DNA of 64,000 nt from Methanosarcinaceae archaeon (GTDB lineage Archaea; Halobacteriota; Methanosarcinia; Methanosarcinales; Methanosarcinaceae): positions 1 to 64,000 of the forward strand of contig JAUWQD010000007.1 in NCBI GenBank assembly GCA_030611265.1, written 5' to 3'. Below the pieces are notes generated by a model. It worked only from the letters and a program-made list of their open reading frames with translations. It ran no database searches and was not told the origin of the DNA. Position numbers and translations under genes: made by a program. Positions 1-64,000 of this stretch are shown piece by piece (position 1 is the stretch's first letter; every line of letters begins with the position of its first letter).

Positions 1-592
1 TGCCCCTCTTGCCTTTCGTTGATTGTACATGCCGGTCAAAGCTTCCTTTGAGGATCGCTTCTTTTGAAAAAATGTCGTAGATCTCATCAAACTTATCGAG
101 ATATTCTTCAAACGTATAATAGGCGATCCTCCCCACGCTGACTTTGTCTGTTTGATTGGGTTTGATTCGGCAATCGAAGACAGAGAACTCCTCGAAATCG
201 GTCACGATAGACAATGGCAGTTTTGCACTCCATGCATACCTCCTCAGCTGGTATGATGGGCTAACGTCATCTTTTACGTTCACAGAAGGTTTCTTCGCTT
301 CAATAAAGAACTTCCTTTGACCGCCAATTCTGAAACTGTAATCCGGCGCTCTGGTCGAACCCCCTATTTTTATCGCATCCTCATGAACAACATCTTTGTA
401 TTGCTCTGCATGATCCTGTTTATTGCCGACATCCCATCCCATAGCTTCAAAGAAGGGATCAATGAATTCAATTCTCACCTGTGTTTCATTATATGTTGAT
501 TTTTTATAAACGTCAAGATTATACCTGAATCGTTCAACAAGCTTTTTGATCTTTTGCTTTGCTTCTTCTTTCATTTCATCTTTGGACATCAT
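1..592 (-). CDS. Type IIG-like restriction-modification enzyme, N-terminal part (cut by window edge)
   Basis: An open frame runs from a doubled ATG (592 or 589) to the left edge, about 197 codons. Residues include ETQVRIEFIDPFF, APDYSFRIGG and FFIEAKKPS, which form the D...ExK core of the PD-(D/E)xK nuclease domain at the N-terminus of Eco57I-type single-chain restriction-modification enzymes and related HsdR_N domains. The following stretch (SYQLRRYAWSAKLPLSI) is also typical of that family. The methyltransferase and target-recognition parts would lie outside the window. The domain is recognised from memory, so the exact R-M subtype is an inference. Confidence 0.8.
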   Translation of the reverse strand, partial: MMSKDEMKEEAKQKIKKLVERFRYNLDVYKKSTYNETQVRIEFIDPFFEAMGWDVGNKQDHAEQYKDVVHEDAIKIGGSTRAPDYSFRIGGQRKFFIEAKKPSVNVKDDVSPSYQLRRYAWSAKLPLSIVTDFEEFSVFDCRIKPNQTDKVSVGRIAYYTFEEYLDKFDEIYDIFSKEAILKGSFDRHVQSTKGKRG

Positions 593-1207
593 AATAGACT
601 ATGTAAGACACACTTATTATATTTTCTATAATTGACCTCTTCCAAATAAACACATGTCAATTTCTCACAATACAATACGCCCAACCGGCTCCGTAATCTC
701 AAATTCTCCCAAAATTATTTTTCGTTTCAGTTCCCATGCTGTCTTCAGAGCACGCGTGCGGTCTGGACACAGGCAATGAGGAAGGTGCGGGGTGCGAACT
801 GGAAGCGAGCGCGAAAGCCGCGCCCCAGCTGCCTTTTTTTGCTGCACTAAAGCCCGCCGCCAGTTGAGTGCAGTCTCAATCGCAGGCGTGCGTGCGCAAA
901 GCCAGATAAGTAAACTTAGGCCGAAGCAGCAACAGCGCCGCAGGCGGTGCATTCCACTGCTTCTGACAACCCGCAAATCTCTCTTTCACAACAAAACACG
1001 AAGGCGCAGATACTGATAACTCGATGCGCATTTCGGGCAGTGGTGAAGCACGGCGCCGCACTTCGTGCGTGGTGATGGCACGTTCATTTTCAAGTAGTTC
1101 AACCACCCGCGCTCGCCCGTCTGTTATCAGGTAATGCCACCTGCACGCGTTTCATTCATCAGGGTGTCAAAACCACTAAAATTTGACAATAACCCAAATG
1201 TTATTGT
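593..1207. other. Intergenic region with a GC-rich patch, no convincing gene
   Basis: About 615 bases separate the restriction gene from truD. The part from about 660 to 1140 is much more GC-rich than its surroundings and keeps several overlapping frames of 70-100 codons open on both strands, as GC-rich DNA does. None of them has a recognisable domain or ribosome-binding site. It contains one copy of the GC palindrome family (about 935-960). It may be remnant foreign sequence. Confidence 0.5.
935..960 (+). repeat. GC-palindrome repeat family, degenerate copy
   Basis: The motif GCGCCGCAGGCGGTGCATTC is followed by CACTGC. It matches the other copies near 8123, 33492, 33753 and 40875 in the palindrome core (CCGC-AGGCGG) and in the flank (GCRTTYCCA). 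Confidence 0.5.
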
Positions 1208-2524
1208 TCAACTCATTCTTTTAGGATCGACTTTCATATACTCACGCAACAATGTTGTTGCATAACTTCCCTTTGGCAGTGAAAATTCAAGTACCGCTTT
1301 TGTTTTTCCTGAATTCAGGTCATCCTCTGATGCTACATATTCAGGTTGTGCATATAGCAACATCTCGCGCCTCAATCCTTTTGATGCCAACTCCGGCATG
1401 GTGGGGACTTTGAATCCTTCAATTGGAACTCCGCTATTCTCAAATATACGGTGTTCGATCTCACCCTGCTTACCGGATGCCCACTCAGTGCTGTGACCGA
1501 TCAGGGGTGCTGTAACAAAAGCACGCCTGCGCTTGATAAGATTATTCATTCCATTGAGCTTTTGTGATGTCACTTTTTCAGTTCTGGATATATCAGGAAG
1601 TCCATCCTTGTTTTTGAAACAGACTATATCTCCTTCAATAGCAGCATTCAGGGGCAAACCTTCTTTCACCCGCTCACACAGGATTTGGTTAAAGAGATAT
1701 GACTGGTATGCATGTACGAACAGCATACGTATGCTTTTGGAAAGTATTCCGAACGCGCCCGTAAAATCATCAGGGCTTGTGATAAGATGGTGCATCATCG
1801 AACGTTCATAACGCAGGTTCAGTGGATACTGTTCAAGACCCCATGCATAGTCTTTTGTGTTGAACACATGATCCCGCACATGTCTATTCTCTTCGGATTC
1901 ATCAGGGAACGACTTTGCAATATATGCAAGTGCTGCTTCCTCTATATTTCCGTGAACGATTGCTTCTCCCACAAGGTGTGTGATGGGGCGGATTGCGCCA
2001 AATCGCTGTATTCCGAAAAAATTAGGGACTCCGCCGGTTTCCAGTATCTTATCTGTAGTTTTCTGAAGATGTGTTTGGAGTTCATCTTCGGACAGGTCGA
2101 TGTCCCTAACCGTTATTTTGAACCCGTTTCCTGTAAGGTCGCCCAATTTTACCGGTCTGTTCGACCTGCCTATGACTTTCAGTTCAACATCCTTGAGGAA
2201 AATGTCATCCACAGCCTGTGGTGTCATGTTATGGATGCTGATCTTTTGGGTAGTGACTGCCCGCTTGTCCTTTGTCCCTGCAAACCCTATGCGCTTTTGG
2301 CTGATCCCAAATTTGCGAGAGAGGTCACGGATCACATGATGCATGTCCCAGTTACGTTTTGTAAGTTCAAGTATCAGTTGTTTTCCACTGTCTCCTTCTT
2401 CGCGGTTTGTGATTTCTGTTACGACAAAGTCATCGACCTCCTGCCTTAATTTCCCCCCGATACCTTCGGTGGTTGTAGTGTATATGTCGATACCTGTCTT
2501 TTTTTCAATTTCTGGAACTTCCAT
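1208..2524 (-). CDS. truD: tRNA pseudouridine synthase TruD
   Basis: TruD isomerises uridine 13 of tRNA to pseudouridine. The 438-residue length is normal for the archaeal family. The catalytic-aspartate motif FAGTKDKRAVTTQ lies near residue 80, and the family hallmark PNFFGIQRFG near residue 165 binds RNA. A long insertion with HAYQSYLFNQIL follows, as in other TruD proteins. It is the last gene of a minus-strand run (DUF434 gene, mptN, pth2, truD) with short gaps; pth2 ends 55 bases upstream. It ends in TGA. Confidence 0.95.
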   Translation of the reverse strand: MEVPEIEKKTGIDIYTTTTEGIGGKLRQEVDDFVVTEITNREEGDSGKQLILELTKRNWDMHHVIRDLSRKFGISQKRIGFAGTKDKRAVTTQKISIHNMTPQAVDDIFLKDVELKVIGRSNRPVKLGDLTGNGFKITVRDIDLSEDELQTHLQKTTDKILETGGVPNFFGIQRFGAIRPITHLVGEAIVHGNIEEAALAYIAKSFPDESEENRHVRDHVFNTKDYAWGLEQYPLNLRYERSMMHHLITSPDDFTGAFGILSKSIRMLFVHAYQSYLFNQILCERVKEGLPLNAAIEGDIVCFKNKDGLPDISRTEKVTSQKLNGMNNLIKRRRAFVTAPLIGHSTEWASGKQGEIEHRIFENSGVPIEGFKVPTMPELASKGLRREMLLYAQPEYVASEDDLNSGKTKAVLEFSLPKGSYATTLLREYMKVDPKRMS

Positions 2525-2579
2525 GAATTATGATCTCCCTATGTTATGACAAATATAACAATTACAAAAATTACAACAA

Positions 2580-2927
2580 CTATAACAATTTCAAATGCCC
2601 CGTGATCTTGTCAAGTTCATCTGATCTTGCAGGTCCTATACCGAGTACCGTAATAGTGCCGGGTGCAATCTCGGTACGCCCTGCATCTGTGATAAGTGCT
2701 GTCGGAAGGTCATGCCGTCTTGCCACTTCCTTGAGTTCAAAAAGGTCACGTAAAGTCGGAACCCTAAGGACTACTTTTTTCTGACCGCCATCTTTCCACC
2801 CTTCAAGCGCATCTCTACTTGCCCATTCCGATGCAGATACGGCAGCGTGTGCAACCTGTACTGCGAGTTTACCTTTTGAGAGTTTGAGATCATCGCGTAT
2901 CACAATGCATTGTTTGTATTCAACCAT
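2580..2927 (-). CDS. pth2: Peptidyl-tRNA hydrolase Pth2
   Basis: This 115-residue protein cleaves peptidyl-tRNA released from stalled ribosomes. It matches the archaeal/eukaryotic Pth2 family: KQCIVIRDDLKLSKGKLAVQ at the N-terminus, then AHAAVSAS, and TALITDAGRTEIAPGT with the conserved C-terminal loop. A GAGG ribosome-binding site lies just before the ATG at 2927. The stop is TAG after a normal C-terminus (GHLKLL), one of several genes here showing that UAG terminates. It is co-oriented and closely spaced with mptN and truD, so it is probably co-transcribed. Confidence 0.95.
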   Translation of the reverse strand: MVEYKQCIVIRDDLKLSKGKLAVQVAHAAVSASEWASRDALEGWKDGGQKKVVLRVPTLRDLFELKEVARRHDLPTALITDAGRTEIAPGTITVLGIGPARSDELDKITGHLKLL

Positions 2928-2971
2928 CTTTATTATCCTCGTGACCCCTAATACAAAACGTTACTATATCC

Positions 2972-3898
2972 CTATATCCCCGTGGTTACGTAATCGATTA
3001 TTTGTTCTGCGACGTTTATGCCCCACGCTTCATATATGCCTGCTCCCGATGGCGTGCCATTGACCTCAAGTATCACAGATCCGATTGGTCCTTCGATGAT
3101 GTCCACGCCTGCAAAGACCGTACCAATGGTTTCTGCGGCACGTATGCATATCTCTTCCTGTTCCTGTGACAGGACACACCGCGCGGCAGTGCCGCCCTGA
3201 CTGAGATTATTTATCCATGAACCATCTGCTGCTGTGCGATATATCGCACCGATGACGCTGCCATTGACCACGAATGCGCGAATATCGCGCCCCGGGTTTG
3301 CGATGAATTCCTGAATGTAGAGCATCTCTTTTTCGCGGATTAGTTCATCGATAAGTTGTTTGATTTGTTTGGGGTGCGGTTCGTTATTCGGGTGAAATGC
3401 TGTGCCGTCTTTTACTCTCAAAATTCCGAGGCCTTTGTAGCCAAATACGGGTTTTATTACGGCATCGCCGAATTCTGCCAGTGTGTTCAGAGCACCTTCG
3501 GTGCTCTGGACTGCTCTTGTTCGTGGGACTGGCAAGTTTGCCTGTGCCAGAAGGCAGGTTGAGTGGTATTTGTTTGCAGCGTTCTGTATTGCCTGCGGGG
3601 TGTTGACGATCAATGTTCCGTTCATTTCAAGCTGTCGCAGGATGTCAAATCTAAAAGAAACGCCATCAAGTATGCCTGCACCAACATCGCGCACAATGAT
3701 TGCGTCAAGTTCGGACAGGTCGGTGTCATTTGCACTGTAATGGATACCATGTTGTATATTGACTTCTGCGGTCTGCAGGTTTATTACGACTGGGGTAATG
3801 TTCTTCTGTTTCGCTGCGGTTACGAGGGATGCGGTTGTCCAGTCGGATGGGTCGGTTATGGCGATTCCGATTCTTGTTTTTTTCATTGAATTGCTCAT
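2972..3898 (-). CDS. mptN: RimK-like ATP-grasp ligase, probable MptN (tetrahydromethanopterin:alpha-L-glutamate ligase)
   Basis: This 308-residue ATP-grasp ligase of the RimK/MptN/CofF group has [16 protein letters not shown] (ATP-binding lysine and glycine loop) around residues 145-160. It also has [15 protein letters not shown], and [20 protein letters not shown], where Glu and Asn bind metal. In methanogens the closest characterised role is adding glutamate to tetrahydromethanopterin to give tetrahydrosarcinapterin. That substrate is inferred from family and organism; a coenzyme F420 ligase (CofF) or another RimK role cannot be excluded. Starts at 3898 or 3886 are both possible. The stop is TAG. 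Confidence 0.7.
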
Positions 3899-3957
3899 TG
3901 CTCTTGTTTATATTAATAGTCTTCACATTTTGTTTTTCTGCTATTTTGTGGCAACAC

Positions 3958-4632
3958 TTACAGAATGCGCATCGCCTCAATTCCATCTCGTTCCATCAAA
4001 CACGCAGCAATATCGATCACTTCCTGCACAGCATCGATCACCACTCCGTCTGCAGTAGCCACAACAACCCCCACACCCGCGTTCTTGAGATCAAAGTCTA
4101 CATGACGGGATGTACGCGCGCTACCATTTAGCGAATATATATGAAACCTGTTGTCAATATAACGTGCAAGTTGTCCGCTTTTGCTCATCTGCGTATCCAG
4201 TAGAATGTTGACAGATCTTACGCTGTATTCAGAGAGGAACGAGAGCATCTTATCAACTGCTTTGTAAGTAGCATCCGTATTGTTATAGTTCCTAAAAACT
4301 CCTCTTGTGTCCCGAATAAACCCATCATCCCCAAGCCAGAGATTTTCATTTTTTAGCATACTTTCGACGGTTATCAGTACGTTATAACCATCGATCAGCA
4401 CATCGCGCCCATTAATGTCTGCACATGCAAGCTGTTTTTCCCTACGCACCGTTGCAACCTCTGGAGGTCGTACGACCCTTACAAGTATGTGCCTTTCGCT
4501 TTCAGTCAGACGATAATGATCACTAACAAAACGTATTGCTGCGCTTATCGAATATCCGCGTGCAAGAAGATATCGAATATCATGGGCTGGTTCGGTGAGT
4601 TTTTTGTTTAAGGTATTGGTGGAATTAAGCAT
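3958..4632 (-). CDS. DUF434/DUF5616-type protein
   Basis: This 224-residue conserved archaeal protein has an N-terminal helical DUF434-like part (ARGYSISAAIRFVSDHY, then LTESERHILVRVV). A larger C-terminal domain has VLIDGYNVLITVE near residue 80, MLLSFLSEYSV-type helices and DFDLKNAGVGVVVATADGVV. The DGYN and VVATADGV motifs resemble the acidic strands of PIN/NYN-like nuclease folds, but activity is unknown. It leads the minus-strand run into mptN, pth2 and truD, with a 59-base gap to mptN. Domain names are recalled, not searched. Confidence 0.75.
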   Translation of the reverse strand: MLNSTNTLNKKLTEPAHDIRYLLARGYSISAAIRFVSDHYRLTESERHILVRVVRPPEVATVRREKQLACADINGRDVLIDGYNVLITVESMLKNENLWLGDDGFIRDTRGVFRNYNNTDATYKAVDKMLSFLSEYSVRSVNILLDTQMSKSGQLARYIDNRFHIYSLNGSARTSRHVDFDLKNAGVGVVVATADGVVIDAVQEVIDIAACLMERDGIEAMRIL

Positions 4633-5094
4633 TGAAAATAGTTTGATGCCAGTATGATTTATACATGTCGCACACCAATTTATGGCGCATCCAGATTATA
4701 ATCTTACTTTCCGCAGGTATATGCAAATTTTAAACATTTTTCCTGATATCGGTTTTGAATATCCATGACATATTATATTTATACTGTATATACATATGCA
4801 CATGGTGAGATGACAATATTCACCCACTTAATGTTGGAGAGATCCTGTTTTAGTATACAATTTGCAAACTTCGGTAGAAAATTGACATACATCATTCTAA
4901 ACCGTTTGTATGCATATTTTGAAAACCGTAATCATGCAACATCATTCTATATTTAAGAAAAAGATTTGTTTTCAAAATCTACCTGCGGAAAGAGAGATTA
5001 CTTGAAATCGATCGGGGTCAAGAAGGTGTAGAACATATTTGAAAATTTGTGCAGTTCACTGATAGCGGTTTAATTTCATAGTGACGATGATGGG
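4633..5094. other. Intergenic region, AT-rich, no gene seen
   Basis: About 460 bases lie between the DUF434 gene start and the 3' end of the TPR reading frame. The region is AT-rich. A 63-codon plus-strand frame (4765-4956) has no ribosome-binding site or recognisable sequence. The part near 4640-4740 probably holds the promoter of the DUF434-mptN-pth2-truD run. I see no repeats or structured RNA. Confidence 0.5.
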
Positions 5095-5973
5095 TTATAA
5101 CAGTTTATCTTCCAGTTCCACAACATCCACATCCCGCCTATGATACCCCATCTTCCCTATCATCTCTTTTGCAGTTTCAAGATTCTTTCTTGCATCTTCT
5201 TCTTTTTCACCCATTGCCAGATATAGTCTGACATATTCAAGGTGGCAGTCTGCTTTGTGTAGTCCCATGCCCCCTCGTTCTGCTATGGTCATGGCCTCGT
5301 CAAGGTCGCGCTTTGCTTTTAAGAACTCACCTTGCACACTGTATAGCTCTGCACGGGCCAGCAGGCCGCGGGGAATGTGATGCTGAGTTCCAGCCTGTCG
5401 CAGACCTTCTACCGCCTTGTTAAGGTGAGCTTCGGCCTGAGTAAAATCATTGCTTACCTCCTGCCGGGTTTGAAGCAGGTGGGCACGACCCAGGGATAGG
5501 TGTTCGAGGGCGATGTCGAGAAGATAGCCGGATCCCCATTCTAATGTCTGCCCGGCCCGGCCCAGCACATCTATACACATTCCCTGGCTCAAGAGCAGGT
5601 CGCAATACCGGAATCCCGCCAGTGAGTAGAGGTATGAATACTCGGGCTGCCTTTCCTTTTGCATTTCCTCTGCTTCAACAAAAGCGGCTTCAGCTTCTGG
5701 AAAGCAACCAGCCTGGTGCAGAGCATCGGCCAGGGCCGTTCTGTTAGCCATTCGCAAAAAAGCATCGCCGCTTTTGTCCGCATACTCCACGCTCTGGCTG
5801 GCGTAATCCAAAGCCGAGGGCACGTTGCCCAAGATGAGGTGGAGTTCGCTGAGGTTGCCGGTACAAATGGCAGTGTTTATCCAGTCCTTACTTGAAACAT
5901 CAGCATCCAGTCCTGCCTGCATGGGCTGTGCAGCTTCTGCCAGCCTGCCCAGCGCCCGAAGGTAAAAACCAGT
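5095..5973 (-). pseudogene. TPR-repeat C-terminal half of the TIR-NB-ARC protein, cut off by an in-frame UAG
   Basis: This frame continues the upstream TIR-NB-ARC gene in the same phase with a single TAG codon (5974-5976) between them. Directly after the stop it reads TGFYLRALGRLAEAAQPM, a typical first TPR helix pair, followed by TPR units (GNLSELHLILGNVPSALDYA and others) to about residue 290. An internal ATG at 5922 has no clear ribosome-binding site. The simplest reading is a nonsense mutation of a Glu/Gln/Trp codon in a protein of about 922 residues. Independent translation of the TPR part or partial readthrough are alternatives. Confidence 0.75.
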
Positions 5974-7863
5974 CTAATTCAAAACATAACCTTTATCACT
6001 TTCGGCAATCTCAGCCAGAATTTTATCCCAAGGTTGATTGAAGAAGCCAGATAAAATAGTCAGCAAAGAGCCCATTGCTCCTAACTTTTTCGAAGCGAAA
6101 AATTCATTCCTTCTTTGAATCCTCTGTTTATACACTTCATCCAGTGCGTCCTGATGCCGGCCAGCCTCGCAGCCATGTGCCACTGCCTGATAAAGGGGCC
6201 CCATCTCCTCGATGGTATCGGGAAATTCTTTTGCTGTATTCTTATAGTAATCGTAAAGTCTGGAATGAGCCTCTTTCCATGCATCAGGATTATTATTTTT
6301 GAGTTTCTCGCCAAAATATTCCCGTATGAGAGGATGGCAGTCCAGCTTATCTGATTCGCCGTCTTCATTTGCCAGAAGTCTTGCCGTCTTCAGACGATTT
6401 AAAGCAAACAACCAGTATTTAGATGAAAATTTTTTAAAATCCGAGGTTAAACCGTTGATAACTGGTTTGGTCATGATTGCCTTAATTGCACCGTCTTCGG
6501 CAGGCCTGCCGAAAACCCCCATAATATACAGTATATTCAGTTCAGGTTTACCTTGGAACCATTTTTCATATGATTCCATTACCCTTTTAGCATGACCGCC
6601 ATGTTCCTCCTCATCAATAAGATTCTCAATTAGGTCTCGTTTTCGGACATTCCCACCATATACCACAGTAAGATAACTTCCAAGCAGGGTTAATGCGAGC
6701 GCATGATTGCCAAATTCACGGGATGCCTGTTTGAGTTCTTCATCAGTTCCCTTTACACCAAGGTGTTTGAGAAGCTCCACCCCTGCATCAGGTGAGAGAT
6801 GATCAAGAGAAATATTTTGCACTGAATTTCCGATGAAATCTTTGATATCATCCACTTCCAGACGCGTGGATATGACACATAGCCCGGGATTGTGGTTAGC
6901 CAATTCCCGAAGCATAGACTGAAGGCCCGGGTCTTTTATTCTACCTCCCCCTTCCCCCGGTGGATTCTGCAAAGGCTCAAGTCCATCCAGAATGAGCAGA
7001 GTCTTCTGTTTTTTAATGAAATCTGCCAGACGCTCGCCCTTCTCCCAAGGTGAACCCTCATCTGGTGCAGGGTCGCCAAACCACTTCAAGGCAGATGCTA
7101 TGAACACATCGGCAGACACCTGTTTATCTTCCGATGCACCCTGGCTGTAGAATGACCAGCCGAATACGCGTTCAGCGCCATGGAAACTGTCAGCTGCCAT
7201 ATTGCGCAACCATTTGTTCACAAGAGAGGTCTTGCCGACACCACCCCACGCCACCAGACTGACTATATTGGTATTGGGGTCTGCCCAGGCTGTATCCATA
7301 TCTTCTAGTTCCTGCTCACGACCGAAGAGGATGGAGCTTGTAGATGGCAATCTGGCAAGAGATATTTTTTCAGGAGCAAGAGGAATGTGGCCTTTGTCAA
7401 TTGAATCCTCGGGAACACACTTTATTATGTCTGCAACTTCATTTGCAATCGCCGCCAAATCAGTGTCAATATGGTGCTCATCACCACCTGAAAGAGCCTT
7501 GCCGTCCTTCGTTCGAAGATTCATGCGAGAAAGCCATTTAACTTGGTTCCATGCACATGGTTTCGCTATGATTGGAAATATACGCATTCCTTCCTTCTCA
7601 CGGTGCTCCATCAATCGAGAGACTTCTTCTTCAAGGATAAACTTAGATGTAAGAAAATTGGCAGAAACCAATAAAATGGCAACGCTGGCTTTTGTCATTG
7701 CTTCTTGGATTTTTTCATACCAGTCCTCACCCCCACCGATGCGGCGATCGTCCCACAAATCGAGAAGACCTTCATGTTGCAACACACCCAGATGGGACAC
7801 CAGTCGGTCCTTCCAGTCTTCGTCCATGTGACTGTAACTTATGAAAACTGTGGGTTTGGTCAT
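5974..7863 (-). CDS. TIR-NB-ARC (STAND) protein, probable defence/NTPase sensor, truncated by UAG
   Basis: The 629-residue product begins with a TIR domain (TVFISYSHMDEDW, WDDRRIGGGEDWYEKI, LLVSANFLTSKFI followed by the EEE of the NADase-type active-site region). An NB-ARC/STAND NTPase follows, with FGREQELEDMD, Walker A AWGGVGKTSLVNKW near residue 208 and Walker B KTLLILDGLEPLQNP. The winged-helix region ends at ESDKGYVLN before TAG. In bacteria and archaea this architecture senses invaders and activates TIR NADase or related activity; that role is inferred. The natural TPR sensor half lies beyond the stop, so the encoded protein may lack target recognition. It stands alone between AT-rich gaps. 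Confidence 0.85.
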   Translation of the reverse strand: MTKPTVFISYSHMDEDWKDRLVSHLGVLQHEGLLDLWDDRRIGGGEDWYEKIQEAMTKASVAILLVSANFLTSKFILEEEVSRLMEHREKEGMRIFPIIAKPCAWNQVKWLSRMNLRTKDGKALSGGDEHHIDTDLAAIANEVADIIKCVPEDSIDKGHIPLAPEKISLARLPSTSSILFGREQELEDMDTAWADPNTNIVSLVAWGGVGKTSLVNKWLRNMAADSFHGAERVFGWSFYSQGASEDKQVSADVFIASALKWFGDPAPDEGSPWEKGERLADFIKKQKTLLILDGLEPLQNPPGEGGGRIKDPGLQSMLRELANHNPGLCVISTRLEVDDIKDFIGNSVQNISLDHLSPDAGVELLKHLGVKGTDEELKQASREFGNHALALTLLGSYLTVVYGGNVRKRDLIENLIDEEEHGGHAKRVMESYEKWFQGKPELNILYIMGVFGRPAEDGAIKAIMTKPVINGLTSDFKKFSSKYWLFALNRLKTARLLANEDGESDKLDCHPLIREYFGEKLKNNNPDAWKEAHSRLYDYYKNTAKEFPDTIEEMGPLYQAVAHGCEAGRHQDALDEVYKQRIQRRNEFFASKKLGAMGSLLTILSGFFNQPWDKILAEIAESDKGYVLN

Positions 7864-8237
7864 GCAATTTCCTTTTTTACAATGTATGTATCTTTGCTAA
7901 TATTATGATTATTAGAAAAGTTATTCTGTTATATTTGTTTCTATAGTGATACATATTTAGCAAAAAAAATCAGTTGCATTTGCCTTGAAGATCGACCTTA
8001 ATGATACACAAGTTGACATCCATATCCAGTCCATCCTGTAATCCTGTCCTTAATATCTATAAGATAATTCATTTTGTTCATTAAGTGTAAAAGTATGGCA
8101 ACTTTATCGCTGATGGAGGGGTGCGCCGCCTGCGGCGGATTGAATCGGCGTCAAAAATCGCTAAGCAAATACTATATTCAAATGAACTGAGAATGGTGCA
8201 GGATACTTTATCCTACCCACACAAAATAAAAAAAAAA
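7864..8237. other. Intergenic region with one GC palindrome
   Basis: About 370 bases lie between the divergent-facing TIR gene start and the pheS 3' end. The part near 7870-7980 is very AT-rich and likely carries the TIR gene promoter. A GC palindrome (8123-8140) sits in an otherwise AT-rich stretch. No reading frame of note. Confidence 0.5.
8121..8160 (-). repeat. GC-palindrome repeat family copy
   Basis: GCGCCGCCTGCGGCGGATTG starts at 8123 and is a near-perfect palindrome. The flanks (TGATG...GGG before, then AATCGGCGTCAAAAAT) match the copy near 33741-33790 (GATGATGGGAACACGCCGCC, then CCTTGGCTTTAAAAAT), so the repeat unit is longer than the palindrome. Confidence 0.6.
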
Positions 8238-9719
8238 TCATAACTCACAAACTTCGCTCTTCCTTAACCAATCAATGTCTGACTGATACAACTCACGCAG
8301 ATCCCTCAACCCCAGTTTCAGCATAGCCACACGGCTCACACCCAATCCCCATGCCAAAACAGGATGTTTGATACCAAGAGGTTCAGTGACTTCCTTTCTG
8401 AACACACCCGCACCACCAAGTTCAACCCAGCCCATACCTTCAACATAGACCTCAGGTTCGACACTTGGTTCAGTGTACGGGAAATAACCCGGGCGGAACC
8501 GAACATCCTCAAATCCCATCCTGTGATAGAACTCAGCAAGGCATCCGAGCAGGTTTGCAAATGACATGTTCTCATCCATAACAACACCCTCAAGCTGCTC
8601 GAACTCAGGAGTATGTGTAGGATCAATGGTCTCGCGGCGATATGCCCTGTCAATACAGAATGCCTTAACAGGAGCCTTTGGATTATCTGCAAGATACTTG
8701 ATGGTAACCGCAGTTGTGTGGGTTCGTAACACATTCCGGCTGGCAATATCCTCACTCCACTTTCCGCCCCATCCGGTCGAGTCAGTGTCGCCGCCATATT
8801 CATGCATTGCGCGCACATTGTCAATATAATCAGAAGGCAATTCAGATGTGGATGAAAGATGGAACGTATCCTGCATTTCACGCGCGGGATGATCCTGTGG
8901 CTGGAAAAGTGCATCAAAGTTCCAGAATGAACTTTGCACGATATCGCCTTTGATCTCAGTGAATCCCATCTCAAGGAAGATCTGGCGCATCTGGTCGATC
9001 AGGCGCTGGTATGGGTGTATCTTTGCACCATACACCTGTTTTGGCTTTGTGTTAACATTGTATGGGCGGAAATTCGTATTTTTCCATTCGCCGCTCTTTA
9101 GCAGTTCAGATGTGATCTGGGTAACCTCTTCCTCAATAACGATTCCCTCAGCCACCAATGCTTTTCCTGCATCTGTGATAGTGATAAGCCTGTGTTTTTC
9201 CTCATGTTTGGACACAAGTTTTCGTTTGATAAGATCAGTTACAACTTTCAGATTAGCACCCAGTTCATCAATGGTCTGTGCATGATCCTTGAATATTTCA
9301 AGCACAACCTCATCATCGCCCGTATCCGAATTGCCGGTCGGAACGATCATTCCTTTGTCAATAGTTGCCCAGCCTTTGCGGCGAAGCCATCCTGTTGCGA
9401 TCCCGACCATTTTTGGAGACAAGCGCTGTTTCAGTTCATCAATTGAGGTCGGTTCCGATATCGCATCGATTATTTGGCGCTCGGGTAATCCGTCCTTTGC
9501 ATATTCGATACCTTCTGCTGCCAGCATATATGTTTCAATTAATTCCTCATCAACGCTTGCAAGTTCCATCTCAGTCAGCAAATATGCAGACTGCATGGCT
9601 GTCTCTATCTTTAAAAGTGATTCCTTTGCAAGTTCTTGCGGAGTTGCGGATGATGATAGTTCATCCAGTGCAAGCAATACGTTTTTGTCATTCGTTGTGA
9701 GGTTATACTGAGCGCCCAT
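8238..9719 (-). CDS. pheS: Phenylalanyl-tRNA synthetase alpha subunit
   Basis: This 493-residue class II synthetase charges tRNA-Phe as part of an alpha2-beta2 enzyme. The N-terminal 220 residues are winged-helix-like repeats usual in archaeal/eukaryotic PheS. The catalytic core has [28 protein letters not shown] (motif 2 region with RTHTT), [20 protein letters not shown], and motif 3 [15 protein letters not shown]. The pheT partner is not in the window. It lies 102 bases downstream of trpS on the same strand. Confidence 0.96.
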
Positions 9720-9821
9720 AATAATTACACCTGTGTTGTATTGTGAATATACCTATGCCTTATGATGTATAATTGTATCATTATCAAATTATCTAATCAA
9801 TTTCCATTGGATCAATAATAC

Positions 9822-11132
9822 CTATAATCCATATTCATCCAGTCTATCCCTTGCAAGTTCACGCAATTCCTGATGTTCGGTCAGGAAATCAGACATGAGT
9901 TCAGCAGCGAGTGATTTACAACTGCCACACATGCGACTACCGTTGACACATTCCGAATGGAGTTCCATGAGTTCCTTATCATCATCTATCAAATGGAACA
10001 GAAGCAGTTCATACACTGAACACTTATCCGGTTCTCCGCCAAGTTTTTTCTGTTCATCAAGTGTAACACGACCGCCGGTCTTTGCACGTTTTACCTTCTT
10101 TGCGGCTTCTTTTGGATCATCTGTAAGAGCAATGTAACTTTCAGGGATACTGCTTGACATCTTGCCACCCTGAAGCCCTGACATGAACCTGTGATATGTA
10201 GCCGCAGTCGGCATGAAACCATATCCTCCAAAGTCCAGTTCCACCTGACGAACAGCATCGATTATCGCAGGGAAATCGTCAGTACCGAATATATCAACAT
10301 GACCTTCAAAGAGTTTGGCATCACCAATTACGCGCTCTGCAACCTCTGCAAGTGCACCTTCCGGTGCAGCTTTGCCGCGAACGCTGATGTATTGGTTGCC
10401 TTTATTGTCCTCACGTCCCTCGATCCTGAACATGTTCATCTTATGACCAAGTCCGCGTGTCAAACGGATATGTGGGTCCTGGTCTGCACCCACCGGAATA
10501 ACTGTGGGTTTCGGCCCTCCGAATTCCGATAATTGTGGCTGCAGGATATCTGCACTTTGGGTAAGTGCACTGATCATGTGGGAGATGTTTGTCTCTCCGC
10601 TAAAACCGTATATTGCGCTGAGTTCTGAAAAATTTGCCTTGATTCCAAGTTCGAATGCAAGATCCTTTACGCTGCTTGATTCGGACTGGAAATAAATGAG
10701 CCCTTCCGGTTCAAACCCAAGCGCTATCAAACTGAGGATGTATTCATTAATACCTAACTCACGGCATTTTTCCCATGACATGCCGCGAACCGAATGTGAT
10801 TCACGATCTGCAATGCCTACAAATGCATCGCCACCCATCTGCTGGTGCCAGACAATCTCTTCCATCACCATCTTGCCCCCAAGATGTACTTTTCCTGATG
10901 GCATAAAACCGCTCATAACTGAAAACGGCTTCTTGTTTTTCATCGCATCTGTGATAAGGTCGTAACTCCTGTGACCGAATATCACGTTTCTTCGCATATA
11001 CTTGTGGGGTTTGGCGATATCAGGAATCACTGCATCAAATGGCAATATCCCGAATTCATCGAATAGTTTTGAATAGTCATCTATATTCACTGCGCCCCAT
11101 GGGTCAAGTTTCACATTCATACGGTTCCTCAA
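9822..11132 (-). CDS. trpS: Tryptophanyl-tRNA synthetase
   Basis: This 436-residue class I synthetase makes Trp-tRNA. The HIGH-equivalent is [14 protein letters not shown] near residue 80, the amino-acid/ATP region has [16 protein letters not shown], and the KMSKS loop is [12 protein letters not shown] near residue 330. The C-terminus has a CGSC pair and a helix rich in Glu/Arg, as in archaeal TrpS. The stop is TAG after DEYGL. It precedes pheS. The window also holds the intron-containing tRNA-Trp at 40630-40824. Confidence 0.96.
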
Positions 11133-11296
11133 TTATTTCCACTTAACTTATATAAGATACAACTAAAATCAACCATAAAAACACGTAAATGTATGTAAAT
11201 GTTCGTATGTGTCGCCGTTAAGCTAAACTTGAAATACGATTATAGACAATAGTTTATTATCTCATACAATTCAATAAGTGTAAGGAGGATTTTATT

Positions 11297-11503
11297 GTGC
11301 CGGATAGGAAATATCTCATTAAAACAAAATGTCGAAAAGATGTAAATGGTGAAATCAAATCGGATACCTGGATCACCAACTCAAAATTACTGGAAGTTGA
11401 AGGACATAACCACTACATCGTATTCTACCCGACCGAAGGTGAAGATGTGGGCAAAAAACATTATGTTCCACTTGCCAATATCCACTCAGTTAAAGAGTTA
11501 TAA
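11297..11503 (+). CDS. Small conserved-looking protein, function unknown
   Basis: This 68-residue frame starts at GTG (11297) with a strong AAGGAGG ribosome-binding site about 10 bases upstream, which decides the start. The sequence is basic at the front and β-rich (TWITNSKLLEVEGHNHYIVF), ending KKHYVPLANIHSVKEL. I do not recognise a family. It is flanked by an AT-rich promoter-like region (about 11240-11280) and followed convergently by the radical SAM gene. Coding status is supported by the ribosome-binding site and codon pattern. Confidence 0.7.
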   Translation: MPDRKYLIKTKCRKDVNGEIKSDTWITNSKLLEVEGHNHYIVFYPTEGEDVGKKHYVPLANIHSVKEL

Positions 11504-11555
11504 TCGATCTTGCATATCAATGCAATATCTCTTTTTCATTTTTCTATTTTTATAT

Positions 11556-12755
11556 TTATTGCTTCAACAGATCAAAATCATAAGGCACTTTCGCATCTTC
11601 CGGTATCTTGGATACCAATTCCATAAACTTTGGATCATGCATCAAACAAACATGCCTTTCGCCCTTGAACTGTGGATATGAACGAATCTTTTTCCAGATA
11701 CTCTTGAGTGACTCATTCTCAATATTGCCATACTCGAACGGCAAATATGGACATGGTTTTACGGAACCGTCCACACAAACATGCACCCATCGCTGCCCTG
11801 CCATGCAGCCTAGCATCTCACCCTCAAAGAACGTATTGGAAAAAATACGAGGGCCGCCTTTTGTTGAATTGATCCTGTGATACATATCAAGTATCACCTT
11901 TCGGTCATCATCTGAAAGTATCGCATCCCCTGCCTTTTTCGGAACGGATTCCCACAAGGAGAACTCATGAACTCCCAACTCCGATGCCAATTCATACATA
12001 TTTTGTAACTCATTGATGTTTTTCGGTGAAACATGCGTGGTCATTGTAACCAGCAAACCGGCATCGAGACCGCATTTGATTGCCGCAGTCGCCATATCAT
12101 AAGCATTATCAAGCCGCCGTACTGAATCGTGTTTCTTTGGGTCGGTTGAATAGACACTAACCAGCAGGCTGTGAAGTCCGGCATCTTTTAGCCGCTTTGC
12201 GACTTCGGGCGTGATCTCAGTCCCGGGTGTGAAGATATTCACGATCGCACGGTCTTTATCAACATACTCAATAAGTTCAAATATCTCTTCCCGCAAGAGT
12301 GGGTCGCCTTCAGTGAATGTAATAATAAATGCACCCATATCAAGTGCTTCATCGATCGCACGTTTAATGGAATCAATATCCATGTCCCCTTCCCCACCGC
12401 TTACCACACAGTGCTCACAATTACACTTACACTCACGCGTGAGCTCAAACGATGCAGTCTCAGGCACATATTTCCCAAGTGCGATCTGGGTCTCTGCATA
12501 AAGAAGCCTGTTAAACACTTTTCCCGGAATAGGAGGGAGCCACGTTGAAGCGATTACCCTATCCTCATCAACAAGTGCCGGTTTTTCTTCCTTGAGGCGA
12601 GCATTGATCTTATTCAGAAACGGAGTGCATACAGCACGCAAATGCCCTGATGCATCCAATTGTAAAATACCTTCCAGGTGTTTCAAATCTATGGATAATC
12701 CCGGAATTGAAAAAATATTAACATTCGTATTATCTGTCAAAGTATCATTTTTCAC
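11556..12755 (-). CDS. Radical SAM protein with SPASM-like C-terminus
   Basis: This 399-residue protein has a radical SAM core with the CxxxCxxC cluster motif CKCNCEHC near residue 108, TFTEGDPLL, and LLVSVYSTDPKKHD. The C-terminal region has CMAGQRWVHVCVDGSVKPC, a cysteine arrangement like SPASM or Twitch auxiliary cluster domains used in peptide and cofactor maturation. The first 85 residues are family-specific. The start is GTG at 12755 after GGGGGAT. A KaiC-like ATPase ends 15 bases upstream in the same direction, so the two are probably an operon. The substrate is unknown. Confidence 0.85.
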   Translation of the reverse strand: MKNDTLTDNTNVNIFSIPGLSIDLKHLEGILQLDASGHLRAVCTPFLNKINARLKEEKPALVDEDRVIASTWLPPIPGKVFNRLLYAETQIALGKYVPETASFELTRECKCNCEHCVVSGGEGDMDIDSIKRAIDEALDMGAFIITFTEGDPLLREEIFELIEYVDKDRAIVNIFTPGTEITPEVAKRLKDAGLHSLLVSVYSTDPKKHDSVRRLDNAYDMATAAIKCGLDAGLLVTMTTHVSPKNINELQNMYELASELGVHEFSLWESVPKKAGDAILSDDDRKVILDMYHRINSTKGGPRIFSNTFFEGEMLGCMAGQRWVHVCVDGSVKPCPYLPFEYGNIENESLKSIWKKIRSYPQFKGERHVCLMHDPKFMELVSKIPEDAKVPYDFDLLKQ

Positions 12756-12770
12756 GTCGTATCCCCCTTA

Positions 12771-13541
12771 TTATAAAAATGTTGATTCGAATACATCTGC
12801 CTCTTTGCCGATGACAGTTTCAGATGGATATACAACAATGCCCTCATCTGTGATTGCATACGGATGCAGGATTTCATCGTGCTTCACACCACGCATTTTG
12901 ATTATCTCAATAGCACGAACACGATTTCCACCAACTCTGGATACATGCAAGCGAATCACACCTTCTGACAGGTATTCTTCCATACTGAACTCCTCAACAT
13001 TGCTGTGTAGTTCACTTGTTATCAGTGTGGTGCAATCGAAATTCTCCAGATTCTTGATGAATTCCATGATCATGTGCCTGACAGTTGTTTCGTCAGATGA
13101 TATCTTAAGGGACGTAATTGAATCAATGAAAAGACGTTTTGCTCCAATCTCCTTTACCTGTGCAAATATTTGTTTCAGCAGATTCTCAACAGTTGCAGTT
13201 TCAACATCAGTGATTCCTTCTGCCTGAATTGATTCTTTGATATATCGTCCATATGCGATTGGATTTGCCCGAATAATCCGCAACTTGTTCTCTTTTATTG
13301 GTCGTTCAAGGTCCCAGTTGTGCCGCCACATATTCCGTATGATGCGTGCAGGGGACTCTTCCAGTGTAACATATACCCCATTGTCACCATAATTTTTGAT
13401 ACCGTCATACAGGAACTGTATCCCAAAAGTTGACTTGCCTGCACCCGGACCTCCGGTTAGCAGGATTACATCATTCTCGATAAAACCGCCTTCTATAAGT
13501 TCATCAAGTCCGGGGATTGCAGTTGGTACGCGAGTCATCAC
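12771..13541 (-). CDS. KaiC-like RecA-superfamily ATPase
   Basis: This 256-residue single-domain KaiC/RadA-type protein has PTAIPGLDELIEGGFIENDV, Walker A TGGPGAGKSTFGIQFLYDG near residue 30, and a Walker B-like strand RLFIDSITSL near residue 155. ETTVRHMIMEFIKNL and GVIRLHVSRVGGNRVR follow, as in the archaeal KaiC group. It is translationally close to the downstream radical SAM gene. Proteins of this group act in signalling and cell-surface regulation; the role here is unknown. Confidence 0.85.
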   Translation of the reverse strand: MMTRVPTAIPGLDELIEGGFIENDVILLTGGPGAGKSTFGIQFLYDGIKNYGDNGVYVTLEESPARIIRNMWRHNWDLERPIKENKLRIIRANPIAYGRYIKESIQAEGITDVETATVENLLKQIFAQVKEIGAKRLFIDSITSLKISSDETTVRHMIMEFIKNLENFDCTTLITSELHSNVEEFSMEEYLSEGVIRLHVSRVGGNRVRAIEIIKMRGVKHDEILHPYAITDEGIVVYPSETVIGKEADVFESTFL

Positions 13542-13608
13542 AATATAAATAAATCTAATAGAATAAAAACATGAGGGTTTTGAAGCGAGTTAATGCGAAC
13601 GAAGTGAG

Positions 13609-13650
13609 CAATAACTCGAACTATATATTTAAAAAATATATATTATTATA
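13609..13650 (-). repeat. AT-hairpin repeat family copy (ACTCGAAC-TATATATTT)
   Basis: AACTCGAACTATATATTT followed by AAAAAATATATATT is an AT-rich palindrome behind an ACTCG tag. It follows the aIF2-beta 3' end. It matches copies at 20969, 35548 and 54461. A TTAATGCGAACGAAGTGAGCA hairpin-like stretch precedes it. Confidence 0.5.
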
Positions 13651-13675
13651 AATTCAAACTTGGATCAGGTTTCGA

Positions 13676-14290
13676 CTATATCTTCTCTGCAAATGCAAGA
13701 GTACCGCTTATGCGCTTTATCCTGATATTCACAACTTCACCCTTTGGAACACCGGGCACAAATATAGTGAACTTAGAAAGTTTGGCAATACCATCGCCTT
13801 TAGAACCGACTGCATCGATCCTGACCTCGTATTCCTTGCCCTCTTCAACAGCATCACGAGGTGCTGAAGCAACAGCTCTCCTTTTCTTGACAGGTCTGTG
13901 TGCACCACATGCTGCGCATTTAAGAATCAGTACCCGGTTATCCTTGACAAGTTGAGTATCGGGGCGGGAACATTCAGAGCACATCACATACTCTTCCACA
14001 TAAGATTGAATATTCGATTTTATCAATTCTTTAGGAAATCTTCCCTGGAATATTGCACGACCACCCTCTAATTTCCCTGCCGTACCCATTTCACGGGTCA
14101 GGAATTTCATGAGATGGTCAGAGTCTCGGTTCAACACATCTACAATGTTGCTGAAATTATCCAAAACTGTGGTCTTGCCCTCTATGAATATTTTGGGCTC
14201 AGGTATTACGAAACGGGCATCCGTAGTTTCCATATCCGGTAAATTCTCAATTGCACGATCCAAAAGTGCTTCGTAATCATCCATAGTCAC
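13676..14290 (-). CDS. Translation initiation factor aIF2 subunit beta with C-terminal TRAM domain
   Basis: This 204-residue protein is part of the aIF2 complex that delivers initiator Met-tRNA. Residues 1-135 are the IF2B/eIF5 core ([18 protein letters not shown] and [17 protein letters not shown]). A zinc ribbon has [16 protein letters not shown] and [11 protein letters not shown]. Residues 150-204 form a TRAM RNA-binding domain ([32 protein letters not shown]). The TRAM extension is known in some methanogen copies. The stop is TAG. L10e lies upstream on the same strand. Confidence 0.93.
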
Positions 14291-14327
14291 AGCCTCCGAT
14301 TATTCCAATTATATTGAATACAATTAC

Positions 14328-14846
14328 TTACAATACCAGTTCCTGACCTTTGTCAACAACAATTCGAACAGGTGTTGGTAATTTCTGTCCTGCTTTCCAC
14401 ATTGATTTTTTTGCAACTTCAAAATTTTCTTTGTTGACAGAAACCGTAAATATCTTCTGACCTGCACGAACTCGTGCTGCAGTAGACACGTTCTTACCGT
14501 ATGCACCACGCATACCGCTTGACACACGGTCAGCACCTGCGCCGGTTGCCTGCTTGTTCTCTCTCAAAACTTCATGTGGATATACACGCAACTTTAGATG
14601 AAAACCTGCACGACCTGCTGCATTTGTAAGTGCCCTGTTTGCTGTAATACGTGCAGCTTCGAGTGCTGTGTGACGTATCTGACATCTTTCCTCTACGACC
14701 AAAGTAACCTTGATAGGGAAGTCCGCGGTCTTGTTACCCATATCGTAATGAATAACCTGACTACCGGGCACACCGCCCATGTATTTTCGTCTTGTGAATG
14801 AACGTGATTTTACGTTTCTGTACATACTTGCTGGTTTTCGTACCAT
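14328..14846 (-). CDS. rpl10e: Large-subunit ribosomal protein L10e (uL16)
   Basis: This 172-residue protein starts [20 protein letters not shown] and contains [19 protein letters not shown] and [20 protein letters not shown], the hallmarks of archaeal L10e/uL16 at the ribosomal central protuberance. The length is standard. A GGAGG site precedes the ATG. It lies 37 bases upstream of aIF2-beta, so shared transcription is likely. Confidence 0.97.
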
Positions 14847-15012
14847 GAAATTGAGCCTCCTTGAATTATTAGTGGAATTTAATAGAAAAAAACGACATCA
14901 ATCGTTGCCATCTGACGCTTTTGATCTAATAAATGATGTATTATTTGAATTTTTTATATTTGATTGTTAAACATATACTCTATTAAAGTATCTATCAATC
15001 ACAGTTTTACCC

Positions 15013-16173
15013 CTAATTACCTATGAGCTTATAAGTCTTATCAGTAAAATCGTCATCCTTTTTCAAAAATGCAGATAATAACCCAAAACATCCGGAAAGC
15101 ATCATATTTCCAAACGGTGCTGCAAAATGCAACTTTCTCCACAATTCCGTATTTTTCAGGGAGCCTGTATCGTTTTGCAAAACACCACGTTTTGGTCCGG
15201 TCACCATCACAGACCGTATCGCATCAAAACCCACTGTATCGCCAATGTAGCACCCATGTCCGCTATCATTGAACACCTCATCAAACGTAAGTGTGCCCTC
15301 TGCAAGCCTGATGATATGATCCTGCAATTTTTCAAAGTCCATTCTTGAAGTGTGATGCTCAAATAATGCCCTCACTCGATTATCCATAACAAGCGCACCA
15401 AGAGTGTGACCATTTCCTATATTCACAACAATTGACGGTTGCTCTGCCGCAGTGTCCAAAAGTGCACCAAATATCGCAGCCGGGCCGGTATCCATGAACA
15501 TCGCACCCTCCTGGTCTATACTTCCATCGCCAAAACCACTTTTATCAAGTGTATCAGATGCGGACTTAATTCGAGTCAGGTACGGCGGAATGCCACCTTT
15601 GCAATACGCGAAAATGTCAAGATTCCCTCCTTTTTTGATCTGCTCTTCAAAATGCCTGAACCTGCCCACTCGATTACTCTCATCCGGAGAATCACCATGA
15701 TCCTGAAGCGCAACAGCAAACATAATCTGTTCACCTGTCTTTGCACCGAAACTCACATTCACTCCAAACTGTGAAAGTGCACCAAAAATTGCATCAGTAT
15801 CAATATCCTGCAACACGATCGACAAAACATCATCGGGTAAGGACCCCACATACTGTTCATCAACGAGCGTAACACCCATTGAACGCACCTTCTCAAGATT
15901 ATCATTGATAGTCAACGCTGCGTTTTTTGTTGAATATACTTGCAGATCTTTGCCAATATGTTCTTTTATCGCGCGAACACATGGTCCTCCCCCCATGATG
16001 CCGCCAGTGAGCACAATATCCCTGCCATTATCGGTTGCACTGCGTATCCTGTCTGCAATTATGACCGTAGGCGAAGGCATCACCATAATAAGGCTGTTCT
16101 CAACCTCTTTTTTTGTATCATACAGCAGGATGTCCTGCGTTCCGGTTCCGATATCTATTGCCAGTACTTTCAT
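15013..16173 (-). CDS. DUF1786 family protein, ASKHA-like fold suspected
   Basis: This 386-residue archaeal protein begins KVLAIDIGTGTQDILLYD, a phosphate-1-type motif of actin/sugar-kinase (ASKHA) ATPases. A second such motif, PSIVVNIGNGHTLGALVMD, lies near residue 240. DIVLTGGIMGGGPCVRAI and GCYIGDTVGFDAI are also present. This matches my memory of DUF1786, found in methanogens and sometimes misnamed as an activating enzyme. Function is unknown. It ends in TAG and is divergent from moaB. Confidence 0.8.
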   Translation of the reverse strand: MKVLAIDIGTGTQDILLYDTKKEVENSLIMVMPSPTVIIADRIRSATDNGRDIVLTGGIMGGGPCVRAIKEHIGKDLQVYSTKNAALTINDNLEKVRSMGVTLVDEQYVGSLPDDVLSIVLQDIDTDAIFGALSQFGVNVSFGAKTGEQIMFAVALQDHGDSPDESNRVGRFRHFEEQIKKGGNLDIFAYCKGGIPPYLTRIKSASDTLDKSGFGDGSIDQEGAMFMDTGPAAIFGALLDTAAEQPSIVVNIGNGHTLGALVMDNRVRALFEHHTSRMDFEKLQDHIIRLAEGTLTFDEVFNDSGHGCYIGDTVGFDAIRSVMVTGPKRGVLQNDTGSLKNTELWRKLHFAAPFGNMMLSGCFGLLSAFLKKDDDFTDKTYKLIGN

Positions 16174-16221
16174 AGTTTAAATCGTATAATTCATATACCG
16201 ACTGATGTATAAATACTTCGT

Positions 16222-16779
16222 ATGAATACGTCTACCACAAATAGCACACATCAACACAAGAAAAATACACACGGCCCATATAACTTTTTCCTTGTGACAA
16301 TCTCAACATCAAGAGCAGAAAAATATGGTGGGGATGGAACTGTTTCAAATCCTGAAGATGCAGATGATATGTCAGGACAGGTCATGCGAGACATCATTAC
16401 ACAAAATGGGCATCATGTCGTGAAATATTCACTCATAAGCGATGAGGTGAATGAAATACAGGATGCTGTAAGATCTGCAATCGACACCGACGCAGACATA
16501 ATAATCACAAGTGGTGGTACAGGGCTGGCATCAAGAGATGTTACCATCGAATCCATCACACCGATGCTTGACAAGGAAATGCCTGGTTTTGGAGAACTTT
16601 TCAGATACAAAAGCATCCAGCAGATCGGCGCATCAGTGATATTGACGCGGGCAATTGCAGGAGTTATAAAGAACAAAGCAATATTCTGCCTGCCGGGTTC
16701 TCCCAATGCTGTACGACTGGCACTTGATGAGATAATTATTCCAGAAGCAGGACACATCGTTAAACACACAAAAGAATGA
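16222..16779 (+). CDS. moaB: MoaB/MogA-type molybdopterin biosynthesis protein
   Basis: This 185-residue protein has the MoCF_biosynth fold, which adenylylates molybdopterin before metal insertion (molybdenum or tungsten). Motifs are VTISTSRAEKYGGDG, DADIIITSGGTGLASRDVT and FCLPGSPNAVRLALDEII. The first 20 residues (STTNSTHQHKKNTHG) are a non-conserved tail. It is the first gene of a plus-strand series but lies about 110 bases before the KaiC gene, with AT-rich promoter-like sequence between. Confidence 0.92.
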   Translation: MNTSTTNSTHQHKKNTHGPYNFFLVTISTSRAEKYGGDGTVSNPEDADDMSGQVMRDIITQNGHHVVKYSLISDEVNEIQDAVRSAIDTDADIIITSGGTGLASRDVTIESITPMLDKEMPGFGELFRYKSIQQIGASVILTRAIAGVIKNKAIFCLPGSPNAVRLALDEIIIPEAGHIVKHTKE

Positions 16780-16892
16780 TTGGGATGTGACATTAGATGG
16801 ATTTATGTTGAGATTGTTTTTATACCATAACGTACAATTATATATTCATATTAACATTAATTATCACACTAATAATAACTCAGTCGAGGTTA

Positions 16893-17603
16893 ATGATCAA
16901 AATGTCAGGATATTCACTGGGAATCAAAGAAATAGATGATATCATAGGCAGAATAAGGGGAGGAAGTAATATCATGATGGTAGGCCCTCCTATGAGCGGC
17001 AAGGATGAAATTATAAATACCATCATATATAACGGATTTATTGAAAATAATTCAGCGATCGTTGTATCCACCCGTGAACCCGGGGAACGTGTGTTTGAGT
17101 GGTTTGAACAAAACGGTTTGGATATATCTGACGCAAATATCGGAATTGTGGACTGTGTTACAAAAACACTTGGCATGGGTGCTGCTGACACTGAAAACAT
17201 CAAACGTGCCTCAAGTCCTGTTGACCTAACTGGAATTGGTGTCAAGATCAGCCAGTTCTTTGAAGAATTCCTGATGAAAAGGAACATTCCAGATACAAGG
17301 TTATGTATCAACTCACTTTCCACTATTTTGATGTATTCCAATATCCAGACAGTTTTCAGGTTTCTTCATGTTTTCACAGGACGTGTGAAAGCAGCAAATG
17401 CACTCGGAGTATATGTTGTTGAGGATGAGATGCACGATCCACAAACCATAGCCACCTTAAAACAACTCTTTGATGGCATGATAGAGATCAAAACAAATGG
17501 AGACGGCTATGCAATGAGAGTTGTAGGGTTTACCCCAAAACCAACACCATGGTTTAGTTATGAAATGGATGGAATGAATATCACCATGCAGGAGAGTGAG
17601 TGA
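16893..17603 (+). CDS. KaiC/ArlH-like ATPase, first gene of the KaiC-GTPase-roadblock operon
   Basis: This 236-residue RecA-fold protein has LGIKEIDDIIGRIRGGSNI, then Walker A-like MMVGPPMSGKDEIINTII near residue 30. Asp replaces the usual Ser/Thr after the lysine. AIVVSTREPGERVFEWFEQN and a Walker B-like LCINSLSTILMYS near residue 140 follow, as in ArlH/KaiC-like archaeal ATPases. Its stop overlaps the start of the next gene (GTGACC, TGA within), so the two are translationally coupled. The pattern suggests a regulatory ATP-binding partner rather than a motor. Start ATG 16893 or 16902. Confidence 0.85.
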   Translation: MIKMSGYSLGIKEIDDIIGRIRGGSNIMMVGPPMSGKDEIINTIIYNGFIENNSAIVVSTREPGERVFEWFEQNGLDISDANIGIVDCVTKTLGMGAADTENIKRASSPVDLTGIGVKISQFFEEFLMKRNIPDTRLCINSLSTILMYSNIQTVFRFLHVFTGRVKAANALGVYVVEDEMHDPQTIATLKQLFDGMIEIKTNGDGYAMRVVGFTPKPTPWFSYEMDGMNITMQESE

Positions 17604-18778
17604 CCATGATAGAAACAGGCATCACTAAACTGGATGACTATCTTATGGGTGGTATTCCAAATGGCAAGTCACTTGTATACTATATACATCCGGGTGTTGA
17701 AGGCAATGTATTCGGAATGCAGACATTATATCACAACCTTGCAGAAGGCAGTAAATGTGTGTTCATAGCATCGAGTTCTGACCCATTAATGATAAAGGAT
17801 ACGTTCAAGGAATTCGGATGGAATCTTGATGCACATAAAGAAAATCTTATTGTTGTGGATGCATATTCAGGATTGGTCGGAGCAACCTCTAACGAAAAAT
17901 ACGTTGTTGAGGACCCGGAAAGTATTGATTCACTTAATGGAACGATAGAAAAAGTGATGGAAGAACTCGATGAAAGTTCCACGATCATGTTCGAGTCATT
18001 GTCAACCATCATGGACCTTTGTGGAGAAAAGGAAACTATCGATGCAATTAAAAACTGGAACATGCACGGTATGTTGTATGAGCATGTACTCATCTATAAT
18101 TTCACTGCATGGCCGTATGAACCAGAGACGCTTGACCTTATCAAACACGAACTCTTTGATGCAGTCATCACTGTTGGCGGTATTGCCGAGCGGGTCATAT
18201 TCGGACAGTATTTCGGTGTGCTTAAAGCAGAATGGAGTGACATTGAACTTAAATCAATGTTGTTCAGGGTACTGCGACCCGGTGGAATAAGGATATATAT
18301 TCCAAAGATCGTTGTTACAGGTCCTTACAATGCAGGAAAATCCACTTTTGTACACGCACTGTCAACACGGGCAGTTTCTGTTGACAGGATAGGAACAACT
18401 GTTGCGCTTGACCACGGGCATGTTGATCATAAAGGATTCAGTGCCGATATATTCGGAACTCCGGGTCAGGAGCGTTTTGACCCAATTATCAAGATGTTAA
18501 GCGGAGAAGCCATGGGCATATTCCTTGTTGTCGATTCAACTAACACAAAGGACTTTGTACGTGCAAAGCAAATGCTTGAGATTACAAAAGCATACGGATT
18601 GCCACTTGTTGTTATTGCGAACAAACAGGACCAGAGTGGTGCACTAAAACCAGAGGATATCCGAAGTCATTTTAACATACCGGAAAGTGTACAAATACTG
18701 CCAGCAGTTGCCGACAAAGGCGTGGGAGTGTTTGAAGCCTTTGAAGCTCTTGTGGATAAAATAACGGAGGTGGCATGA
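17600..18778 (+). CDS. Fusion of a degenerate KaiC-like domain with a conservon/MglA-type small GTPase
   Basis: This 392-residue protein has two parts. Residues 1-230 resemble the KaiC/ArlH fold (TGITKLDDYLMGGIPNGKS, CVFIASSSDPLMIKDTF, TIMFESLSTIMDLCGE), but the Walker A site has become IHPGVEGNVFGMQ without the lysine. Residues 235-392 are a Ras-like GTPase: G1 TGPYNAGKSTFVHAL, a Thr in the TTVALDHG loop, G3 ADIFGTPGQERFD, G4 VIANKQDQ. The GTPase matches the COG2229 group that includes the CvnD proteins of Streptomyces conservons. The start is GTG 17600 or ATG 17606, overlapping the preceding stop. The next gene, a roadblock protein, follows by one base. Confidence 0.88.
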   Translation: MTMIETGITKLDDYLMGGIPNGKSLVYYIHPGVEGNVFGMQTLYHNLAEGSKCVFIASSSDPLMIKDTFKEFGWNLDAHKENLIVVDAYSGLVGATSNEKYVVEDPESIDSLNGTIEKVMEELDESSTIMFESLSTIMDLCGEKETIDAIKNWNMHGMLYEHVLIYNFTAWPYEPETLDLIKHELFDAVITVGGIAERVIFGQYFGVLKAEWSDIELKSMLFRVLRPGGIRIYIPKIVVTGPYNAGKSTFVHALSTRAVSVDRIGTTVALDHGHVDHKGFSADIFGTPGQERFDPIIKMLSGEAMGIFLVVDSTNTKDFVRAKQMLEITKAYGLPLVVIANKQDQSGALKPEDIRSHFNIPESVQILPAVADKGVGVFEAFEALVDKITEVA

Positions 18779-18779
18779 T

Positions 18780-19148
18780 ATGGCAAACGTGATCGAGATG
18801 TTAGAGAAGATACTTGCCGATACAAAAAAGGTAGGCGGTGTGGAAGCATCAGTTATCGCGAGTCGTGATGGCCTATTAATGGCATCCAATATCCCATCGA
18901 GTAGTGCAAGAGCTGAGACATTTGCAGCGATGTCTGCAACCATGCTCGGTGCGGCAGAGACTGCTACTACCGAACTTGGCAAGGGCATACCTGACAGGGT
19001 AATTGTCGAATCCGAACACGGAAAACTCATTGCTACCGGAGCCGGACCAAAAGCATTGCTGGTTGTACTTACAGATCCCAATGCAGGACTTGGTCTTATA
19101 CTTGTAGAACTTGAAAAGGCCGCTGAGAAGATAAAAAAAATAGTATGA
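18780..19148 (+). CDS. Roadblock/LC7 domain protein
   Basis: This 122-residue single-domain protein has ASVIASRDGLLMASNIPSS near residue 25, RAETFAAMSATMLGAAETA, and LIATGAGPKALLVVLTD. These are typical of roadblock/LC7 proteins (MglB and CvnB) that dimerise and control Ras-like GTPases. It follows the GTPase fusion with a single base between (TGATATGG), so coupling is strong. A GTPase-activating or scaffolding role is inferred from position and family, not shown. Confidence 0.92.
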   Translation: MANVIEMLEKILADTKKVGGVEASVIASRDGLLMASNIPSSSARAETFAAMSATMLGAAETATTELGKGIPDRVIVESEHGKLIATGAGPKALLVVLTDPNAGLGLILVELEKAAEKIKKIV

Positions 19149-19239
19149 ATGGGTCGGGTGCAAGGATGCATTCTCCCATCACTTTTTTTAAATATAGATT
19201 TGAAGATAATTGCTTATAAATCATTATGTGTGATGTACA

Positions 19240-19494
19240 ATGGATAAAGATAAATTATACAAACTGAAATCAGAAGCTGTTCAATTAAAACCAATAATCA
19301 ATATCGGAAAGAATGGTCTGACAGATGCTGCCATCGAAGAAGTGAAAAAACAAGTTAAAGCAAACCGCTTAATCAAAGTAAAGATGTTAAAAACCACAGG
19401 TGTGGATACCAAGACCCTCGCACAACAACTTGCAGACGCCACCAAGACCACATTGATCGAGGTTCGAGGCAGTACTGTAGTGCTTTATAGATGA
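19240..19494 (+). CDS. CRM-domain RNA-binding protein (YhbY family)
   Basis: This 84-residue protein has KLKSEAVQLKPIINIGKNGL and IKVKMLKTTG, followed by IEVRGSTVVLYR at the C-terminus. This is the CRM domain found alone in YhbY, which binds pre-ribosomal RNA. The GxxG-type loop is IGKNG. The 3' end overlaps the next start (ATGA at 19491), indicating coupling to the DNA glycosylase gene. Confidence 0.93.
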   Translation: MDKDKLYKLKSEAVQLKPIINIGKNGLTDAAIEEVKKQVKANRLIKVKMLKTTGVDTKTLAQQLADATKTTLIEVRGSTVVLYR

Positions 19495-20144
19495 AAAAGT
19501 TCTCTTTTTTAGAAATGAAACATAACGACCTCAAACAGATCTATAACACTCTTCTTAATGAATTTGGTCACCAGGACTGGTGGCCTGCAGATACTCCTTT
19601 TGAAGTGGTCATCGGTACCGTTCTTACACAGCAGACCAGATGGACCAATGTTGAACAGGCAATAGCAAATCTCAAGGAACACGGATTGCTGGAGCCTGAA
19701 ACCCTGGCACAAGCCGAGATTGAATTGATCGAAGAACTTGTTCATTGCTGCGGATTCTATCGGCAAAAAGCATCCCGCCTGAACAATATTGCAAAATATT
19801 TTGCAGATATTGGTATTGAGAACGTGTTCAGTGTACCTACTGATGAACTCAGGGATAAGATGCTCTCCCTCAATGGTGTGGGGAATGAGACTGCAGACAG
19901 CATAGTGCTTTATGCTGCAAACAAGCCAAAATTCGTGATCGATGCATATACTTCACGCATCATGAACTGTCTGGGAATTAATGGAAATTATATAAGGTTA
20001 CAGGAACTCTTTGAACAGGAACTGCCAACAAATGTTGACCTGTATAAAGAATATCATGCACTGATCGTTGAATTTGCAAAGACATACTGTGGCAAGAAAC
20101 GCTGTGGGGAGTGTCTGCTGATATCGGATGCTGTTAAAATGTAA
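19491..20144 (+). CDS. HhH-GPD DNA glycosylase, MagIII/COG2231-like
   Basis: This 217-residue protein of the endonuclease III superfamily has QDWWPADTPFEVVIGTVLTQ near residue 30, a signature of the COG2231 group to which Helicobacter MagIII (3-methyladenine glycosylase) belongs. The helix-hairpin-helix is LSLNGVGNETADSIVLYA, with the Nth catalytic lysine absent. The catalytic Asp is in FVIDAYTSRI. The C-terminus keeps only three cysteines (CGKKRCGEC), short of the usual four for an iron-sulphur cluster. A monofunctional glycosylase is therefore likely. It overlaps the CRM gene and is followed by the CDIN1-like gene. Confidence 0.88.
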   Translation: MKKFSFLEMKHNDLKQIYNTLLNEFGHQDWWPADTPFEVVIGTVLTQQTRWTNVEQAIANLKEHGLLEPETLAQAEIELIEELVHCCGFYRQKASRLNNIAKYFADIGIENVFSVPTDELRDKMLSLNGVGNETADSIVLYAANKPKFVIDAYTSRIMNCLGINGNYIRLQELFEQELPTNVDLYKEYHALIVEFAKTYCGKKRCGECLLISDAVKM

Positions 20145-20168
20145 GGTGTAAGTTGGAGGCACAGAAAA

Positions 20169-20957
20169 ATGGATATTGATACCTACTCAAAAATTCGTGA
20201 TTCACTTAATTCCTCTGATGATATCAAGCGTATCTCACAAGAATTCGCCCAGCCTGTCGGTGTAATCTCTGCAATACTTTCCCAAAAGATCGTATCAAAG
20301 GTCAAAAAGACACACGGCCGTATCAAGAGTAAAAGTAAAAAACATGTTCTCGAATGGAATAGAGGAGACACCATTCTTAATATTGCAAATCGGAACGAGA
20401 TCCCCGCCACACTAATGGCCTCCATGATATTGAAAGAGATGGGACACTCAAAAAAGTACATTAATGGGATGTTCAAAGATCCAAACAAAATTCAAATTCA
20501 GCGCATAAAAGATGAGATCGTGCAGGCACTCAATTCAGACTATTATTTCTCCCCTCGAGCCCACCGGATGCAAACCAAAAAAGGAAAAATGGGTGAAAAT
20601 GTTATTGAAAGATGGCTGGATAACCACAACATTGAGTACCGAAATGAAAACGAGCTTCGTGATAGTGGTGTAACCAAAACACCGGATTGTGTTCTCGATG
20701 AACCTCTGAACATTGATGGCACGGAAGTTTCATGGATCGAAAGCAAGGCACTTTTTGGGGACGAAGCGGAACATAAACATTATTCAAATAAGCAATTCAA
20801 ACACTACGAAGAAGAATTCGGGCCTGGTATGGTGGTTTACTGGTATGGTTATCTGGATTCACTAACTCAGAACGGACATCTGATCAAGAACTATGAGTTC
20901 TTTGACGAGAACTCAGATGATGTGCAGACACTATTAGATATTGGCTGCTGCTGGTAA
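20169..20957 (+). CDS. TPD-motif nuclease, archaeal homologue of human CDIN1 (C15orf41)
   Basis: This 262-residue protein has an N-terminal half of helix-turn-helix-like helices (RISQEFAQPVGVISAILSQK and RNEIPATLMASMILKEMG). The C-terminal half has KGKMGENVIERWL, then the eponymous TPD in VTKTPDCVLDEPL, the ExK of VSWIESKALFGDE, and FGPGMVVYWYGYLD. These motifs match the PD-(D/E)xK-like TPD domain of human CDIN1, mutated in congenital dyserythropoietic anaemia type I. Archaeal homologues are known; their function is not settled. Position behind a glycosylase gene and before convergent rad50 suggests a DNA-metabolism role (inference). Confidence 0.88.
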   Translation: MDIDTYSKIRDSLNSSDDIKRISQEFAQPVGVISAILSQKIVSKVKKTHGRIKSKSKKHVLEWNRGDTILNIANRNEIPATLMASMILKEMGHSKKYINGMFKDPNKIQIQRIKDEIVQALNSDYYFSPRAHRMQTKKGKMGENVIERWLDNHNIEYRNENELRDSGVTKTPDCVLDEPLNIDGTEVSWIESKALFGDEAEHKHYSNKQFKHYEEEFGPGMVVYWYGYLDSLTQNGHLIKNYEFFDENSDDVQTLLDIGCCW

Positions 20958-20968
20958 TCTTTCTTCTT

Positions 20969-21024
20969 GTATATATTTTATAAATATATGGTGCGAGTCA
21001 ATCCGAGCATAGCGAGGATTTTCT
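20969..21024 (-). repeat. AT-hairpin repeat plus GAGCATAGCGAGGATT hairpin, between convergent genes
   Basis: GTATATATTTTATAAATATA with ATGGTGCGAGT after it is the inverted form of ACTCGCAC-TATATATTTATA, followed by AATCCGAGCATAGCGAGGAT. The same two modules occur in inverse orientation at 35524-35577. It lies between the convergent CDIN1-like and rad50 genes, where a bidirectional terminator would be expected. Confidence 0.55.
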
Positions 21025-21030
21025 TGAAAC

Positions 21031-23697
21031 TCACATTGCGGATATCGCAGATGTGTTCGTAACAGGATCTTTCTCAACCACAAAGACATGATCTGCCGAA
21101 TCGATCAATGATTCGTCATGTGATACGATAAGTATCTGCCCCACACCGATATCGCGCATCATATCTATTAGTTTTATCAACTGCTGGATATGTCCACGAT
21201 CCAGGAACACAGTCGGCTCATCCAGTATCAAAGGCGGGAGGGTCGTGCCGCGTGATGCACCACCAACACCGAGCGATAACAGGCGATATATTGCACAACG
21301 CAGTACCAGATTGAATATAGCACGTTCGCCGCCGCTCAACAGCTTTGGTTCAAGAGTTGTTCCGTCCTTTTCATACACTGTAAGATTGTATTCAGAATCA
21401 AGTTTGATATGGGAATATGCATTATTTGAATACATGAACGAGAACATCTCATTGAGTACCGCATCCAGCGCACCGATGTTTCGTGAACGAAGGTCTGCGC
21501 GTATGCGCATGTACATGTTCTCAAGAGACTCGGCATCCATGTATGCAGCATGCAGGTAATCCGACTTATTCTTCAACACCTTCAGGTTATTTTCAAGTGA
21601 AGACAGGCGATCGAGATCATTCTCCAGCCGACCTATATCCTTTTGCACTTCGCCTTTTTCGCGGGATAGACTATCGATCTGACTTCCGATGTTTGTGTGT
21701 GCACTCTCAAACTGTTTGTACTTTGCCTGTAGGTCTTTAATATCGATTGTGCCAATCTTTCTATCAATTTCCACGAGACGTTCCTTGCGCTCGTTTATCT
21801 GTTTATCAGTAAATTCGATTAGAGTCTGGATACCAACAATTTTGCCATCTAGTTGCTTGACGTTATCCTGCAACTTGTCAATTTCCAATATATTATCCTG
21901 AATCTTTTTGGCAAGACTGAGGGACTTTCTGGTTTTTGAATGCTCCTCTTCAGCAACATCTATCTTTTCTATTAATTGTGTAATCTCTTTGCTAATTTCA
22001 TCGATTGCCAGCACAACCTCATCCCTGCGCTCCTTAAGCTCACCGATCTTACCCTCTTCCTCAACAATCCTTGTACTATGATCAGCAATTGATTTCTCAG
22101 AGGTTTCCATCTTGCTGCGAATAAGTTCCATATCCATGATGCAATCGGTGATTACCTTCGCATGTGTCTTCAACGATTTGACACGCTCAAGTTTTTCATC
22201 ATTTTCATCTTGCTTCGACCTGACACCTGCCAATTCATCATCTAACTTTTGTTTTTGTTCTTCATCATTCGCAGTTGTCTCGCCGACACTCGAACCCTTG
22301 AGGTCCTGTCCACACGTCGGACACATCCCTTTTGCCAGAAGTCCTTTGCTTTTTTCGATCCTTTTATTGAGTTCGGCGATCAAGGTAGATTTCTCACGTT
22401 CCCTGCCGTGTAACTTTTTCTGCTGATCAGTCAGCAGTCCCATTATGTCATTGATATTGTCAAGTTTCTCGACCGTAAATTCAAGTTTTTCGACCTCAAC
22501 AACCGCTGCCTGTCGCTTAGCATCCAACTCTTTTAAAGAACTGGTCGATCTTTCAACTTCCTGCTGCGTGGATGAGATATCATCTGTGAGTTTCTGAACA
22601 GTTTTCTGAATGGCAGAGAGTTGCTTGTCCACATCCTTCACAGACTCTCTTTTTTGAGCCATGCCATTTTCAAGCAATTTCCGCTTGTTTTCAATGGCGT
22701 TCACATTGTCGCGCGTGCGCCGCTCATCATCTTCCATACCCATAACAACAGTCTTGATGTCGCCGTCCTCAAATCCGATGTCTTTTTTAAGCGCGGAGGT
22801 TTTCTCTTTGATCTCCTGTGTAGTCCTGTTCTTTGACAGGATGTTATTTCGGATAGACTCGATCTCTTTAAAGGCAGCAGTTTTCTTACCATTGAATTCT
22901 GTGATCTGGGAATTGATGGAATCCTTTGTGGCTGAAAGTGCCGAATAATCTGAAATGGTCGTATTCAACTCATCCATCTTCGACTTTGCAGCATCCTTCT
23001 TCTTACCAAGGTCATCAATATTTGACTGAATGCGATCAGACCTCTCCCTTGACTGATTCAGTTTGTCATGTGGTTTTTCGCCTTCTATCTTCTCGATCTC
23101 GGTTACGATATTCTTTACCTGCCCCCCTACATCCCGCTTAAGTCTCCCAACACCCATGCGCGCGCTGCCGGCACGCTCACGATATTCCTCAAGCCTGCCA
23201 AGTTGCAGCAGGTCATCGATCATACGCTGGCGGTCTTTGGGTTTTGCGTTTATCAGTACATCGATCTCGCCCTGCCTGATATATACGCAATTCTTGTACG
23301 CTTCCTCATCCATATTGAGCAGCGCACGTACAGCATCGTATGTCTGTGTCGCCTGATCCACCAAAATTTCGCCATCAACCTTGAGAACCGATCCGGAACT
23401 TGAAGCACTGCCTGTTTTGGGGTTGACCCGATATCCCTGTTCAATTATATAATCGCGGCCACCCTGTTCAAATTCAAGTGATATCGCAGCCTTTGTCGCA
23501 CCTTTATGGATCATATCGGCAAGCACAAAACCGGCAGATAATGTCTTACTCCCAAAAAGACCGCTAAAGCAGGCTTCGAGCAGACTTGATTTGCCGCTTC
23601 CATTCACACCCGACACAACGGTCACACCGCTGTCAAATGAAATATCAAGGTCTTTGTAACTCCTGATATTCTCAACTTGCAGCCGTTTCAACCTCAC
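21031..23697 (-). CDS. rad50: DNA double-strand break repair ATPase Rad50
   Basis: This 888-residue SMC-like ATPase of the Mre11-Rad50 end-processing complex has Walker A VVSGVNGSGKSSLLEACF near residue 30 and a Q-loop region YIRQGEIDVLI. Long coiled coils flank the zinc hook MCPTCGQDL near residue 460. The ABC signature is LLSGGERAIFNLVLRC, and Walker B is PLILDEPTVFLD with a D-loop and SHDESL. The start overlaps the mre11 stop by four bases, so translation is coupled. Confidence 0.97.
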   Translation of the reverse strand: MRLKRLQVENIRSYKDLDISFDSGVTVVSGVNGSGKSSLLEACFSGLFGSKTLSAGFVLADMIHKGATKAAISLEFEQGGRDYIIEQGYRVNPKTGSASSSGSVLKVDGEILVDQATQTYDAVRALLNMDEEAYKNCVYIRQGEIDVLINAKPKDRQRMIDDLLQLGRLEEYRERAGSARMGVGRLKRDVGGQVKNIVTEIEKIEGEKPHDKLNQSRERSDRIQSNIDDLGKKKDAAKSKMDELNTTISDYSALSATKDSINSQITEFNGKKTAAFKEIESIRNNILSKNRTTQEIKEKTSALKKDIGFEDGDIKTVVMGMEDDERRTRDNVNAIENKRKLLENGMAQKRESVKDVDKQLSAIQKTVQKLTDDISSTQQEVERSTSSLKELDAKRQAAVVEVEKLEFTVEKLDNINDIMGLLTDQQKKLHGREREKSTLIAELNKRIEKSKGLLAKGMCPTCGQDLKGSSVGETTANDEEQKQKLDDELAGVRSKQDENDEKLERVKSLKTHAKVITDCIMDMELIRSKMETSEKSIADHSTRIVEEEGKIGELKERRDEVVLAIDEISKEITQLIEKIDVAEEEHSKTRKSLSLAKKIQDNILEIDKLQDNVKQLDGKIVGIQTLIEFTDKQINERKERLVEIDRKIGTIDIKDLQAKYKQFESAHTNIGSQIDSLSREKGEVQKDIGRLENDLDRLSSLENNLKVLKNKSDYLHAAYMDAESLENMYMRIRADLRSRNIGALDAVLNEMFSFMYSNNAYSHIKLDSEYNLTVYEKDGTTLEPKLLSGGERAIFNLVLRCAIYRLLSLGVGGASRGTTLPPLILDEPTVFLDRGHIQQLIKLIDMMRDIGVGQILIVSHDESLIDSADHVFVVEKDPVTNTSAISAM

Positions 23698-25109
23698 AGG
23701 TAATCCCCCAGATTATACTGCTTTGGCACAGAAGTGGTTTTTTTTGTCCCGTACTTTGCTTCTGCTTTTGTTTCTGTGACTTCATCATCTTCACCTACAT
23801 TTTCGTCCGCATCAACATCCACACCCGCGCCCTTGTTATCGTATTCGGAAACATCGTCCGAGTCATCCATCACCACGTCTTCATCCACTGACTCAGGGAT
23901 CGATTTTTCCACCGTCGCCTCTGGAATTGCTTCCCTCTTGATATGCGGTATCGGATCTGTGAAATCCATGCTTTCGATCAATTTACCGATACGTATTTCA
24001 GTCTCGGTGTCAAGTTTGCTCTTACCGATCAGCATATCTCTTACAAGTTCATCAATTACCAGACCCGCGCCTGTGAGTTCCATCTTCTTGATCTCCTCTT
24101 TAACTGCTTCGTCCGGATCTGAAAACGAAACACTCACCAATGCATTGTCAGCGATCTCATCACCCATGCGCATGTCCCTGATCCTTGGAACCAGAGCGCC
24201 TTGTTTTAACAAAAAGTCCTCCACCTCACTGAAAGAGACCACAATATCCGTGTTTCCCGATATATCAACAAACACAACCTTGTCCGAAATATCATGTTCC
24301 TTTATAGCGGCAAATATCGTCTCATGTGCTTTTGCATCATCCTCCAGCAGCACTTCGATAAACTCAAATTCGCGCGTCAATATATTGCGCCGACTAATAT
24401 CAATACCTGAATCGTTTAGTGTGATAATGTTGTATGAGCGTGTTTCACGCTCTGCAGCACTGTTACGTTCAGTGCTTCCGCAATAGGTGACCCACGTATC
24501 CCCAACCGTTGTTTTTTCATACTTGTGGTAATCCCCAAGAAGTATCGCATGAACGTCAAAAGGGAGCGACTGTATCACTTCTTCAGAGTCCCATTCCCCA
24601 AATGCAAACGGATTCATGAGCTGGTGCATTACAACCAGATTATACTTGCACTCATGTTTGGACTGCTCCCCATCACCTGCGCCGTCAAATATCGAGTAAT
24701 CGAAAAGCGGTATCTTTGATTTAGCCACACTGTCAATACCGTACACAGCCACTGATCCAATATCATAGGGCATAGTGCCAAGCCGGATTGCGATTCCCAT
24801 GTTCTGGAAAAGGTCAAGCCATTGTGTGTGTTGTTTGCTTTCGTGGTTTCCCACAATTGATAAAAAAGGAATATCTGCACCCCTAAGTTTTGTGAGGATG
24901 TTCATGGTATCCAGAATATCCTCAAGAGTGGGATTCCTTGAATCGAAAAGGTCCCCTGCATGAACAACAGCATCCATCTTCATTTCGATAGCATCATCTA
25001 TAACTAACGAGAATGCATCCAAAAAATCCTGCCTACGCACATCACTGTGATACTGGCGATAACCGATATGGGTATCTGCGGTGTGGAGTATTTTAATTTC
25101 GCGATCCAT
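23694..25109 (-). CDS. mre11: DNA double-strand break repair nuclease Mre11
   Basis: This protein of about 471 residues begins at ATG 25109 (MDREIKILHTADTHIG). The frame is open further upstream, but that part is not conserved, and the duplicated copy near 31364 also diverges shortly beyond this ATG. Phosphoesterase motifs are HTADTHIGYRQYH, VVHAGDLFDSRNP, SIVGNHESKQH and MHQLMNPFAFGEWD. A Rad50-binding region and an acidic low-complexity tail (DVDADENVGEDDEV) follow. It is coupled to rad50. Its first ~120 codons are duplicated at 31000-31393. Confidence 0.96.
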   Translation of the reverse strand: MDREIKILHTADTHIGYRQYHSDVRRQDFLDAFSLVIDDAIEMKMDAVVHAGDLFDSRNPTLEDILDTMNILTKLRGADIPFLSIVGNHESKQHTQWLDLFQNMGIAIRLGTMPYDIGSVAVYGIDSVAKSKIPLFDYSIFDGAGDGEQSKHECKYNLVVMHQLMNPFAFGEWDSEEVIQSLPFDVHAILLGDYHKYEKTTVGDTWVTYCGSTERNSAAERETRSYNIITLNDSGIDISRRNILTREFEFIEVLLEDDAKAHETIFAAIKEHDISDKVVFVDISGNTDIVVSFSEVEDFLLKQGALVPRIRDMRMGDEIADNALVSVSFSDPDEAVKEEIKKMELTGAGLVIDELVRDMLIGKSKLDTETEIRIGKLIESMDFTDPIPHIKREAIPEATVEKSIPESVDEDVVMDDSDDVSEYDNKGAGVDVDADENVGEDDEVTETKAEAKYGTKKTTSVPKQYNLGDYL

Positions 25110-25138
25110 GTATGGTTCTGTTATATTTGTATGTAATA
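24745..25138. repeat. Direct repeat A, copy 1 (mre11 5' end)
   Basis: The segment from CAGCCACTGATCCAATATCA (24746) through the mre11 start codon and some 30 bases of its upstream region recurs at 31000-31393 in the same orientation with few differences. The left limit is sharp at 24745. Confidence 0.85.
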
Positions 25139-25576
25139 TTAAAATGATTCTCTCTAACATTGAGTGGGTAAATGGACAAATACATAAGATATTCTGTGTC
25201 CAAGCAGGGATCCTGGGATACGTCAAACTCGCAGAGATCACTAAAGAGGATGCATATCCGTTTTTCTGGAACAACCCGTCTGAATTGTATGGGATCAATC
25301 AGTCAAACTAGGGACTGGAGGTGCGGATCTTCGACGAAGACGTTTTTGTTGAAATCCTGTGTGTCAATGGGTTGGTGCGGATGTTTATAGGGTATTCAGT
25401 GGTTGAAGGAGGGTTTAAATGGTGGCTTGGGGAGATGTTGTTGTTGCTGTATTCTGCGGTGAGGTATTATGATGATGGATTTTTGGGGTTGGTAGGACGG
25501 GGAGTAAGATGAAAAGCTTTTTAATTCATAATAAACGGTATTTATCTATAAAAAAATCTATGAGAAGGGATAAATC
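25110..25576. other. Intergenic region between mre11 and the nitrilase-SMC cassette
   Basis: This 467-base region holds the mre11 upstream sequence (the first ~30 bases are shared with the duplicate). A 63-codon plus-strand frame follows (GTG 25321 after GGAG; MRIFDEDVFVEILCVNGLV), which I do not recognise and do not call a gene. An AT-rich promoter-like stretch (25510-25575) precedes the cassette. The left border of the accessory cassette lies in this region. Confidence 0.5.
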
Positions 25577-25870
25577 TTGAAAAATGAAATAATCACGCCC
25601 ACCCAACTCGAAAACTTCCTGTTTGAATCCGCTGATATTTTGCGTGGCAAGATGGATGCATTTGAATTCAAGGATTTAATTTTCAGGATGCTCTTTATAA
25701 AGCGGTTATTATGTGAGTTTGAACGCAAGTGCGAATTCGAGTTGCCTGACCTGCTGGGTGCAGCATACGAATATCTTATCAAATACTTTGCCTACAGCGT
25801 GGGCAAAAAGCGAATCACCACTTTACTGACTCGAGTCAATGATACTGACAATGGGAAAGGTGTTGATTGA
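25577..25870 (+). pseudogene. hsdM remnant (type I restriction methylase, N-terminus with internal deletion)
   Basis: This 97-residue frame begins [20 protein letters not shown] and continues [14 protein letters not shown], which is the N-terminal helical domain of HsdM. After about residue 45 it jumps to [20 protein letters not shown] followed by GKKRI. In full HsdM proteins that motif lies well over 100 residues further on, just before the FYTP methylase core. So the middle is deleted and the SAM-binding and catalytic part is missing. The frame stays open, so a short protein might still be made. Its stop overlaps the nitrilase-like start. Confidence 0.75.
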
Positions 25871-27621
25871 TGGATATCAAGCTTGTCGCTGATATACTAC
25901 TTGAAAATGCTCTCGAAACTCCGATATTAAATGCATTGATCCCGAACGCGGACAATTACACTGTGCTAGCACTGCAACCGTATGGTGATATTGAGGCAAG
26001 CGCTGATGGTGTCCGAAATCGGGATCGTGACCTAGCAACAAAGCAGTTTGGTAAATTCCTAGAATATGCAAAAGAAACACAAGCCGATTTAGTAATAACA
26101 CCTGAATACTCGATGCCATGGGAAGTTCTTAGCGCGGCGATTTCTGGGGATATGGGGCCTATTCCCGGGAAGTTATGGGCGTTGGGGTGTGAAAGCACCA
26201 AAATTAGTGAACTCGAATCAATGAAGGAGAGTCTTGCTCCATTCGCTACAGTAATCTATGAACCTCTTAAAGCAAGTTCTACACGATTTGTCAGCCCGCT
26301 TGCTTATATTTTCGTTTCACCACCTGAATCAGATAATGGCGAAGCAAAGACTGTAGTGCTAGTGCAATTCAAGACACACCCTATGGCCGACTCCGACCAT
26401 TTCGAAACTAATAATATGGAGCAAGGAACTTGCATTTATCAATTCGGGAGGAGTAGTGGGCAAAATTTGGGGCTTGTATCCTTGATCTGTGCCGATGTTT
26501 TTGAATTTAATGGTGAAATAGCTGATGAAATATATGATCGCGCCCTGATACTTCATATTCAATTAAACCCAAATCCGCGCCATAAAGAGTTTCTAGATTG
26601 CAGGGGGCTACTCTTAGGCCGTAGTGGCGATGCTACTGAAATATTATGTCTGAATTGGTCAGAAGATGTGAAAATGTCGATTGGCGGTCATGACATAAAT
26701 TGGAAAAACATCGCAGGATCAGCATGGTACTTGAAATCGAAAGAATTTGACGATAGGGATATCACTCTTTGCAGGAATCACAGGCAGGGTCTTTATTATA
26801 CATGGCTTGAGCCATGCCGCTCTCACGCACTATTTTTTAATTATAAACCTGCTATCTTTTTATTCACCGCAACAAAGGTGGCCCATGTCGCAGTTGCAGG
26901 GTCTGCATCAAGACGTCGTGGACCGCAGCTAACTAAGACATGCAATTGGAATGATGAAGAAGGCCATTGGGTCGAGAAAACTACTGCTGATGATGGCTTT
27001 TCTGCTGTGATTACAGAAAGCGGTAACGCGCAGACTGAAATTAAGCGAGTAGTAGATGCCAATCCCCTCAAAGTGGAACGGATCCTTGCATTATGTGCTG
27101 GTGAAATTAAGTCTAATGAGGACTGGTATAAAGTAAATCTATTGGACTCTTGCGTGATTGATTCATCAGAAATCATTCATAGAATCACCTTTGCTCAAGA
27201 TACACACCAACAAGCTAGAAAATTTAGAATAGCAAGGTTACGACGTTGTTCAAGTTTATGGGAGATAATAAAAAGCAAAGATTTACCACCTGCGCTTTCG
27301 GATCTTAAGCCTGGTTTTAGCTTTAAGTGGTCACACAAGTCTCCCCATCAGAATGTAGAATCTATGAGTGGAAAACTTGCAACAGTGATCTACATGGGTG
27401 AGGGATATGACCTCACTCACGTAGAAGAAACCGAAAAGCACATTGCAGACTTTCTCCATAAGTCATCATTAGATATAGATCAAAGTCTGGCTGCGAAACA
27501 GCGTCTTCATGTTTGGTATCGCGATGGAACAGGTGCAGTTATCCCATATAAATCCCGTCGATACCTCAAGATTGATCAGACCGATAATAGATCCCCGTTT
27601 GATATAGGGAGGGAAGAATGA
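25867..27621 (+). CDS. Nitrilase-fold (CN hydrolase-like) protein of a putative two-gene nitrilase-SMC system
   Basis: This 584-residue protein starts at ATG 25870 or TTG 25867. A nitrilase superfamily triad can be read: Glu80 in [11 protein letters not shown], Lys169 in [14 protein letters not shown], and Cys208 in [14 protein letters not shown]. About 270 residues follow the expected domain end and show no family I know; they end with [20 protein letters not shown]. Nitrilases cleave or form C-N bonds. A nitrilase domain is known in reverse-transcriptase defence proteins (DRT/UG1), but here it is paired with an SMC ATPase, starting four bases before its own stop. A defence role is inferred from partner and context. 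Confidence 0.8.
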
Positions 27622-30600
27622 GCTTAAATTTTAATGAAATGAAAGAGCGCATTGCCGCTCGGTTTGATGATATGCAGCTAATAGAAGATTCGATTATCCG
27701 ATTCACCAAACGAGTAGATGAAAAACCTTATGCTGTGTACTACGTCGACTTTACTGAAGACTTGCCTGGAACTCAAGAGAAATTAGGTAAGTATCAGGAT
27801 CATGTTATTGGGCAATACTATTTTGAAGGTCAGCCGAGTCTTCAATGGAGTAATTATCTATATTTTATTACTAGCGAAGAATTGTTGGCAAAGAGGGGAA
27901 TGCGACAAGCCAAAGAATTGATTGAACGTGATCGAATCTATGCTCGTAAGTTCGTAATTACGACGAAAGAGGAGTTTGATGCAATACTCTCACCACTTAC
28001 GGTTGTAACTCCACAAACTGCTCCACAAACCAACATTCTTTCATTGTGGACTGAACGTTTTATCAGCGCAGGCATTGATAAGGCGATTCTAAGTGATGAA
28101 AATATGCCAGCCCGAATTAAGCTGATCGAGAAATCTACACTTGGGCCTAAGAAAAAGTCACAACCAACAAGGCAGAAATCGGCTGTCAAAGCAGCATCAT
28201 TCATTAAATCGATAGAGTTAGAAAAATATCGTAATATCCAACAGCAACAACGATTTGATTTTGGCACCGTAAATCTCATCGTTGGACCTAATGGATCAGG
28301 TAAAACATCTCTTCTTGAAGCAATAGAGCTGTTCTACTGCGGACGAAACAAGAGAAATCCTAAATCATCGCTTTCATATAAGTTTATTGTAAAGCTGGTT
28401 GACGGCTCAATTGAGGAAGCCACTGATGAACGTGAAGCGTCAAATTTCCGTAATATGAATTTATTGTGGTATGGCCAAACCGAAATTAAAACTAACTACC
28501 TTTATCGAAGTTTTGCTCGCTTTAATTTCCTTAACACCGACGCAGCTGTAAGCTTGGCGGATTCAACCTCTAATCTAGAAGAAAATCTCTCTAAACTGTT
28601 GGTTGGCTCTGATGCTGCAGAAACATGGAGAAATATGGAGAGAGTGCATGAATATCTTTCGCCAGAACTGCGTGGTCTTGAAAAAGAAAAATCGGCAATT
28701 AATGGAGAGATTAAAACCTTAAATAAACAGATTGATAGCGCCAGAAAAATTCAGCACGAGTCCGACTCAATCCATGTTCGCTTGAATGACATGATGCATA
28801 GTAACGGCTGGTCGATCGTTCAGCGTGATAAAGTATCTTTCTCTAGTGATATTGTGGAACCACTTGCTGAAATGGTGGCAATAGCTCAGCAATCAACGGA
28901 GCTAAAGTGGTTAGAGTCACCTGTGACGCTCGATGGGCTGACCAAATATTACCGTAAAGTAAAGGTTGCTATCAAAAAAACTGAACCGGACATTTTTCGT
29001 TGTGAAGAATTGAAAAAAAGCCAAAAGCGTTTAGAAAAGTCGATAATACATGACCGAAAAGCATTGGAAAGCCTGCAGCAGGCAGATCGCCTAATAGATT
29101 CTGGTGTCGCCATACGTGCAGAAGAACAAAGCAAACAGCAGAAAATCATATCAAGCCATACCAAGTGGTTAGCTGGATTGGCTGATCTTAATTTTGATTT
29201 AATTTCATTGGAAGATCGCGATAATTTGCTGGCAAAATATCATCGGGACGCTATTAAAAAGCAATTAGAAGCAGAAAATCTTTTGATTGAGCAAAAGAGC
29301 AAATATAAAAAATTTAGCGACATACAGGATCGGCATCTGAATCTTGCGCAGGAACTCCGACAGATCGCGGGTAAACTCTTAAAGATCAATCCCGAAGCCG
29401 ATGAATGTCCACTTTGTCATACACAATTTAAGATTGGCGAACTTTCAAAACATATGACCATTGGCGCTGACAAGAGTGTCGAAGCGCTTGGACAGGCGCT
29501 TCTTTCCGAGATGAATGTGCAAAAGGATGCAGTCCGCAACGCAGTTGTCGTTGAATCAATTATGACATGGGTTATGAATTATTGCGAGAAAGTAGGTTTC
29601 GCACAAAATATTACCGTTCGTGAGGCACTATCAGCAGTAGAAAATGCCAAAAAAACGCTTGCAAAGGCAAACAGTCAGTCTAAAACGCTTTCCAGCGACC
29701 TCACATCTCTTGAGGCACAAGGGCTGACGGTTGAAATGGTGGAGGAAATCACCACACGTTTACGAGATTTTGGCTATCCTCTTGAAGAATTCACACAAGA
29801 AACAGCTGAGCGATTGCGTACAATAATTCAACAGAACATGGCAGATTTAACGCAAACCCTTGATGAGAAAAATGAAAATCTACTTAAACTAAATCAAAAT
29901 ATTACCTCAACTCTGAGTTCGGTCACAACAATTACGATGGATATTATTGATGAATTATCTCAACTGAAGGAGAGGCTATCCACTACAGAACATTTGAGTA
30001 AAAAACTTTCCACATTCTCGGCATCATTTCCATGGTTAAACAAAAGACCACTTGCAGAACTAGTAATAGAGGCAGAGGCAATCCGTCAGCTCGCTGCAGA
30101 GTTACAAACAGCTCTTGACAGGGAGAAGCAAGCCCATGTTAGTTTTGCTGATTCTATAAAAAGAAAAGAGTTACTTGAACAGACACTTTCTGGACTGAAC
30201 AAACGTGAGAAAAAAATGTATGAAGCCTTTATCGTCCTCAAAGATTTAATAAACAACCATTCCCTAGAATCCGCAATGAAATCCGCACTTCAGCAGAATC
30301 GTGCAAGTATAGAGGAAATCTTCTCCCGCATTCATTCACCAGTAGAATTTAGAGGTATTGGTAAAGATTGGACATCACTTATCCGCAATGATGGCACAAA
30401 ATCAGAACTGAGTCAAATAAGTACTGGACAACGGGCAGCTTTTGCACTATCAATCTTTCTGTCTCAAAATGCTCAACTTGGAAAAGAGGCACCGCCTGTT
30501 ATATTGATCGATGATCCTATAGCTCACGTAGACGATTTAAACTCTCTGTCCTTTCTTGATTACCTGCGCGAACTGGTGTTAAAGCACGATAGGCAGATTT

Positions 30601-30713
30601 ATTTCGCAACCGCGAGTGATAAAATAGCTACACTATTTGAACGAAAATTCGACTTTCTGAATGAAGGGGACTTTGTAAAAATCGATTTAGGTAGGGAACA
30701 TCATCCAGAGTAA
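27618..30713 (+). CDS. Rad50/SMC-like ATPase with N-terminal extension, partner of the nitrilase-like protein
   Basis: This 1031-residue protein has an N-terminal part (about 1-190) that is a separate unknown domain (IRFTKRVDEKPYAVYYVD and YLYFITSEELLAKRG). SMC-type Walker A IVGPNGSGKTSLLEAIELF is near residue 223. Coiled coils follow, then a zinc-hook-like CPLCHTQF at about 597, a signature-like LSQISTGQRAAFALSIFL near 934, and Walker B PPVILIDDPIAHVDD near 963. The ABC signature is altered (STGQ instead of SGGE). It overlaps the nitrilase gene by four bases. Codon use looks unlike the neighbouring rad50, fitting later acquisition (impression, not measured). Confidence 0.88.
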   Translation: MSLNFNEMKERIAARFDDMQLIEDSIIRFTKRVDEKPYAVYYVDFTEDLPGTQEKLGKYQDHVIGQYYFEGQPSLQWSNYLYFITSEELLAKRGMRQAKELIERDRIYARKFVITTKEEFDAILSPLTVVTPQTAPQTNILSLWTERFISAGIDKAILSDENMPARIKLIEKSTLGPKKKSQPTRQKSAVKAASFIKSIELEKYRNIQQQQRFDFGTVNLIVGPNGSGKTSLLEAIELFYCGRNKRNPKSSLSYKFIVKLVDGSIEEATDEREASNFRNMNLLWYGQTEIKTNYLYRSFARFNFLNTDAAVSLADSTSNLEENLSKLLVGSDAAETWRNMERVHEYLSPELRGLEKEKSAINGEIKTLNKQIDSARKIQHESDSIHVRLNDMMHSNGWSIVQRDKVSFSSDIVEPLAEMVAIAQQSTELKWLESPVTLDGLTKYYRKVKVAIKKTEPDIFRCEELKKSQKRLEKSIIHDRKALESLQQADRLIDSGVAIRAEEQSKQQKIISSHTKWLAGLADLNFDLISLEDRDNLLAKYHRDAIKKQLEAENLLIEQKSKYKKFSDIQDRHLNLAQELRQIAGKLLKINPEADECPLCHTQFKIGELSKHMTIGADKSVEALGQALLSEMNVQKDAVRNAVVVESIMTWVMNYCEKVGFAQNITVREALSAVENAKKTLAKANSQSKTLSSDLTSLEAQGLTVEMVEEITTRLRDFGYPLEEFTQETAERLRTIIQQNMADLTQTLDEKNENLLKLNQNITSTLSSVTTITMDIIDELSQLKERLSTTEHLSKKLSTFSASFPWLNKRPLAELVIEAEAIRQLAAELQTALDREKQAHVSFADSIKRKELLEQTLSGLNKREKKMYEAFIVLKDLINNHSLESAMKSALQQNRASIEEIFSRIHSPVEFRGIGKDWTSLIRNDGTKSELSQISTGQRAAFALSIFLSQNAQLGKEAPPVILIDDPIAHVDDLNSLSFLDYLRELVLKHDRQIYFATASDKIATLFERKFDFLNEGDFVKIDLGREHHPE

Positions 30714-30752
30714 ATATATTAAATTTCTAATAGCAATCAACCATAACTGGAT

Positions 30753-31364
30753 TTAAAAGTGGCACCTATATGAACCAAGACAAAACTCCCCCCAATGTAA
30801 CTCTGTGTCCCCTGTGTTTTTGGCGTGTGTTTTTCGTGAGTGAATTTTAGAAACCATTGGTCCAAACACCACAAGGATGCCACCATTTTTCACGAATTTT
30901 TCAAATGCCTTTCCGTTTCGCTCGATACCCGCAGCTATCTTCGTGTAATCGGGATTTGCAAAACCGGTCGGGATAATGATACATTTGCAGGATGGTAAAA
31001 CAGCCACTGATCCAATATCATAGGGCATAGTGCCAAGCCGGATTGCGATTCCCATGTTCTGGAAAAGGTCAAGCCACTGTGTGTGCTGCTTGCTTTCGTG
31101 ATTCCCTACAATTGCCAGAAAAGGAATACTTGCATCCCTGAGTCGCGCTAGGATATTCATGGTATCCAGAATATCCTCAAGTGTAGGATTCCTTGAATCG
31201 AACAAATCCCCGGCATGAACAACAGCATCCATTTTCATCTCGATGGCGTCATCTATGACTGACGAGAATGCATCCAAAAAATCCTGCCTGCGCACATCAC
31301 TGTGATACTGTCGGTAACCGATATGGGAATCTGCTGTGTGGAGTATTTTGATTTCGCGGTCCAT
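30753..31364 (-). pseudogene. Chimeric pseudogene: mre11 N-terminus joined to a piece of the 33.8-34.4 kb gene
   Basis: From ATG 31364 the frame reads the first ~120 residues of Mre11 almost unchanged (MDREIKILHTADSHIGYRQ). It then switches at about 31000 to LPSCKCIIIPTGFANPDYTK and KNGGILVVFGPMV, which is the middle of the gene at 33835-34401. It ends in an unrelated tail (KIHSRKTHAKNTGDTE). The Mre11 catalytic domain is incomplete: motifs up to GNHE are present and later metal ligands are absent. It is best read as a duplication breakpoint, not a second nuclease. Confidence 0.85.
30850..30999. repeat. Direct repeat B, copy 1 (fragment of the 33.8-34.4 kb gene)
   Basis: GAAACCATTGGTCCAAACAC through ATTTGCAGGATGGTAAA matches 34142-34291 in the same orientation with only a few differences. 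It is directly followed at 31000 by the start of direct repeat A, so this base is the joint of the rearrangement. Confidence 0.85.
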
Positions 31365-31393
31365 GTGTGGTTCTATTATATTTGTATTTGATT
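31000..31393. repeat. Direct repeat A, copy 2 (mre11 5' end)
   Basis: Matches 24745-25138 over the first ~120 codons of mre11 and a short upstream stretch. Differences are mostly silent or conservative (THIG/SHIG, LTKLRGADIPFLSI/LARLRDASIPFLAI). Confidence 0.85.
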
Positions 31394-31580
31394 TAAAATT
31401 GTGCATTTACTTATTTTTCAGCAAATTGATTTTCAGATGATTATTTAGCAATCAGTACAAGGCAATTGAACCACAGGGGTACACAGGGTTGATGATTAAT
31501 ATGCAAATTATCTCTGTGTTCGTATATACCCCTTATTACAAATATCCAACATTTGTAAGATGAATAACTGCCTGCTGCAC

Positions 31581-32918
31581 TCAAAAATCTGCTAGATCAA
31601 ATACAAGAACTCCTTTTTTCCTCAATTTATCTTTATCTTTGATATGTTTTGCAATTATGGCAAACTGTTCTTTTCTTGTATCGTCATTCCAGCGTACAAA
31701 TTTTGATTTTTCTTTCAACTCGGCAAGTATTTTGTCTACCTGTTTTGCAGACAGGTCTTGCCATTTGCATTCAATGAACATTATTTCTTCTGTACTTTCA
31801 TTCAATGCAACTATATCGATCTCCCTTTCCTTATGCCACCACTTGCCAATTTTTGAAAATTTGAAGATTTTGTCCCTTTTTTTTATCAGGAATTGTTTTG
31901 AAACATCTTCAAAAATATGCCCTAAATACCTGTTGTAATCGCCTTTGATTATATCGATTTCAAAAATCCCTTCTTCAATGGAACTTACATTTGGATAGAT
32001 GTACCTGAACCAGAATTTAAGAAAATTGTCGCTTATATAATATCTTCCGAGCCGTGATCGCACATTTTCAGTAATTGGAACCTCTCTTTTTATCATCCCC
32101 ACTTCAATAAGGTTTCTCAAATAAGGACTAATGTCTGTCCTCTTGACATTCATGTAATTCTTGATCTCGTTCAGTTTTGTCTTTCCGTGTGCTATGGCTT
32201 CAAGTATAAGTTTGTAAGTGCTCACATCTTCAAATTCATACCTCATCAAAAAATCCACTTCATCCTTAAGGAAACCTCTTTCTTTTTCGACCTCATCTTT
32301 AAGCCACAACCAGAATGATCTGTCAATCCTGACAAGATAATAAGGAACACCGTCTGCAAACCCATATATCTCAACAAGTTCTTCCATGCCTGCTTTTGGG
32401 AAGAACTCCTTAAGGTCGAAAAAAGATACACTTTTTAGTTCAAGAGACCCTGTTTTTCTCCCATAAAGCGGGCTTTTGTGGTCAAGAACTTTTGAAGTCA
32501 TCACGGATATTGAAGACCCGAGTAAAAACAATTTCAATGGGGAATCCTTGAGTATGGTGTCTGTGACCGACTGGAATATGTTGAGTATATTCGCGTCTTC
32601 CTGTATCATGTTCTGGAATTCATCAATAACTACAGTTTCTGCATTATCCTTGAGAAAGTCAAAGAGCACTTCCCAGTCCATTTTCAATTTTGAGACCTGC
32701 GGATAGTGTCCAATGCAGATGTTGTAGAATCTTTCCAGATTCTTTGCACCGATCGCGAGATAGTATATTCTTTTTTTGTTCTCGGTCGCTTTGAGGATGA
32801 GTTCGGTTTTGCCAATCCTTCTGCGCCCATATATGACTATGAACTCAAACGTTTTGCTGTTTAGAACTTCATCGAGTTCCTGCCGTTCTTTTTTCCGGTC
32901 TTTAAATTGTATAATCAT
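31581..32918 (-). CDS. Archaeal ATPase (ATPase_2) with DUF234/PD-(D/E)xK-like C-terminus
   Basis: This 445-residue member of a large archaeal family has FKDRKKERQELDEVL and Walker A VIYGRRRIGKTELILKA near residue 30. Walker B-like AETVVIDEFQNMIQED is near 95. A winged helix follows (GKTKLNEIKNYMNVKRTDIS). The C-terminal DUF234-type domain has KWWHKEREIDIVALNES and IMFIECKW, a D...ExK nuclease-like core. These genes are common in archaeal accessory regions and their function is unsettled. It belongs to the second copy of the duplicated segment. Confidence 0.9.
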   Translation of the reverse strand: MIIQFKDRKKERQELDEVLNSKTFEFIVIYGRRRIGKTELILKATENKKRIYYLAIGAKNLERFYNICIGHYPQVSKLKMDWEVLFDFLKDNAETVVIDEFQNMIQEDANILNIFQSVTDTILKDSPLKLFLLGSSISVMTSKVLDHKSPLYGRKTGSLELKSVSFFDLKEFFPKAGMEELVEIYGFADGVPYYLVRIDRSFWLWLKDEVEKERGFLKDEVDFLMRYEFEDVSTYKLILEAIAHGKTKLNEIKNYMNVKRTDISPYLRNLIEVGMIKREVPITENVRSRLGRYYISDNFLKFWFRYIYPNVSSIEEGIFEIDIIKGDYNRYLGHIFEDVSKQFLIKKRDKIFKFSKIGKWWHKEREIDIVALNESTEEIMFIECKWQDLSAKQVDKILAELKEKSKFVRWNDDTRKEQFAIIAKHIKDKDKLRKKGVLVFDLADF

Positions 32919-33156
32919 GGTTATACTAATTTGAATTATACTATTTTAATATTTTGCTGCTAGAATTCAGACATAGACAACTCTGCGCCCTCGGCGGTGA
33001 ATTTTGTCCCATATTCATTGAAATAACTGGATTTTGGAACTGTGTCGCATACAACAATCATTTTATACATACATAAAGAATATGAATTGATAATGAGCAA
33101 AACATCTGAAACCTAAATAAAGGCAGCAACACCTAACCACACCGGAGGAAATCAAA

Positions 33157-33453
33157 ATGCCAAACCCATTGGAAACCATTGCAAAACTCGACCCTGACCT
33201 TATGAAACTCATAGAAAGCAACGAATCACTCGCACTTGATGACGGTGCATTGTCAAGGAAGAATAAACTCTTAATAGCAATCGCACTGGATGCATCAAAA
33301 GGTGCAGTTCAAGGCGTTCAATCATTGACATTGCAGGCACTTGACGTTGGTGCTACAAAGGAAGAGATCACTGACGCATTAAGAGTTGCCCAATACATCA
33401 ACGGAGTCGGATGTGTGTATACTGCCGCAGCGGCTTTTAATGAAATATTTTAA
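33157..33453 (+). CDS. Carboxymuconolactone decarboxylase/AhpD-like protein lacking redox cysteines
   Basis: This 98-residue protein has SRKNKLLIAIALDASKGAVQ, then LTLQALDVGATKEEITDALR and YINGVGCVYTAAAAF, the helical CMD/AhpD fold. The CxxC that gives AhpD its disulphide activity is replaced (GAVQGVQS), so peroxidase-type chemistry is unlikely. A clear GGAGG site precedes the ATG at 33157, after a 230-base upstream region. Role unknown. Confidence 0.85.
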   Translation: MPNPLETIAKLDPDLMKLIESNESLALDDGALSRKNKLLIAIALDASKGAVQGVQSLTLQALDVGATKEEITDALRVAQYINGVGCVYTAAAAFNEIF

Positions 33454-33490
33454 AAACATACTTAAAAACGTATTAAAAACGAATGTGGTA

Positions 33491-33775
33491 ACCGCCGCAG
33501 GCGGCGCGTTCCCATACCACTGACCTTTAAAAAATGCAACCCATTTTGTCCATTAAACAGTACATAATCCTATTAATTATATACAACATGGGATATTTTT
33601 AAAATGTGCATTCCAAATGCGAAAATTATATGAAATTATTGGTATGTGTTTGCAGTTTATTGGGTTGCAATTTCTTGGTGCACTTAATTTGTAAAATTTA
33701 TACTTCAAGTTGGCATAAATGAAGTGAGCGTTTTCTTTATGATGATGGGAACACGCCGCCTACGGCGGATTGCCT
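33491..33775. mobile_element. MITE-like segment bounded by inverted GC-palindrome repeats
   Basis: The left end has ACCGCCGCAGGCGGCGCGTT followed by CCCATACCA (33491-33519). The right end, read on the other strand, has CCGCCGTAGGCGGCGTGTTC followed by CCATCATCA (33768-33740). The two ends are inverted copies about 280 bases apart. The interior is AT-rich with no reading frame. This resembles a small non-autonomous element, but no transposase or target duplication was identified. Confidence 0.45.
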
Positions 33776-33834
33776 TGGCTTTAAAAATATCTATCCAAAA
33801 ACCTTGTGAAATATTTTTGCCCACAAAACGCGCT

Positions 33835-34401
33835 TTATGTCCGCGACAATTTTGCGCGTTCCATAATCCATGAAAGAAAATCAGCAGACGGAAACTCGTG
33901 GATCGTAGTCGCAATGACCATACCATCTCCAATATCTTTGGCAACCATGATCGGTTTTCCGTCACTGTTGTTTAGTAGCACATCGGCATCGGTTCCCGAA
34001 AAATACCCATCGCATTCAATCGGCGTATCGGCATCTGTTATGATAGACTGCGCACCGTGCCCATCTACTTTTTGAACAAGGGTCGAACCGTGTTCTTGTA
34101 CATAAGTAAGCTTTATCGGCAACCAATCGTAGTGATATTCCGAAACCATTGGTCCAAACACCACAAGGATGCCGCCGTTTTTCACGAATTTTTCAAATGC
34201 CTTTCCGTTTCGCTCGATACCCGCAGCTATCTTCGTGTAATCGGGATTTGCAAAACCGGTCGGGATAATGATACATTTGCATGGTGGTAAAAATGGTGTG
34301 CCTACCGCGTGTGATAATATACGTTGGCATTTGAGATCATTGTCTACAAACAGTTTCTCAAAAAGCAGTGGAGTATCCCATATAAGCATAACATCGGTCA
34401 T
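33835..34401 (-). CDS. Uncharacterised protein, possibly class I glutamine amidotransferase-like fold
   Basis: From ATG 34401 this encodes about 188 residues (MTDVMLIWDTPLLFEKLFVD). CKCIIIPTGFANPDY and FVKNGGILVVFGPMVSE resemble the strand-turn-helix pattern of ThuA/GATase-like proteins in which a domain is inspected for an accessible complex. DGYFSGTDADVLLNNSDGKP and GMVIATTIHEFPS follow. The usual catalytic cysteine is not evident. Upstream in-frame residues are ignored because they overlap the divergent methyltransferase-like gene. A fragment is duplicated at 30850-30999. Confidence 0.7.
   Translation of the reverse strand: MTDVMLIWDTPLLFEKLFVDNDLKCQRILSHAVGTPFLPPCKCIIIPTGFANPDYTKIAAGIERNGKAFEKFVKNGGILVVFGPMVSEYHYDWLPIKLTYVQEHGSTLVQKVDGHGAQSIITDADTPIECDGYFSGTDADVLLNNSDGKPIMVAKDIGDGMVIATTIHEFPSADFLSWIMERAKLSRT
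34142..34291. repeat. Direct repeat B, copy 2 (within the intact gene)
   Basis: Matches 30850-30999 in the same orientation. Similarity ends sharply after ATTTGCA(T/G)G near 34291, the point joined to mre11 sequence in the other copy. Confidence 0.85.
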
Positions 34402-34450
34402 GTAAAGACGATAAGAATCCCTATATAATATTAACTTATCCTTTACAGAT

Positions 34451-35518
34451 ATGACCTTAGCGACCGAAACAACATCGATATCCTGCCCCACTTGCGGTGG
34501 TTCTGAATGTATCGAACCGGCAGAGGACATTCTGGATAACCTCTACTCCATGTACATGGCGTGTAATAATTGTCCGCCTGACCCTAAACTCAAAAAGGAT
34601 GTCCCATTTCAGATCATCGAGCAGGAAGGATATGACGACACACCATGCAACAACTGTGGAGCGCGTCATCTGGACATCGTGATGGCAGATGCGCTGGCAG
34701 TGATGGTCAAGTATGGATGTCGAAGCAAGGAGGCACGTCTATTTGATGTGGGAACACCTTTGATCGCTATCGGATGTCCACTCGCATTTTCACCGCGTCT
34801 TAAAACTGATGATCTTATCCTGATCGCGGATAACATTGACCGACAGGTCGCAGAGAAACTTGTAGACATACCAGAGATTAAAGGCATAATAAAAAGAATG
34901 GGAACTCCCTCGCAAAGCGTGGGGATACTGGATACGAACAGTAAGCCACACATTTATGAGTTACTCGCAGGATGCGATGTGCGATGTGATGTAGTAGCAT
35001 CAAGTTTTGGAGAACTATGCATCTACAAAAGCCAATCAAAGATACATATCGAATTTGGACGCGAATCCCCCGAAAAAATGCAGGTTCTTGAAGGATTATA
35101 CATGCAGGGACACCTGACAGGCAAGACCGTAGTCGATGGATTTTGCGGACCGGGGACCCTTGGGCTTATGTGTGTGCTTGCGGGTGCAGAACATGTGATA
35201 CTGAACGATGCATGGTGGACTGCGATCGAAAATACACTGATCAATATCGAAGCGAACAAGGAAATATTGGGTGTTGGAATTAAAGTTGAAAAATTTGTGG
35301 ACATATCAACATTGCCGGATATTGGAGATGAGCCAGTACATGTTGCACAGGCTAAAGGAGATGGTATTGTAATTGACGTGTTCCATGGGGACTTTAGAAA
35401 ACTTCTGAATGTTGATGAAGTTGATAAATTCGATATTTGTTTGATAGATACATACCCTTCTGTTGATGCAACAGGATTTGCAAAGGACGATGTCAGTGGG
35501 CGTATGATAATAATCTAA
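34451..35518 (+). CDS. SAM methyltransferase-like protein with zinc-ribbon N-terminus
   Basis: This 355-residue protein has three CxxC pairs near the start (CPTC, CNNC, CNNCGARH, residues 12-75), suggesting bound zinc. A middle domain follows (ARLFDVGTPLIAIGCPLAFS). The C-terminal half has a class I methyltransferase core: VVDGFCGPGTLGLMCVLAGA, the acidic loop HVILNDAWW, and FDICLIDTYPSVDATGF. No close named family comes to mind. It is probably methanogen-specific. It is divergent from the 33835-34401 gene with about 50 bases between, so they may share a promoter region. Confidence 0.75.
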   Translation: MTLATETTSISCPTCGGSECIEPAEDILDNLYSMYMACNNCPPDPKLKKDVPFQIIEQEGYDDTPCNNCGARHLDIVMADALAVMVKYGCRSKEARLFDVGTPLIAIGCPLAFSPRLKTDDLILIADNIDRQVAEKLVDIPEIKGIIKRMGTPSQSVGILDTNSKPHIYELLAGCDVRCDVVASSFGELCIYKSQSKIHIEFGRESPEKMQVLEGLYMQGHLTGKTVVDGFCGPGTLGLMCVLAGAEHVILNDAWWTAIENTLINIEANKEILGVGIKVEKFVDISTLPDIGDEPVHVAQAKGDGIVIDVFHGDFRKLLNVDEVDKFDICLIDTYPSVDATGFAKDDVSGRMIII

Positions 35519-35523
35519 TGCGA

Positions 35524-35615
35524 GAAAATCCTCGCTATGCTCGGATTAACTCGCACTATATATTTATAAAATATATACTACAAGAAAATCTTCGCTGACG
35601 CTCAGATTAACTTGA
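35524..35615 (+). repeat. Hairpin plus AT-palindrome repeat downstream of the methyltransferase-like gene
   Basis: AATCCTCGCTATGCTCGGAT forms an imperfect hairpin and is followed by AACTCGCACTATATATTTAT and AAAATATATA (35548-35577). A second degenerate hairpin copy (AATCTTCGCTGACGCTCAGA) follows at 35586. The same modules occur inverted at 20969-21024. It is placed where a terminator would be expected. Confidence 0.6.
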
Positions 35616-35683
35616 ACGACACAATCCCATAATCAAGTGATTTCCACGTTTTTCTAAATCTTGACCAATGATTTTGCCCAATA

Positions 35684-35866
35684 CTGCTGTCTCAGTAACC
35701 TCAACGGAGTGCGTGGAATATTCGGAGAATCCGAATATTCCGGTTTTAGAACTATATGTATGAATGTGAGCCTATTAGTAGCCAATGCGCTTGAAAATGC
35801 ATTCCCAATCCCTTCCTTTGTGTAAACCTTGACCGTATTTTCAATGCCGCGCGCGTGCTGCGGATG
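35684..35866 (-). pseudogene. Decayed copy of the comDE 3' end
   Basis: The minus strand reads IENTVKVYTKEGIGNAFSSA followed by LATNRLTFIHIVLKPEYSDS. This aligns with the last ~60 residues of intact ComDE (VENTVKVHTKEGVENAMSNA). Near the end a one-base deletion shifts the frame (PLRLLRQQ instead of VEVTERF). No remnant of the rest of the gene is present. It lies on the far side of a PIN toxin-antitoxin pair from the intact gene. Confidence 0.85.
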
Positions 35867-35937
35867 CGGCAGAGGAGTTGATAAGCGTGCGCACCCGAAC
35901 AAAAAGTGTACACCCGCCCGATGCTAACCATTCCTAT

Positions 35938-36459
35938 TCAACGCAAATCCGATGATCTCACTGCCTTCAGTATGCCTGCATAGAGTTCAGTGGAACATCT
36001 CCAACCCATGTGTATCATTTCATCTACTTTTTCCAGAGTTTCGTCCTTCGTCAAAACCCCCATCTTCATCATTCTGAGAAGCAAATATATTGTTCCATGG
36101 TGGTCGATCCTTTCCACTTCCGCCATACCTCTGGCTTCATCATCATCCAGAAGGGCAATACCATCCAACTCAGCAGCCAGAGCAAGCACATCGGCATCAT
36201 CAACATGGATCCGGGGATTTTCTTTGAGATATTTGACATATTGTTTATTGTTGGGTGTTCTTTTCTGGATTATTCCGGCTTGTATGACATCCTCAATGAG
36301 AAACACTTCTGGCTCCCCGCTTTTTTTCCCTTCCACCACAACCTCATTATAAACAGATTTTGTGATATACTTGTCTTCAGTGAAGTGCTCTATTTTCCTG
36401 AGGAGGCCAATTTTCCCGAGGTATATAAGAGGCGTGGCATCAAAAATAAGTGGTTTCAT
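35938..36459 (-). CDS. PIN-domain (DUF3368-like) toxin of a toxin-antitoxin pair
   Basis: This 173-residue protein has acidic PIN-nuclease positions: IFDATPLIYLGKIGLL (first Asp), Glu in TKSVYNEVVVEG, the pair in HVDDADVLALAAEL, and ALLDDDEARGMAE. DUF3368 proteins are VapC-like RNases usually partnered with small DNA-binding antitoxins. Its start overlaps the stop of the upstream antitoxin-like gene by four bases (coupled). It lies between the comDE fragment and intact comDE. Confidence 0.88.
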   Translation of the reverse strand: MKPLIFDATPLIYLGKIGLLRKIEHFTEDKYITKSVYNEVVVEGKKSGEPEVFLIEDVIQAGIIQKRTPNNKQYVKYLKENPRIHVDDADVLALAAELDGIALLDDDEARGMAEVERIDHHGTIYLLLRMMKMGVLTKDETLEKVDEMIHMGWRCSTELYAGILKAVRSSDLR

Positions 36460-36761
36460 TCCAGTGCCTTCTCAATATCATGGGTTATGTATTTTTCAGA
36501 TCTCACCCAGACAATCCCTTTTTCACGGACAATATCAGCAAGCTCCCATATAGATGATTCAGACATTTCCGCAGCTTTTAAAAATGTAACTTTTCCTTCT
36601 TCCAAAAGCCTGAGTGCTCGCTTCTGTTTCCAGTTTTGCAACCCATCAGCAAGCAGTTTTCGTATTGATGCGGATTTTTCGAGGTGTTCTTCCGTCATAA
36701 ATGCTTCAATATCTTTATAGATGTAGTCAGGAACCCTTGCTGATACGCTTATTTCAGTCAT
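36456..36761 (-). CDS. UPF0175/RHH-like antitoxin partner
   Basis: This 101-residue protein has VSARVPDYIYKDIEAFM, a ribbon-helix-helix-type start, and ALRLLEEGKVTFLKAAEM followed by SSIWELADIVREKGI. The last part is the UPF0175-type helix pair that accompanies DUF3368 toxins. A direct AT-rich palindrome-containing promoter (TGTATATTATGTATACATA, 36761-36779) lies just upstream of the ATG and could be an autoregulatory operator (inference). Confidence 0.85.
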   Translation of the reverse strand: MTEISVSARVPDYIYKDIEAFMTEEHLEKSASIRKLLADGLQNWKQKRALRLLEEGKVTFLKAAEMSESSIWELADIVREKGIVWVRSEKYITHDIEKALE

Positions 36762-36795
36762 GTATATTATGTATACATAGTATGCCTAATATAGT

Positions 36796-36990
36796 TTGTG
36801 TCGATTGGGAACTTCAAATACTTTGGTGTTGTGGCACATAAAAGTTGGTATCTCAAAAAACAGAATGGGCAATTTGATTGTTTTGTGTCCAAATCACCAT
36901 TCTCAAGCGGATTCTATAAACAGAACGGCTCTGAAAAACCATGCCAACAAACATTATAAGAAGGAAAAAGTAGTAAACATATACAAATAA
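36796..36990 (+). pseudogene. HNH endonuclease C-terminal remnant
   Basis: This 64-codon frame has LVLWHIKVGISKNRMGNLIV followed by LCPNHHSQAD, the HxI...NL.xLCxxHH half of an HNH motif. The upstream CxxC half and any N-terminal domain are missing. There is no ribosome-binding site, so it is probably a fragment. Confidence 0.5.
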
Positions 36991-37006
36991 AATCGACTCT
37001 AAAATT

Positions 37007-38146
37007 CTAAATTGCATTCATAAATCTCTCAGTAACCTCTACAGGACTGAGCGGAATATTCGGAGAATCCGAATTCCCGGGTTTTAGAACCACATGTATG
37101 AACGTGAGCCTATCCGTACCAAGTGCGTTTGACATTGCATTCTCAACCCCTTCCTTTGTGTGCACTTTAACCGTGTTTTCAACACCGCATCCCCGTGCGA
37201 GCAGCTCAAGGTCAAGGAACTTCGCAGTCAATGTTTCCTGCGAACCTGTCGAACCATAAGCTCCGTTATCCAGAGCCACGATCGTGAGGTTCGATGGATC
37301 CATGCATGCAATTTCTACAAGAGCATTCGGATTCATCAGAAGACTGCCATCACCGTCAAGCACAACCACCTTGCGCTCCGACTTGAGTGCAAGTCCGAGC
37401 CCGATAGATGACACAAGTCCCATGGAACCGAACATGTAATAATTAAGATCACGGTCGCGCAGGGCATACAATTCCTTGCACGGAACTCCGATATTTGCCA
37501 CCATGATCTCAGCATCAAGCAGTGGTGCTATCGCAGCTATGGCATCGAATCGTATCATATGCGGCTCGTGTATAGTGCTCTTGAACATAATGTCAAGTGA
37601 ACGTTCCTCCGGCACAACAAGTTTCTTTTCACTCCATGCCGTACAGGTCGAGTCTTCCCACACCTTCGGGGAAAAAAGGATCACATGTGGGCGCAGGTTC
37701 TCATATGCATCAAGGATGCCATAATCCAACAGATACAATTTGTCGGGGTCATCAATAATGGTATATATGATCCCTGCGCCGTCAAGTATTCCGGGAAGAT
37801 GTTCACCAAGTGGTTTTTGCGCCTCGATCCCTTCTTTGTAAACACCCCTCCAGCTTACAAGTATTGGTAGTGGAATGTTGCAGGTGATATTCAGGGATTC
37901 CAGCGCATTTATCATGTTTCCAAGACCAGTACTCTGGATTAACATCGCAGGTTTTCCACCGGCCATGTATGCGCCGGCACAGATACCTATGCCATTTTCC
38001 TCTCTTGTAAGTGGGATCTCAAAAAAGTTATTGGATATCAGCGGCAGAAGGTTCTTGATACGGTCACACGGCAGCGTTGCTACCATGTCAATTTCATTCT
38101 GTTGCAGTATTTCGATGACAGATTCTTCAGGTGATCCCATATCCAC
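37007..38146 (-). CDS. comDE: Sulfopyruvate decarboxylase ComDE (fused subunits), coenzyme M synthesis
   Basis: This 379-residue TPP enzyme converts sulfopyruvate to sulfoacetaldehyde in coenzyme M synthesis. The first half is the ComD (pyrimidine-binding) part: PLTREENGIGICAGAYMAG with the catalytic Glu, then QSTGLGNMINAL. The second half is ComE (diphosphate-binding): VVLDGDGSLLMNPNALVEIA and IVALDNGAYGST. Fusion of D and E is normal in Methanosarcina-type organisms. Its start is one base from the end of the cysteate synthase gene. The stop is TAG, followed by a long open stretch that is not conserved, so UAG must stop here. Its 3' end is duplicated at 35684. Confidence 0.95.
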   Translation of the reverse strand: MDMGSPEESVIEILQQNEIDMVATLPCDRIKNLLPLISNNFFEIPLTREENGIGICAGAYMAGGKPAMLIQSTGLGNMINALESLNITCNIPLPILVSWRGVYKEGIEAQKPLGEHLPGILDGAGIIYTIIDDPDKLYLLDYGILDAYENLRPHVILFSPKVWEDSTCTAWSEKKLVVPEERSLDIMFKSTIHEPHMIRFDAIAAIAPLLDAEIMVANIGVPCKELYALRDRDLNYYMFGSMGLVSSIGLGLALKSERKVVVLDGDGSLLMNPNALVEIACMDPSNLTIVALDNGAYGSTGSQETLTAKFLDLELLARGCGVENTVKVHTKEGVENAMSNALGTDRLTFIHVVLKPGNSDSPNIPLSPVEVTERFMNAI

Positions 38147-39460
38147 TCACCGTTCGCATTCGCCGTCATCAAACTCCAATAACCCTGCGCCTGCTCCAAG
38201 ATATTTATCCGGCTGGATCAGGTCCTCAAGCGGTACATCAGGATTCTTTGCATTGGCGATTGGGTGTATCTTTGTAAGGCTATAATCTTCCTTAAGTCGC
38301 TCTGTGCCGCCACCTGCAATGTTTAAGAGTATCACATCATCCTTTGCGACATTTCCTGCATCCACTGACTTGATAAGTGATGCAACTGCAACTGCTGAAG
38401 GTGAAAGGATGTCAATTCCCTCGAGTGTCTCGAACAGTGTTTTTGCTTCCTTTGCCTCGTCATTCGTGATGCCATACATCAAACCGTTGGTATCGGTCAA
38501 GGCATCGAACAGTCCTCCACTAACCGAATAAGGTGGAGCCCTGTTCGAGAGAACGTCAGCATACATCTCATCAATATGCTTTTTTGGGTTAAGCATATCG
38601 ATTTTTGGAACAATGTCCCGTCTTCTTGCATTCCATGCACTTAGCATAGGTACAAATGGTAAATTCTGTGCAAGCTGGAGTTTTGGGAGCCGGTTTCCAA
38701 ATCGTCCGTCTTCGCGCAATCGAATCGCAGCTTCCCATGCCGCAATTGCGCCTGTGCCGCTGCCAACTGCCTGAAAATAATGGTCGGGGATGCGTTTGAT
38801 TGTCACTGCTGCGTCAAGCATAACAGTGCCCATGCCTTCACGTCTGGCAACATTTCTTGCACCTCCTTCCGGCATGATGCCCGGCAATTGTGCGATCCTG
38901 TCTGCAAGGTTAATGGCATCGGTGTAATCATTGCCTTCTGCCATCCTGATCAAATGAATGGAATCCGTAGGTTCTTCAGGCAGCCACATACGCGACAGTC
39001 CACCGCGTGGTACAACTATGTACACATCGATCCCTGTCATTGCAGATACATGCGCAAACGATCGTGCGGTATTTCCTACCGATGCGACCACAACCGCTTT
39101 GCCGCCTGCCTCTTTTAATCGCTGCATCGTGGGATGGGCTTCAAGTTCCTTGAAGCTGCATGTCTTGATCAATGCGCCGCGCTCAGGCCAGTAGCCGCTA
39201 AAACCTATGTAAAGATTGGTAAGCCCGAATTCACGTGCAAGTTCCTCGCTCTTATAAGTAATCGGAGCCGCATTTGTATCCAGTTGCTCATGTATTGGCA
39301 GCCAATCATAGAACTTGCCCATGCCCTGTGTTTTTTTCAGGGCAAGCTGCTTTGCATGATAATTTGCACGAAGTAATGAATCATCATGGTCACACTTTAG
39401 TCTGTAATTACCCTGATACTCACTCCCACACTGTAAACATTTCAAAGTATAATTTCCCAT
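38147..39460 (-). CDS. Cysteate synthase (threonine synthase-like PLP enzyme)
   Basis: This 437-residue fold-type II PLP enzyme has an N-terminal zinc-ribbon-like KCLQCGSEYQGNYRLKC, as in threonine synthases. The PLP-binding lysine is likely in IKTCSFKELEAH, followed by GKAVVVASVGNTARSFAHVS and a glycine-rich phosphate loop AVGSGTGAIAAWEA. In Methanosarcina, cysteate synthase makes L-cysteate from phosphoserine and sulfite and is encoded beside comDE, as here. That adjacency is why I prefer cysteate synthase over threonine synthase. Start 39460. Confidence 0.9.
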   Translation of the reverse strand: MGNYTLKCLQCGSEYQGNYRLKCDHDDSLLRANYHAKQLALKKTQGMGKFYDWLPIHEQLDTNAAPITYKSEELAREFGLTNLYIGFSGYWPERGALIKTCSFKELEAHPTMQRLKEAGGKAVVVASVGNTARSFAHVSAMTGIDVYIVVPRGGLSRMWLPEEPTDSIHLIRMAEGNDYTDAINLADRIAQLPGIMPEGGARNVARREGMGTVMLDAAVTIKRIPDHYFQAVGSGTGAIAAWEAAIRLREDGRFGNRLPKLQLAQNLPFVPMLSAWNARRRDIVPKIDMLNPKKHIDEMYADVLSNRAPPYSVSGGLFDALTDTNGLMYGITNDEAKEAKTLFETLEGIDILSPSAVAVASLIKSVDAGNVAKDDVILLNIAGGGTERLKEDYSLTKIHPIANAKNPDVPLEDLIQPDKYLGAGAGLLEFDDGECER

Positions 39461-39689
39461 AAAAAGTAAGTGTCGAATTTAAGTTAAAAGTGTACCCCAT
39501 ATATCCTTTAATATGTCCGTTTTGTGATAATAAATTTGAATTTATGGACAATTTGTCATATGATTCTCTTTGATATGTCTTTTGTATCCCATTAATATTT
39601 TCACGATGATTGGTAATTGAGATACTTCGAAAATCATAAACACAACGATACCTTTATTTGAGATAGTGACAAGTATGTTCAAAAATAAT

Positions 39690-39794
39690 GGGCCGGTAGA
39701 TCAGGGGAAGATCGCTACCTTGGCAATTGGATAGACTACACAGGCTGTCCAACCTAACTGGTAGAGGCCTCGGGTTCAATTCCCGATCGGTCCA
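39690..39794 (+). tRNA. tRNA-Ala(GGC) with a 33-nt intron
   Basis: Acceptor GGGCCGG pairs with TCGGTCC (a G3:U70 pair, the alanine identity element) and the discriminator is A at 39794. The D stem is GATC/GATC. The anticodon stem CTACC/GGTAG holds loop TTGGCA...T with anticodon GGC. The T arm is TCGGG-TTCAATT-CCCGA. The intron (about 39726-39758) sits at the canonical 37/38 position. TTGGA/TCCAA within it can form the helix of a bulge-helix-bulge splice site. CCA is not encoded. Confidence 0.92.
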
Positions 39795-39967
39795 CTTTAT
39801 TTTTATGACATTTTTCCAATCTTTTGTGTGTGTATAACTATTCAATGCAATCGCCGAATAAGAAAAAGCGAGTAATCGCTCTTTCTTATTCGGCATTGTA
39901 TTGGTTTTTGTTTCAGACATAATAATCTCGTTTATGTAGCTATTTTAATACAGCTATACAAATACTC

Positions 39968-40486
39968 TTAAACAACACGTTTTCCGCGTTCCATTGGAAC
40001 TATCGTCAACTCTGCACCCTCAAACTCTTTCTTGAGCGGGTCATTTTCTGCGATCCTGTCCATTGTCAAGGCAACTGCTGCAACCTCGGAATGTGGCTGG
40101 TTCCCAACTGCTATGTTCCAGTCTGCCAGCTCGTACATTCCGGCAGGTACTTTTTCAGCACCAACCACTATCATGAGTTTGTCGCATTTTTTGATATCGT
40201 CCACAGCATCCGGCAGGTTGATACCGTACATGGACAGGTGACAGACCTTGCCGCTATCGTCTTTCCATTTTTTGATCTCATGCTTCCAATTGACATCATT
40301 CTTGACATAAAAATCACCGCCCCAACGTTGAACCACGTCTTCAATATTGCTTACGAGTTTTTTATCTTCGGATGCGAGCAACATACCCTCCGCACCAAGA
40401 GCTCGGGCTGTAAGCCCGACGTGTGTCGTTATCCTCTTATCACGTTCAGGGCGGTGTCCGATACGCAGTATAACTATTTTTCTCAT
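39968..40486 (-). CDS. tRNA ribose 2'-O-methyltransferase aTrm56
   Basis: From ATG 40486 this encodes about 172 residues (MRKIVILRIGHRPERDKRIT). aTrm56 is a SPOUT methyltransferase that methylates C56 in the T loop of archaeal tRNAs. Hallmarks are RITTHVGLTARALGAEGMLL and KLMIVVGAEKVPAGMYELAD, then WNIAVGNQPHSEVAAVAL in the knotted SAM site. The frame extends upstream, but the residues before MRKIVILRIG are not typical of the family. It stands between the two intron-containing tRNA genes. Confidence 0.93.
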   Translation of the reverse strand: MRKIVILRIGHRPERDKRITTHVGLTARALGAEGMLLASEDKKLVSNIEDVVQRWGGDFYVKNDVNWKHEIKKWKDDSGKVCHLSMYGINLPDAVDDIKKCDKLMIVVGAEKVPAGMYELADWNIAVGNQPHSEVAAVALTMDRIAENDPLKKEFEGAELTIVPMERGKRVV

Positions 40487-40629
40487 GGGAGATTGTAAAT
40501 CTGCTAAACTATTAAATGGTTTGTCTTCAACACTATAACCGGCATAAACCAGCATCCATTACCGCTCATGTTACCGCTAAATATATCTTTGATAAGATGT
40601 ATTGAACTGGTACTGCCCAATATGGATAT

Positions 40630-40824
40630 GGGGCTGTGGCCTAGCCCGGCATGGCGATGGGCTCCAGCGGATAAATGATGAACAACGGGTCTACTGAGAT
40701 CTACCCGACGGGGTCGATCGGTGAGGAACCGTTGGAGCACTGATATGTGCTCACATAGAACACTGTCAAAAGGCAGTGGTTCGGAGAGACCCGTCGATCG
40801 TGAGTTCGAATCTCACCAGCCCCA
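40630..40824 (+). tRNA. tRNA-Trp(CCA) with a 121-nt intron
   Basis: Acceptor GGGGCTG pairs with CAGCCCC and the discriminator is A at 40824. The D stem is GCCT/TGGC. The anticodon stem ATGGG/CCCGT has loop CTCCAG...A, anticodon CCA. The T arm is GTGAG-TTCGAAT-CTCAC. Exon 1 is 40630-40667 and exon 2 begins at 40789 (A38). The intron at 37/38 carries box C/D elements. An AT-rich box A candidate (CTAAATATATC, about 40573) lies upstream. Confidence 0.95.
40668..40788 (+). ncRNA. Box C/D guide RNA inside the tRNA-Trp intron
   Basis: The intron has box C ATGATGA (40675-40681), box D' CTGA (40694-40697), a C'-like GTGAGGA (40721-40727) and box D CTGA (40740-40743). The guide before box D pairs with GCTCCA of exon 1, and the N+5 rule points at C34. 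The guide before box D' pairs with AGACCCGT of exon 2 and points at C39. Such intron-borne guides for positions 34 and 39 of tRNA-Trp are established in several Euryarchaeota; the pairing here was done by hand. Confidence 0.88.
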
Positions 40825-40870
40825 CCTCTTTTTTATTTTTTTGAATGTTTTTGTGTGAAACTAAAAAGCA

Positions 40871-40905
40871 ATGTAACCGCCGCAAGCGGCACATTTCCAC
40901 AATAC
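40871..40905 (+). repeat. GC-palindrome repeat family copy
   Basis: ATGTAACCGCCGCAAGCGGC followed by ACATTTCCACAATAC matches the copy at 33486-33519 (GTGGTAACCGCCGCAGGCGG, GCGTTCCCATACCA). It lies behind the tRNA-Trp gene. Confidence 0.6.
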
Positions 40906-40993
40906 TAACGAGGGAGGATAGCGGTCAGATTTGTAAATCAAATATAAGAAATGTGTGAATTGTTAATTTGAAATTGTTAAATCTATACACCCA

Positions 40994-41347
40994 TTACTTT
41001 TTCTTCCTATCCTTCATAAAATCAGAAAAACCGGAATTGAGCACGACAAAAATACCGCATACGAACGTGATGAATCCGAATTCCATCGGATAAAACAGTT
41101 CACCTTTTACTATTAAAAGGACACCTGTATGCAATACGATCAAACCGATGAGAAATGCTACAACCTGACGGACTGCCACAGTCCCATAGAATATTGCAGA
41201 AGCAAACCATGTTCCTGCCCCGAAATAGATGAATGAAAACCCATCCCTGCCACTCATATTCATCATAATTCCGGCAAGTAGGAATATACCGCCCAAAAGT
41301 GCCAGAAAATGTTGTTTTTTCAATCCTTTTACTTTCATTTTTATCAA
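40994..41347 (-). CDS. Small multi-spanning membrane protein, function unknown
   Basis: This 117-residue protein has about four hydrophobic segments: FLALLGGIFLLAGIMMN, FGAGTWFASAIFYGTVAV, VVAFLIGLIVLHTGVLLIV and FGFITFVCGIFVVLN. It has a basic start (KMKVKGLKKQ) and a basic end (MKDRKKK). No family recognised. Start at 41347 or the Met four residues later. Confidence 0.7.
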   Translation of the reverse strand: MIKMKVKGLKKQHFLALLGGIFLLAGIMMNMSGRDGFSFIYFGAGTWFASAIFYGTVAVRQVVAFLIGLIVLHTGVLLIVKGELFYPMEFGFITFVCGIFVVLNSGFSDFMKDRKKK

Positions 41348-41492
41348 ACCAACAGTGCAAACTTCATAATTGTATCCTTTTACTATACATAATAGTATTA
41401 ATCCTTATGCTGCCAAATAACAAAACTGTCAATCATGATTCATGTATAGCTTTCCCATTTATTTAAATATCTTCTCTACCTACATTACCCAC

Positions 41493-42041
41493 ATGGTAGA
41501 ACTGCGAAGCGAACCTTATACCCTCAAAACACGCCCTGATGTTATCGATACCGAACAGGAGTTTCGGGATAACTTGAACCTTGCAGGGGTTAATGGTGCA
41601 CATTTCAATGTTGTGGCTTCCAAAAATTCAGCAGTGCTTGCTGAATACGATGCAATGCTCTGGCGTGACGATAAGGTATGGTTCATTGAGTACAAGGATT
41701 CTCACGCTGCAAACAAGCGCATGAGTGCCAAAAAGGTGCAGCAGATATCGGATATATCGCGAAACCTTGCCCGCATATTTGGTTTTGCAGAGTACAATTT
41801 TACGATCGTGGTCAAAGGAATTGAAGAATTAGTTTTAAAGGGCGGTGCTGAGACTGAAGTCGTGCCGCTTGATGACTTGTCTGAGTATCAACCAAAATAC
41901 TCATCAGCATACCTTGAACTTGATAATATTGATAAACTTATAAGCAAATACACTCGCACTGAAAATCCGGCAGAACTTAACAGGGATAAAATTGTCACTG
42001 AATTAAATAACTTAAAAGCAATGATAACACAGAATATTTGA
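41493..42041 (+). CDS. Conserved protein with PD-(D/E)xK-like nuclease signature
   Basis: From ATG 41493 (MVELRSEPYTLKTR) this encodes about 182 residues; an upstream Met at 41442 would add a hydrophobic, unconserved-looking tail. AVLAEYDAMLWRDDKVWFIE followed by YKDSHA gives the D...ExK spacing of restriction-like nuclease folds. RNLARIFGFAEYNFTIVVKG follows. No named family. The last codons overlap the start of the shikimate kinase gene by four bases. Confidence 0.7.
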   Translation: MVELRSEPYTLKTRPDVIDTEQEFRDNLNLAGVNGAHFNVVASKNSAVLAEYDAMLWRDDKVWFIEYKDSHAANKRMSAKKVQQISDISRNLARIFGFAEYNFTIVVKGIEELVLKGGAETEVVPLDDLSEYQPKYSSAYLELDNIDKLISKYTRTENPAELNRDKIVTELNNLKAMITQNI

Positions 42042-42931
42042 ACAGGACAGATCAAGCCATGACACTAACAGGACACGCTTACGCTTTGGGTGCGGGAACA
42101 ATAATAAACGCCATTTCTACCTGGAAAGGCGCAGCGTTTGGGATTGACCTTAAGACATTTGCTGATGTCGAACTTTCAGAAAGTACATCGTCCATTCGGG
42201 GTTCCATAGAGGGCATGCCGGATGGGGATACCAACCTTATCGAAAGGTCGGTTGAACTTGTGCTCGATCATTTCGGCATGAAAATGGGCGGCACAGTGAC
42301 GACAAGAAGTGAAGTTCCACTCGCACGTGGATTGAAAAGCAGCAGTGCGGCTGCAAATGCTACTGTCCTTGCAACACTTGACGCAATCGGCGAGTCCATG
42401 GAACCACTTGATGCGGTGCGGATCGGTGTACAGGCTTCAAAAGAGGCAGGAGTTACGATAACAGGCGCTTTTGATGATGCGTGTGCATCATTTTTTGGCG
42501 GTATCGTAGTTACTGACAACAAAGAGATGAAACTAGTAAAGAGAGTGGAACGCGAGATGGATGTCCTTGTCTTTGTACCTGACAAAAAAGCATTCACCGC
42601 ACAAACGGATGTTTCCCGTTCAAAACTGGTTGCACCATGGGTGGATATTGCTTATTACCTTGCACTTGATGGTGAATACGAGCGTGCAATGACATTGAAT
42701 GGATTTCTCTACTGCGGTGCACTTGGATTTGATACAGAACCCATGATGCAAGCCCTTGAACTTGGGATTGAAGGTGTTAGCCTTTCAGGAACAGGTCCGG
42801 CATATACTGCACTTGTTGAAAATGATAGGGTTGACATTCTCAAGGATGCATGGGAAAACTCCGGTGTAAGCGGAAATGTGATAAGGACAAAGATCAATAA
42901 TGAAGGTGCAATGCGCCTAAATGACAGTTAA
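42038..42931 (+). CDS. Archaeal shikimate kinase (GHMP family)
   Basis: This 297-residue GHMP-type kinase phosphorylates shikimate in aromatic amino-acid synthesis; archaea use this fold in place of bacterial AroK. ATP-binding motif: VPLARGLKSSSAAANATVLA near residue 95, preceded by GHAYALGAGTIINAI. The C-terminal GHMP motif is GVSLSGTGPAYTALV. It overlaps the upstream nuclease-like gene and is followed 14 bases later by a chorismate mutase, another shikimate-pathway enzyme, so an operon is likely. The start may be the ATG at 42059 (MTLTGHAYAL). Confidence 0.94.
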   Translation: MNRTDQAMTLTGHAYALGAGTIINAISTWKGAAFGIDLKTFADVELSESTSSIRGSIEGMPDGDTNLIERSVELVLDHFGMKMGGTVTTRSEVPLARGLKSSSAAANATVLATLDAIGESMEPLDAVRIGVQASKEAGVTITGAFDDACASFFGGIVVTDNKEMKLVKRVEREMDVLVFVPDKKAFTAQTDVSRSKLVAPWVDIAYYLALDGEYERAMTLNGFLYCGALGFDTEPMMQALELGIEGVSLSGTGPAYTALVENDRVDILKDAWENSGVSGNVIRTKINNEGAMRLNDS

Positions 42932-42945
42932 ACAACGGTGAGTCC

Positions 42946-43233
42946 ATGACTAAACTTGAAGAAGTACGCAAAGAACTCCAGCACATAGATGTTGAGATAA
43001 TCTCACTTATCGAAAAACGTGTGAAATTGGCTGAAAAGGTATTGGAAGCAAAAAAACATATTGACAAGTCCATCAATGACGAAGATCAGAACCAGGTTGT
43101 CCTGAATCGTACAGTCAATGAAGCCACCGAACGAAATCTCGATACGGGTGCCATTAAAGAGATATACAAAATACTTATACAAATGAATATTGACCGCCAG
43201 CATGAGTTGAGTGGTGAAGGTAATCTACCGTAA
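42946..43233 (+). CDS. Chorismate mutase (AroQ type)
   Basis: This 95-residue all-helical protein converts chorismate to prephenate. LEEVRKELQHIDVEIISLIE followed by KRVKLAEKVLEAKK carries the Arg and Lys of the AroQ active site. IKEIYKILIQMNIDRQHE is the last helix. It lies 14 bases after the shikimate kinase and 15 bases before purE, all on the plus strand. Confidence 0.93.
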   Translation: MTKLEEVRKELQHIDVEIISLIEKRVKLAEKVLEAKKHIDKSINDEDQNQVVLNRTVNEATERNLDTGAIKEIYKILIQMNIDRQHELSGEGNLP

Positions 43234-43248
43234 TAACATTCAAAGAAC

Positions 43249-43653
43249 ATGGAGAATAACAAAATGGTTGACGTTTCTATAATAATGGGATCTGAATCTG
43301 ACAGCAAAATATCAGATCGTGCAGTATCTGTACTTGAGAAAACCAAATATTCATTTGATGTTCAGGTAATCTCAGCACATCGCAATCCTGATGAACTGGA
43401 TGCACACGTTGCATCCAGTGACGCTAAAGTGTATATAGCCATAGCAGGATTATCTGCCGCCCTGCCCGGCGTGATTGCATCAAAAACCAATAAACCGGTG
43501 ATAGGCGTACCGGTAAGTTCAAAATTGGGTGGACTTGATGCACTGCTGTCAATTGCACAGATGCCACCCGGAGTACCTGTCGCAAGTGTAGGGATCGATA
43601 ACGGTGCAAATGCTGCGAATCTGGCAATCAGAATACTGGATCTGTTTGACTGA
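43249..43653 (+). CDS. purE: N5-carboxyaminoimidazole ribonucleotide mutase PurE
   Basis: This 134-residue protein acts in purine synthesis (N5-CAIR to CAIR, or the related carboxylase step). Motifs are [36 protein letters not shown] with the active-site His, and [40 protein letters not shown] and [16 protein letters not shown]-type sequence follow. The length is slightly short for bacterial class I and usual for archaeal forms. Confidence 0.95.
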
Positions 43654-43980
43654 TATCGATTTACAAATTATGATAATGAGTTGTCACATATATGGTGGTT
43701 ACCAATCCATAAGTTCACTATTTAACGTTAACTCTTTCCGACATCCACTCTATATTTTTAAATATTCATCCCCAATTTTAGAATTGTAGGTAAAGTGCCA
43801 CTTTTCCTATGAACATACATCAATAATAAATTTTAAGAGGGGATGAACATTGGAATTTAATGTAAATGAACATGTGAAAAGTTATTGGAACAATTTCATC
43901 GGTGTGTAGTCCCGAATGTTTTGACTTTATAGAAATTGTCGGAAAAGTCCGACAACTTCTGACAATTTAGTATACAGTCG
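43654..43980. other. Intergenic region with a short remnant frame
   Basis: About 327 bases lie between purE and the RHH-domain gene (convergent). A TTG-initiated 19-codon frame after AGAGGGG reads EFNVNEHVKSYWNNFIGV and stops at TAG (43905-43908). It looks like the first residues of a membrane-protein family such as DUF4013, so it may be a remnant. A hairpin follows at 43936-43955. Confidence 0.45.
43936..43955. terminator. Perfect 8-bp hairpin between convergent genes
   Basis: TTGTCGGA-AAAG-TCCGACAA is an 8-bp perfect stem with a 4-base loop, followed by ACTTCTGACAATTT. It sits about 25 bases past the end of the RHH gene and downstream of purE, so a bidirectional terminator or a protein-binding palindrome are both possible. 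Confidence 0.5.
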
Positions 43981-45048
43981 TTATTTTGACCCTGAAGCCT
44001 GACGTTTGAAGATTATCAAACTGCTTGAGTGTGTGGCATCAAACTTATGTCCGTTCGCTTCAAATATATTAGAGAAATATTGAATTAATTTCATGATAGT
44101 TTTTTCATCCCTATAATCATGCTGGATCTTCACAAATTCATTGCCAGGTTCCAAATGTATCTCAATGTTGTTCACGATCTGTGACACCGAAAAAAACCTT
44201 TTGAATAACACCAGCAATTCGGAAAGCGGAATATCCGCAATCGGATGGCTTGTCACAGTCTCAAACATGTCAACACCATCAGGCACGTTACCCGCTGCAA
44301 TTGACTCAAACTGGTTCTTTGGAATAGCCACCATGTTGTAACCTGTCACCTTATAGGCATTTACAAGTCCACCCCAAAATGCTTCTTTTTCGCTAAATTC
44401 CCTGTAAATATCATCAAGATGACCAAAATGCTTCTTTATCCCAGGTGGCACTTCTCCTGATAATAATGTGGTCTTTTTAAAATCGATCCTGACCGATTTT
44501 GACCTGCGATAGAGGCCATCAATATCCAGTTGCTTCCATTTTGCAATAAACAATGAAACGTGTTCTGCAAAAAAATCCCTCAGGTATGAGTCACCTTTTG
44601 AAAACACAATTGTTGCATTGTCTGGATCAAGTGTGTCCACACAAAATATTGATACTTCTATTCCCCATCCAAATTCCTGACTGAGATTGTTGAGATACGC
44701 ATCAAGTTCCATCATTGTCTGGACTGAAAATGGATTTATGAGCTCATCAACAAGTTCCTCATCTACGAGACATCCGCGGCTGTTTTTTAACAACCACTTC
44801 AGTGCTGTCCGATTTATTATGAGGTGTTCCCCGTTTTCAATCAATTCATCAAATCTGGTAGGTGGAGCAACAAGAGTGCTTAAAACATCAATGGATTCTT
44901 CAATAGTCTCATGTTTTTGTAATGCAGCGTCTGTTAGTTCGATCGTATCACGTATGGCTGCGCTTAGATTGCCATCATTTGCATCCAGAAGTGGCTGCAG
45001 TTTTTTCAAGTATTTTTCATCCAGAGATATATTTTTCCGAATTAACAT
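43981..45048 (-). CDS. Ribbon-helix-helix N-terminus with large uncharacterised C-terminal domain
   Basis: This 355-residue protein begins LIRKNISLDEKYLKKLQPLL followed by GNLSAAIRDTIELTDAAL, a typical ribbon-helix-helix DNA-binding start. The rest (about 60-355) has WLLKNSRGCLVDEELVDELI, SIFCVDTLDPDNATIVFSKG and EIHLEPGNEFVKIQHDYRDE. It resembles sensory or ligand-binding domains in Methanosarcina paralogous regulators, but I cannot name the family. A regulator role is inferred from the N-terminus only. The 500-base upstream region with palindromes may contain its operator. Confidence 0.7.
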   Translation of the reverse strand: MLIRKNISLDEKYLKKLQPLLDANDGNLSAAIRDTIELTDAALQKHETIEESIDVLSTLVAPPTRFDELIENGEHLIINRTALKWLLKNSRGCLVDEELVDELINPFSVQTMMELDAYLNNLSQEFGWGIEVSIFCVDTLDPDNATIVFSKGDSYLRDFFAEHVSLFIAKWKQLDIDGLYRRSKSVRIDFKKTTLLSGEVPPGIKKHFGHLDDIYREFSEKEAFWGGLVNAYKVTGYNMVAIPKNQFESIAAGNVPDGVDMFETVTSHPIADIPLSELLVLFKRFFSVSQIVNNIEIHLEPGNEFVKIQHDYRDEKTIMKLIQYFSNIFEANGHKFDATHSSSLIIFKRQASGSK

Positions 45049-45615
45049 TGTAATCTAATTCCATGCTATTTTAGTAACAATCGATGTGTTTAGTATTAAT
45101 ATAGTACTACTTGGTATTAAGTGTTTTCACATATAATTAGTATTAAATATTAAATTTCACGCATCTAAATACGGTTTAAATCTTAGTTAAGTAGTTATAT
45201 TTAGTTATCTTCCAATATACTTATTTTAAATGGAGTTATTATGATAACAAAGTAATATAACATCTTAATTAGCAGTAGTATTCCATTCACACCACCATAT
45301 ATATTGATGCTACTATGTACATAATGTTGCACAACATACATATTGTTTAACATAGGGGTATGTTAAACAAGCGGGTAGAGGAGTGGGGTTTCTTCTTATT
45401 GTTTGATGTACGTTAGAGTGTGCTTTCAAAATAATGATATAACTTGTTCAAAATTGGTTACCTAATTAACAAACTAGTTTGCCCCATCCATATTTTTCAA
45501 ACATGATGAAATATGATCTGGCAGTAATAACAATCTTGAAATCGTTAATCTTGCTGTCTATCATGAAATAATTAATATATGTTGATCGCGCCTAAATTTA
45601 ATGAGGTGTTATTTC
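45049..45615. other. Long AT-rich intergenic region between divergent genes, with palindromes
   Basis: The 567-base region has no reading frame of interest. It has clustered TTAGTATTAA repeats (45090-45145: TTTAGTATTAATATAGTACT and AATTAGTATTAAATATTAAA), a short palindrome ATGTTGCACAACAT (45324-45337), and the long hairpin at 45343-45370. GAGGTG at 45603 is the ribosome-binding site for the DUF4013-like gene. It probably holds promoters and operators for both neighbours. Confidence 0.55.
45343..45370. promoter_or_regulatory. Perfect 12-bp inverted repeat around GGGG
   Basis: TTGTTTAACATA-GGGG-TATGTTAAACAA is a perfect 12-bp inverted repeat with a 4-base centre. A second palindrome, ATGTTGCACAACAT, lies six bases upstream. 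No T-run follows and no gene ends here, so an operator is more likely than a terminator. Confidence 0.5.
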
Positions 45616-46176
45616 ATGCAAATTGGAACCATAATGACAGATTCATAGAACATATTCAAGAATAATATCGTAGCTTACATCATAGGCACTTTGATCGCAG
45701 TTATAGGATCGATATTCATCATAACCATAGCCCCATTGTTTTATGGCTTGACCTACATGGCAGTCAGGGGAATTAAAGGTGAAACAGTAGAGATAAATGA
45801 TGTATTCGAAGGATTCAACAATTTCATAAGAAGCTGGGTATTTGCAATAGTAGCCGGCATACTACTAATGATTGGTTATTTCTTTTTGATAATACCTGGA
45901 ATAATATTGTCAATTTTGCTAATATATGCACTTCCGCTCCTTGTCTTGAGAGACTACGGTGGAATAGATGCAATAAAAGAGAACATCAACATAGGTAAAG
46001 AGAATTTTAAGGACACACTGATCCTGTTCGTGATAATTGTCGTCTTAAATGCAATCGGCGGTTCAATACCACTTGCTTTTGCATTAGTACTGCCATATAC
46101 CACTATATGCTACACACTGGCGACTTCCAGCTTTATAGAAGAAGCACCAACTGCAATTGTCGGCGAGATCGAATAA
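45616..46176 (+). pseudogene. DUF4013-like membrane protein with an in-frame UAG at codon 11
   Basis: From ATG 45616, eight bases after GAGGTG, the frame reads MQIGTIMTDS, then TAG, then NIFKNNIVAYIIGTLIAVIG and on to residue 186. FYGLTYMAVRGIKGETVEIN and SWVFAIVAGILLMIGYFFLI are typical of DUF4013-type proteins with a short start helix followed by several membrane segments. Starting at TTG 45691 would remove half of the first membrane segment and has no ribosome-binding site. So the gene is probably inactivated by one nonsense change (perhaps TGG to TAG), or read through. Confidence 0.65.
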
Positions 46177-46219
46177 ACCATAATTTTTCTGTGAAAAATT
46201 GATGCTGGCTATAAACTGA

Positions 46220-47701
46220 TCAAACAGTTACAGCCGCATCAAGTTCATTTTTTGTGATATGCAAATATGTGATAGCCCCGGGCATGCCTTCATAATACAA
46301 AGTTATCGTTGATTGTTCATAATCAACAGGGTCCTGCGGCCCCCCATCGATACTGAATATGACCGAACCGTCCATTGTAAGAAGTTTCATGTAGTGCTGG
46401 GTCAAATTATATAGAGATGTTTGGTAGTTATTATCAATTATTTCAATATCAGGCGGCAGACTTATTGAACTCTCAGGGCCCCATGAAAAATCAGGTTCTG
46501 CATAATCATCATTTTGATTACCAGGAGCGTATTCCATAAAATATGTATCATCCAAAAAATCAACCATCGCTGTTTCAGGGTCCTCTATTACTGGAATTGA
46601 TGCAGTATTTGACCAGCGTTCGATATATTCAGAACCAGCAGCAGTATCCTTATATTCAACATCAAGTCTCAATCCTGCAGTCTTATCTAATGTGTAAGTC
46701 AATGTTTTAGTTCCAGATGATGCAGATATATCATAATTTGAAGGATTAAGCCCCTGTGCACCACCGGCAACAAAATTAAAGGAAAAATTGTAAATTGGCG
46801 CAGTTGTTGATTCATTGAGCACCCCCACCTTAAACGCATCTGTTAATGTAGATGTCCCCATTGGCGGAATTACATCCAGTTCAATAATAGCAGTCTTGTT
46901 CGCAACATCCACAGTTGCACTGGTATATGTCTGACTATTTGCATAATTAGCCCATGCATCATAATATTCGCTCTTTATGTAGATAATTACCTTATCCGCT
47001 TCAAGTGGATTTACCCTATTAACTGCCATTGTAGTATTTGGGAATAACACAAGAGGCATATTGTTCGAACTAATAGAAACACCCACATCACCAGTACCAC
47101 TCACACCGGATCTTCCATTTATCTTCATAAGTGGAAGAGTAAGCGTTTCACCATTGTAGTGGAATTCTGGAGGCGATATCATAATTGTACTACCTGTTGG
47201 ATATTTTGACCAAACGCCACCACCTTCGTATGCTATGATACGATCATCCATACTGTATTCAATGGATCCGAGTGAACAATTAAACTCATCAAAACCGCTC
47301 CCGCCTACATAATGCTCCCAACTCTGCCACCTATACCTGTTTTGACCAGTCATGAAATCGACATAGTTTTCATCACTAATATTAACAGTAACAGTGACAA
47401 TTACTATCCTACTCTCATTATATGCATCCTGATCACCATTGACATTGATAGCACCCCCCATAAGTGAAACATACGTGGTCTGGATTGGAGATTCACCAAG
47501 TGCCACTTTACTTGTTCGTGAGTCAAAGACCGTAAAAGCCTGTTCAATTTTTTGTGCTTTTGCCATATCTTCCAATCCGTCAAGTGTGGGAACACTATAG
47601 ATCAACATTGAACTGATCGAAAGTATAGTTAAACCTAACATGAGTATAATTCCAATGACAGGCGAAACCGCACTTTCAGACTTAAACATTTTAAAGCTCA
47701 T
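46220..47701 (-). CDS. Large archaeal pilin-like surface protein
   Basis: This 493-residue protein has a type IV pilin-like N-terminus: SESAVSPVIGIILMLGLTIL followed by SISSMLIYS. The AVSPVIG motif is the hallmark of the archaeal Pilin_N (PF07790-type) family, processed near the hydrophobic helix. The rest is β-rich, polar and Asn/Thr/Tyr-rich, as expected outside the cell. It has duplicated features with the next gene (ESPIQTTYVSLMGGAINVNG here, PSQSVELKLYGGLVSVTGDS there). It is the last gene of a minus-strand run of six such proteins. Confidence 0.8.
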   Translation of the reverse strand: MSFKMFKSESAVSPVIGIILMLGLTILSISSMLIYSVPTLDGLEDMAKAQKIEQAFTVFDSRTSKVALGESPIQTTYVSLMGGAINVNGDQDAYNESRIVIVTVTVNISDENYVDFMTGQNRYRWQSWEHYVGGSGFDEFNCSLGSIEYSMDDRIIAYEGGGVWSKYPTGSTIMISPPEFHYNGETLTLPLMKINGRSGVSGTGDVGVSISSNNMPLVLFPNTTMAVNRVNPLEADKVIIYIKSEYYDAWANYANSQTYTSATVDVANKTAIIELDVIPPMGTSTLTDAFKVGVLNESTTAPIYNFSFNFVAGGAQGLNPSNYDISASSGTKTLTYTLDKTAGLRLDVEYKDTAAGSEYIERWSNTASIPVIEDPETAMVDFLDDTYFMEYAPGNQNDDYAEPDFSWGPESSISLPPDIEIIDNNYQTSLYNLTQHYMKLLTMDGSVIFSIDGGPQDPVDYEQSTITLYYEGMPGAITYLHITKNELDAAVTV

Positions 47702-47736
47702 TTTTCACGCACCATGATATTTGTAATATCATATCC

Positions 47737-48516
47737 TTAATCGATAGTCACGCTCATCGGAGAATATATGATATGCACATCAATATTAGGAGAATAATCC
47801 TTGTGCAAATGCACGGTTGTATTTGTATGATCAAAACTCACAAAATTCATTCCCAAATCATCTGTGTCATTAAGATATCTCTCCCATCCCTTGTAATACT
47901 TACTTTTAATTGTAATATCCACCTGAGATACATTATAATAACTGTACACCGAAGCCGTACCACCATCAGAGGTCACACGTACAAGCCCTACTCCGGATAT
48001 GCCGGTTGAACCCGATATCATCACCGCAGGAATTGTAAGTACACCATCATGTAATACGAACTTTGGTCGCGACACCATTAATGCATCACCTATTGGATAC
48101 TGTGCCCATGCACCCGTATTCTCATAACAGATGAACCTGTCTTCATACTCATTCTGGATTGCTCGCATCTGTCTTTCAAAAGTATAGGATTCAAAAGTTG
48201 AATTCGATGTATTCCATGCCTGTACAGTCACATTGATAGCACTGTCACCAGTCACCGAAACGAGACCACCATACAACTTCAATTCAACCGACTGTGAAGG
48301 TGCAGCACCAAACACTATCTTGTTGATGTTCGCCGTAAGAACTATGAAACTCTGCCTGACATTCTCTGCATGCCCTGATTCCTGCATGTGATCTACAAGC
48401 GGAAAACCTGCAACTCCGATCACAGCAACCGCTAAGAGCATTATTCCAAGTATAATGCTAAAATCAACAACCTCTGAAACTGCATCTTCCGATCTTAGAA
48501 ATCTTATACATTTCAT
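47737..48516 (-). CDS. Pilin-like surface protein
   Basis: From ATG 48516 (MKCIRFLRSEDAVSEVVDFS) this encodes about 259 residues; in-frame starts up to 48570 exist and one overlaps the upstream stop. A short basic start and DAV motif precede one hydrophobic helix (IILGIMLLAVAVIGVAGFPL). The extracellular part is homologous in layout to the 46220-47701 protein: KIVFGAAPSQSVELKLYGG, RFICYENTGAWAQYPIGDAL, and an SGSTGISGVGLVRV stretch. It likely forms part of a surface filament with its neighbours (inference). Confidence 0.78.
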   Translation of the reverse strand: MKCIRFLRSEDAVSEVVDFSIILGIMLLAVAVIGVAGFPLVDHMQESGHAENVRQSFIVLTANINKIVFGAAPSQSVELKLYGGLVSVTGDSAINVTVQAWNTSNSTFESYTFERQMRAIQNEYEDRFICYENTGAWAQYPIGDALMVSRPKFVLHDGVLTIPAVMISGSTGISGVGLVRVTSDGGTASVYSYYNVSQVDITIKSKYYKGWERYLNDTDDLGMNFVSFDHTNTTVHLHKDYSPNIDVHIIYSPMSVTID

Positions 48517-48566
48517 GTTTACATTTCCGGTTTTTGTCTGTAGCCTATCGCCCATCAGCACACATC

Positions 48567-49043
48567 TCAATACACTTCAATTAAATTAGTCGATGGGTTG
48601 TATAATAAATAATGCTCACCTGCAGCACTGTATATCTTCGTTGATGAAACATTGGTTGTCTGTGTAACATAAGGGATTTTGACTGTGGTCTCAAGCCGAT
48701 CATCCGAATTGAATGTGATCTCACTGGTCAGGTTTGAGAACTCAACCGAATAATAACTGCCTGCAATCTTATCAGGCAAAGATACATCATAACGTATCTC
48801 ACCGATGTCCCCTCCTGAACTAAGAGTAACATTAACGATCGTATCAATGTTCGTGAGCTGAACCGCAATATCGTTACCATGTATCTCAAACTCTTCTCGC
48901 AACACCGTGTGTTCAGCCTGGTAAAGCATGCCATAGAATGTCTGCATTATCATCAAAAAAGCGATAACAGTAATTGAAAATGTCAATATGAACCCTATTG
49001 ATATGGATACTGCATTATCATCGTTTAAGATATCTCTTTTCAT
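48567..49043 (-). CDS. Pilin-like surface protein
   Basis: This 158-residue protein has NDDNAVSISIGFILTFSITV followed by IAFLMIMQTFYGM, a pilin-type N-terminal membrane helix after a short charged start. Its β-rich domain follows: IAVQLTNIDTIVNVTLSSGG and IGEIRYDVSLPDKIAGSYYS. It ends YLLYNPSTNLIEVY. The length is typical of minor pilins. It lies between two similar proteins with gaps of under 10 bases or an overlap. Confidence 0.78.
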   Translation of the reverse strand: MKRDILNDDNAVSISIGFILTFSITVIAFLMIMQTFYGMLYQAEHTVLREEFEIHGNDIAVQLTNIDTIVNVTLSSGGDIGEIRYDVSLPDKIAGSYYSVEFSNLTSEITFNSDDRLETTVKIPYVTQTTNVSSTKIYSAAGEHYLLYNPSTNLIEVY

Positions 49044-49051
49044 GATAACTC

Positions 49052-49906
49052 CTATGGTATGGAAATCGGTATAGATATGTTGATCCTTGTCTTTCCTGAA
49101 GATGTACTGACAGTAGCATTTGTCATCCAGTATCTTGCCCGCGAATATGGCGTGCCATCAGCCAGGTTTCCGGACATTGTAAAATGCCCAGCAGCTTTGG
49201 TGCCGTTTAGGAACTTCAAATTATAGGTCTCATTTGTAGTATAATCATTAAAATGATATGGGAAGTCTGTGGTAACATCTACCAAATCATTTGTTATGTT
49301 CAATGACCAAATAGTTGTTGTCGTTTCTCCAACTGCCGCCATTGATTGATTATAAACAGTAATGTTTACATTTCCACTATCGTTATACAACTTAAGTGAC
49401 CATAACGAACTACCTGAGCTGTTTATGGCCTGGATCGTAAACGCATTAGTAGTATTTCCAAGAACACTTGTATCAGTTATCTCGATCAAAAATGAATTTG
49501 TATAATTCACATCTGCTATAACAATCCAATCGGGTTTACCATCCAAAAGTCCATTCCCTGTAAAATAACCATCATAAAAAGTACTGTTCCGGACATTAAA
49601 TGATATACCTGAAAGTGCGTACACAGATGCAGCCTTTTGATTGTAACTGGACATGTACTGGTTGAACAGTGTTGCATTGAATGATGTCTGGTTCTTTGTT
49701 GCATAACCATATGCACCACTTAATGCATCCGATGACATCTGCCTGGCATTTGAAACATAATAACGGTTTGCATCAATACTCGATTCTGATGCCATGTTGC
49801 TTGCAAAGATGATATTGTTTAGCATGATAGTTGAAACTACAATAGCAAGTCCTATTGTGAATCCGGCTATTAGGAGCAGTTGTGCAGAATCATCCATTTT
49901 CTTCAT
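49052..49906 (-). CDS. Pilin-like surface protein
   Basis: This 284-residue protein has DDSAQLLLIAGFTIGLAIVV followed by STIMLNNIIFASNMASES, the N-terminal helix pattern of archaeal pilin-like DUF families (DUF7261 type, from memory). The exterior domain is rich in Asn, Thr and Ser (NASFNATLFNQYMSSYNQKA-like, many NxS/T sites), which could be glycosylated. The stop is TAG, four codons before the next start, within GGAG of the following ribosome-binding site. Confidence 0.78.
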   Translation of the reverse strand: MKKMDDSAQLLLIAGFTIGLAIVVSTIMLNNIIFASNMASESSIDANRYYVSNARQMSSDALSGAYGYATKNQTSFNATLFNQYMSSYNQKAASVYALSGISFNVRNSTFYDGYFTGNGLLDGKPDWIVIADVNYTNSFLIEITDTSVLGNTTNAFTIQAINSSGSSLWSLKLYNDSGNVNITVYNQSMAAVGETTTTIWSLNITNDLVDVTTDFPYHFNDYTTNETYNLKFLNGTKAAGHFTMSGNLADGTPYSRARYWMTNATVSTSSGKTRINISIPISIP

Positions 49907-49930
49907 TGCAATACATCCTTTTTATCAATC

Positions 49931-50548
49931 TCACATGCGCCAAAGTATAAGTTTCACATCAATAATATTGTAAAGATCCGTAGTATCATCTGTGTCAATT
50001 ATGCCCGTATTTGCCTGAAATGTAGAAGTGTTCCCAATATCTGGATTTGACAACACTACTTTTCTTGAGATGATGACTGCATTGTCAGACGGATCACCGT
50101 TATATATGTAAAATATTGATGAGAATCTTCCAGTATCACTCATATGAGAGAATTGAACATTATGTGCAATCCCGCGCGGAATTAAAATATATGTGAACAT
50201 GTCTTCCATAGAACTGTTGAGAGTGCTACTTGTGTTTGCTCTTGACTCATAAGAATCACCGCTCCATGCATATTCGTCACCATTCCAGTCCAATATGTCA
50301 TTTTTAAGATTTGATCTTTGGTCATACTGTGAGTAATCAAGTGCACTTAGCATATCCTGCCCGATTACCTGAAGCTGTGCTTCAATGTGAGCATTTGCGG
50401 TCGATGATGTAAGCGGAGTAAGTGACGTTGCCTGAACTGCAAAAACAATAACCATAACCATAATTGTTGAAGCCATGATCGCTTCAAGGGTATGCATCTG
50501 TGCCAACTGGTCATTTCCTGATCCGAATAGTAGATTACCACGGTTCAA
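49931..50548 (-). CDS. Pilin-like surface protein
   Basis: This 205-residue protein has GNDQLAQMHTLEAIMASTIM followed by VMVIVFAVQATSLTPL. The Gln-x-x-Thr-Leu-Glu-Ala segment with conserved Glu is like position +5 of type IV pilins. Then come AHIEAQLQVIGQDMLSALDY and a β-rich remainder ending LYNIIDVKLILWRM. Probably a minor pilin of the DUF7288 type (recalled name). The gap to the preceding gene is one base. Confidence 0.78.
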   Translation of the reverse strand: MNRGNLLFGSGNDQLAQMHTLEAIMASTIMVMVIVFAVQATSLTPLTSSTANAHIEAQLQVIGQDMLSALDYSQYDQRSNLKNDILDWNGDEYAWSGDSYESRANTSSTLNSSMEDMFTYILIPRGIAHNVQFSHMSDTGRFSSIFYIYNGDPSDNAVIISRKVVLSNPDIGNTSTFQANTGIIDTDDTTDLYNIIDVKLILWRM

Positions 50549-50549
50549 G

Positions 50550-51047
50550 CTACCACACCCTGACCGATACGATCCTATTTTCTGTTACGCCTGTATCAGC
50601 ATCCATAAAAAGCACAATCCTCTTTGTCTGCCCGACATTTCCAACAGATGGCAGCACCGCACCAGTCGAGTTTATAATGCCAACCGATTCATTTTCAAGG
50701 GTGATATTGACATCATATTCAACATAGGCACCATATAACCCCAAAGACGAGCGTGTACCCCCATAATCAGCATCAAGCAACGTAAAAAACGTGTTAACTT
50801 TTGTCGAGATTACAAGGTTCGGTACCGCTGCATCTCCTGCGGTCATGATATTCTCAACAACCAGTGTGGACACCCTATCCGCCATAAGTGTAACCTCATC
50901 CGAATTTGACTCAAATGGGGCGAACAATCCTGAAATATACTGAAAAACGAAAAATATTGCAAATAGGAAAATGGTTATGCTGATCAGATAATCGATCGTC
51001 ATCTGACCTTTTTCATTAACATTGAATTTTTTATATATCAGACCCAT
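50550..51047 (-). CDS. Pilin-like surface protein, first of the set
   Basis: From ATG 51047 (MGLIYKKFNVNEKGQMTIDY) this encodes about 165 residues; an upstream Met exists, but TAAGGG precedes this ATG. KGQMTIDYLISITIFLFAIF, with FVFQYISGL after it, is a pilin-like helix with the Gln-Met-Thr-x-Asp-Tyr motif. The rest is β-rich (DVNITLENESVGIINSTGAV). The stop is TAG. It is the promoter-proximal pilin gene, 80 bases downstream of the ArlD/E-domain gene. Confidence 0.78.
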   Translation of the reverse strand: MGLIYKKFNVNEKGQMTIDYLISITIFLFAIFFVFQYISGLFAPFESNSDEVTLMADRVSTLVVENIMTAGDAAVPNLVISTKVNTFFTLLDADYGGTRSSLGLYGAYVEYDVNITLENESVGIINSTGAVLPSVGNVGQTKRIVLFMDADTGVTENRIVSVRVW

Positions 51048-51128
51048 TGTCAAACCCTTATGAATGAAGCTCGTAGATCGTATGTGAAGCCCTGATGGAA
51101 AAACTGTCACTTAAGTAGTAAAGCCGGA

Positions 51129-53216
51129 TTATATACCATAGATTTCCGTACCTTTCTTTACCCTCTCAATATCTCTTTCAATTATTGACAATCTGTTTTT
51201 GTCAACTTTAACACCGGCGAGTTTTTCGATGAACCATATTGATTTAACGTGTTCATCCGGATTCAATTTCCAGTCAGGTTTTTCTAGATAATAATCAATG
51301 CCCTCTGCATACCGCATCAGTTCCAAACGCACATCATCACTTACCCAACCAAGGTCCTCATAATAGGACAATATATCAGGCAAGTTGTTCCGTCCAACAA
51401 GTTCCATCAGGAATTCAAGCCATTCCATACAGAGTTTCATGGTCGATGAATTCTTTTCGAGATGGACCAACTCCACATCCTGTCCAAATGACCTATAACT
51501 TCCGGCACCCACTTTTTTTAGTCCTTTTTCCACATACTCCGTGATCAATGCCATCTCTTCGCGAAGTTCTGCATTATCGGACTTTGTTTCATCTTTCAAA
51601 GTTTCATTTGCCTCATACGCCTCTGCAATGTCACTCATCAGTATAGAGGTAGTATTCCCAAACTCCGTAATTGTTTCGGCTGCAATTGCCTGATTGTTTT
51701 CAATATGCGATATCTTTGAATCGATTAAGTCAATCCGGTCCACTTTGTTGGACAATTCTTCAAACCTGACATCACTGCTCTGTGCAGATTCGTACATCTG
51801 CGACAAAAGCGCATTATATGAACCAACCAGATCGGATATGTTCTGCCCAATATTAGATAATCCAGCCTTCGTATCTGCATTCTCAGATTGGATCAATGTC
51901 AAAGTGTCCTCAACAACATCCAACCTGTTTTCGATCCCGCTTATCTTTTCCCTTGCAGAATCAAATCCAAGTGATACATCAGAATCGAAATTTTCGGCAT
52001 AACTCTTGATCTCGTTCATTGTAACAGTAGAACTTTCTACTGTACTTGAAAGCTCCTTAATGTTATTTACAATCTCATCTATGAGACCTTTTGAACTTTC
52101 AACCTCATTCCTCAGATCGTCAACATTAGTATCCATATCTGAAACCACCGATTCAACGGGAGTCACAGGTTCTGAATGATTCTCAAATGCCTCATTGATC
52201 TGTTCCCCAACAAGCGCCTGTACCTCATTTTTACTGAGACCACCTACAAGCTCGCGCATCTCATCCTTGTGTAATTCACCGATAGGTTCGACAACTACCC
52301 TTTCTGGTTCAGGCTCTTTGACTTTCACCTTTTCAATTTTTTGCTGTGGAACAGGTATTGGTTGCCCTATTCCCTGTGGTTCAGGTTCCGGCCTAATAAT
52401 TTCAGGAACTTCTTCAAATGGAGATATTTCAGGTGTTGTTCTTTTCTCTGATTCTTCCTTTAGTCGTTCTTCCTCAGCAATCTCAACTTCCTCGCGCAAT
52501 TCCTCCATCCTGTTGATCAGACTACCGCCCCGTGTGAGTTTTTTTAGTACACTCCTAAATGATATCATAATTCCATCCATTGTTTTTTTGGCTACAACAT
52601 CCAATGATGAAGATGTTGCAAAAGGTTGCGATGGTGGTTGAACATCAGGCGTAGAAGGCGGAAAATGTGGTTCCGATTCAAGAGTCGGAGGAAACGGTGA
52701 AATATCAGTTTCGGATGTAGGTGGGAATGGCGTCAAACTTTCTGATTCCTGTTCTATTGTTTCTTCATCTATTGTTTCTGCTTCATCATTTACATGATCC
52801 ATTTCTGTCGGTTCCTGCCCATAAACTTCAAATGGATGTGGCATTTTTGGAAATGTGTATGACTTATCGGAAACATCATCGACCACAGTATCTTCGTCTG
52901 CCGGAAGTGTCGGTTCAAACAGTGGACGAGATGACGATTTTTGCAGATCCGTTTTATCGTCATTAGCCTTATCAAAACCAAATACATCATCATACGATGG
53001 AACACTATCATCCACATCACTAAGCTCATCATTGATCTCGCCATTGATCTCATCATTCATATCTTCAGACAAAGCATCTATTACCGAAATTGCAGGCGGT
53101 TTTATATCATCAACTTTATGAACATTAACTACTTGTGACTTCGTATCAAATGATGGAGTGTCCTCAGACGGTTCTTTATCGAATTCCTTCTTTTTTTCCA
53201 ATGGCAGGTCACTCAT
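51129..53216 (-). CDS. ArlD/E-domain coiled-coil protein linked to the pilin-like cluster
   Basis: This 695-residue protein has a first ~230 residues that are acidic and Pro/Ser-rich (likely disordered, with TPFPPTSETDISPFPPTLES repeats). Short basic/coiled segments follow (VEIAEEERLKEESEKR), and then long coiled coils to about 560. The last ~130 residues match the archaellum accessory FlaD/FlaE (ArlD/E) domain: TMKLCMEWLEFLMELVGRNN, LPDILSYYEDLGWVSDD and HVKSIWFIEKLAGV. In the archaellum this domain sits beneath the motor. Here it accompanies pilin-like genes rather than archaellins, so it may anchor a different filament (inference). Confidence 0.88.
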   Translation of the reverse strand: MSDLPLEKKKEFDKEPSEDTPSFDTKSQVVNVHKVDDIKPPAISVIDALSEDMNDEINGEINDELSDVDDSVPSYDDVFGFDKANDDKTDLQKSSSRPLFEPTLPADEDTVVDDVSDKSYTFPKMPHPFEVYGQEPTEMDHVNDEAETIDEETIEQESESLTPFPPTSETDISPFPPTLESEPHFPPSTPDVQPPSQPFATSSSLDVVAKKTMDGIMISFRSVLKKLTRGGSLINRMEELREEVEIAEEERLKEESEKRTTPEISPFEEVPEIIRPEPEPQGIGQPIPVPQQKIEKVKVKEPEPERVVVEPIGELHKDEMRELVGGLSKNEVQALVGEQINEAFENHSEPVTPVESVVSDMDTNVDDLRNEVESSKGLIDEIVNNIKELSSTVESSTVTMNEIKSYAENFDSDVSLGFDSAREKISGIENRLDVVEDTLTLIQSENADTKAGLSNIGQNISDLVGSYNALLSQMYESAQSSDVRFEELSNKVDRIDLIDSKISHIENNQAIAAETITEFGNTTSILMSDIAEAYEANETLKDETKSDNAELREEMALITEYVEKGLKKVGAGSYRSFGQDVELVHLEKNSSTMKLCMEWLEFLMELVGRNNLPDILSYYEDLGWVSDDVRLELMRYAEGIDYYLEKPDWKLNPDEHVKSIWFIEKLAGVKVDKNRLSIIERDIERVKKGTEIYGI

Positions 53217-53306
53217 CTGATATCAACTTCGTAATTTGGAATGTTAGTGCAATATAAGCTAGATATATAAATTATATTTACTTTTATTTTATTATATGTT
53301 TAATAT

Positions 53307-54140
53307 TTATTTAAGGATTACTCCTTTGTACACTGTCTCAGCAGGACCTTCCATAAAAGCAATATCATTTATTATGGATATGTTCAGATCTCCGCCTTTT
53401 GTGTGAACCTGAATATCATTGCCAAGACCTTTGAGAGTGTGTGCAAGATATGCACTCGCTACCGAACCCGTACCGCAACTCAATGTTTCATCCTCAATCC
53501 CTCGCTCGTAGGTCCTGATGGTGATCTCATTATTCGACTCCATCTTCGCGAAATTCACATTCGCACCATTTGGGAATATAGGATCAAACCTGATCTTTGG
53601 CGCAATTTCCAGAATATCAAGGTCAAGGTCATCAACAAAGACAATCGCATGTGGAACACCCGTGTTTATCACAGAAACACTGTACCCATGCATTTCCACA
53701 TCAATGAACTCATCATCTGCATCACCTTTTGCAGGGATCTGTGCACGGGTCTTAAGAGGCTGCCCCATATTGACCTTTACCCAGAATCCAGTATCATCCG
53801 TTCGCGTATCAGCAGGAAGTACACCCGCCATAGTCTCAACTATAGCAGTCCCTACATCAATGTGACCACTATCAAAAGCATACTTAACAAGGCATCGAAT
53901 ACCATTCCCGCACATCTCGGCTTCTGATGAATCCGGCTGAAAGAGACGCATTTTCATATCTGCCTTGTCAGATCGGGAGATAAAAAGAACACCGTCAGCC
54001 CCTATGCCAAACCGGCGGTCACAGTACTTTACAGCAAATTCAGCTTTGTCAGTATCAGAAATTATTTTTTTCACAAACTCATCGATTACGATAAAATCGT
54101 TACCATTGCCATGAAGTTTTGTAAATTCAATCATATGCAC
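53307..54140 (-). CDS. dapF: Diaminopimelate epimerase
   Basis: This 277-residue cofactor-free racemase converts LL- to meso-diaminopimelate in lysine synthesis. The two catalytic cysteines are in EMCGNGIRCLVKYA near residue 80 and LSCGTGSVASAYLA near residue 220. The N-terminus FTKLHGNGNDFIVID is diagnostic. It is a single gene with an AT-rich upstream region. The start may be MIEFTKLHG, two codons after the first Met. Confidence 0.96.
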   Translation of the reverse strand: MHMIEFTKLHGNGNDFIVIDEFVKKIISDTDKAEFAVKYCDRRFGIGADGVLFISRSDKADMKMRLFQPDSSEAEMCGNGIRCLVKYAFDSGHIDVGTAIVETMAGVLPADTRTDDTGFWVKVNMGQPLKTRAQIPAKGDADDEFIDVEMHGYSVSVINTGVPHAIVFVDDLDLDILEIAPKIRFDPIFPNGANVNFAKMESNNEITIRTYERGIEDETLSCGTGSVASAYLAHTLKGLGNDIQVHTKGGDLNISIINDIAFMEGPAETVYKGVILK

Positions 54141-54257
54141 ATGTATTGTTCATATTTATATAAGTAGTTCGCGCATCCGAGTTGCGCCTCGGGAGGGCGC
54201 ATCGAAGTATCTCCGCTGCGTTTCGATACTTCCATTAGGTGGACATCCACAATTACA

Positions 54258-54482
54258 CATTTGGCAAAATACATATTCAGGGATTTTTGTCCTGCACGCG
54301 CTTTCTACTTGCTTGAAATGCCAGAGAACGGTGCTATACTCCCACTAATAATACTGGGGGCTGTGCCGGCAGGCGGCGTTGTTATTCCACGATTTTTCTG
54401 TAGGTATCCCTGTCCACTTGGAGCTTATACGGCAGTAGTCGCAAAAAAGGAGTATATACGAACTCGCACTATATATTTATAA
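54258..54482 (+). pseudogene. Fragment of a NapH-like 4Fe-4S membrane polyferredoxin
   Basis: The frame reads IFRDFCPARAFYLLEMPENG and RFFCRYPCPLGAYTAVVAKK, the FCRYxCPLGA signature of the NapH/NosR/MauN membrane ferredoxins. Upstream membrane segments and the second cluster half are missing, and the frame ends inside the AT-hairpin repeat at 54461. Probably a gene remnant. The gap around it (54141-54558) otherwise holds only an imperfect GC-rich inverted repeat near 54170-54240 (TCGAAGTATC...GATACTTC). Confidence 0.55.
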
Positions 54483-54490
54483 ATTATATG
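54461..54490 (+). repeat. AT-hairpin repeat family copy
   Basis: AACTCGCACTATATATTTAT followed by AAATTATATG. It is the fourth copy of the family (13609, 20969, 35548). It overlaps the end of the polyferredoxin fragment and lies about 70 bases upstream of the AMP phosphorylase gene. Confidence 0.6.
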
Positions 54491-54558
54491 CAGTAAAAAA
54501 GTAAATCTATTTATCCATTGCCGCAAATCAAAACTACACAAAAACGCAAGGTGAAACA

Positions 54559-56085
54559 ATGCAATTAAAAGTACAACCTCTTGATATTAAAGTCGGAAAA
54601 TTCAAAGTAGTCCTGAATACTATCGATGCAAAGGAACTGGGCGTCAACGAAGGCGACCGTGTATATGTGAAGGACCATGAGAGTCTGACAGCGATTGTGG
54701 ATACTACTGAAGACATGATCGCACCCGGCATGATAGGTGTATATCATGAGGTTGCGGAACGGCTTCAAAGAGCATGGACCGAGCCGGTTGAAGTGATGCC
54801 TGCAACACGTCCGAAATCTACTGAGGTCATCAAAAAGATGATGGATCAGGAGAAACTGACAGAGGATGAAATTTATTTGGTTGTCAAGGATATTGTGGAT
54901 GAAAGTCTAAGCGATATCGAATTGTCTTCATTCATAACATCATCTTATATTAATGACCTTAGTGATGATGAGACCGAGTGGCTCACAAAAGCAATGATCG
55001 ATACCGGTGACAGGATCGAGTTTGAAACTCACCCTATCATGGATAAACACTCGATTGGCGGTGTTCCCGGTAATAAAATATCTCTCCTTGTTGTTCCTAT
55101 TGTTGCAGCGAATGGATTGCTGATCCCAAAAACAAGTTCCAGGGCTATCACAGGTGCAGGCGGAACAGCAGATCTGATGGAAATACTCGCACCGGTTGAA
55201 TTCAACGCAGCACAGATCAAGGAAATGACTGAGAAGGTTGGCGGGGTAATTGTATGGGGAGGTGCGACAAATATTGCGCCTGCGGATGACAAGCTTATCA
55301 GGATCGAGTATCCTCTTTCTGTTGATCCCCATTGCCAGCTTTTGGCATCCATAATGGCAAAGAAAGGTGCTGTTGGCGCGGATAATGTGGTTATCGATAT
55401 CCCCACAGGTGCAGGCACCAAGATACCGAACGTTCAGGCCGGTCGCAAACTCGCACGCGACCTTATTAATCTCGGTGAGAGACTGGGCATGAACGTTGAC
55501 TGCGCATTGACATACGGCTCTTCTCCGATCGGCAGGACTGTGGGACCCGCACTTGAGGTTATTGAAGCATTGAAAGTGCTTGAGACAGGTGAAGGTCCGA
55601 ACAGCCTGATCGAAAAAAGCGCGGTACTTGCCGGAATGCTGCTTGAGATGGGGGGGGTGGCAGCTAAAGGTCAGGGGCACAATCTTGCTATTGAGACAAT
55701 TAAAAACGGTAAGGCTTTGGCAAAATTGAAGCAAATTATAGAGATTCAGGGCGGCGACCCGAATGTTACTCATAAGGATATTGTGGTAGGAGAGCATACC
55801 GCAGAACTGCGTGCGCAAACAAACGGATATATCATTGAGTTTGATAACAAGCGGCTTGTTGAGATCGCAAGGCTCGCAGGTGCGCCAAACGATAAAGGTG
55901 CAGGCGTGCTCATCCACAAAAAGCGCGGGGAATCTGTTGAGAAAGACCAACCTGTGCTCACTATCTATGCAGAAAAGGAGTGGAAGTTGAGCAATGCACT
56001 TGTGAATGCACAGCGTGATATGCCTCTCATTGTCGAAGGAATGTTGCTTGAGCGAGTGATGGATGTCAGGGAGATTCAATCTTAA
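54559..56085 (+). CDS. deoA: AMP phosphorylase (archaeal DeoA family)
   Basis: This 508-residue protein catalyses phosphorolysis of AMP to adenine and ribose 1,5-bisphosphate in the archaeal nucleotide salvage pathway that can feed RuBisCO form III. The archaeal N-terminal extension (about 85 residues) precedes the thymidine-phosphorylase-like core: MDKHSIGGVPGNKISLLVVP and SSRAITGAGGTADLMEILAP, then KKGAVGADNVVIDIPTGAGT. The length is standard. An AAGGTG site precedes the ATG at 54559. RuBisCO and ribose-bisphosphate isomerase genes are not in the window. Confidence 0.94.
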   Translation: MQLKVQPLDIKVGKFKVVLNTIDAKELGVNEGDRVYVKDHESLTAIVDTTEDMIAPGMIGVYHEVAERLQRAWTEPVEVMPATRPKSTEVIKKMMDQEKLTEDEIYLVVKDIVDESLSDIELSSFITSSYINDLSDDETEWLTKAMIDTGDRIEFETHPIMDKHSIGGVPGNKISLLVVPIVAANGLLIPKTSSRAITGAGGTADLMEILAPVEFNAAQIKEMTEKVGGVIVWGGATNIAPADDKLIRIEYPLSVDPHCQLLASIMAKKGAVGADNVVIDIPTGAGTKIPNVQAGRKLARDLINLGERLGMNVDCALTYGSSPIGRTVGPALEVIEALKVLETGEGPNSLIEKSAVLAGMLLEMGGVAAKGQGHNLAIETIKNGKALAKLKQIIEIQGGDPNVTHKDIVVGEHTAELRAQTNGYIIEFDNKRLVEIARLAGAPNDKGAGVLIHKKRGESVEKDQPVLTIYAEKEWKLSNALVNAQRDMPLIVEGMLLERVMDVREIQS

Positions 56086-56184
56086 TCACTCTACCCCGCA
56101 GCTCTGCTGCGATTGGGTGTGCCGTCGCAACGTTTGACTGAAATATCTGATAAGAAAGTTGGCAATCCATTCATTTACCAATGT

Positions 56185-57270
56185 TCACGGGTAGTTGCAC
56201 TTGATCCCGCTCGGGTCAAAACACCTGTTACATGATACACATGAAACCTGTTCGCTCTCCCCGCTTTTGAGTTTCATTATCAGGTCAGGCTCACGGATAA
56301 ATGGTCGGCTCATGGAAACCATATCTGCATATCCATCGCTTATCAGTGATTCCATCATGGTTCTTGACCGTACCCCGCCAACAAGTATGATGGGTATGTC
56401 CACTGCTTCTTTGATCGCCTTTGAGTATTGCTTGAAATAGGCTTCCTTTTCAGGATTGTCAATGCCGGAGCGTGACATTACTTCTCCTGCTTCGGAAATT
56501 CCGCCGCTTACTTCTATTGCACAAATGCCGTTCTGCTCAAGTATCTTTGCGATCTCAACACATTCGGAAGCATCCAACCCGACTTTTCCTGATCTTTCAT
56601 CAAATCCATCTGTGGCATTCAATTTGACCATTATAGGAAAATCTTCACCTATCATCTGGCGTATACGCTTGATAATATCAACGACGATCTGTGTTCTTTT
56701 CTCAACCGATCCACCCCATCTGTCGTTTCGCTGATTTGTGTAAGGAGAAATGAAATTACTGAGCAGGAATCCGTGTGCGCAGTGCAGTTGTACGCCATCG
56801 AACCCGGCTTCTTTTGCACGTCTGGCAGCATTTGCGAAATCCTCAATGGTTTCGAGGATGTCGGACTCTGTCATTTCCATGGGTGTAATGCCGGATGATG
56901 TGTCAGTGACAGCCGATGGTGCAATGGGAATTGGATATTCATGAGTGGGCTTTGCCTGACGTCCTCCGTGTACGATCTGGATCACGATCTTGCTTTTGTA
57001 CTTGTGTACTCTTGATATGATGTCTTGATATGGTTCAATGAAACTGTCATCATATATCCCCTGCTGATTGTCGCTGCTTTTTCCACGGGGATTCACATAG
57101 GAATAGCCTGTGATGATAAGTCCGACCTTGTTTTTGGCAAGTTCTTCATATATGTCGCCGATTTTGGATGTGGGACATCCATTCTCATCTGCAAGCCATT
57201 CATGGGTTGCCGAGCGAACAAAACGATTTTGGATATTAAGGTTGCATACGGTTATGGGTTCAAAGATCAT
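56185..57270 (-). CDS. NADH:flavin oxidoreductase, Old Yellow Enzyme family
   Basis: This 361-residue FMN-binding TIM barrel has IFEPITVCNLNIQNRFVRSA and GVQLHCAHGFLLSNFISPYT with the His of the active site. It also has NQRNDRWGGSVEKRTQIVVD, then IPIILVGGVRSRTMMESLIS for FMN phosphate. The C-terminus ends CVSCNRCFDPSGIKCNYP, a partial cysteine motif resembling the 4Fe-4S site of multidomain OYE relatives without the C-terminal FAD/NAD domain. The substrate is unknown. Confidence 0.92.
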   Translation of the reverse strand: MIFEPITVCNLNIQNRFVRSATHEWLADENGCPTSKIGDIYEELAKNKVGLIITGYSYVNPRGKSSDNQQGIYDDSFIEPYQDIISRVHKYKSKIVIQIVHGGRQAKPTHEYPIPIAPSAVTDTSSGITPMEMTESDILETIEDFANAARRAKEAGFDGVQLHCAHGFLLSNFISPYTNQRNDRWGGSVEKRTQIVVDIIKRIRQMIGEDFPIMVKLNATDGFDERSGKVGLDASECVEIAKILEQNGICAIEVSGGISEAGEVMSRSGIDNPEKEAYFKQYSKAIKEAVDIPIILVGGVRSRTMMESLISDGYADMVSMSRPFIREPDLIMKLKSGESEQVSCVSCNRCFDPSGIKCNYP

Positions 57271-57314
57271 GTTGCATCACCAATTGTCAGTAAAGTAGGA
57301 TAAACGAACGCGAC

Positions 57315-57524
57315 TTATATGCCTTTCTTTCCGCTCTGGAATATGTAGATGTAGAGAATAGGCAGGATTCCGGCGGTGTTCAACACAAGCATTGCTATGA
57401 ACCAGTATTTCTGGTTGTTTCGGGCTGCTTTCCACAGTGCGATACCTTTCCAGAACAGTTCCCAAAATACCAGTACCAGTATGATACTCAATAATATTGT
57501 ATTTAATGGAGCAAATTCAAACAT
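57315..57524 (-). CDS. Small two-helix membrane protein (DUF5652-like) behind ccmC
   Basis: This 69-residue protein has two membrane segments, TILLSIILVLVFWELFWKGI and WFIAMLVLNTAGILPILYIY, with the WKxxALW and NTxGILPxxYIY motifs of DUF5652-type proteins. It starts 60 bases after ccmC. In bacteria the small membrane protein CcmD follows ccmC, and this gene takes that place, although DUF5652 proteins are also found elsewhere. A role in heme delivery is speculative. Confidence 0.75.
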   Translation of the reverse strand: MFEFAPLNTILLSIILVLVFWELFWKGIALWKAARNNQKYWFIAMLVLNTAGILPILYIYIFQSGKKGI

Positions 57525-57583
57525 GTTATTTCAACGTCCATCTGTTGATTCAGTGTATCGCAGTTGTGTGTCGGTAGTTGCTT

Positions 57584-58291
57584 CTATGGAAGCGCCTGTT
57601 TTGTTGCATTAATTTCTTCCTGTAGATTCTCATTTTTCACTTTATACGCGAGTATCGTTGCAAACAGCAGGAAAAATGCAATGAAATTCATAAGCAAGGT
57701 AAGTTGTAGTGATGTGCCTTCAAGACCGCCACTTGAGCCCTGTGCGCTTGGTCCGAACATGAGTGGGTGTGCCGTTCTCCACATTCGAATTGATAGGAAA
57801 CTTAGCGGTACGGACGCAAAACCGACAATTCCAAAGACTGCCGAGAGGCGCGCGCGTTTTTCAGGTTCTTCAATTGCCTGTCGCATCATAAGATATGCAA
57901 GATACACCAAGAACAGTGCGAGGGATGTTGTAAGTCTTGGTTCCCATACCCAGTACCAGCCCCATGTGGCTTTTGCCCAGATGGAGCCGGTCACAAGTAC
58001 CAGTAATGCAAATATTGAACCAACCTCTGCTGCTGAACGTGCCAACACATCCCAGTTGTGTGTTCCTTTCTTAAGGTACATTATACTTGCAACAAATACT
58101 ACAAAGAACGCAAGATAGGAAGTTATTGCAATTGGCAGGTGGAAATAAAATATCTTAAAGCTGCTGTCAAGGAGCTGCCCTGATGCATCTTTCATCTGTG
58201 GCAGGAAAAAGAAGATCATGTATGTGGCAATAAGCATGACAATGGCAGTGATGATCGATAATATATTGGTTTTTTTGGAATTTGTTGACAT
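57584..58291 (-). CDS. ccmC: Cytochrome c maturation protein CcmC
   Basis: This 235-residue, six-helix heme-handling protein has the tryptophan-rich motif WGWYWVWEPRLTTSLALF (WGxYWxW(D/E)xRL; Glu replaces the common Asp). The two heme-ligand histidines are in FKIFYFHLPIAI and MWRTAHPLMF. CcmC loads heme onto CcmE, which is not in this window. The stop is TAG. It is separated from ccmB by a nucleotidyltransferase gene and a HEPN remnant. Confidence 0.94.
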   Translation of the reverse strand: MSTNSKKTNILSIITAIVMLIATYMIFFFLPQMKDASGQLLDSSFKIFYFHLPIAITSYLAFFVVFVASIMYLKKGTHNWDVLARSAAEVGSIFALLVLVTGSIWAKATWGWYWVWEPRLTTSLALFLVYLAYLMMRQAIEEPEKRARLSAVFGIVGFASVPLSFLSIRMWRTAHPLMFGPSAQGSSGGLEGTSLQLTLLMNFIAFFLLFATILAYKVKNENLQEEINATKQALP

Positions 58292-58406
58292 CTTGTCACC
58301 TTAATGTGTTAAGTGAATTTGCAGTTTGTGAATATTAATTATGTTATTTTATCGTAACTATTCAGCTATTCTTAAGACTGGATGCCGATGGTTAAAATAT
58401 GTTTAT

Positions 58407-58677
58407 TTATAGTTTAGTCATAACAAATGCACGAGATTTTTCGGTATTCTCCAAAGCATTTTTTGCTTCTTCTGGAGTTGCCCAGTAGCCAGGATAGCAA
58501 AATTCAACCGCAAAATCTGTAATTCCTTCAATTATTGGTTCCAATTGTTCAAAGTTTGGATCATACTTTTCACATTCAAGAACAAGTGCAAACAGATTAT
58601 GTATTTTTCTTGGCTCATCATTTTTGGAGATTTGCGGATAACAGGTCCTTGTCCGCTTTTTCAATCCATTCATGCAC
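58407..58677 (-). pseudogene. HEPN-domain gene with deletion and frameshift
   Basis: From GTG 58677 the frame reads HEWIEKADKDLLSANLQK and then stops (58618-58620), the normal start of a HEPN protein. The rest, EPRKIHNLFALVLECEKYDP and NFEQLEPIIEGITDFAVEFC, continues in another frame that can start at ATG 58673. The central segment around the FHxxQ-xEKYLKA helix is missing. So the HEPN toxin has suffered an internal deletion plus a frame change. A shorter, out-of-register 88-codon frame remains open. The preceding MntA-type gene overlaps its start. Confidence 0.8.
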
Positions 58678-58993
58678 TATTTCGAGCATATACCATTTTT
58701 CCTTCACTCAATATTCTCTTGATAAAAGGATCTCCGATATCAAGTCGATTCTGTATTTCGTCAGGAGTTCGAACAATTAAATCCATAGGCACATAACCAT
58801 CTCGGCATGCTTTTCTAATGGATGCAGCTCTTTTTATTGGCCTCTCATTTGATTTCATTACAATTAATAGATCAAGATCACTATCTTTGGTTGGTTCGCC
58901 CCATGCATATGATCCAAAAAGAATGATTTTTTCAGGATGAACACTATTGATGATTTTCGTAGTGATATCTTGAATGTGTTCTCTTGAAATCAT
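58670..58993 (-). CDS. MntA-type minimal nucleotidyltransferase (antitoxin of a HEPN-MNT pair)
   Basis: This 107-residue protein has IILFGSYAWGEPTKDSDLDL followed by LIVMK. The GSxxxG...DxD signature of the minimal nucleotidyltransferases is intact. In HEPN-MNT systems MntA AMPylates the HEPN RNase and neutralises it. Its stop overlaps the HEPN remnant start (ATGA), the usual coupling. The pair lies within the ccm locus between ccmB and ccmC. Confidence 0.9.
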   Translation of the reverse strand: MISREHIQDITTKIINSVHPEKIILFGSYAWGEPTKDSDLDLLIVMKSNERPIKRAASIRKACRDGYVPMDLIVRTPDEIQNRLDIGDPFIKRILSEGKMVYARNSA

Positions 58994-59215
58994 GATTAAG
59001 GACCCATGTTATTTTATATGTATGTGAAAGTTGTTATTATTTATTAAAGTAGCGTAGCCTGTTTCATGGGGAATTCAATTACTCCTCAAAACACACAATA
59101 AGTTGATTCTGAATACTACAATTGACCAGCCAATTTTAGCATCAGGAATTGGTTAGGTAAAGCGAATATTTTATGCTAAATTGGGATGCTGAATAGTCAC
59201 ACAATTTATTTGATT

Positions 59216-59890
59216 TCAGTCCCCGATCGCATATTCAAACACAAGTTGGGCCATGACAAAGAATATGATGTCATAGACCAAAAGCAGGCGAAGTTCTCCT
59301 GATATGTCGCTGATGTCACCATTTGCCAATATTTTGCCGGTTGCGAGAACCGCAGGGATTATGACCGGGATTATGACTGGTAAGAGAAGTATCGGCAAGA
59401 GTAATTCGCGGGTGCGCGTGTTGACTGTGAGTGCGGATAGCAGGGTTCCTACAGATATGAAGCCAATTGTTCCAAGTACTATCACAACTGCGAGTCCGAG
59501 CAATCCCTGGATGTTGTAATTGAACATTACGGCAAATAATGGAATTGTGATGAGCTCGACGAGGAACATGATGACTACGTTCGAGATTGCTTTTCCATTG
59601 TATATCGCGCTTCTATCAACAGGGCAGAGCTTCAATCCTTCCAAACATCCATTTTCGAGTTCACTTGCAAATGAGCGTGAAAGTCCGAGCATTCCTGCAA
59701 AGGTAAAAGCGATCCACAGCACGCCGGGTGCAAGTTGGCTGACGATCTTTGAGTCGCCCAGCAGGTCTCCAAAGGATACGCTGAATATTACTATGACCAG
59801 AAGTGAAAAGATGACCATTGAATTTAGCATCTGCTTTGTGCGAAATTCGGCTTTGAGGTCTTTTGCTGCAATATGTAAACTTCGGATCAT
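59216..59890 (-). CDS. ccmB: Cytochrome c maturation protein CcmB
   Basis: This 224-residue membrane permease of the CcmAB transporter has KDLKAEFRTKQMLNSMVIFS at the start and APGVLWIAFTFAGMLGLSRS. FASELENGCLEGLKLCPVDR is the diagnostic CcmB loop. About six membrane helices can be read. It lies 24 bases after ccmA on the same strand. CcmA and CcmB use ATP to release holo-CcmE. Confidence 0.94.
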   Translation of the reverse strand: MIRSLHIAAKDLKAEFRTKQMLNSMVIFSLLVIVIFSVSFGDLLGDSKIVSQLAPGVLWIAFTFAGMLGLSRSFASELENGCLEGLKLCPVDRSAIYNGKAISNVVIMFLVELITIPLFAVMFNYNIQGLLGLAVVIVLGTIGFISVGTLLSALTVNTRTRELLLPILLLPVIIPVIIPAVLATGKILANGDISDISGELRLLLVYDIIFFVMAQLVFEYAIGD

Positions 59891-59914
59891 TCAAACTCCA
59901 TGATTTAATTCTGT

Positions 59915-60631
59915 TTACTCATGTACAAACGATTCATAGGTTGCTTTAAAATCATCAATACTTCCAACATCGTGCCGCAGTTTGTCGAATACGATCTTAC
60001 CATTGTTCAGTATCAATACCCTGTCACACATTTTCAGGCTTCTGTCAATGTTGTGTGATATCATTATCTTGGTCGTGTTCTGTGCATCGAGACCTCGAAG
60101 CACATTTTCAAAAGTAGATGCAGCGTGCTGGTCAAGTCCTGTGTAAGGTTCATCAAGGAAAAGGATAGAGGGTTCATGTATCAATGCCCTGGCAATGGAT
60201 AGTCGTTGTTTCATGCCGCGTGAGAATGTTCCTACACGGTCGTTTGAGCGGTATTCAAGTCCGACCTGCTCTATGAGTTCATCAACTCTGGCATCAAGGT
60301 GGTTCTTGTCCATGCCATACATGCGTCCAAAAAACCGCAGGTTCTCCTCGGCTGTCAATTCACTATAGAGGTATGTCTCATGCGAGATGGAACCGATTCG
60401 CTTTCGAATCTCTACGGGGTCATCTTTCACATTGAATCCATCAATTGAGATCGAACCTGCGGATGGTTCTACAAGTGTTGACATGATCTTCATGAGCGTG
60501 GTCTTACCCGCTCCATTCGGACCAAAGATCGTTATGAATTCTCCTTTTTTGATATCGAGATCTATGTTTTTTAAAACACGATGACTTCCAAAGGCTTTTG
60601 ATAGAGATTTGATTGACACTATATTTTCCAT
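59915..60631 (-). CDS. ccmA: Cytochrome c maturation ABC ATPase CcmA
   Basis: This 238-residue ABC ATPase has Walker A TIFGPNGAGKTTLMKIM, signature TFSRGMKQRLSIARAL (FSRGM in place of LSGGQ, common in this family), Walker B ILFLDEPYTGLD and switch His in MISHNIDRSL. It precedes ccmB, and the pair forms the transporter of the Ccm system. The assignment to CcmA rather than another ABC exporter rests on ccmB and ccmC in the same locus. Confidence 0.9.
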   Translation of the reverse strand: MENIVSIKSLSKAFGSHRVLKNIDLDIKKGEFITIFGPNGAGKTTLMKIMSTLVEPSAGSISIDGFNVKDDPVEIRKRIGSISHETYLYSELTAEENLRFFGRMYGMDKNHLDARVDELIEQVGLEYRSNDRVGTFSRGMKQRLSIARALIHEPSILFLDEPYTGLDQHAASTFENVLRGLDAQNTTKIMISHNIDRSLKMCDRVLILNNGKIVFDKLRHDVGSIDDFKATYESFVHE

Positions 60632-60705
60632 TGGGGGTTATAATGGTATTACTGTAAATTAACGTTTTGATAGTTTAAGTTTGATTATCGATTAAATGTG
60701 AATAT

Positions 60706-63700
60706 TTATGTGATTATAATATTCCCATTTGGAGCAAATCCAATATCAATGTTCTTCAAATTATTTTTCAAATGATAGATATACATAATCCAATCTACAA
60801 AATTTAGATTATTAAATATTGGATGTGGGATATATTGATTTAAATTTAATTCCAAAGTGCCATCAGATTCGAGCTTAGACTTAATTGAATTAATAACTTC
60901 ATTATCAAACTCATAACTACAAATTTCCCCCTCAACAACTCTTAATTTTTGGTAATTTATTAAAAATGAAATCTGATTAGTAAAAAGCTTATAATAAAAA
61001 CCATCTACATTCTCAACAAGATTTTTCATTTGCATTAAATAATCTAAAATATCTTGTTTACTTATATTTTTAATATATTCTTGGTTATTCTTTTGTAGTT
61101 CTAAGTTCGATAATAATTTATCTTTAAACATTTTGAATGAATCTTCGTCAAATAAATCTATAAATATACCTTCAATCTCATCATCAAATTTTAAAAAAAT
61201 ATCTGTCAGATCAATAATTGATAATTTATTAAGATTGCTTTTACTGCTAGTATTAATTAATACTTTACTTGATTTTCCATTTATTTTAGTAGGAAGCGAT
61301 TTCATCCAATTATTTGGCCCATAAGCCAAAGAACTTACTATATAGATAATATCTCTCAATTTAATTTCAATTAGAGAATTAGCCCTTTCAATTGAAGTTA
61401 AATAATTTTCTTTGTAAATATTAATCCTCAATTTATTCAAAATATACTTATCTTTAGAGTATATCAAATTGGAGTCCAATGTAAAAATATTATTGTACTT
61501 GATAAACTTCTGCAATTTTGATATAGTAGTTTTCATTGCTCTAAAATAATCACGACAAATTTCTTTAATATCAGTATCAGAAAGGTCAGTTTCTTTTTGT
61601 TTTTTATTTTGATAAATTCCTATAAATTCAGTTAAATCAGAATTTTCAAACCAAGTATCTATAAAATAATCCGAAACTTCAAAAATTGAATCTGATTCGA
61701 TTTGAATATTTTCACAGACTATTAATGTTCCTTTCATTAAATTTAATATTGACTTTTGACAAATATTAATTAAATCGTCTGGTTCAACTAAATCTTGTAA
61801 TGATGTTGAATGTTTGAAAACTTTTTTATAACCATCTAATGATTCACTTATATTTTTCAGAAAATGATCACCATATAATCCGCTAGTTTTTAAAATCATA
61901 TGTAAACGAGAACTTTCTTCTGTGACATATTCTTTTTCTATATCTCTTAAATATAATTTTGGTAAAAACTCTTGTGGATTGAAACCGTATTTATTTTTAA
62001 ATTTATCAAACATTTTCAATGTATTTTTTGTTAATCCCCAGAAAAATGAATTTTGTCTTTTAAATTTATCAATTATGCCAACTTTATATAAATATCCAAA
62101 ATATTCTTTATTGTCTTCAAATTTATATGTATCTTCAGAAAGTCCGTGTTGTGAATAGAGCATTCCAATAACTTTTCCAAAATGATTGAAAATACCTTCA
62201 TCATTTTCAGAATATTCCCAAATTTCATCCATCATATTTTTTATATTGGGGTGATCTGCCTCATAATCTAAAAACATACTCGATAATGTGTTAGAATCTA
62301 GAATTTCAGAAAGTGTAAGCGATTCAAATTCATAATTTTGCCAATGTACTTCTACTTCTTCAATAATGTCTCTAAATGTAACTTCTATTGGAATCCTAGC
62401 TTTCAAAATTTTAAATATTTTTTCAACATAATCTTTTTTAATTTCAATTGGATTCTCGGGGTCTTCTGAAAAAATTAGAAGTCGTCTGTTAATCATTTCC
62501 AAAGCATCATCTACAGATATCTCAGGAATCTTATCTTTTATATCAATAGACCCTCCCAATGCTTTTCTACCATCTACATGAGTAACCCATGAGAGATCAC
62601 CAGTTAAAAATAAAGTTAAATTAATCCCATTTTCATGGAGAAATGATCTAATAATCTGCAATCCTGAAATAAATTCAAAAACCTCCTCCATATATCTATG
62701 ATGTTTATGGAGATCATCTATGAAAATTATATAATTGTCAAATTTTCCAAGTTGGGAGAGTTTTGTGCACAGTTCCAAAATAGCAATATCACCAATTGTA
62801 TTTTTTTCATTTTCAGCTGGTATATTAGTTAGAGAATAGTATTTATTGGATAATTTTTGGTATAATTTTTGGTAAAAATCATTCCTTATTAGCTCATGTT
62901 CTTTTTGTGCTTCAAGTGGAATAAATATAGTCAGTGCTTTTGGATTGAAAATTGAAATAGCATTTTCTAAGTATTTATAAAGTGTTGTTTTGCCTGAACC
63001 ATTCGTACCATAAATTAAGAAGCTTCTTCTTTGAATCGATTTTTCTAATTCCATTATTTGATGGTCAAATTTATGGTAAATTGATGTTTTCACAATAACA
63101 TCTTCATATTGATTTTCATCAAATGCTTCAAGTCCTATATGGGATTTGAATGGATTATCGTTTAATCTAACTTCTTTGTACCATTCTCTGTCTTTTTCTT
63201 GTGGTGGAAATATATTAATTTTTGGCAATTTGTCTTCGGAGATTTTTTTATAATCATCAATCTTAGATTTAAATAAATTATATTCTTTTTCTATTTCAAT
63301 TTCCCTCTTTTCTAGTTTTTTCGTTTTGTCTTCATATTCTTTTCTAATTACATTTTCAAGAGATTTTGCTATTTCTGTTTCTTTTTTAACAAGAAATTGA
63401 CGATCTTTAAGTTTTACAATTTCTTCTTTGGAAATAAGAAATCCAGTAGCCTGCTTTTTAAAATATTCATCGTTAAAATATGAAAAGATTCCATTTTTCT
63501 CATGTTTATTCAATTGCTCATTAATAAAATTCGATCGATAAAATAATTTATCGAGTTCATCTTTTGAATGTATGAGTTTATTTTCTAATATAAATTGAAC
63601 AATATGGAGTGCAATATCATGGAGTGATGGATTTATTTCAGATTTACGAAAAAAAGCCTTTCTAATCTCAAAAAGGTTTCCTTTATTATATTCGCTATAT

Positions 63701-64000
63701 GCTAATGTTCTCCAATTATTTTTTGCAAAATCCATGATTAATGGATTAGAATCACTAAAAGGATACTCTGCTTTTTCATTTATATCATCTTTAATTGCAC
63801 CTTTAATTGCACCATGAATAACACCTTCTCCAGTTTGGTAAGTCAAAGTATCTTTAGCCCAAAATTTACCTTCTTCAGAATATCGTCTCAATAAAACTTC
63901 GTATGATAAATCGGATAAATCAATAGTTATTATACTATAACGTTTAGCCCATTTATCAATAAAACTAGCCCCCGCTGATAATATAACACAAGTAGAATCA
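60706..64000 (-). CDS. AT-rich STAND-like P-loop NTPase, N-terminus beyond the window
   Basis: The frame is open from the right edge to TAA at 60706, at least 1097 codons; the internal TTG at 63891 need not be the start, since the frame continues with CVILSAGASFIDKWAKRYSI. A helical N-terminal region with a charged coiled coil (KKLEKREIEIEKEYNLFKSK) leads to Walker A SFLIYGTNGSGKTTLYKYLE near 63000 and Walker B YIIFIDDLHKHHRYMEE near 62720. A sensor-like LFLTGDLSWVTH follows, then a long C-terminal region with no recognised repeats. The DNA is visibly more AT-rich than its neighbours, so horizontal gain and a defence role are plausible. No family assigned. Confidence 0.7.
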   Translation of the reverse strand, partial: DSTCVILSAGASFIDKWAKRYSIITIDLSDLSYEVLLRRYSEEGKFWAKDTLTYQTGEGVIHGAIKGAIKDDINEKAEYPFSDSNPLIMDFAKNNWRTLAYSEYNKGNLFEIRKAFFRKSEINPSLHDIALHIVQFILENKLIHSKDELDKLFYRSNFINEQLNKHEKNGIFSYFNDEYFKKQATGFLISKEEIVKLKDRQFLVKKETEIAKSLENVIRKEYEDKTKKLEKREIEIEKEYNLFKSKIDDYKKISEDKLPKINIFPPQEKDREWYKEVRLNDNPFKSHIGLEAFDENQYEDVIVKTSIYHKFDHQIMELEKSIQRRSFLIYGTNGSGKTTLYKYLENAISIFNPKALTIFIPLEAQKEHELIRNDFYQKLYQKLSNKYYSLTNIPAENEKNTIGDIAILELCTKLSQLGKFDNYIIFIDDLHKHHRYMEEVFEFISGLQIIRSFLHENGINLTLFLTGDLSWVTHVDGRKALGGSIDIKDKIPEISVDDALEMINRRLLIFSEDPENPIEIKKDYVEKIFKILKARIPIEVTFRDIIEEVEVHWQNYEFESLTLSEILDSNTLSSMFLDYEADHPNIKNMMDEIWEYSENDEGIFNHFGKVIGMLYSQHGLSEDTYKFEDNKEYFGYLYKVGIIDKFKRQNSFFWGLTKNTLKMFDKFKNKYGFNPQEFLPKLYLRDIEKEYVTEESSRLHMILKTSGLYGDHFLKNISESLDGYKKVFKHSTSLQDLVEPDDLINICQKSILNLMKGTLIVCENIQIESDSIFEVSDYFIDTWFENSDLTEFIGIYQNKKQKETDLSDTDIKEICRDYFRAMKTTISKLQKFIKYNNIFTLDSNLIYSKDKYILNKLRINIYKENYLTSIERANSLIEIKLRDIIYIVSSLAYGPNNWMKSLPTKINGKSSKVLINTSSKSNLNKLSIIDLTDIFLKFDDEIEGIFIDLFDEDSFKMFKDKLLSNLELQKNNQEYIKNISKQDILDYLMQMKNLVENVDGFYYKLFTNQISFLINYQKLRVVEGEICSYEFDNEVINSIKSKLESDGTLELNLNQYIPHPIFNNLNFVDWIMYIYHLKNNLKNIDIGFAPNGNIIIT

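Follow-up and report, generated by a model that had tools for sequence, protein, structure and literature searches.

Three tandem genes on the forward strand, designated K, F, and R, lie at 16893-17603, 17600/17606-18778, and 18780-19148 of the 64,000-nucleotide stretch of archaeal DNA analyzed here (the window), which belongs to a 2.86-Mb genome. K and F overlap by 4 bp if the GTG start of F is used, and the gap between F and R is 1 bp. The genes, their motifs, and the flanking markers are as follows.

16222..16779, + strand: moaB-like gene, the upstream syntenic marker, which adjoins K in K-only methanogens too
16893..17603, + strand: K, KaiC-like partner protein (DUF7504) of 236 amino acids, pseudo-ATPase-like in the window's lineage (ORF, Pfam)
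16983..17006, + strand: P-loop remnant GPPMSGKD of K, with Asp replacing the Walker A Ser/Thr (motif comparison)
17310..17312, + strand: Walker B position of K (CINS), with Asn instead of Asp (motif comparison)
17600..18778, + strand: F, inactivated KaiC domain (iKaiC) plus small GTPase, 390 to 392 amino acids (start at GTG 17600 or ATG 17606)
17606..18295, + strand: iKaiC domain of F, residues 1 to 230 (Pfam, motifs, fold models)
17687..17713, + strand: HPGVEGNVF, the conserved Walker A replacement in F (motif comparison)
18305..18775, + strand: small GTPase domain of F, residues 234 to 390 (Pfam, profile search)
18320..18343, + strand: G1 motif GPYNAGKS of F (motif comparison)
18455..18469, + strand: G3 motif GTPGQ of F, lacking Asp, a signature of MglA groups 2 to 5 (motif comparison)
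18620..18631, + strand: G4 motif NKQD of F (motif comparison)
18780..19148, + strand: R, roadblock/LC7 protein of 122 amino acids, a predicted GTPase regulator (ORF, Pfam)
18867..18872, + strand: Asp-Gly pair of R, conserved in the MglB partners of MglA groups 2 to 5 (motif comparison)
19240..19494, + strand: CRS1_YhbY gene (yhbY), the downstream syntenic marker

The product of F matched the Pfam family KaiC over residues 2 to 231 (2.8e-18) and Arf (1.7e-13) or Ras (2.2e-11) over residues 234 to 387. Rab and Arf-like chains ranked highest in a PDB profile search with the GTPase domain. Walker A and B are gone from the KaiC domain of F everywhere, mostly replaced by a conserved sequence of the type P[GE]VEG[DN]VFGM, and the GTPase is joined to iKaiC in all full-length members. 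These results bear out an earlier reading made from the sequence only, in which F was described as a KaiC domain lacking Walker A fused to a Ras-like GTPase. Nearly all members have the GTPase motifs G1 GPxxxGK[ST], G2 TT, G3 GTPGQ, and a G4 of the type N[KR]xD; the Gln of G3 is lost in Methanocella paludicola and in some Methanomicrobiales-like F proteins. With its KaiC fold, lost Walker motifs, and fusion to a signaling domain, F has the features of an iKaiC protein. Neither F nor K has the make-up of a KaiC clock ATPase, as the Walker motifs of F are lost, K has GKD and Asn, and each has one KaiC domain rather than tandem CI-CII domains. The third gene was correctly recognized as encoding a roadblock/LC7 protein (Robl_LC7, 9.4e-17), and R resembles CvnB5 (3leq), MfpD/Rv3364c (9hef), MglB, and other roadblock entries.

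The distribution of F was surveyed in 186 genomes of the order at a threshold of E<=1e-30. F was present in 71: in 5 of the 7 genomes of the window's genus, in a single genome from another genus of the family, and in members of four other families. The remaining genera of the window's family had no match at this threshold in the order survey. When a profile search was extended to 393 sampled genomes of the Halobacteriota, 59 matched. The K-F-R trio was intact in every locus of the order with enough flanking sequence, in the main clade and in a paralogue. Families f2 and f3 (ANME-2) have a second system, ∼40% identical, with the gene order R-F-K, and in most members of this system (L032 to L037) the P-loop of K is intact (GKS, with the Walker B Asp). 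In other Halobacteriota, K-F-R was found at most loci and R-K-F at two, and Methanomicrobiales-like loci have K-F with no adjacent R. The dN/dS ratios of K, both halves of F, and R were 0.00 to 0.26, mostly <0.15, indicating purifying selection.

We take family f9 to be Archaeoglobi, families f16 and f19 to be Methanomicrobiales-like, and three of the module-bearing genomes to be Methanocella arvoryzae, M. paludicola, and Archaeoglobus veneficus. The congeners of the window's genome include HMMV2, from which we infer that the window's species is ANME-3-like; we also infer that f5 and f2 are Methanoperedenaceae and Methanocomedenaceae. Contig C53 of genome G001 is DQIO01000189.1, HMMV2 is an ANME-3 'Ca. 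Methanovorans' genome, and family f3 is ANME-2c (L045, QBUV01000113.1; L046, DASC01000133.1) (Table 1, PMC9012536).

The description of K, F, and R as three coupled genes thus holds, in that they are tandem and tightly spaced and the trio recurs across ANME-3, ANME-2 relatives, and further classes. The survey of co-occurrence that had been proposed for the fusion gave the same picture, since F recurs across the Halobacteriota with K as its neighbor in nearly every case and R in most. An assembly artefact was rejected because the same fusion and trio are found in many independent assemblies. The general statement that the module is ANME specific was also rejected, because F occurs in Methanocella-like and Methanomicrobiales-like genomes and in Archaeoglobi, and because G004, a genome of the window's genus, has no module next to yhbY, although that contig ends nearby.

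K is best matched by DUF7504 (E=3.7e-29), with KaiC (PF06745) at only 4.9e-9. Motif alignment revealed a GK[D/E] P-loop in nearly all ANME K proteins, with Walker B mostly Asn. GKS plus the Walker B Asp is kept only by K in Archaeoglobi-type loci and by most members of the ANME paralogue. The P-loop is erased from K in the Methanomicrobiales-like loci, K is truncated in L086 and L088, and an M. arvoryzae-like genome has F-R and no K. Judged by these motifs, K is a degenerate ATPase in the window's lineage.

The sequence-only reading had instead taken K for an intact KaiC/ArlH-like ATPase that, within a K-iKaiC heterodimer, drives the fused GTPase by its ATP cycle. Where K keeps GKS and Asp, namely in Archaeoglobi-type loci and most copies of the second ANME system, such a mechanism could apply. 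However, the replacement of the Mg-binding Ser/Thr by Asp/Glu and of the Walker B Asp by Asn, conserved through the ANME clades, and the erased P-loop, truncated K, or absence of K seen elsewhere make it quite improbable. The near-invariant GTPase motifs, set against variable or lost KaiC sites, suggest that the one catalytic site kept nearly invariant is that of the GTPase and that ATP use by K is dispensable, so that the previously proposed direction of signaling would be reversed.

K has a wider distribution than F. It was present in 126 of the 186 genomes of the order, including many methanogenic Methanosarcinaceae without F, and K without F was found in >50 methanogen genomes. The order moaB-K-yhbY was found in all 25 methanogenic Methanosarcinaceae loci examined, compared with moaB-K-F-R-yhbY in the window. 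The spacing between K and yhbY in those 25 loci was 78 to 247 bp; exactly F and R are missing. yhbY also follows R in f2, f3, and f5 loci. This contrast between ANME and methanogens within the order represents very few independent events and fails outside the order.

The persistence of K alone between moaB and yhbY under purifying selection, together with the K-less M. arvoryzae, might indicate that K and F-R are functionally separate, with F-R a stand-alone switch, K performing another job, and their adjacency an inherited gene order. However, K and F share a fold and are adjacent across several classes despite changes in gene order (K-F-R, R-F-K, and R-K-F), which simple inheritance of gene order explains poorly. 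Thus, functional separation seems unlikely.

Grouping of ANME-3 K with K of f2 (possibly ANME-2a/b) or f5 (possibly ANME-2d) was rejected (AU P values of 0.008 and 0.016, respectively). Grouping with f3 (ANME-2c) K was not rejected (P = 0.136), nor was monophyly of K within Methanosarcinaceae (P = 0.364). The K tree fits vertical inheritance within the family. F-R may have been lost repeatedly in methanogens or regained by recombination in ANME-3, and Chadwick et al. stated the same loss/regain ambiguity for other ANME features. From PMC5847659, a KaiC-REC swap could have been expected at this locus, but none was seen; in the methanogens F and R are just absent.

AlphaFold2 models support the predicted KaiC, GTPase, and roadblock folds. 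The M. paludicola-like protein, in which iKaiC, GTPase, and roadblock form one open reading frame (Pfam KaiC, 3e-14; Arf, 1.2e-8; Robl_LC7, 7.5e-13), was modeled with a pLDDT of 88.5 and a pTM of 0.75. The K-F chain of G238, in which a single in-frame stop was read through, gave a pLDDT of 89.5 and a pTM of 0.63, with a short artificial joint that could bias the domain arrangement. KaiC-family structures were the top Foldseek matches of both models (M. paludicola-like model versus 2dr3, TMt of 0.85). A predicted complex of K and F had been proposed as a check; each domain was confidently modeled, but with a global pTM of only 0.63 the folds were supported and the interface was not.

The natural fusion in the M. 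paludicola-like genome is accompanied by genome-level coupling of F and R. In 10 of 10 tested F-bearing genomes without an adjacent R, a roadblock gene was found elsewhere (E<=1e-8), and no R-type roadblock was found at the same threshold in three F-less methanogens tested. The roadblock protein of the ANME paralogue has Glu-Gly instead of Asp-Gly.

A gene for a V4R (Bet3-like) protein directly follows R in 10 of the 11 Archaeoglobi-type (f9) loci examined, with no match in L097. This raises the possibility of a platform with TRAPP/Ragulator logic, responsive to lipids or other hydrophobic ligands, in which roadblock and V4R proteins regulate the GTPase and the KaiC domains serve as scaffold. 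V4R, a homologue of Bet3, binds hydrophobic ligands (PMC2253512, PMC10933270), and Rag GTPases have a roadblock domain in cis (PMC11016934), as in the M. paludicola-like fusion. However, neither in the window nor in the inspected ANME loci was a V4R gene seen adjoining the module, the V4R genes of the window's own genome lying elsewhere, and we regard this explanation as doubtful. In the Archaeoglobi-type operon V4R comes fourth, for example at L115:7630-8229 and L119:7465-8061. Roadblock, GTPase, and V4R, which in Archaeoglobi are encoded in one apparent operon, also make up the Asgard/eukaryotic roadblock-GTPase-TRAPPC3 (V4R) assemblies, for which, unlike K-F-R, no KaiC-fold partner is mentioned (PMC10933270). 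In Asgard strain MK-D1, the roadblock, GTPase, and TRAPPC3 genes are generally not in shared operons (PMC10933270).

The actinobacterial conservons (CvnA-D/AGPS; Mfp system) likewise pair a small GTPase containing GTPGQ with a roadblock protein in an operon, and R resembles their MglB-type roadblock component. The suggestion that F and R follow the logic of MglA/MglB and conservon pairs is therefore upheld by GTPGQ, TT, and the coupled roadblock with Asp-Gly. However, conservons also have CvnA, CvnC, and a Group 2 GTPase with NxFD as G4, whereas K-F-R is archaeal, has NKQD, and combines an iKaiC-fused GTPase with K. No histidine kinase adjoins the window's trio and, by inspection, none recurs in related loci. 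CvnC was not found downstream of R, where yhbY lies in ANME loci and V4R in Archaeoglobi. Identity with a conservon was rejected on these grounds (no histidine kinase, no CvnC, and a different G4), and the idea of a KaiC pair standing in for the conservon histidine kinase is an analogy only.

Makarova, Galperin, and Koonin reportedly described iKaiC and KaiC proteins as signaling hubs of archaea in 2017. Such hubs link an inactivated KaiC-fold ATPase site to signaling domains, as in F. Unlike F, whose output is a small GTPase with a roadblock protein, the iKaiC proteins so named in the available portions of PMC5847659 have REC and HalOD1 partners. F-R has in common with MglA/MglB a Ras-like GTPase that contains GTPGQ and has Thr where the intrinsic Arg finger would otherwise stand, together with a coupled roadblock protein with Asp-Gly. 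MglA of groups 2 to 5 is a single-domain GTPase, whereas F is multidomain and coupled to K. The survey that defined the MglA groups, including the archaeal Group 4, reported no conserved neighbors for Group 4 and did not mention KaiC (Wuichet and Sogaard-Andersen 2014, PMC4316618).

Related genes were also found in other arrangements. Methanoperedens-like genomes have iKaiC by itself or joined to a different C terminus of ∼320 amino acids without a Pfam match, which in L197:2345-3997 is nitrilase-like by eye. At L203:2649-5999, in a Methanoperedens-like genome, genes for a PAS/HisKA_2 histidine kinase and for a REC-PAS protein adjoin a K paralogue and apparently share an operon with it. The window's own genome has 10 roadblock genes (Robl_LC7 search), and an R-type roadblock gene of this genome, in L166, adjoins a double-domain KaiC gene.

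We consider it probable, with considerable reservation, that K-F-R is a G-protein switch of the MglA/MglB type built around a KaiC-fold scaffold, with R regulating the GTP cycle and K coupling inputs. The GTPase domain of F would be on with GTP and off with GDP, and GTP-bound F would signal via an effector. Like MglB acting on MglA, R, presumably as a dimer, would set the GTP cycle of F as GAP and/or GEF; MglB accelerates both hydrolysis and exchange. The iKaiC half of F, its ATP site lost, could serve as a docking or oligomerization arm, most likely paired with K, and K would be an adaptor linking the switch to lineage-specific inputs, perhaps the V4R ligand in Archaeoglobi. A coupling role for K and iKaiC, with inputs and outputs that can be exchanged, would fit iKaiC alone or with other C termini, the K paralogue beside a kinase, and the roadblock gene beside a double-domain KaiC. 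K without F in methanogens and F-R without K in M. arvoryzae suggest that each side can act alone.

A broader proposal, which we put forward tentatively and think unlikely, is that this is an ancient G-protein system of the Halobacteriota in which the scaffold of a Ras-like switch is a pair of KaiC-fold pseudo-ATPases instead of a receptor or kinase. Within the Methanosarcinales it would have been kept by methane/alkane oxidizers (the ANME-2 groups and ANME-3) and cleanly dropped from methylotrophic methanogens, a pattern that would tie its role to a syntrophic or electron-exporting life style. The Archaeoglobi version with V4R would be a non-Asgard relative of TRAPP-like GTPase control.

To our knowledge, small-GTPase signaling in non-Asgard archaea is almost uncharacterized. 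No description of the iKaiC-GTPase fusion was found in full-text literature on KaiC with roadblock/GTPase or MglA, a coverage that leaves out Makarova et al. 2017, nor was it present in the available parts of archaeal surveys mentioning roadblock or iKaiC. The K-F-R signaling module is apparently undescribed. Here the switch is identified along with its likely regulator and a scaffold, and some of the lineages that carry them have been cultured (Archaeoglobus and Methanocella), so that the function of an archaeal Ras-like switch is directly testable. The module is also testable through close methanogenic cousins without exactly the switch and regulator, because a locus that is otherwise conserved but has neither GTPase nor roadblock gene provides a natural comparison series. 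F and R add a nonmetabolic gene pair to the features separating ANME-3 from its methanogenic relatives.

Several further observations concern the locus and its relatives. A canonical KaiC-family ATPase with an intact Walker A (GGPGAGKS) is encoded 3.3 kb upstream of the module on the opposite strand (12771-13541, -), and several K-only methanogens have a similar gene close to K. In G004, from the window's genus, there is no module beside yhbY, and the contig ends ∼0.9 kb upstream; at L157:3684-4026 the intact yhbY has a duplicated yhbY fragment just upstream. K of L010 (G001) differs from the window's K with a dS of 1.4, compared with ∼0.4 for the adjacent F, a contrast that makes recombination or a strain chimera at the K/F border of G001 possible. 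A contig with K and F pieces (L051:1-863), the F piece being 91% identical to that of the window, was found in a MAG labeled Mollicutes and is likely misbinned ANME-3-like DNA.
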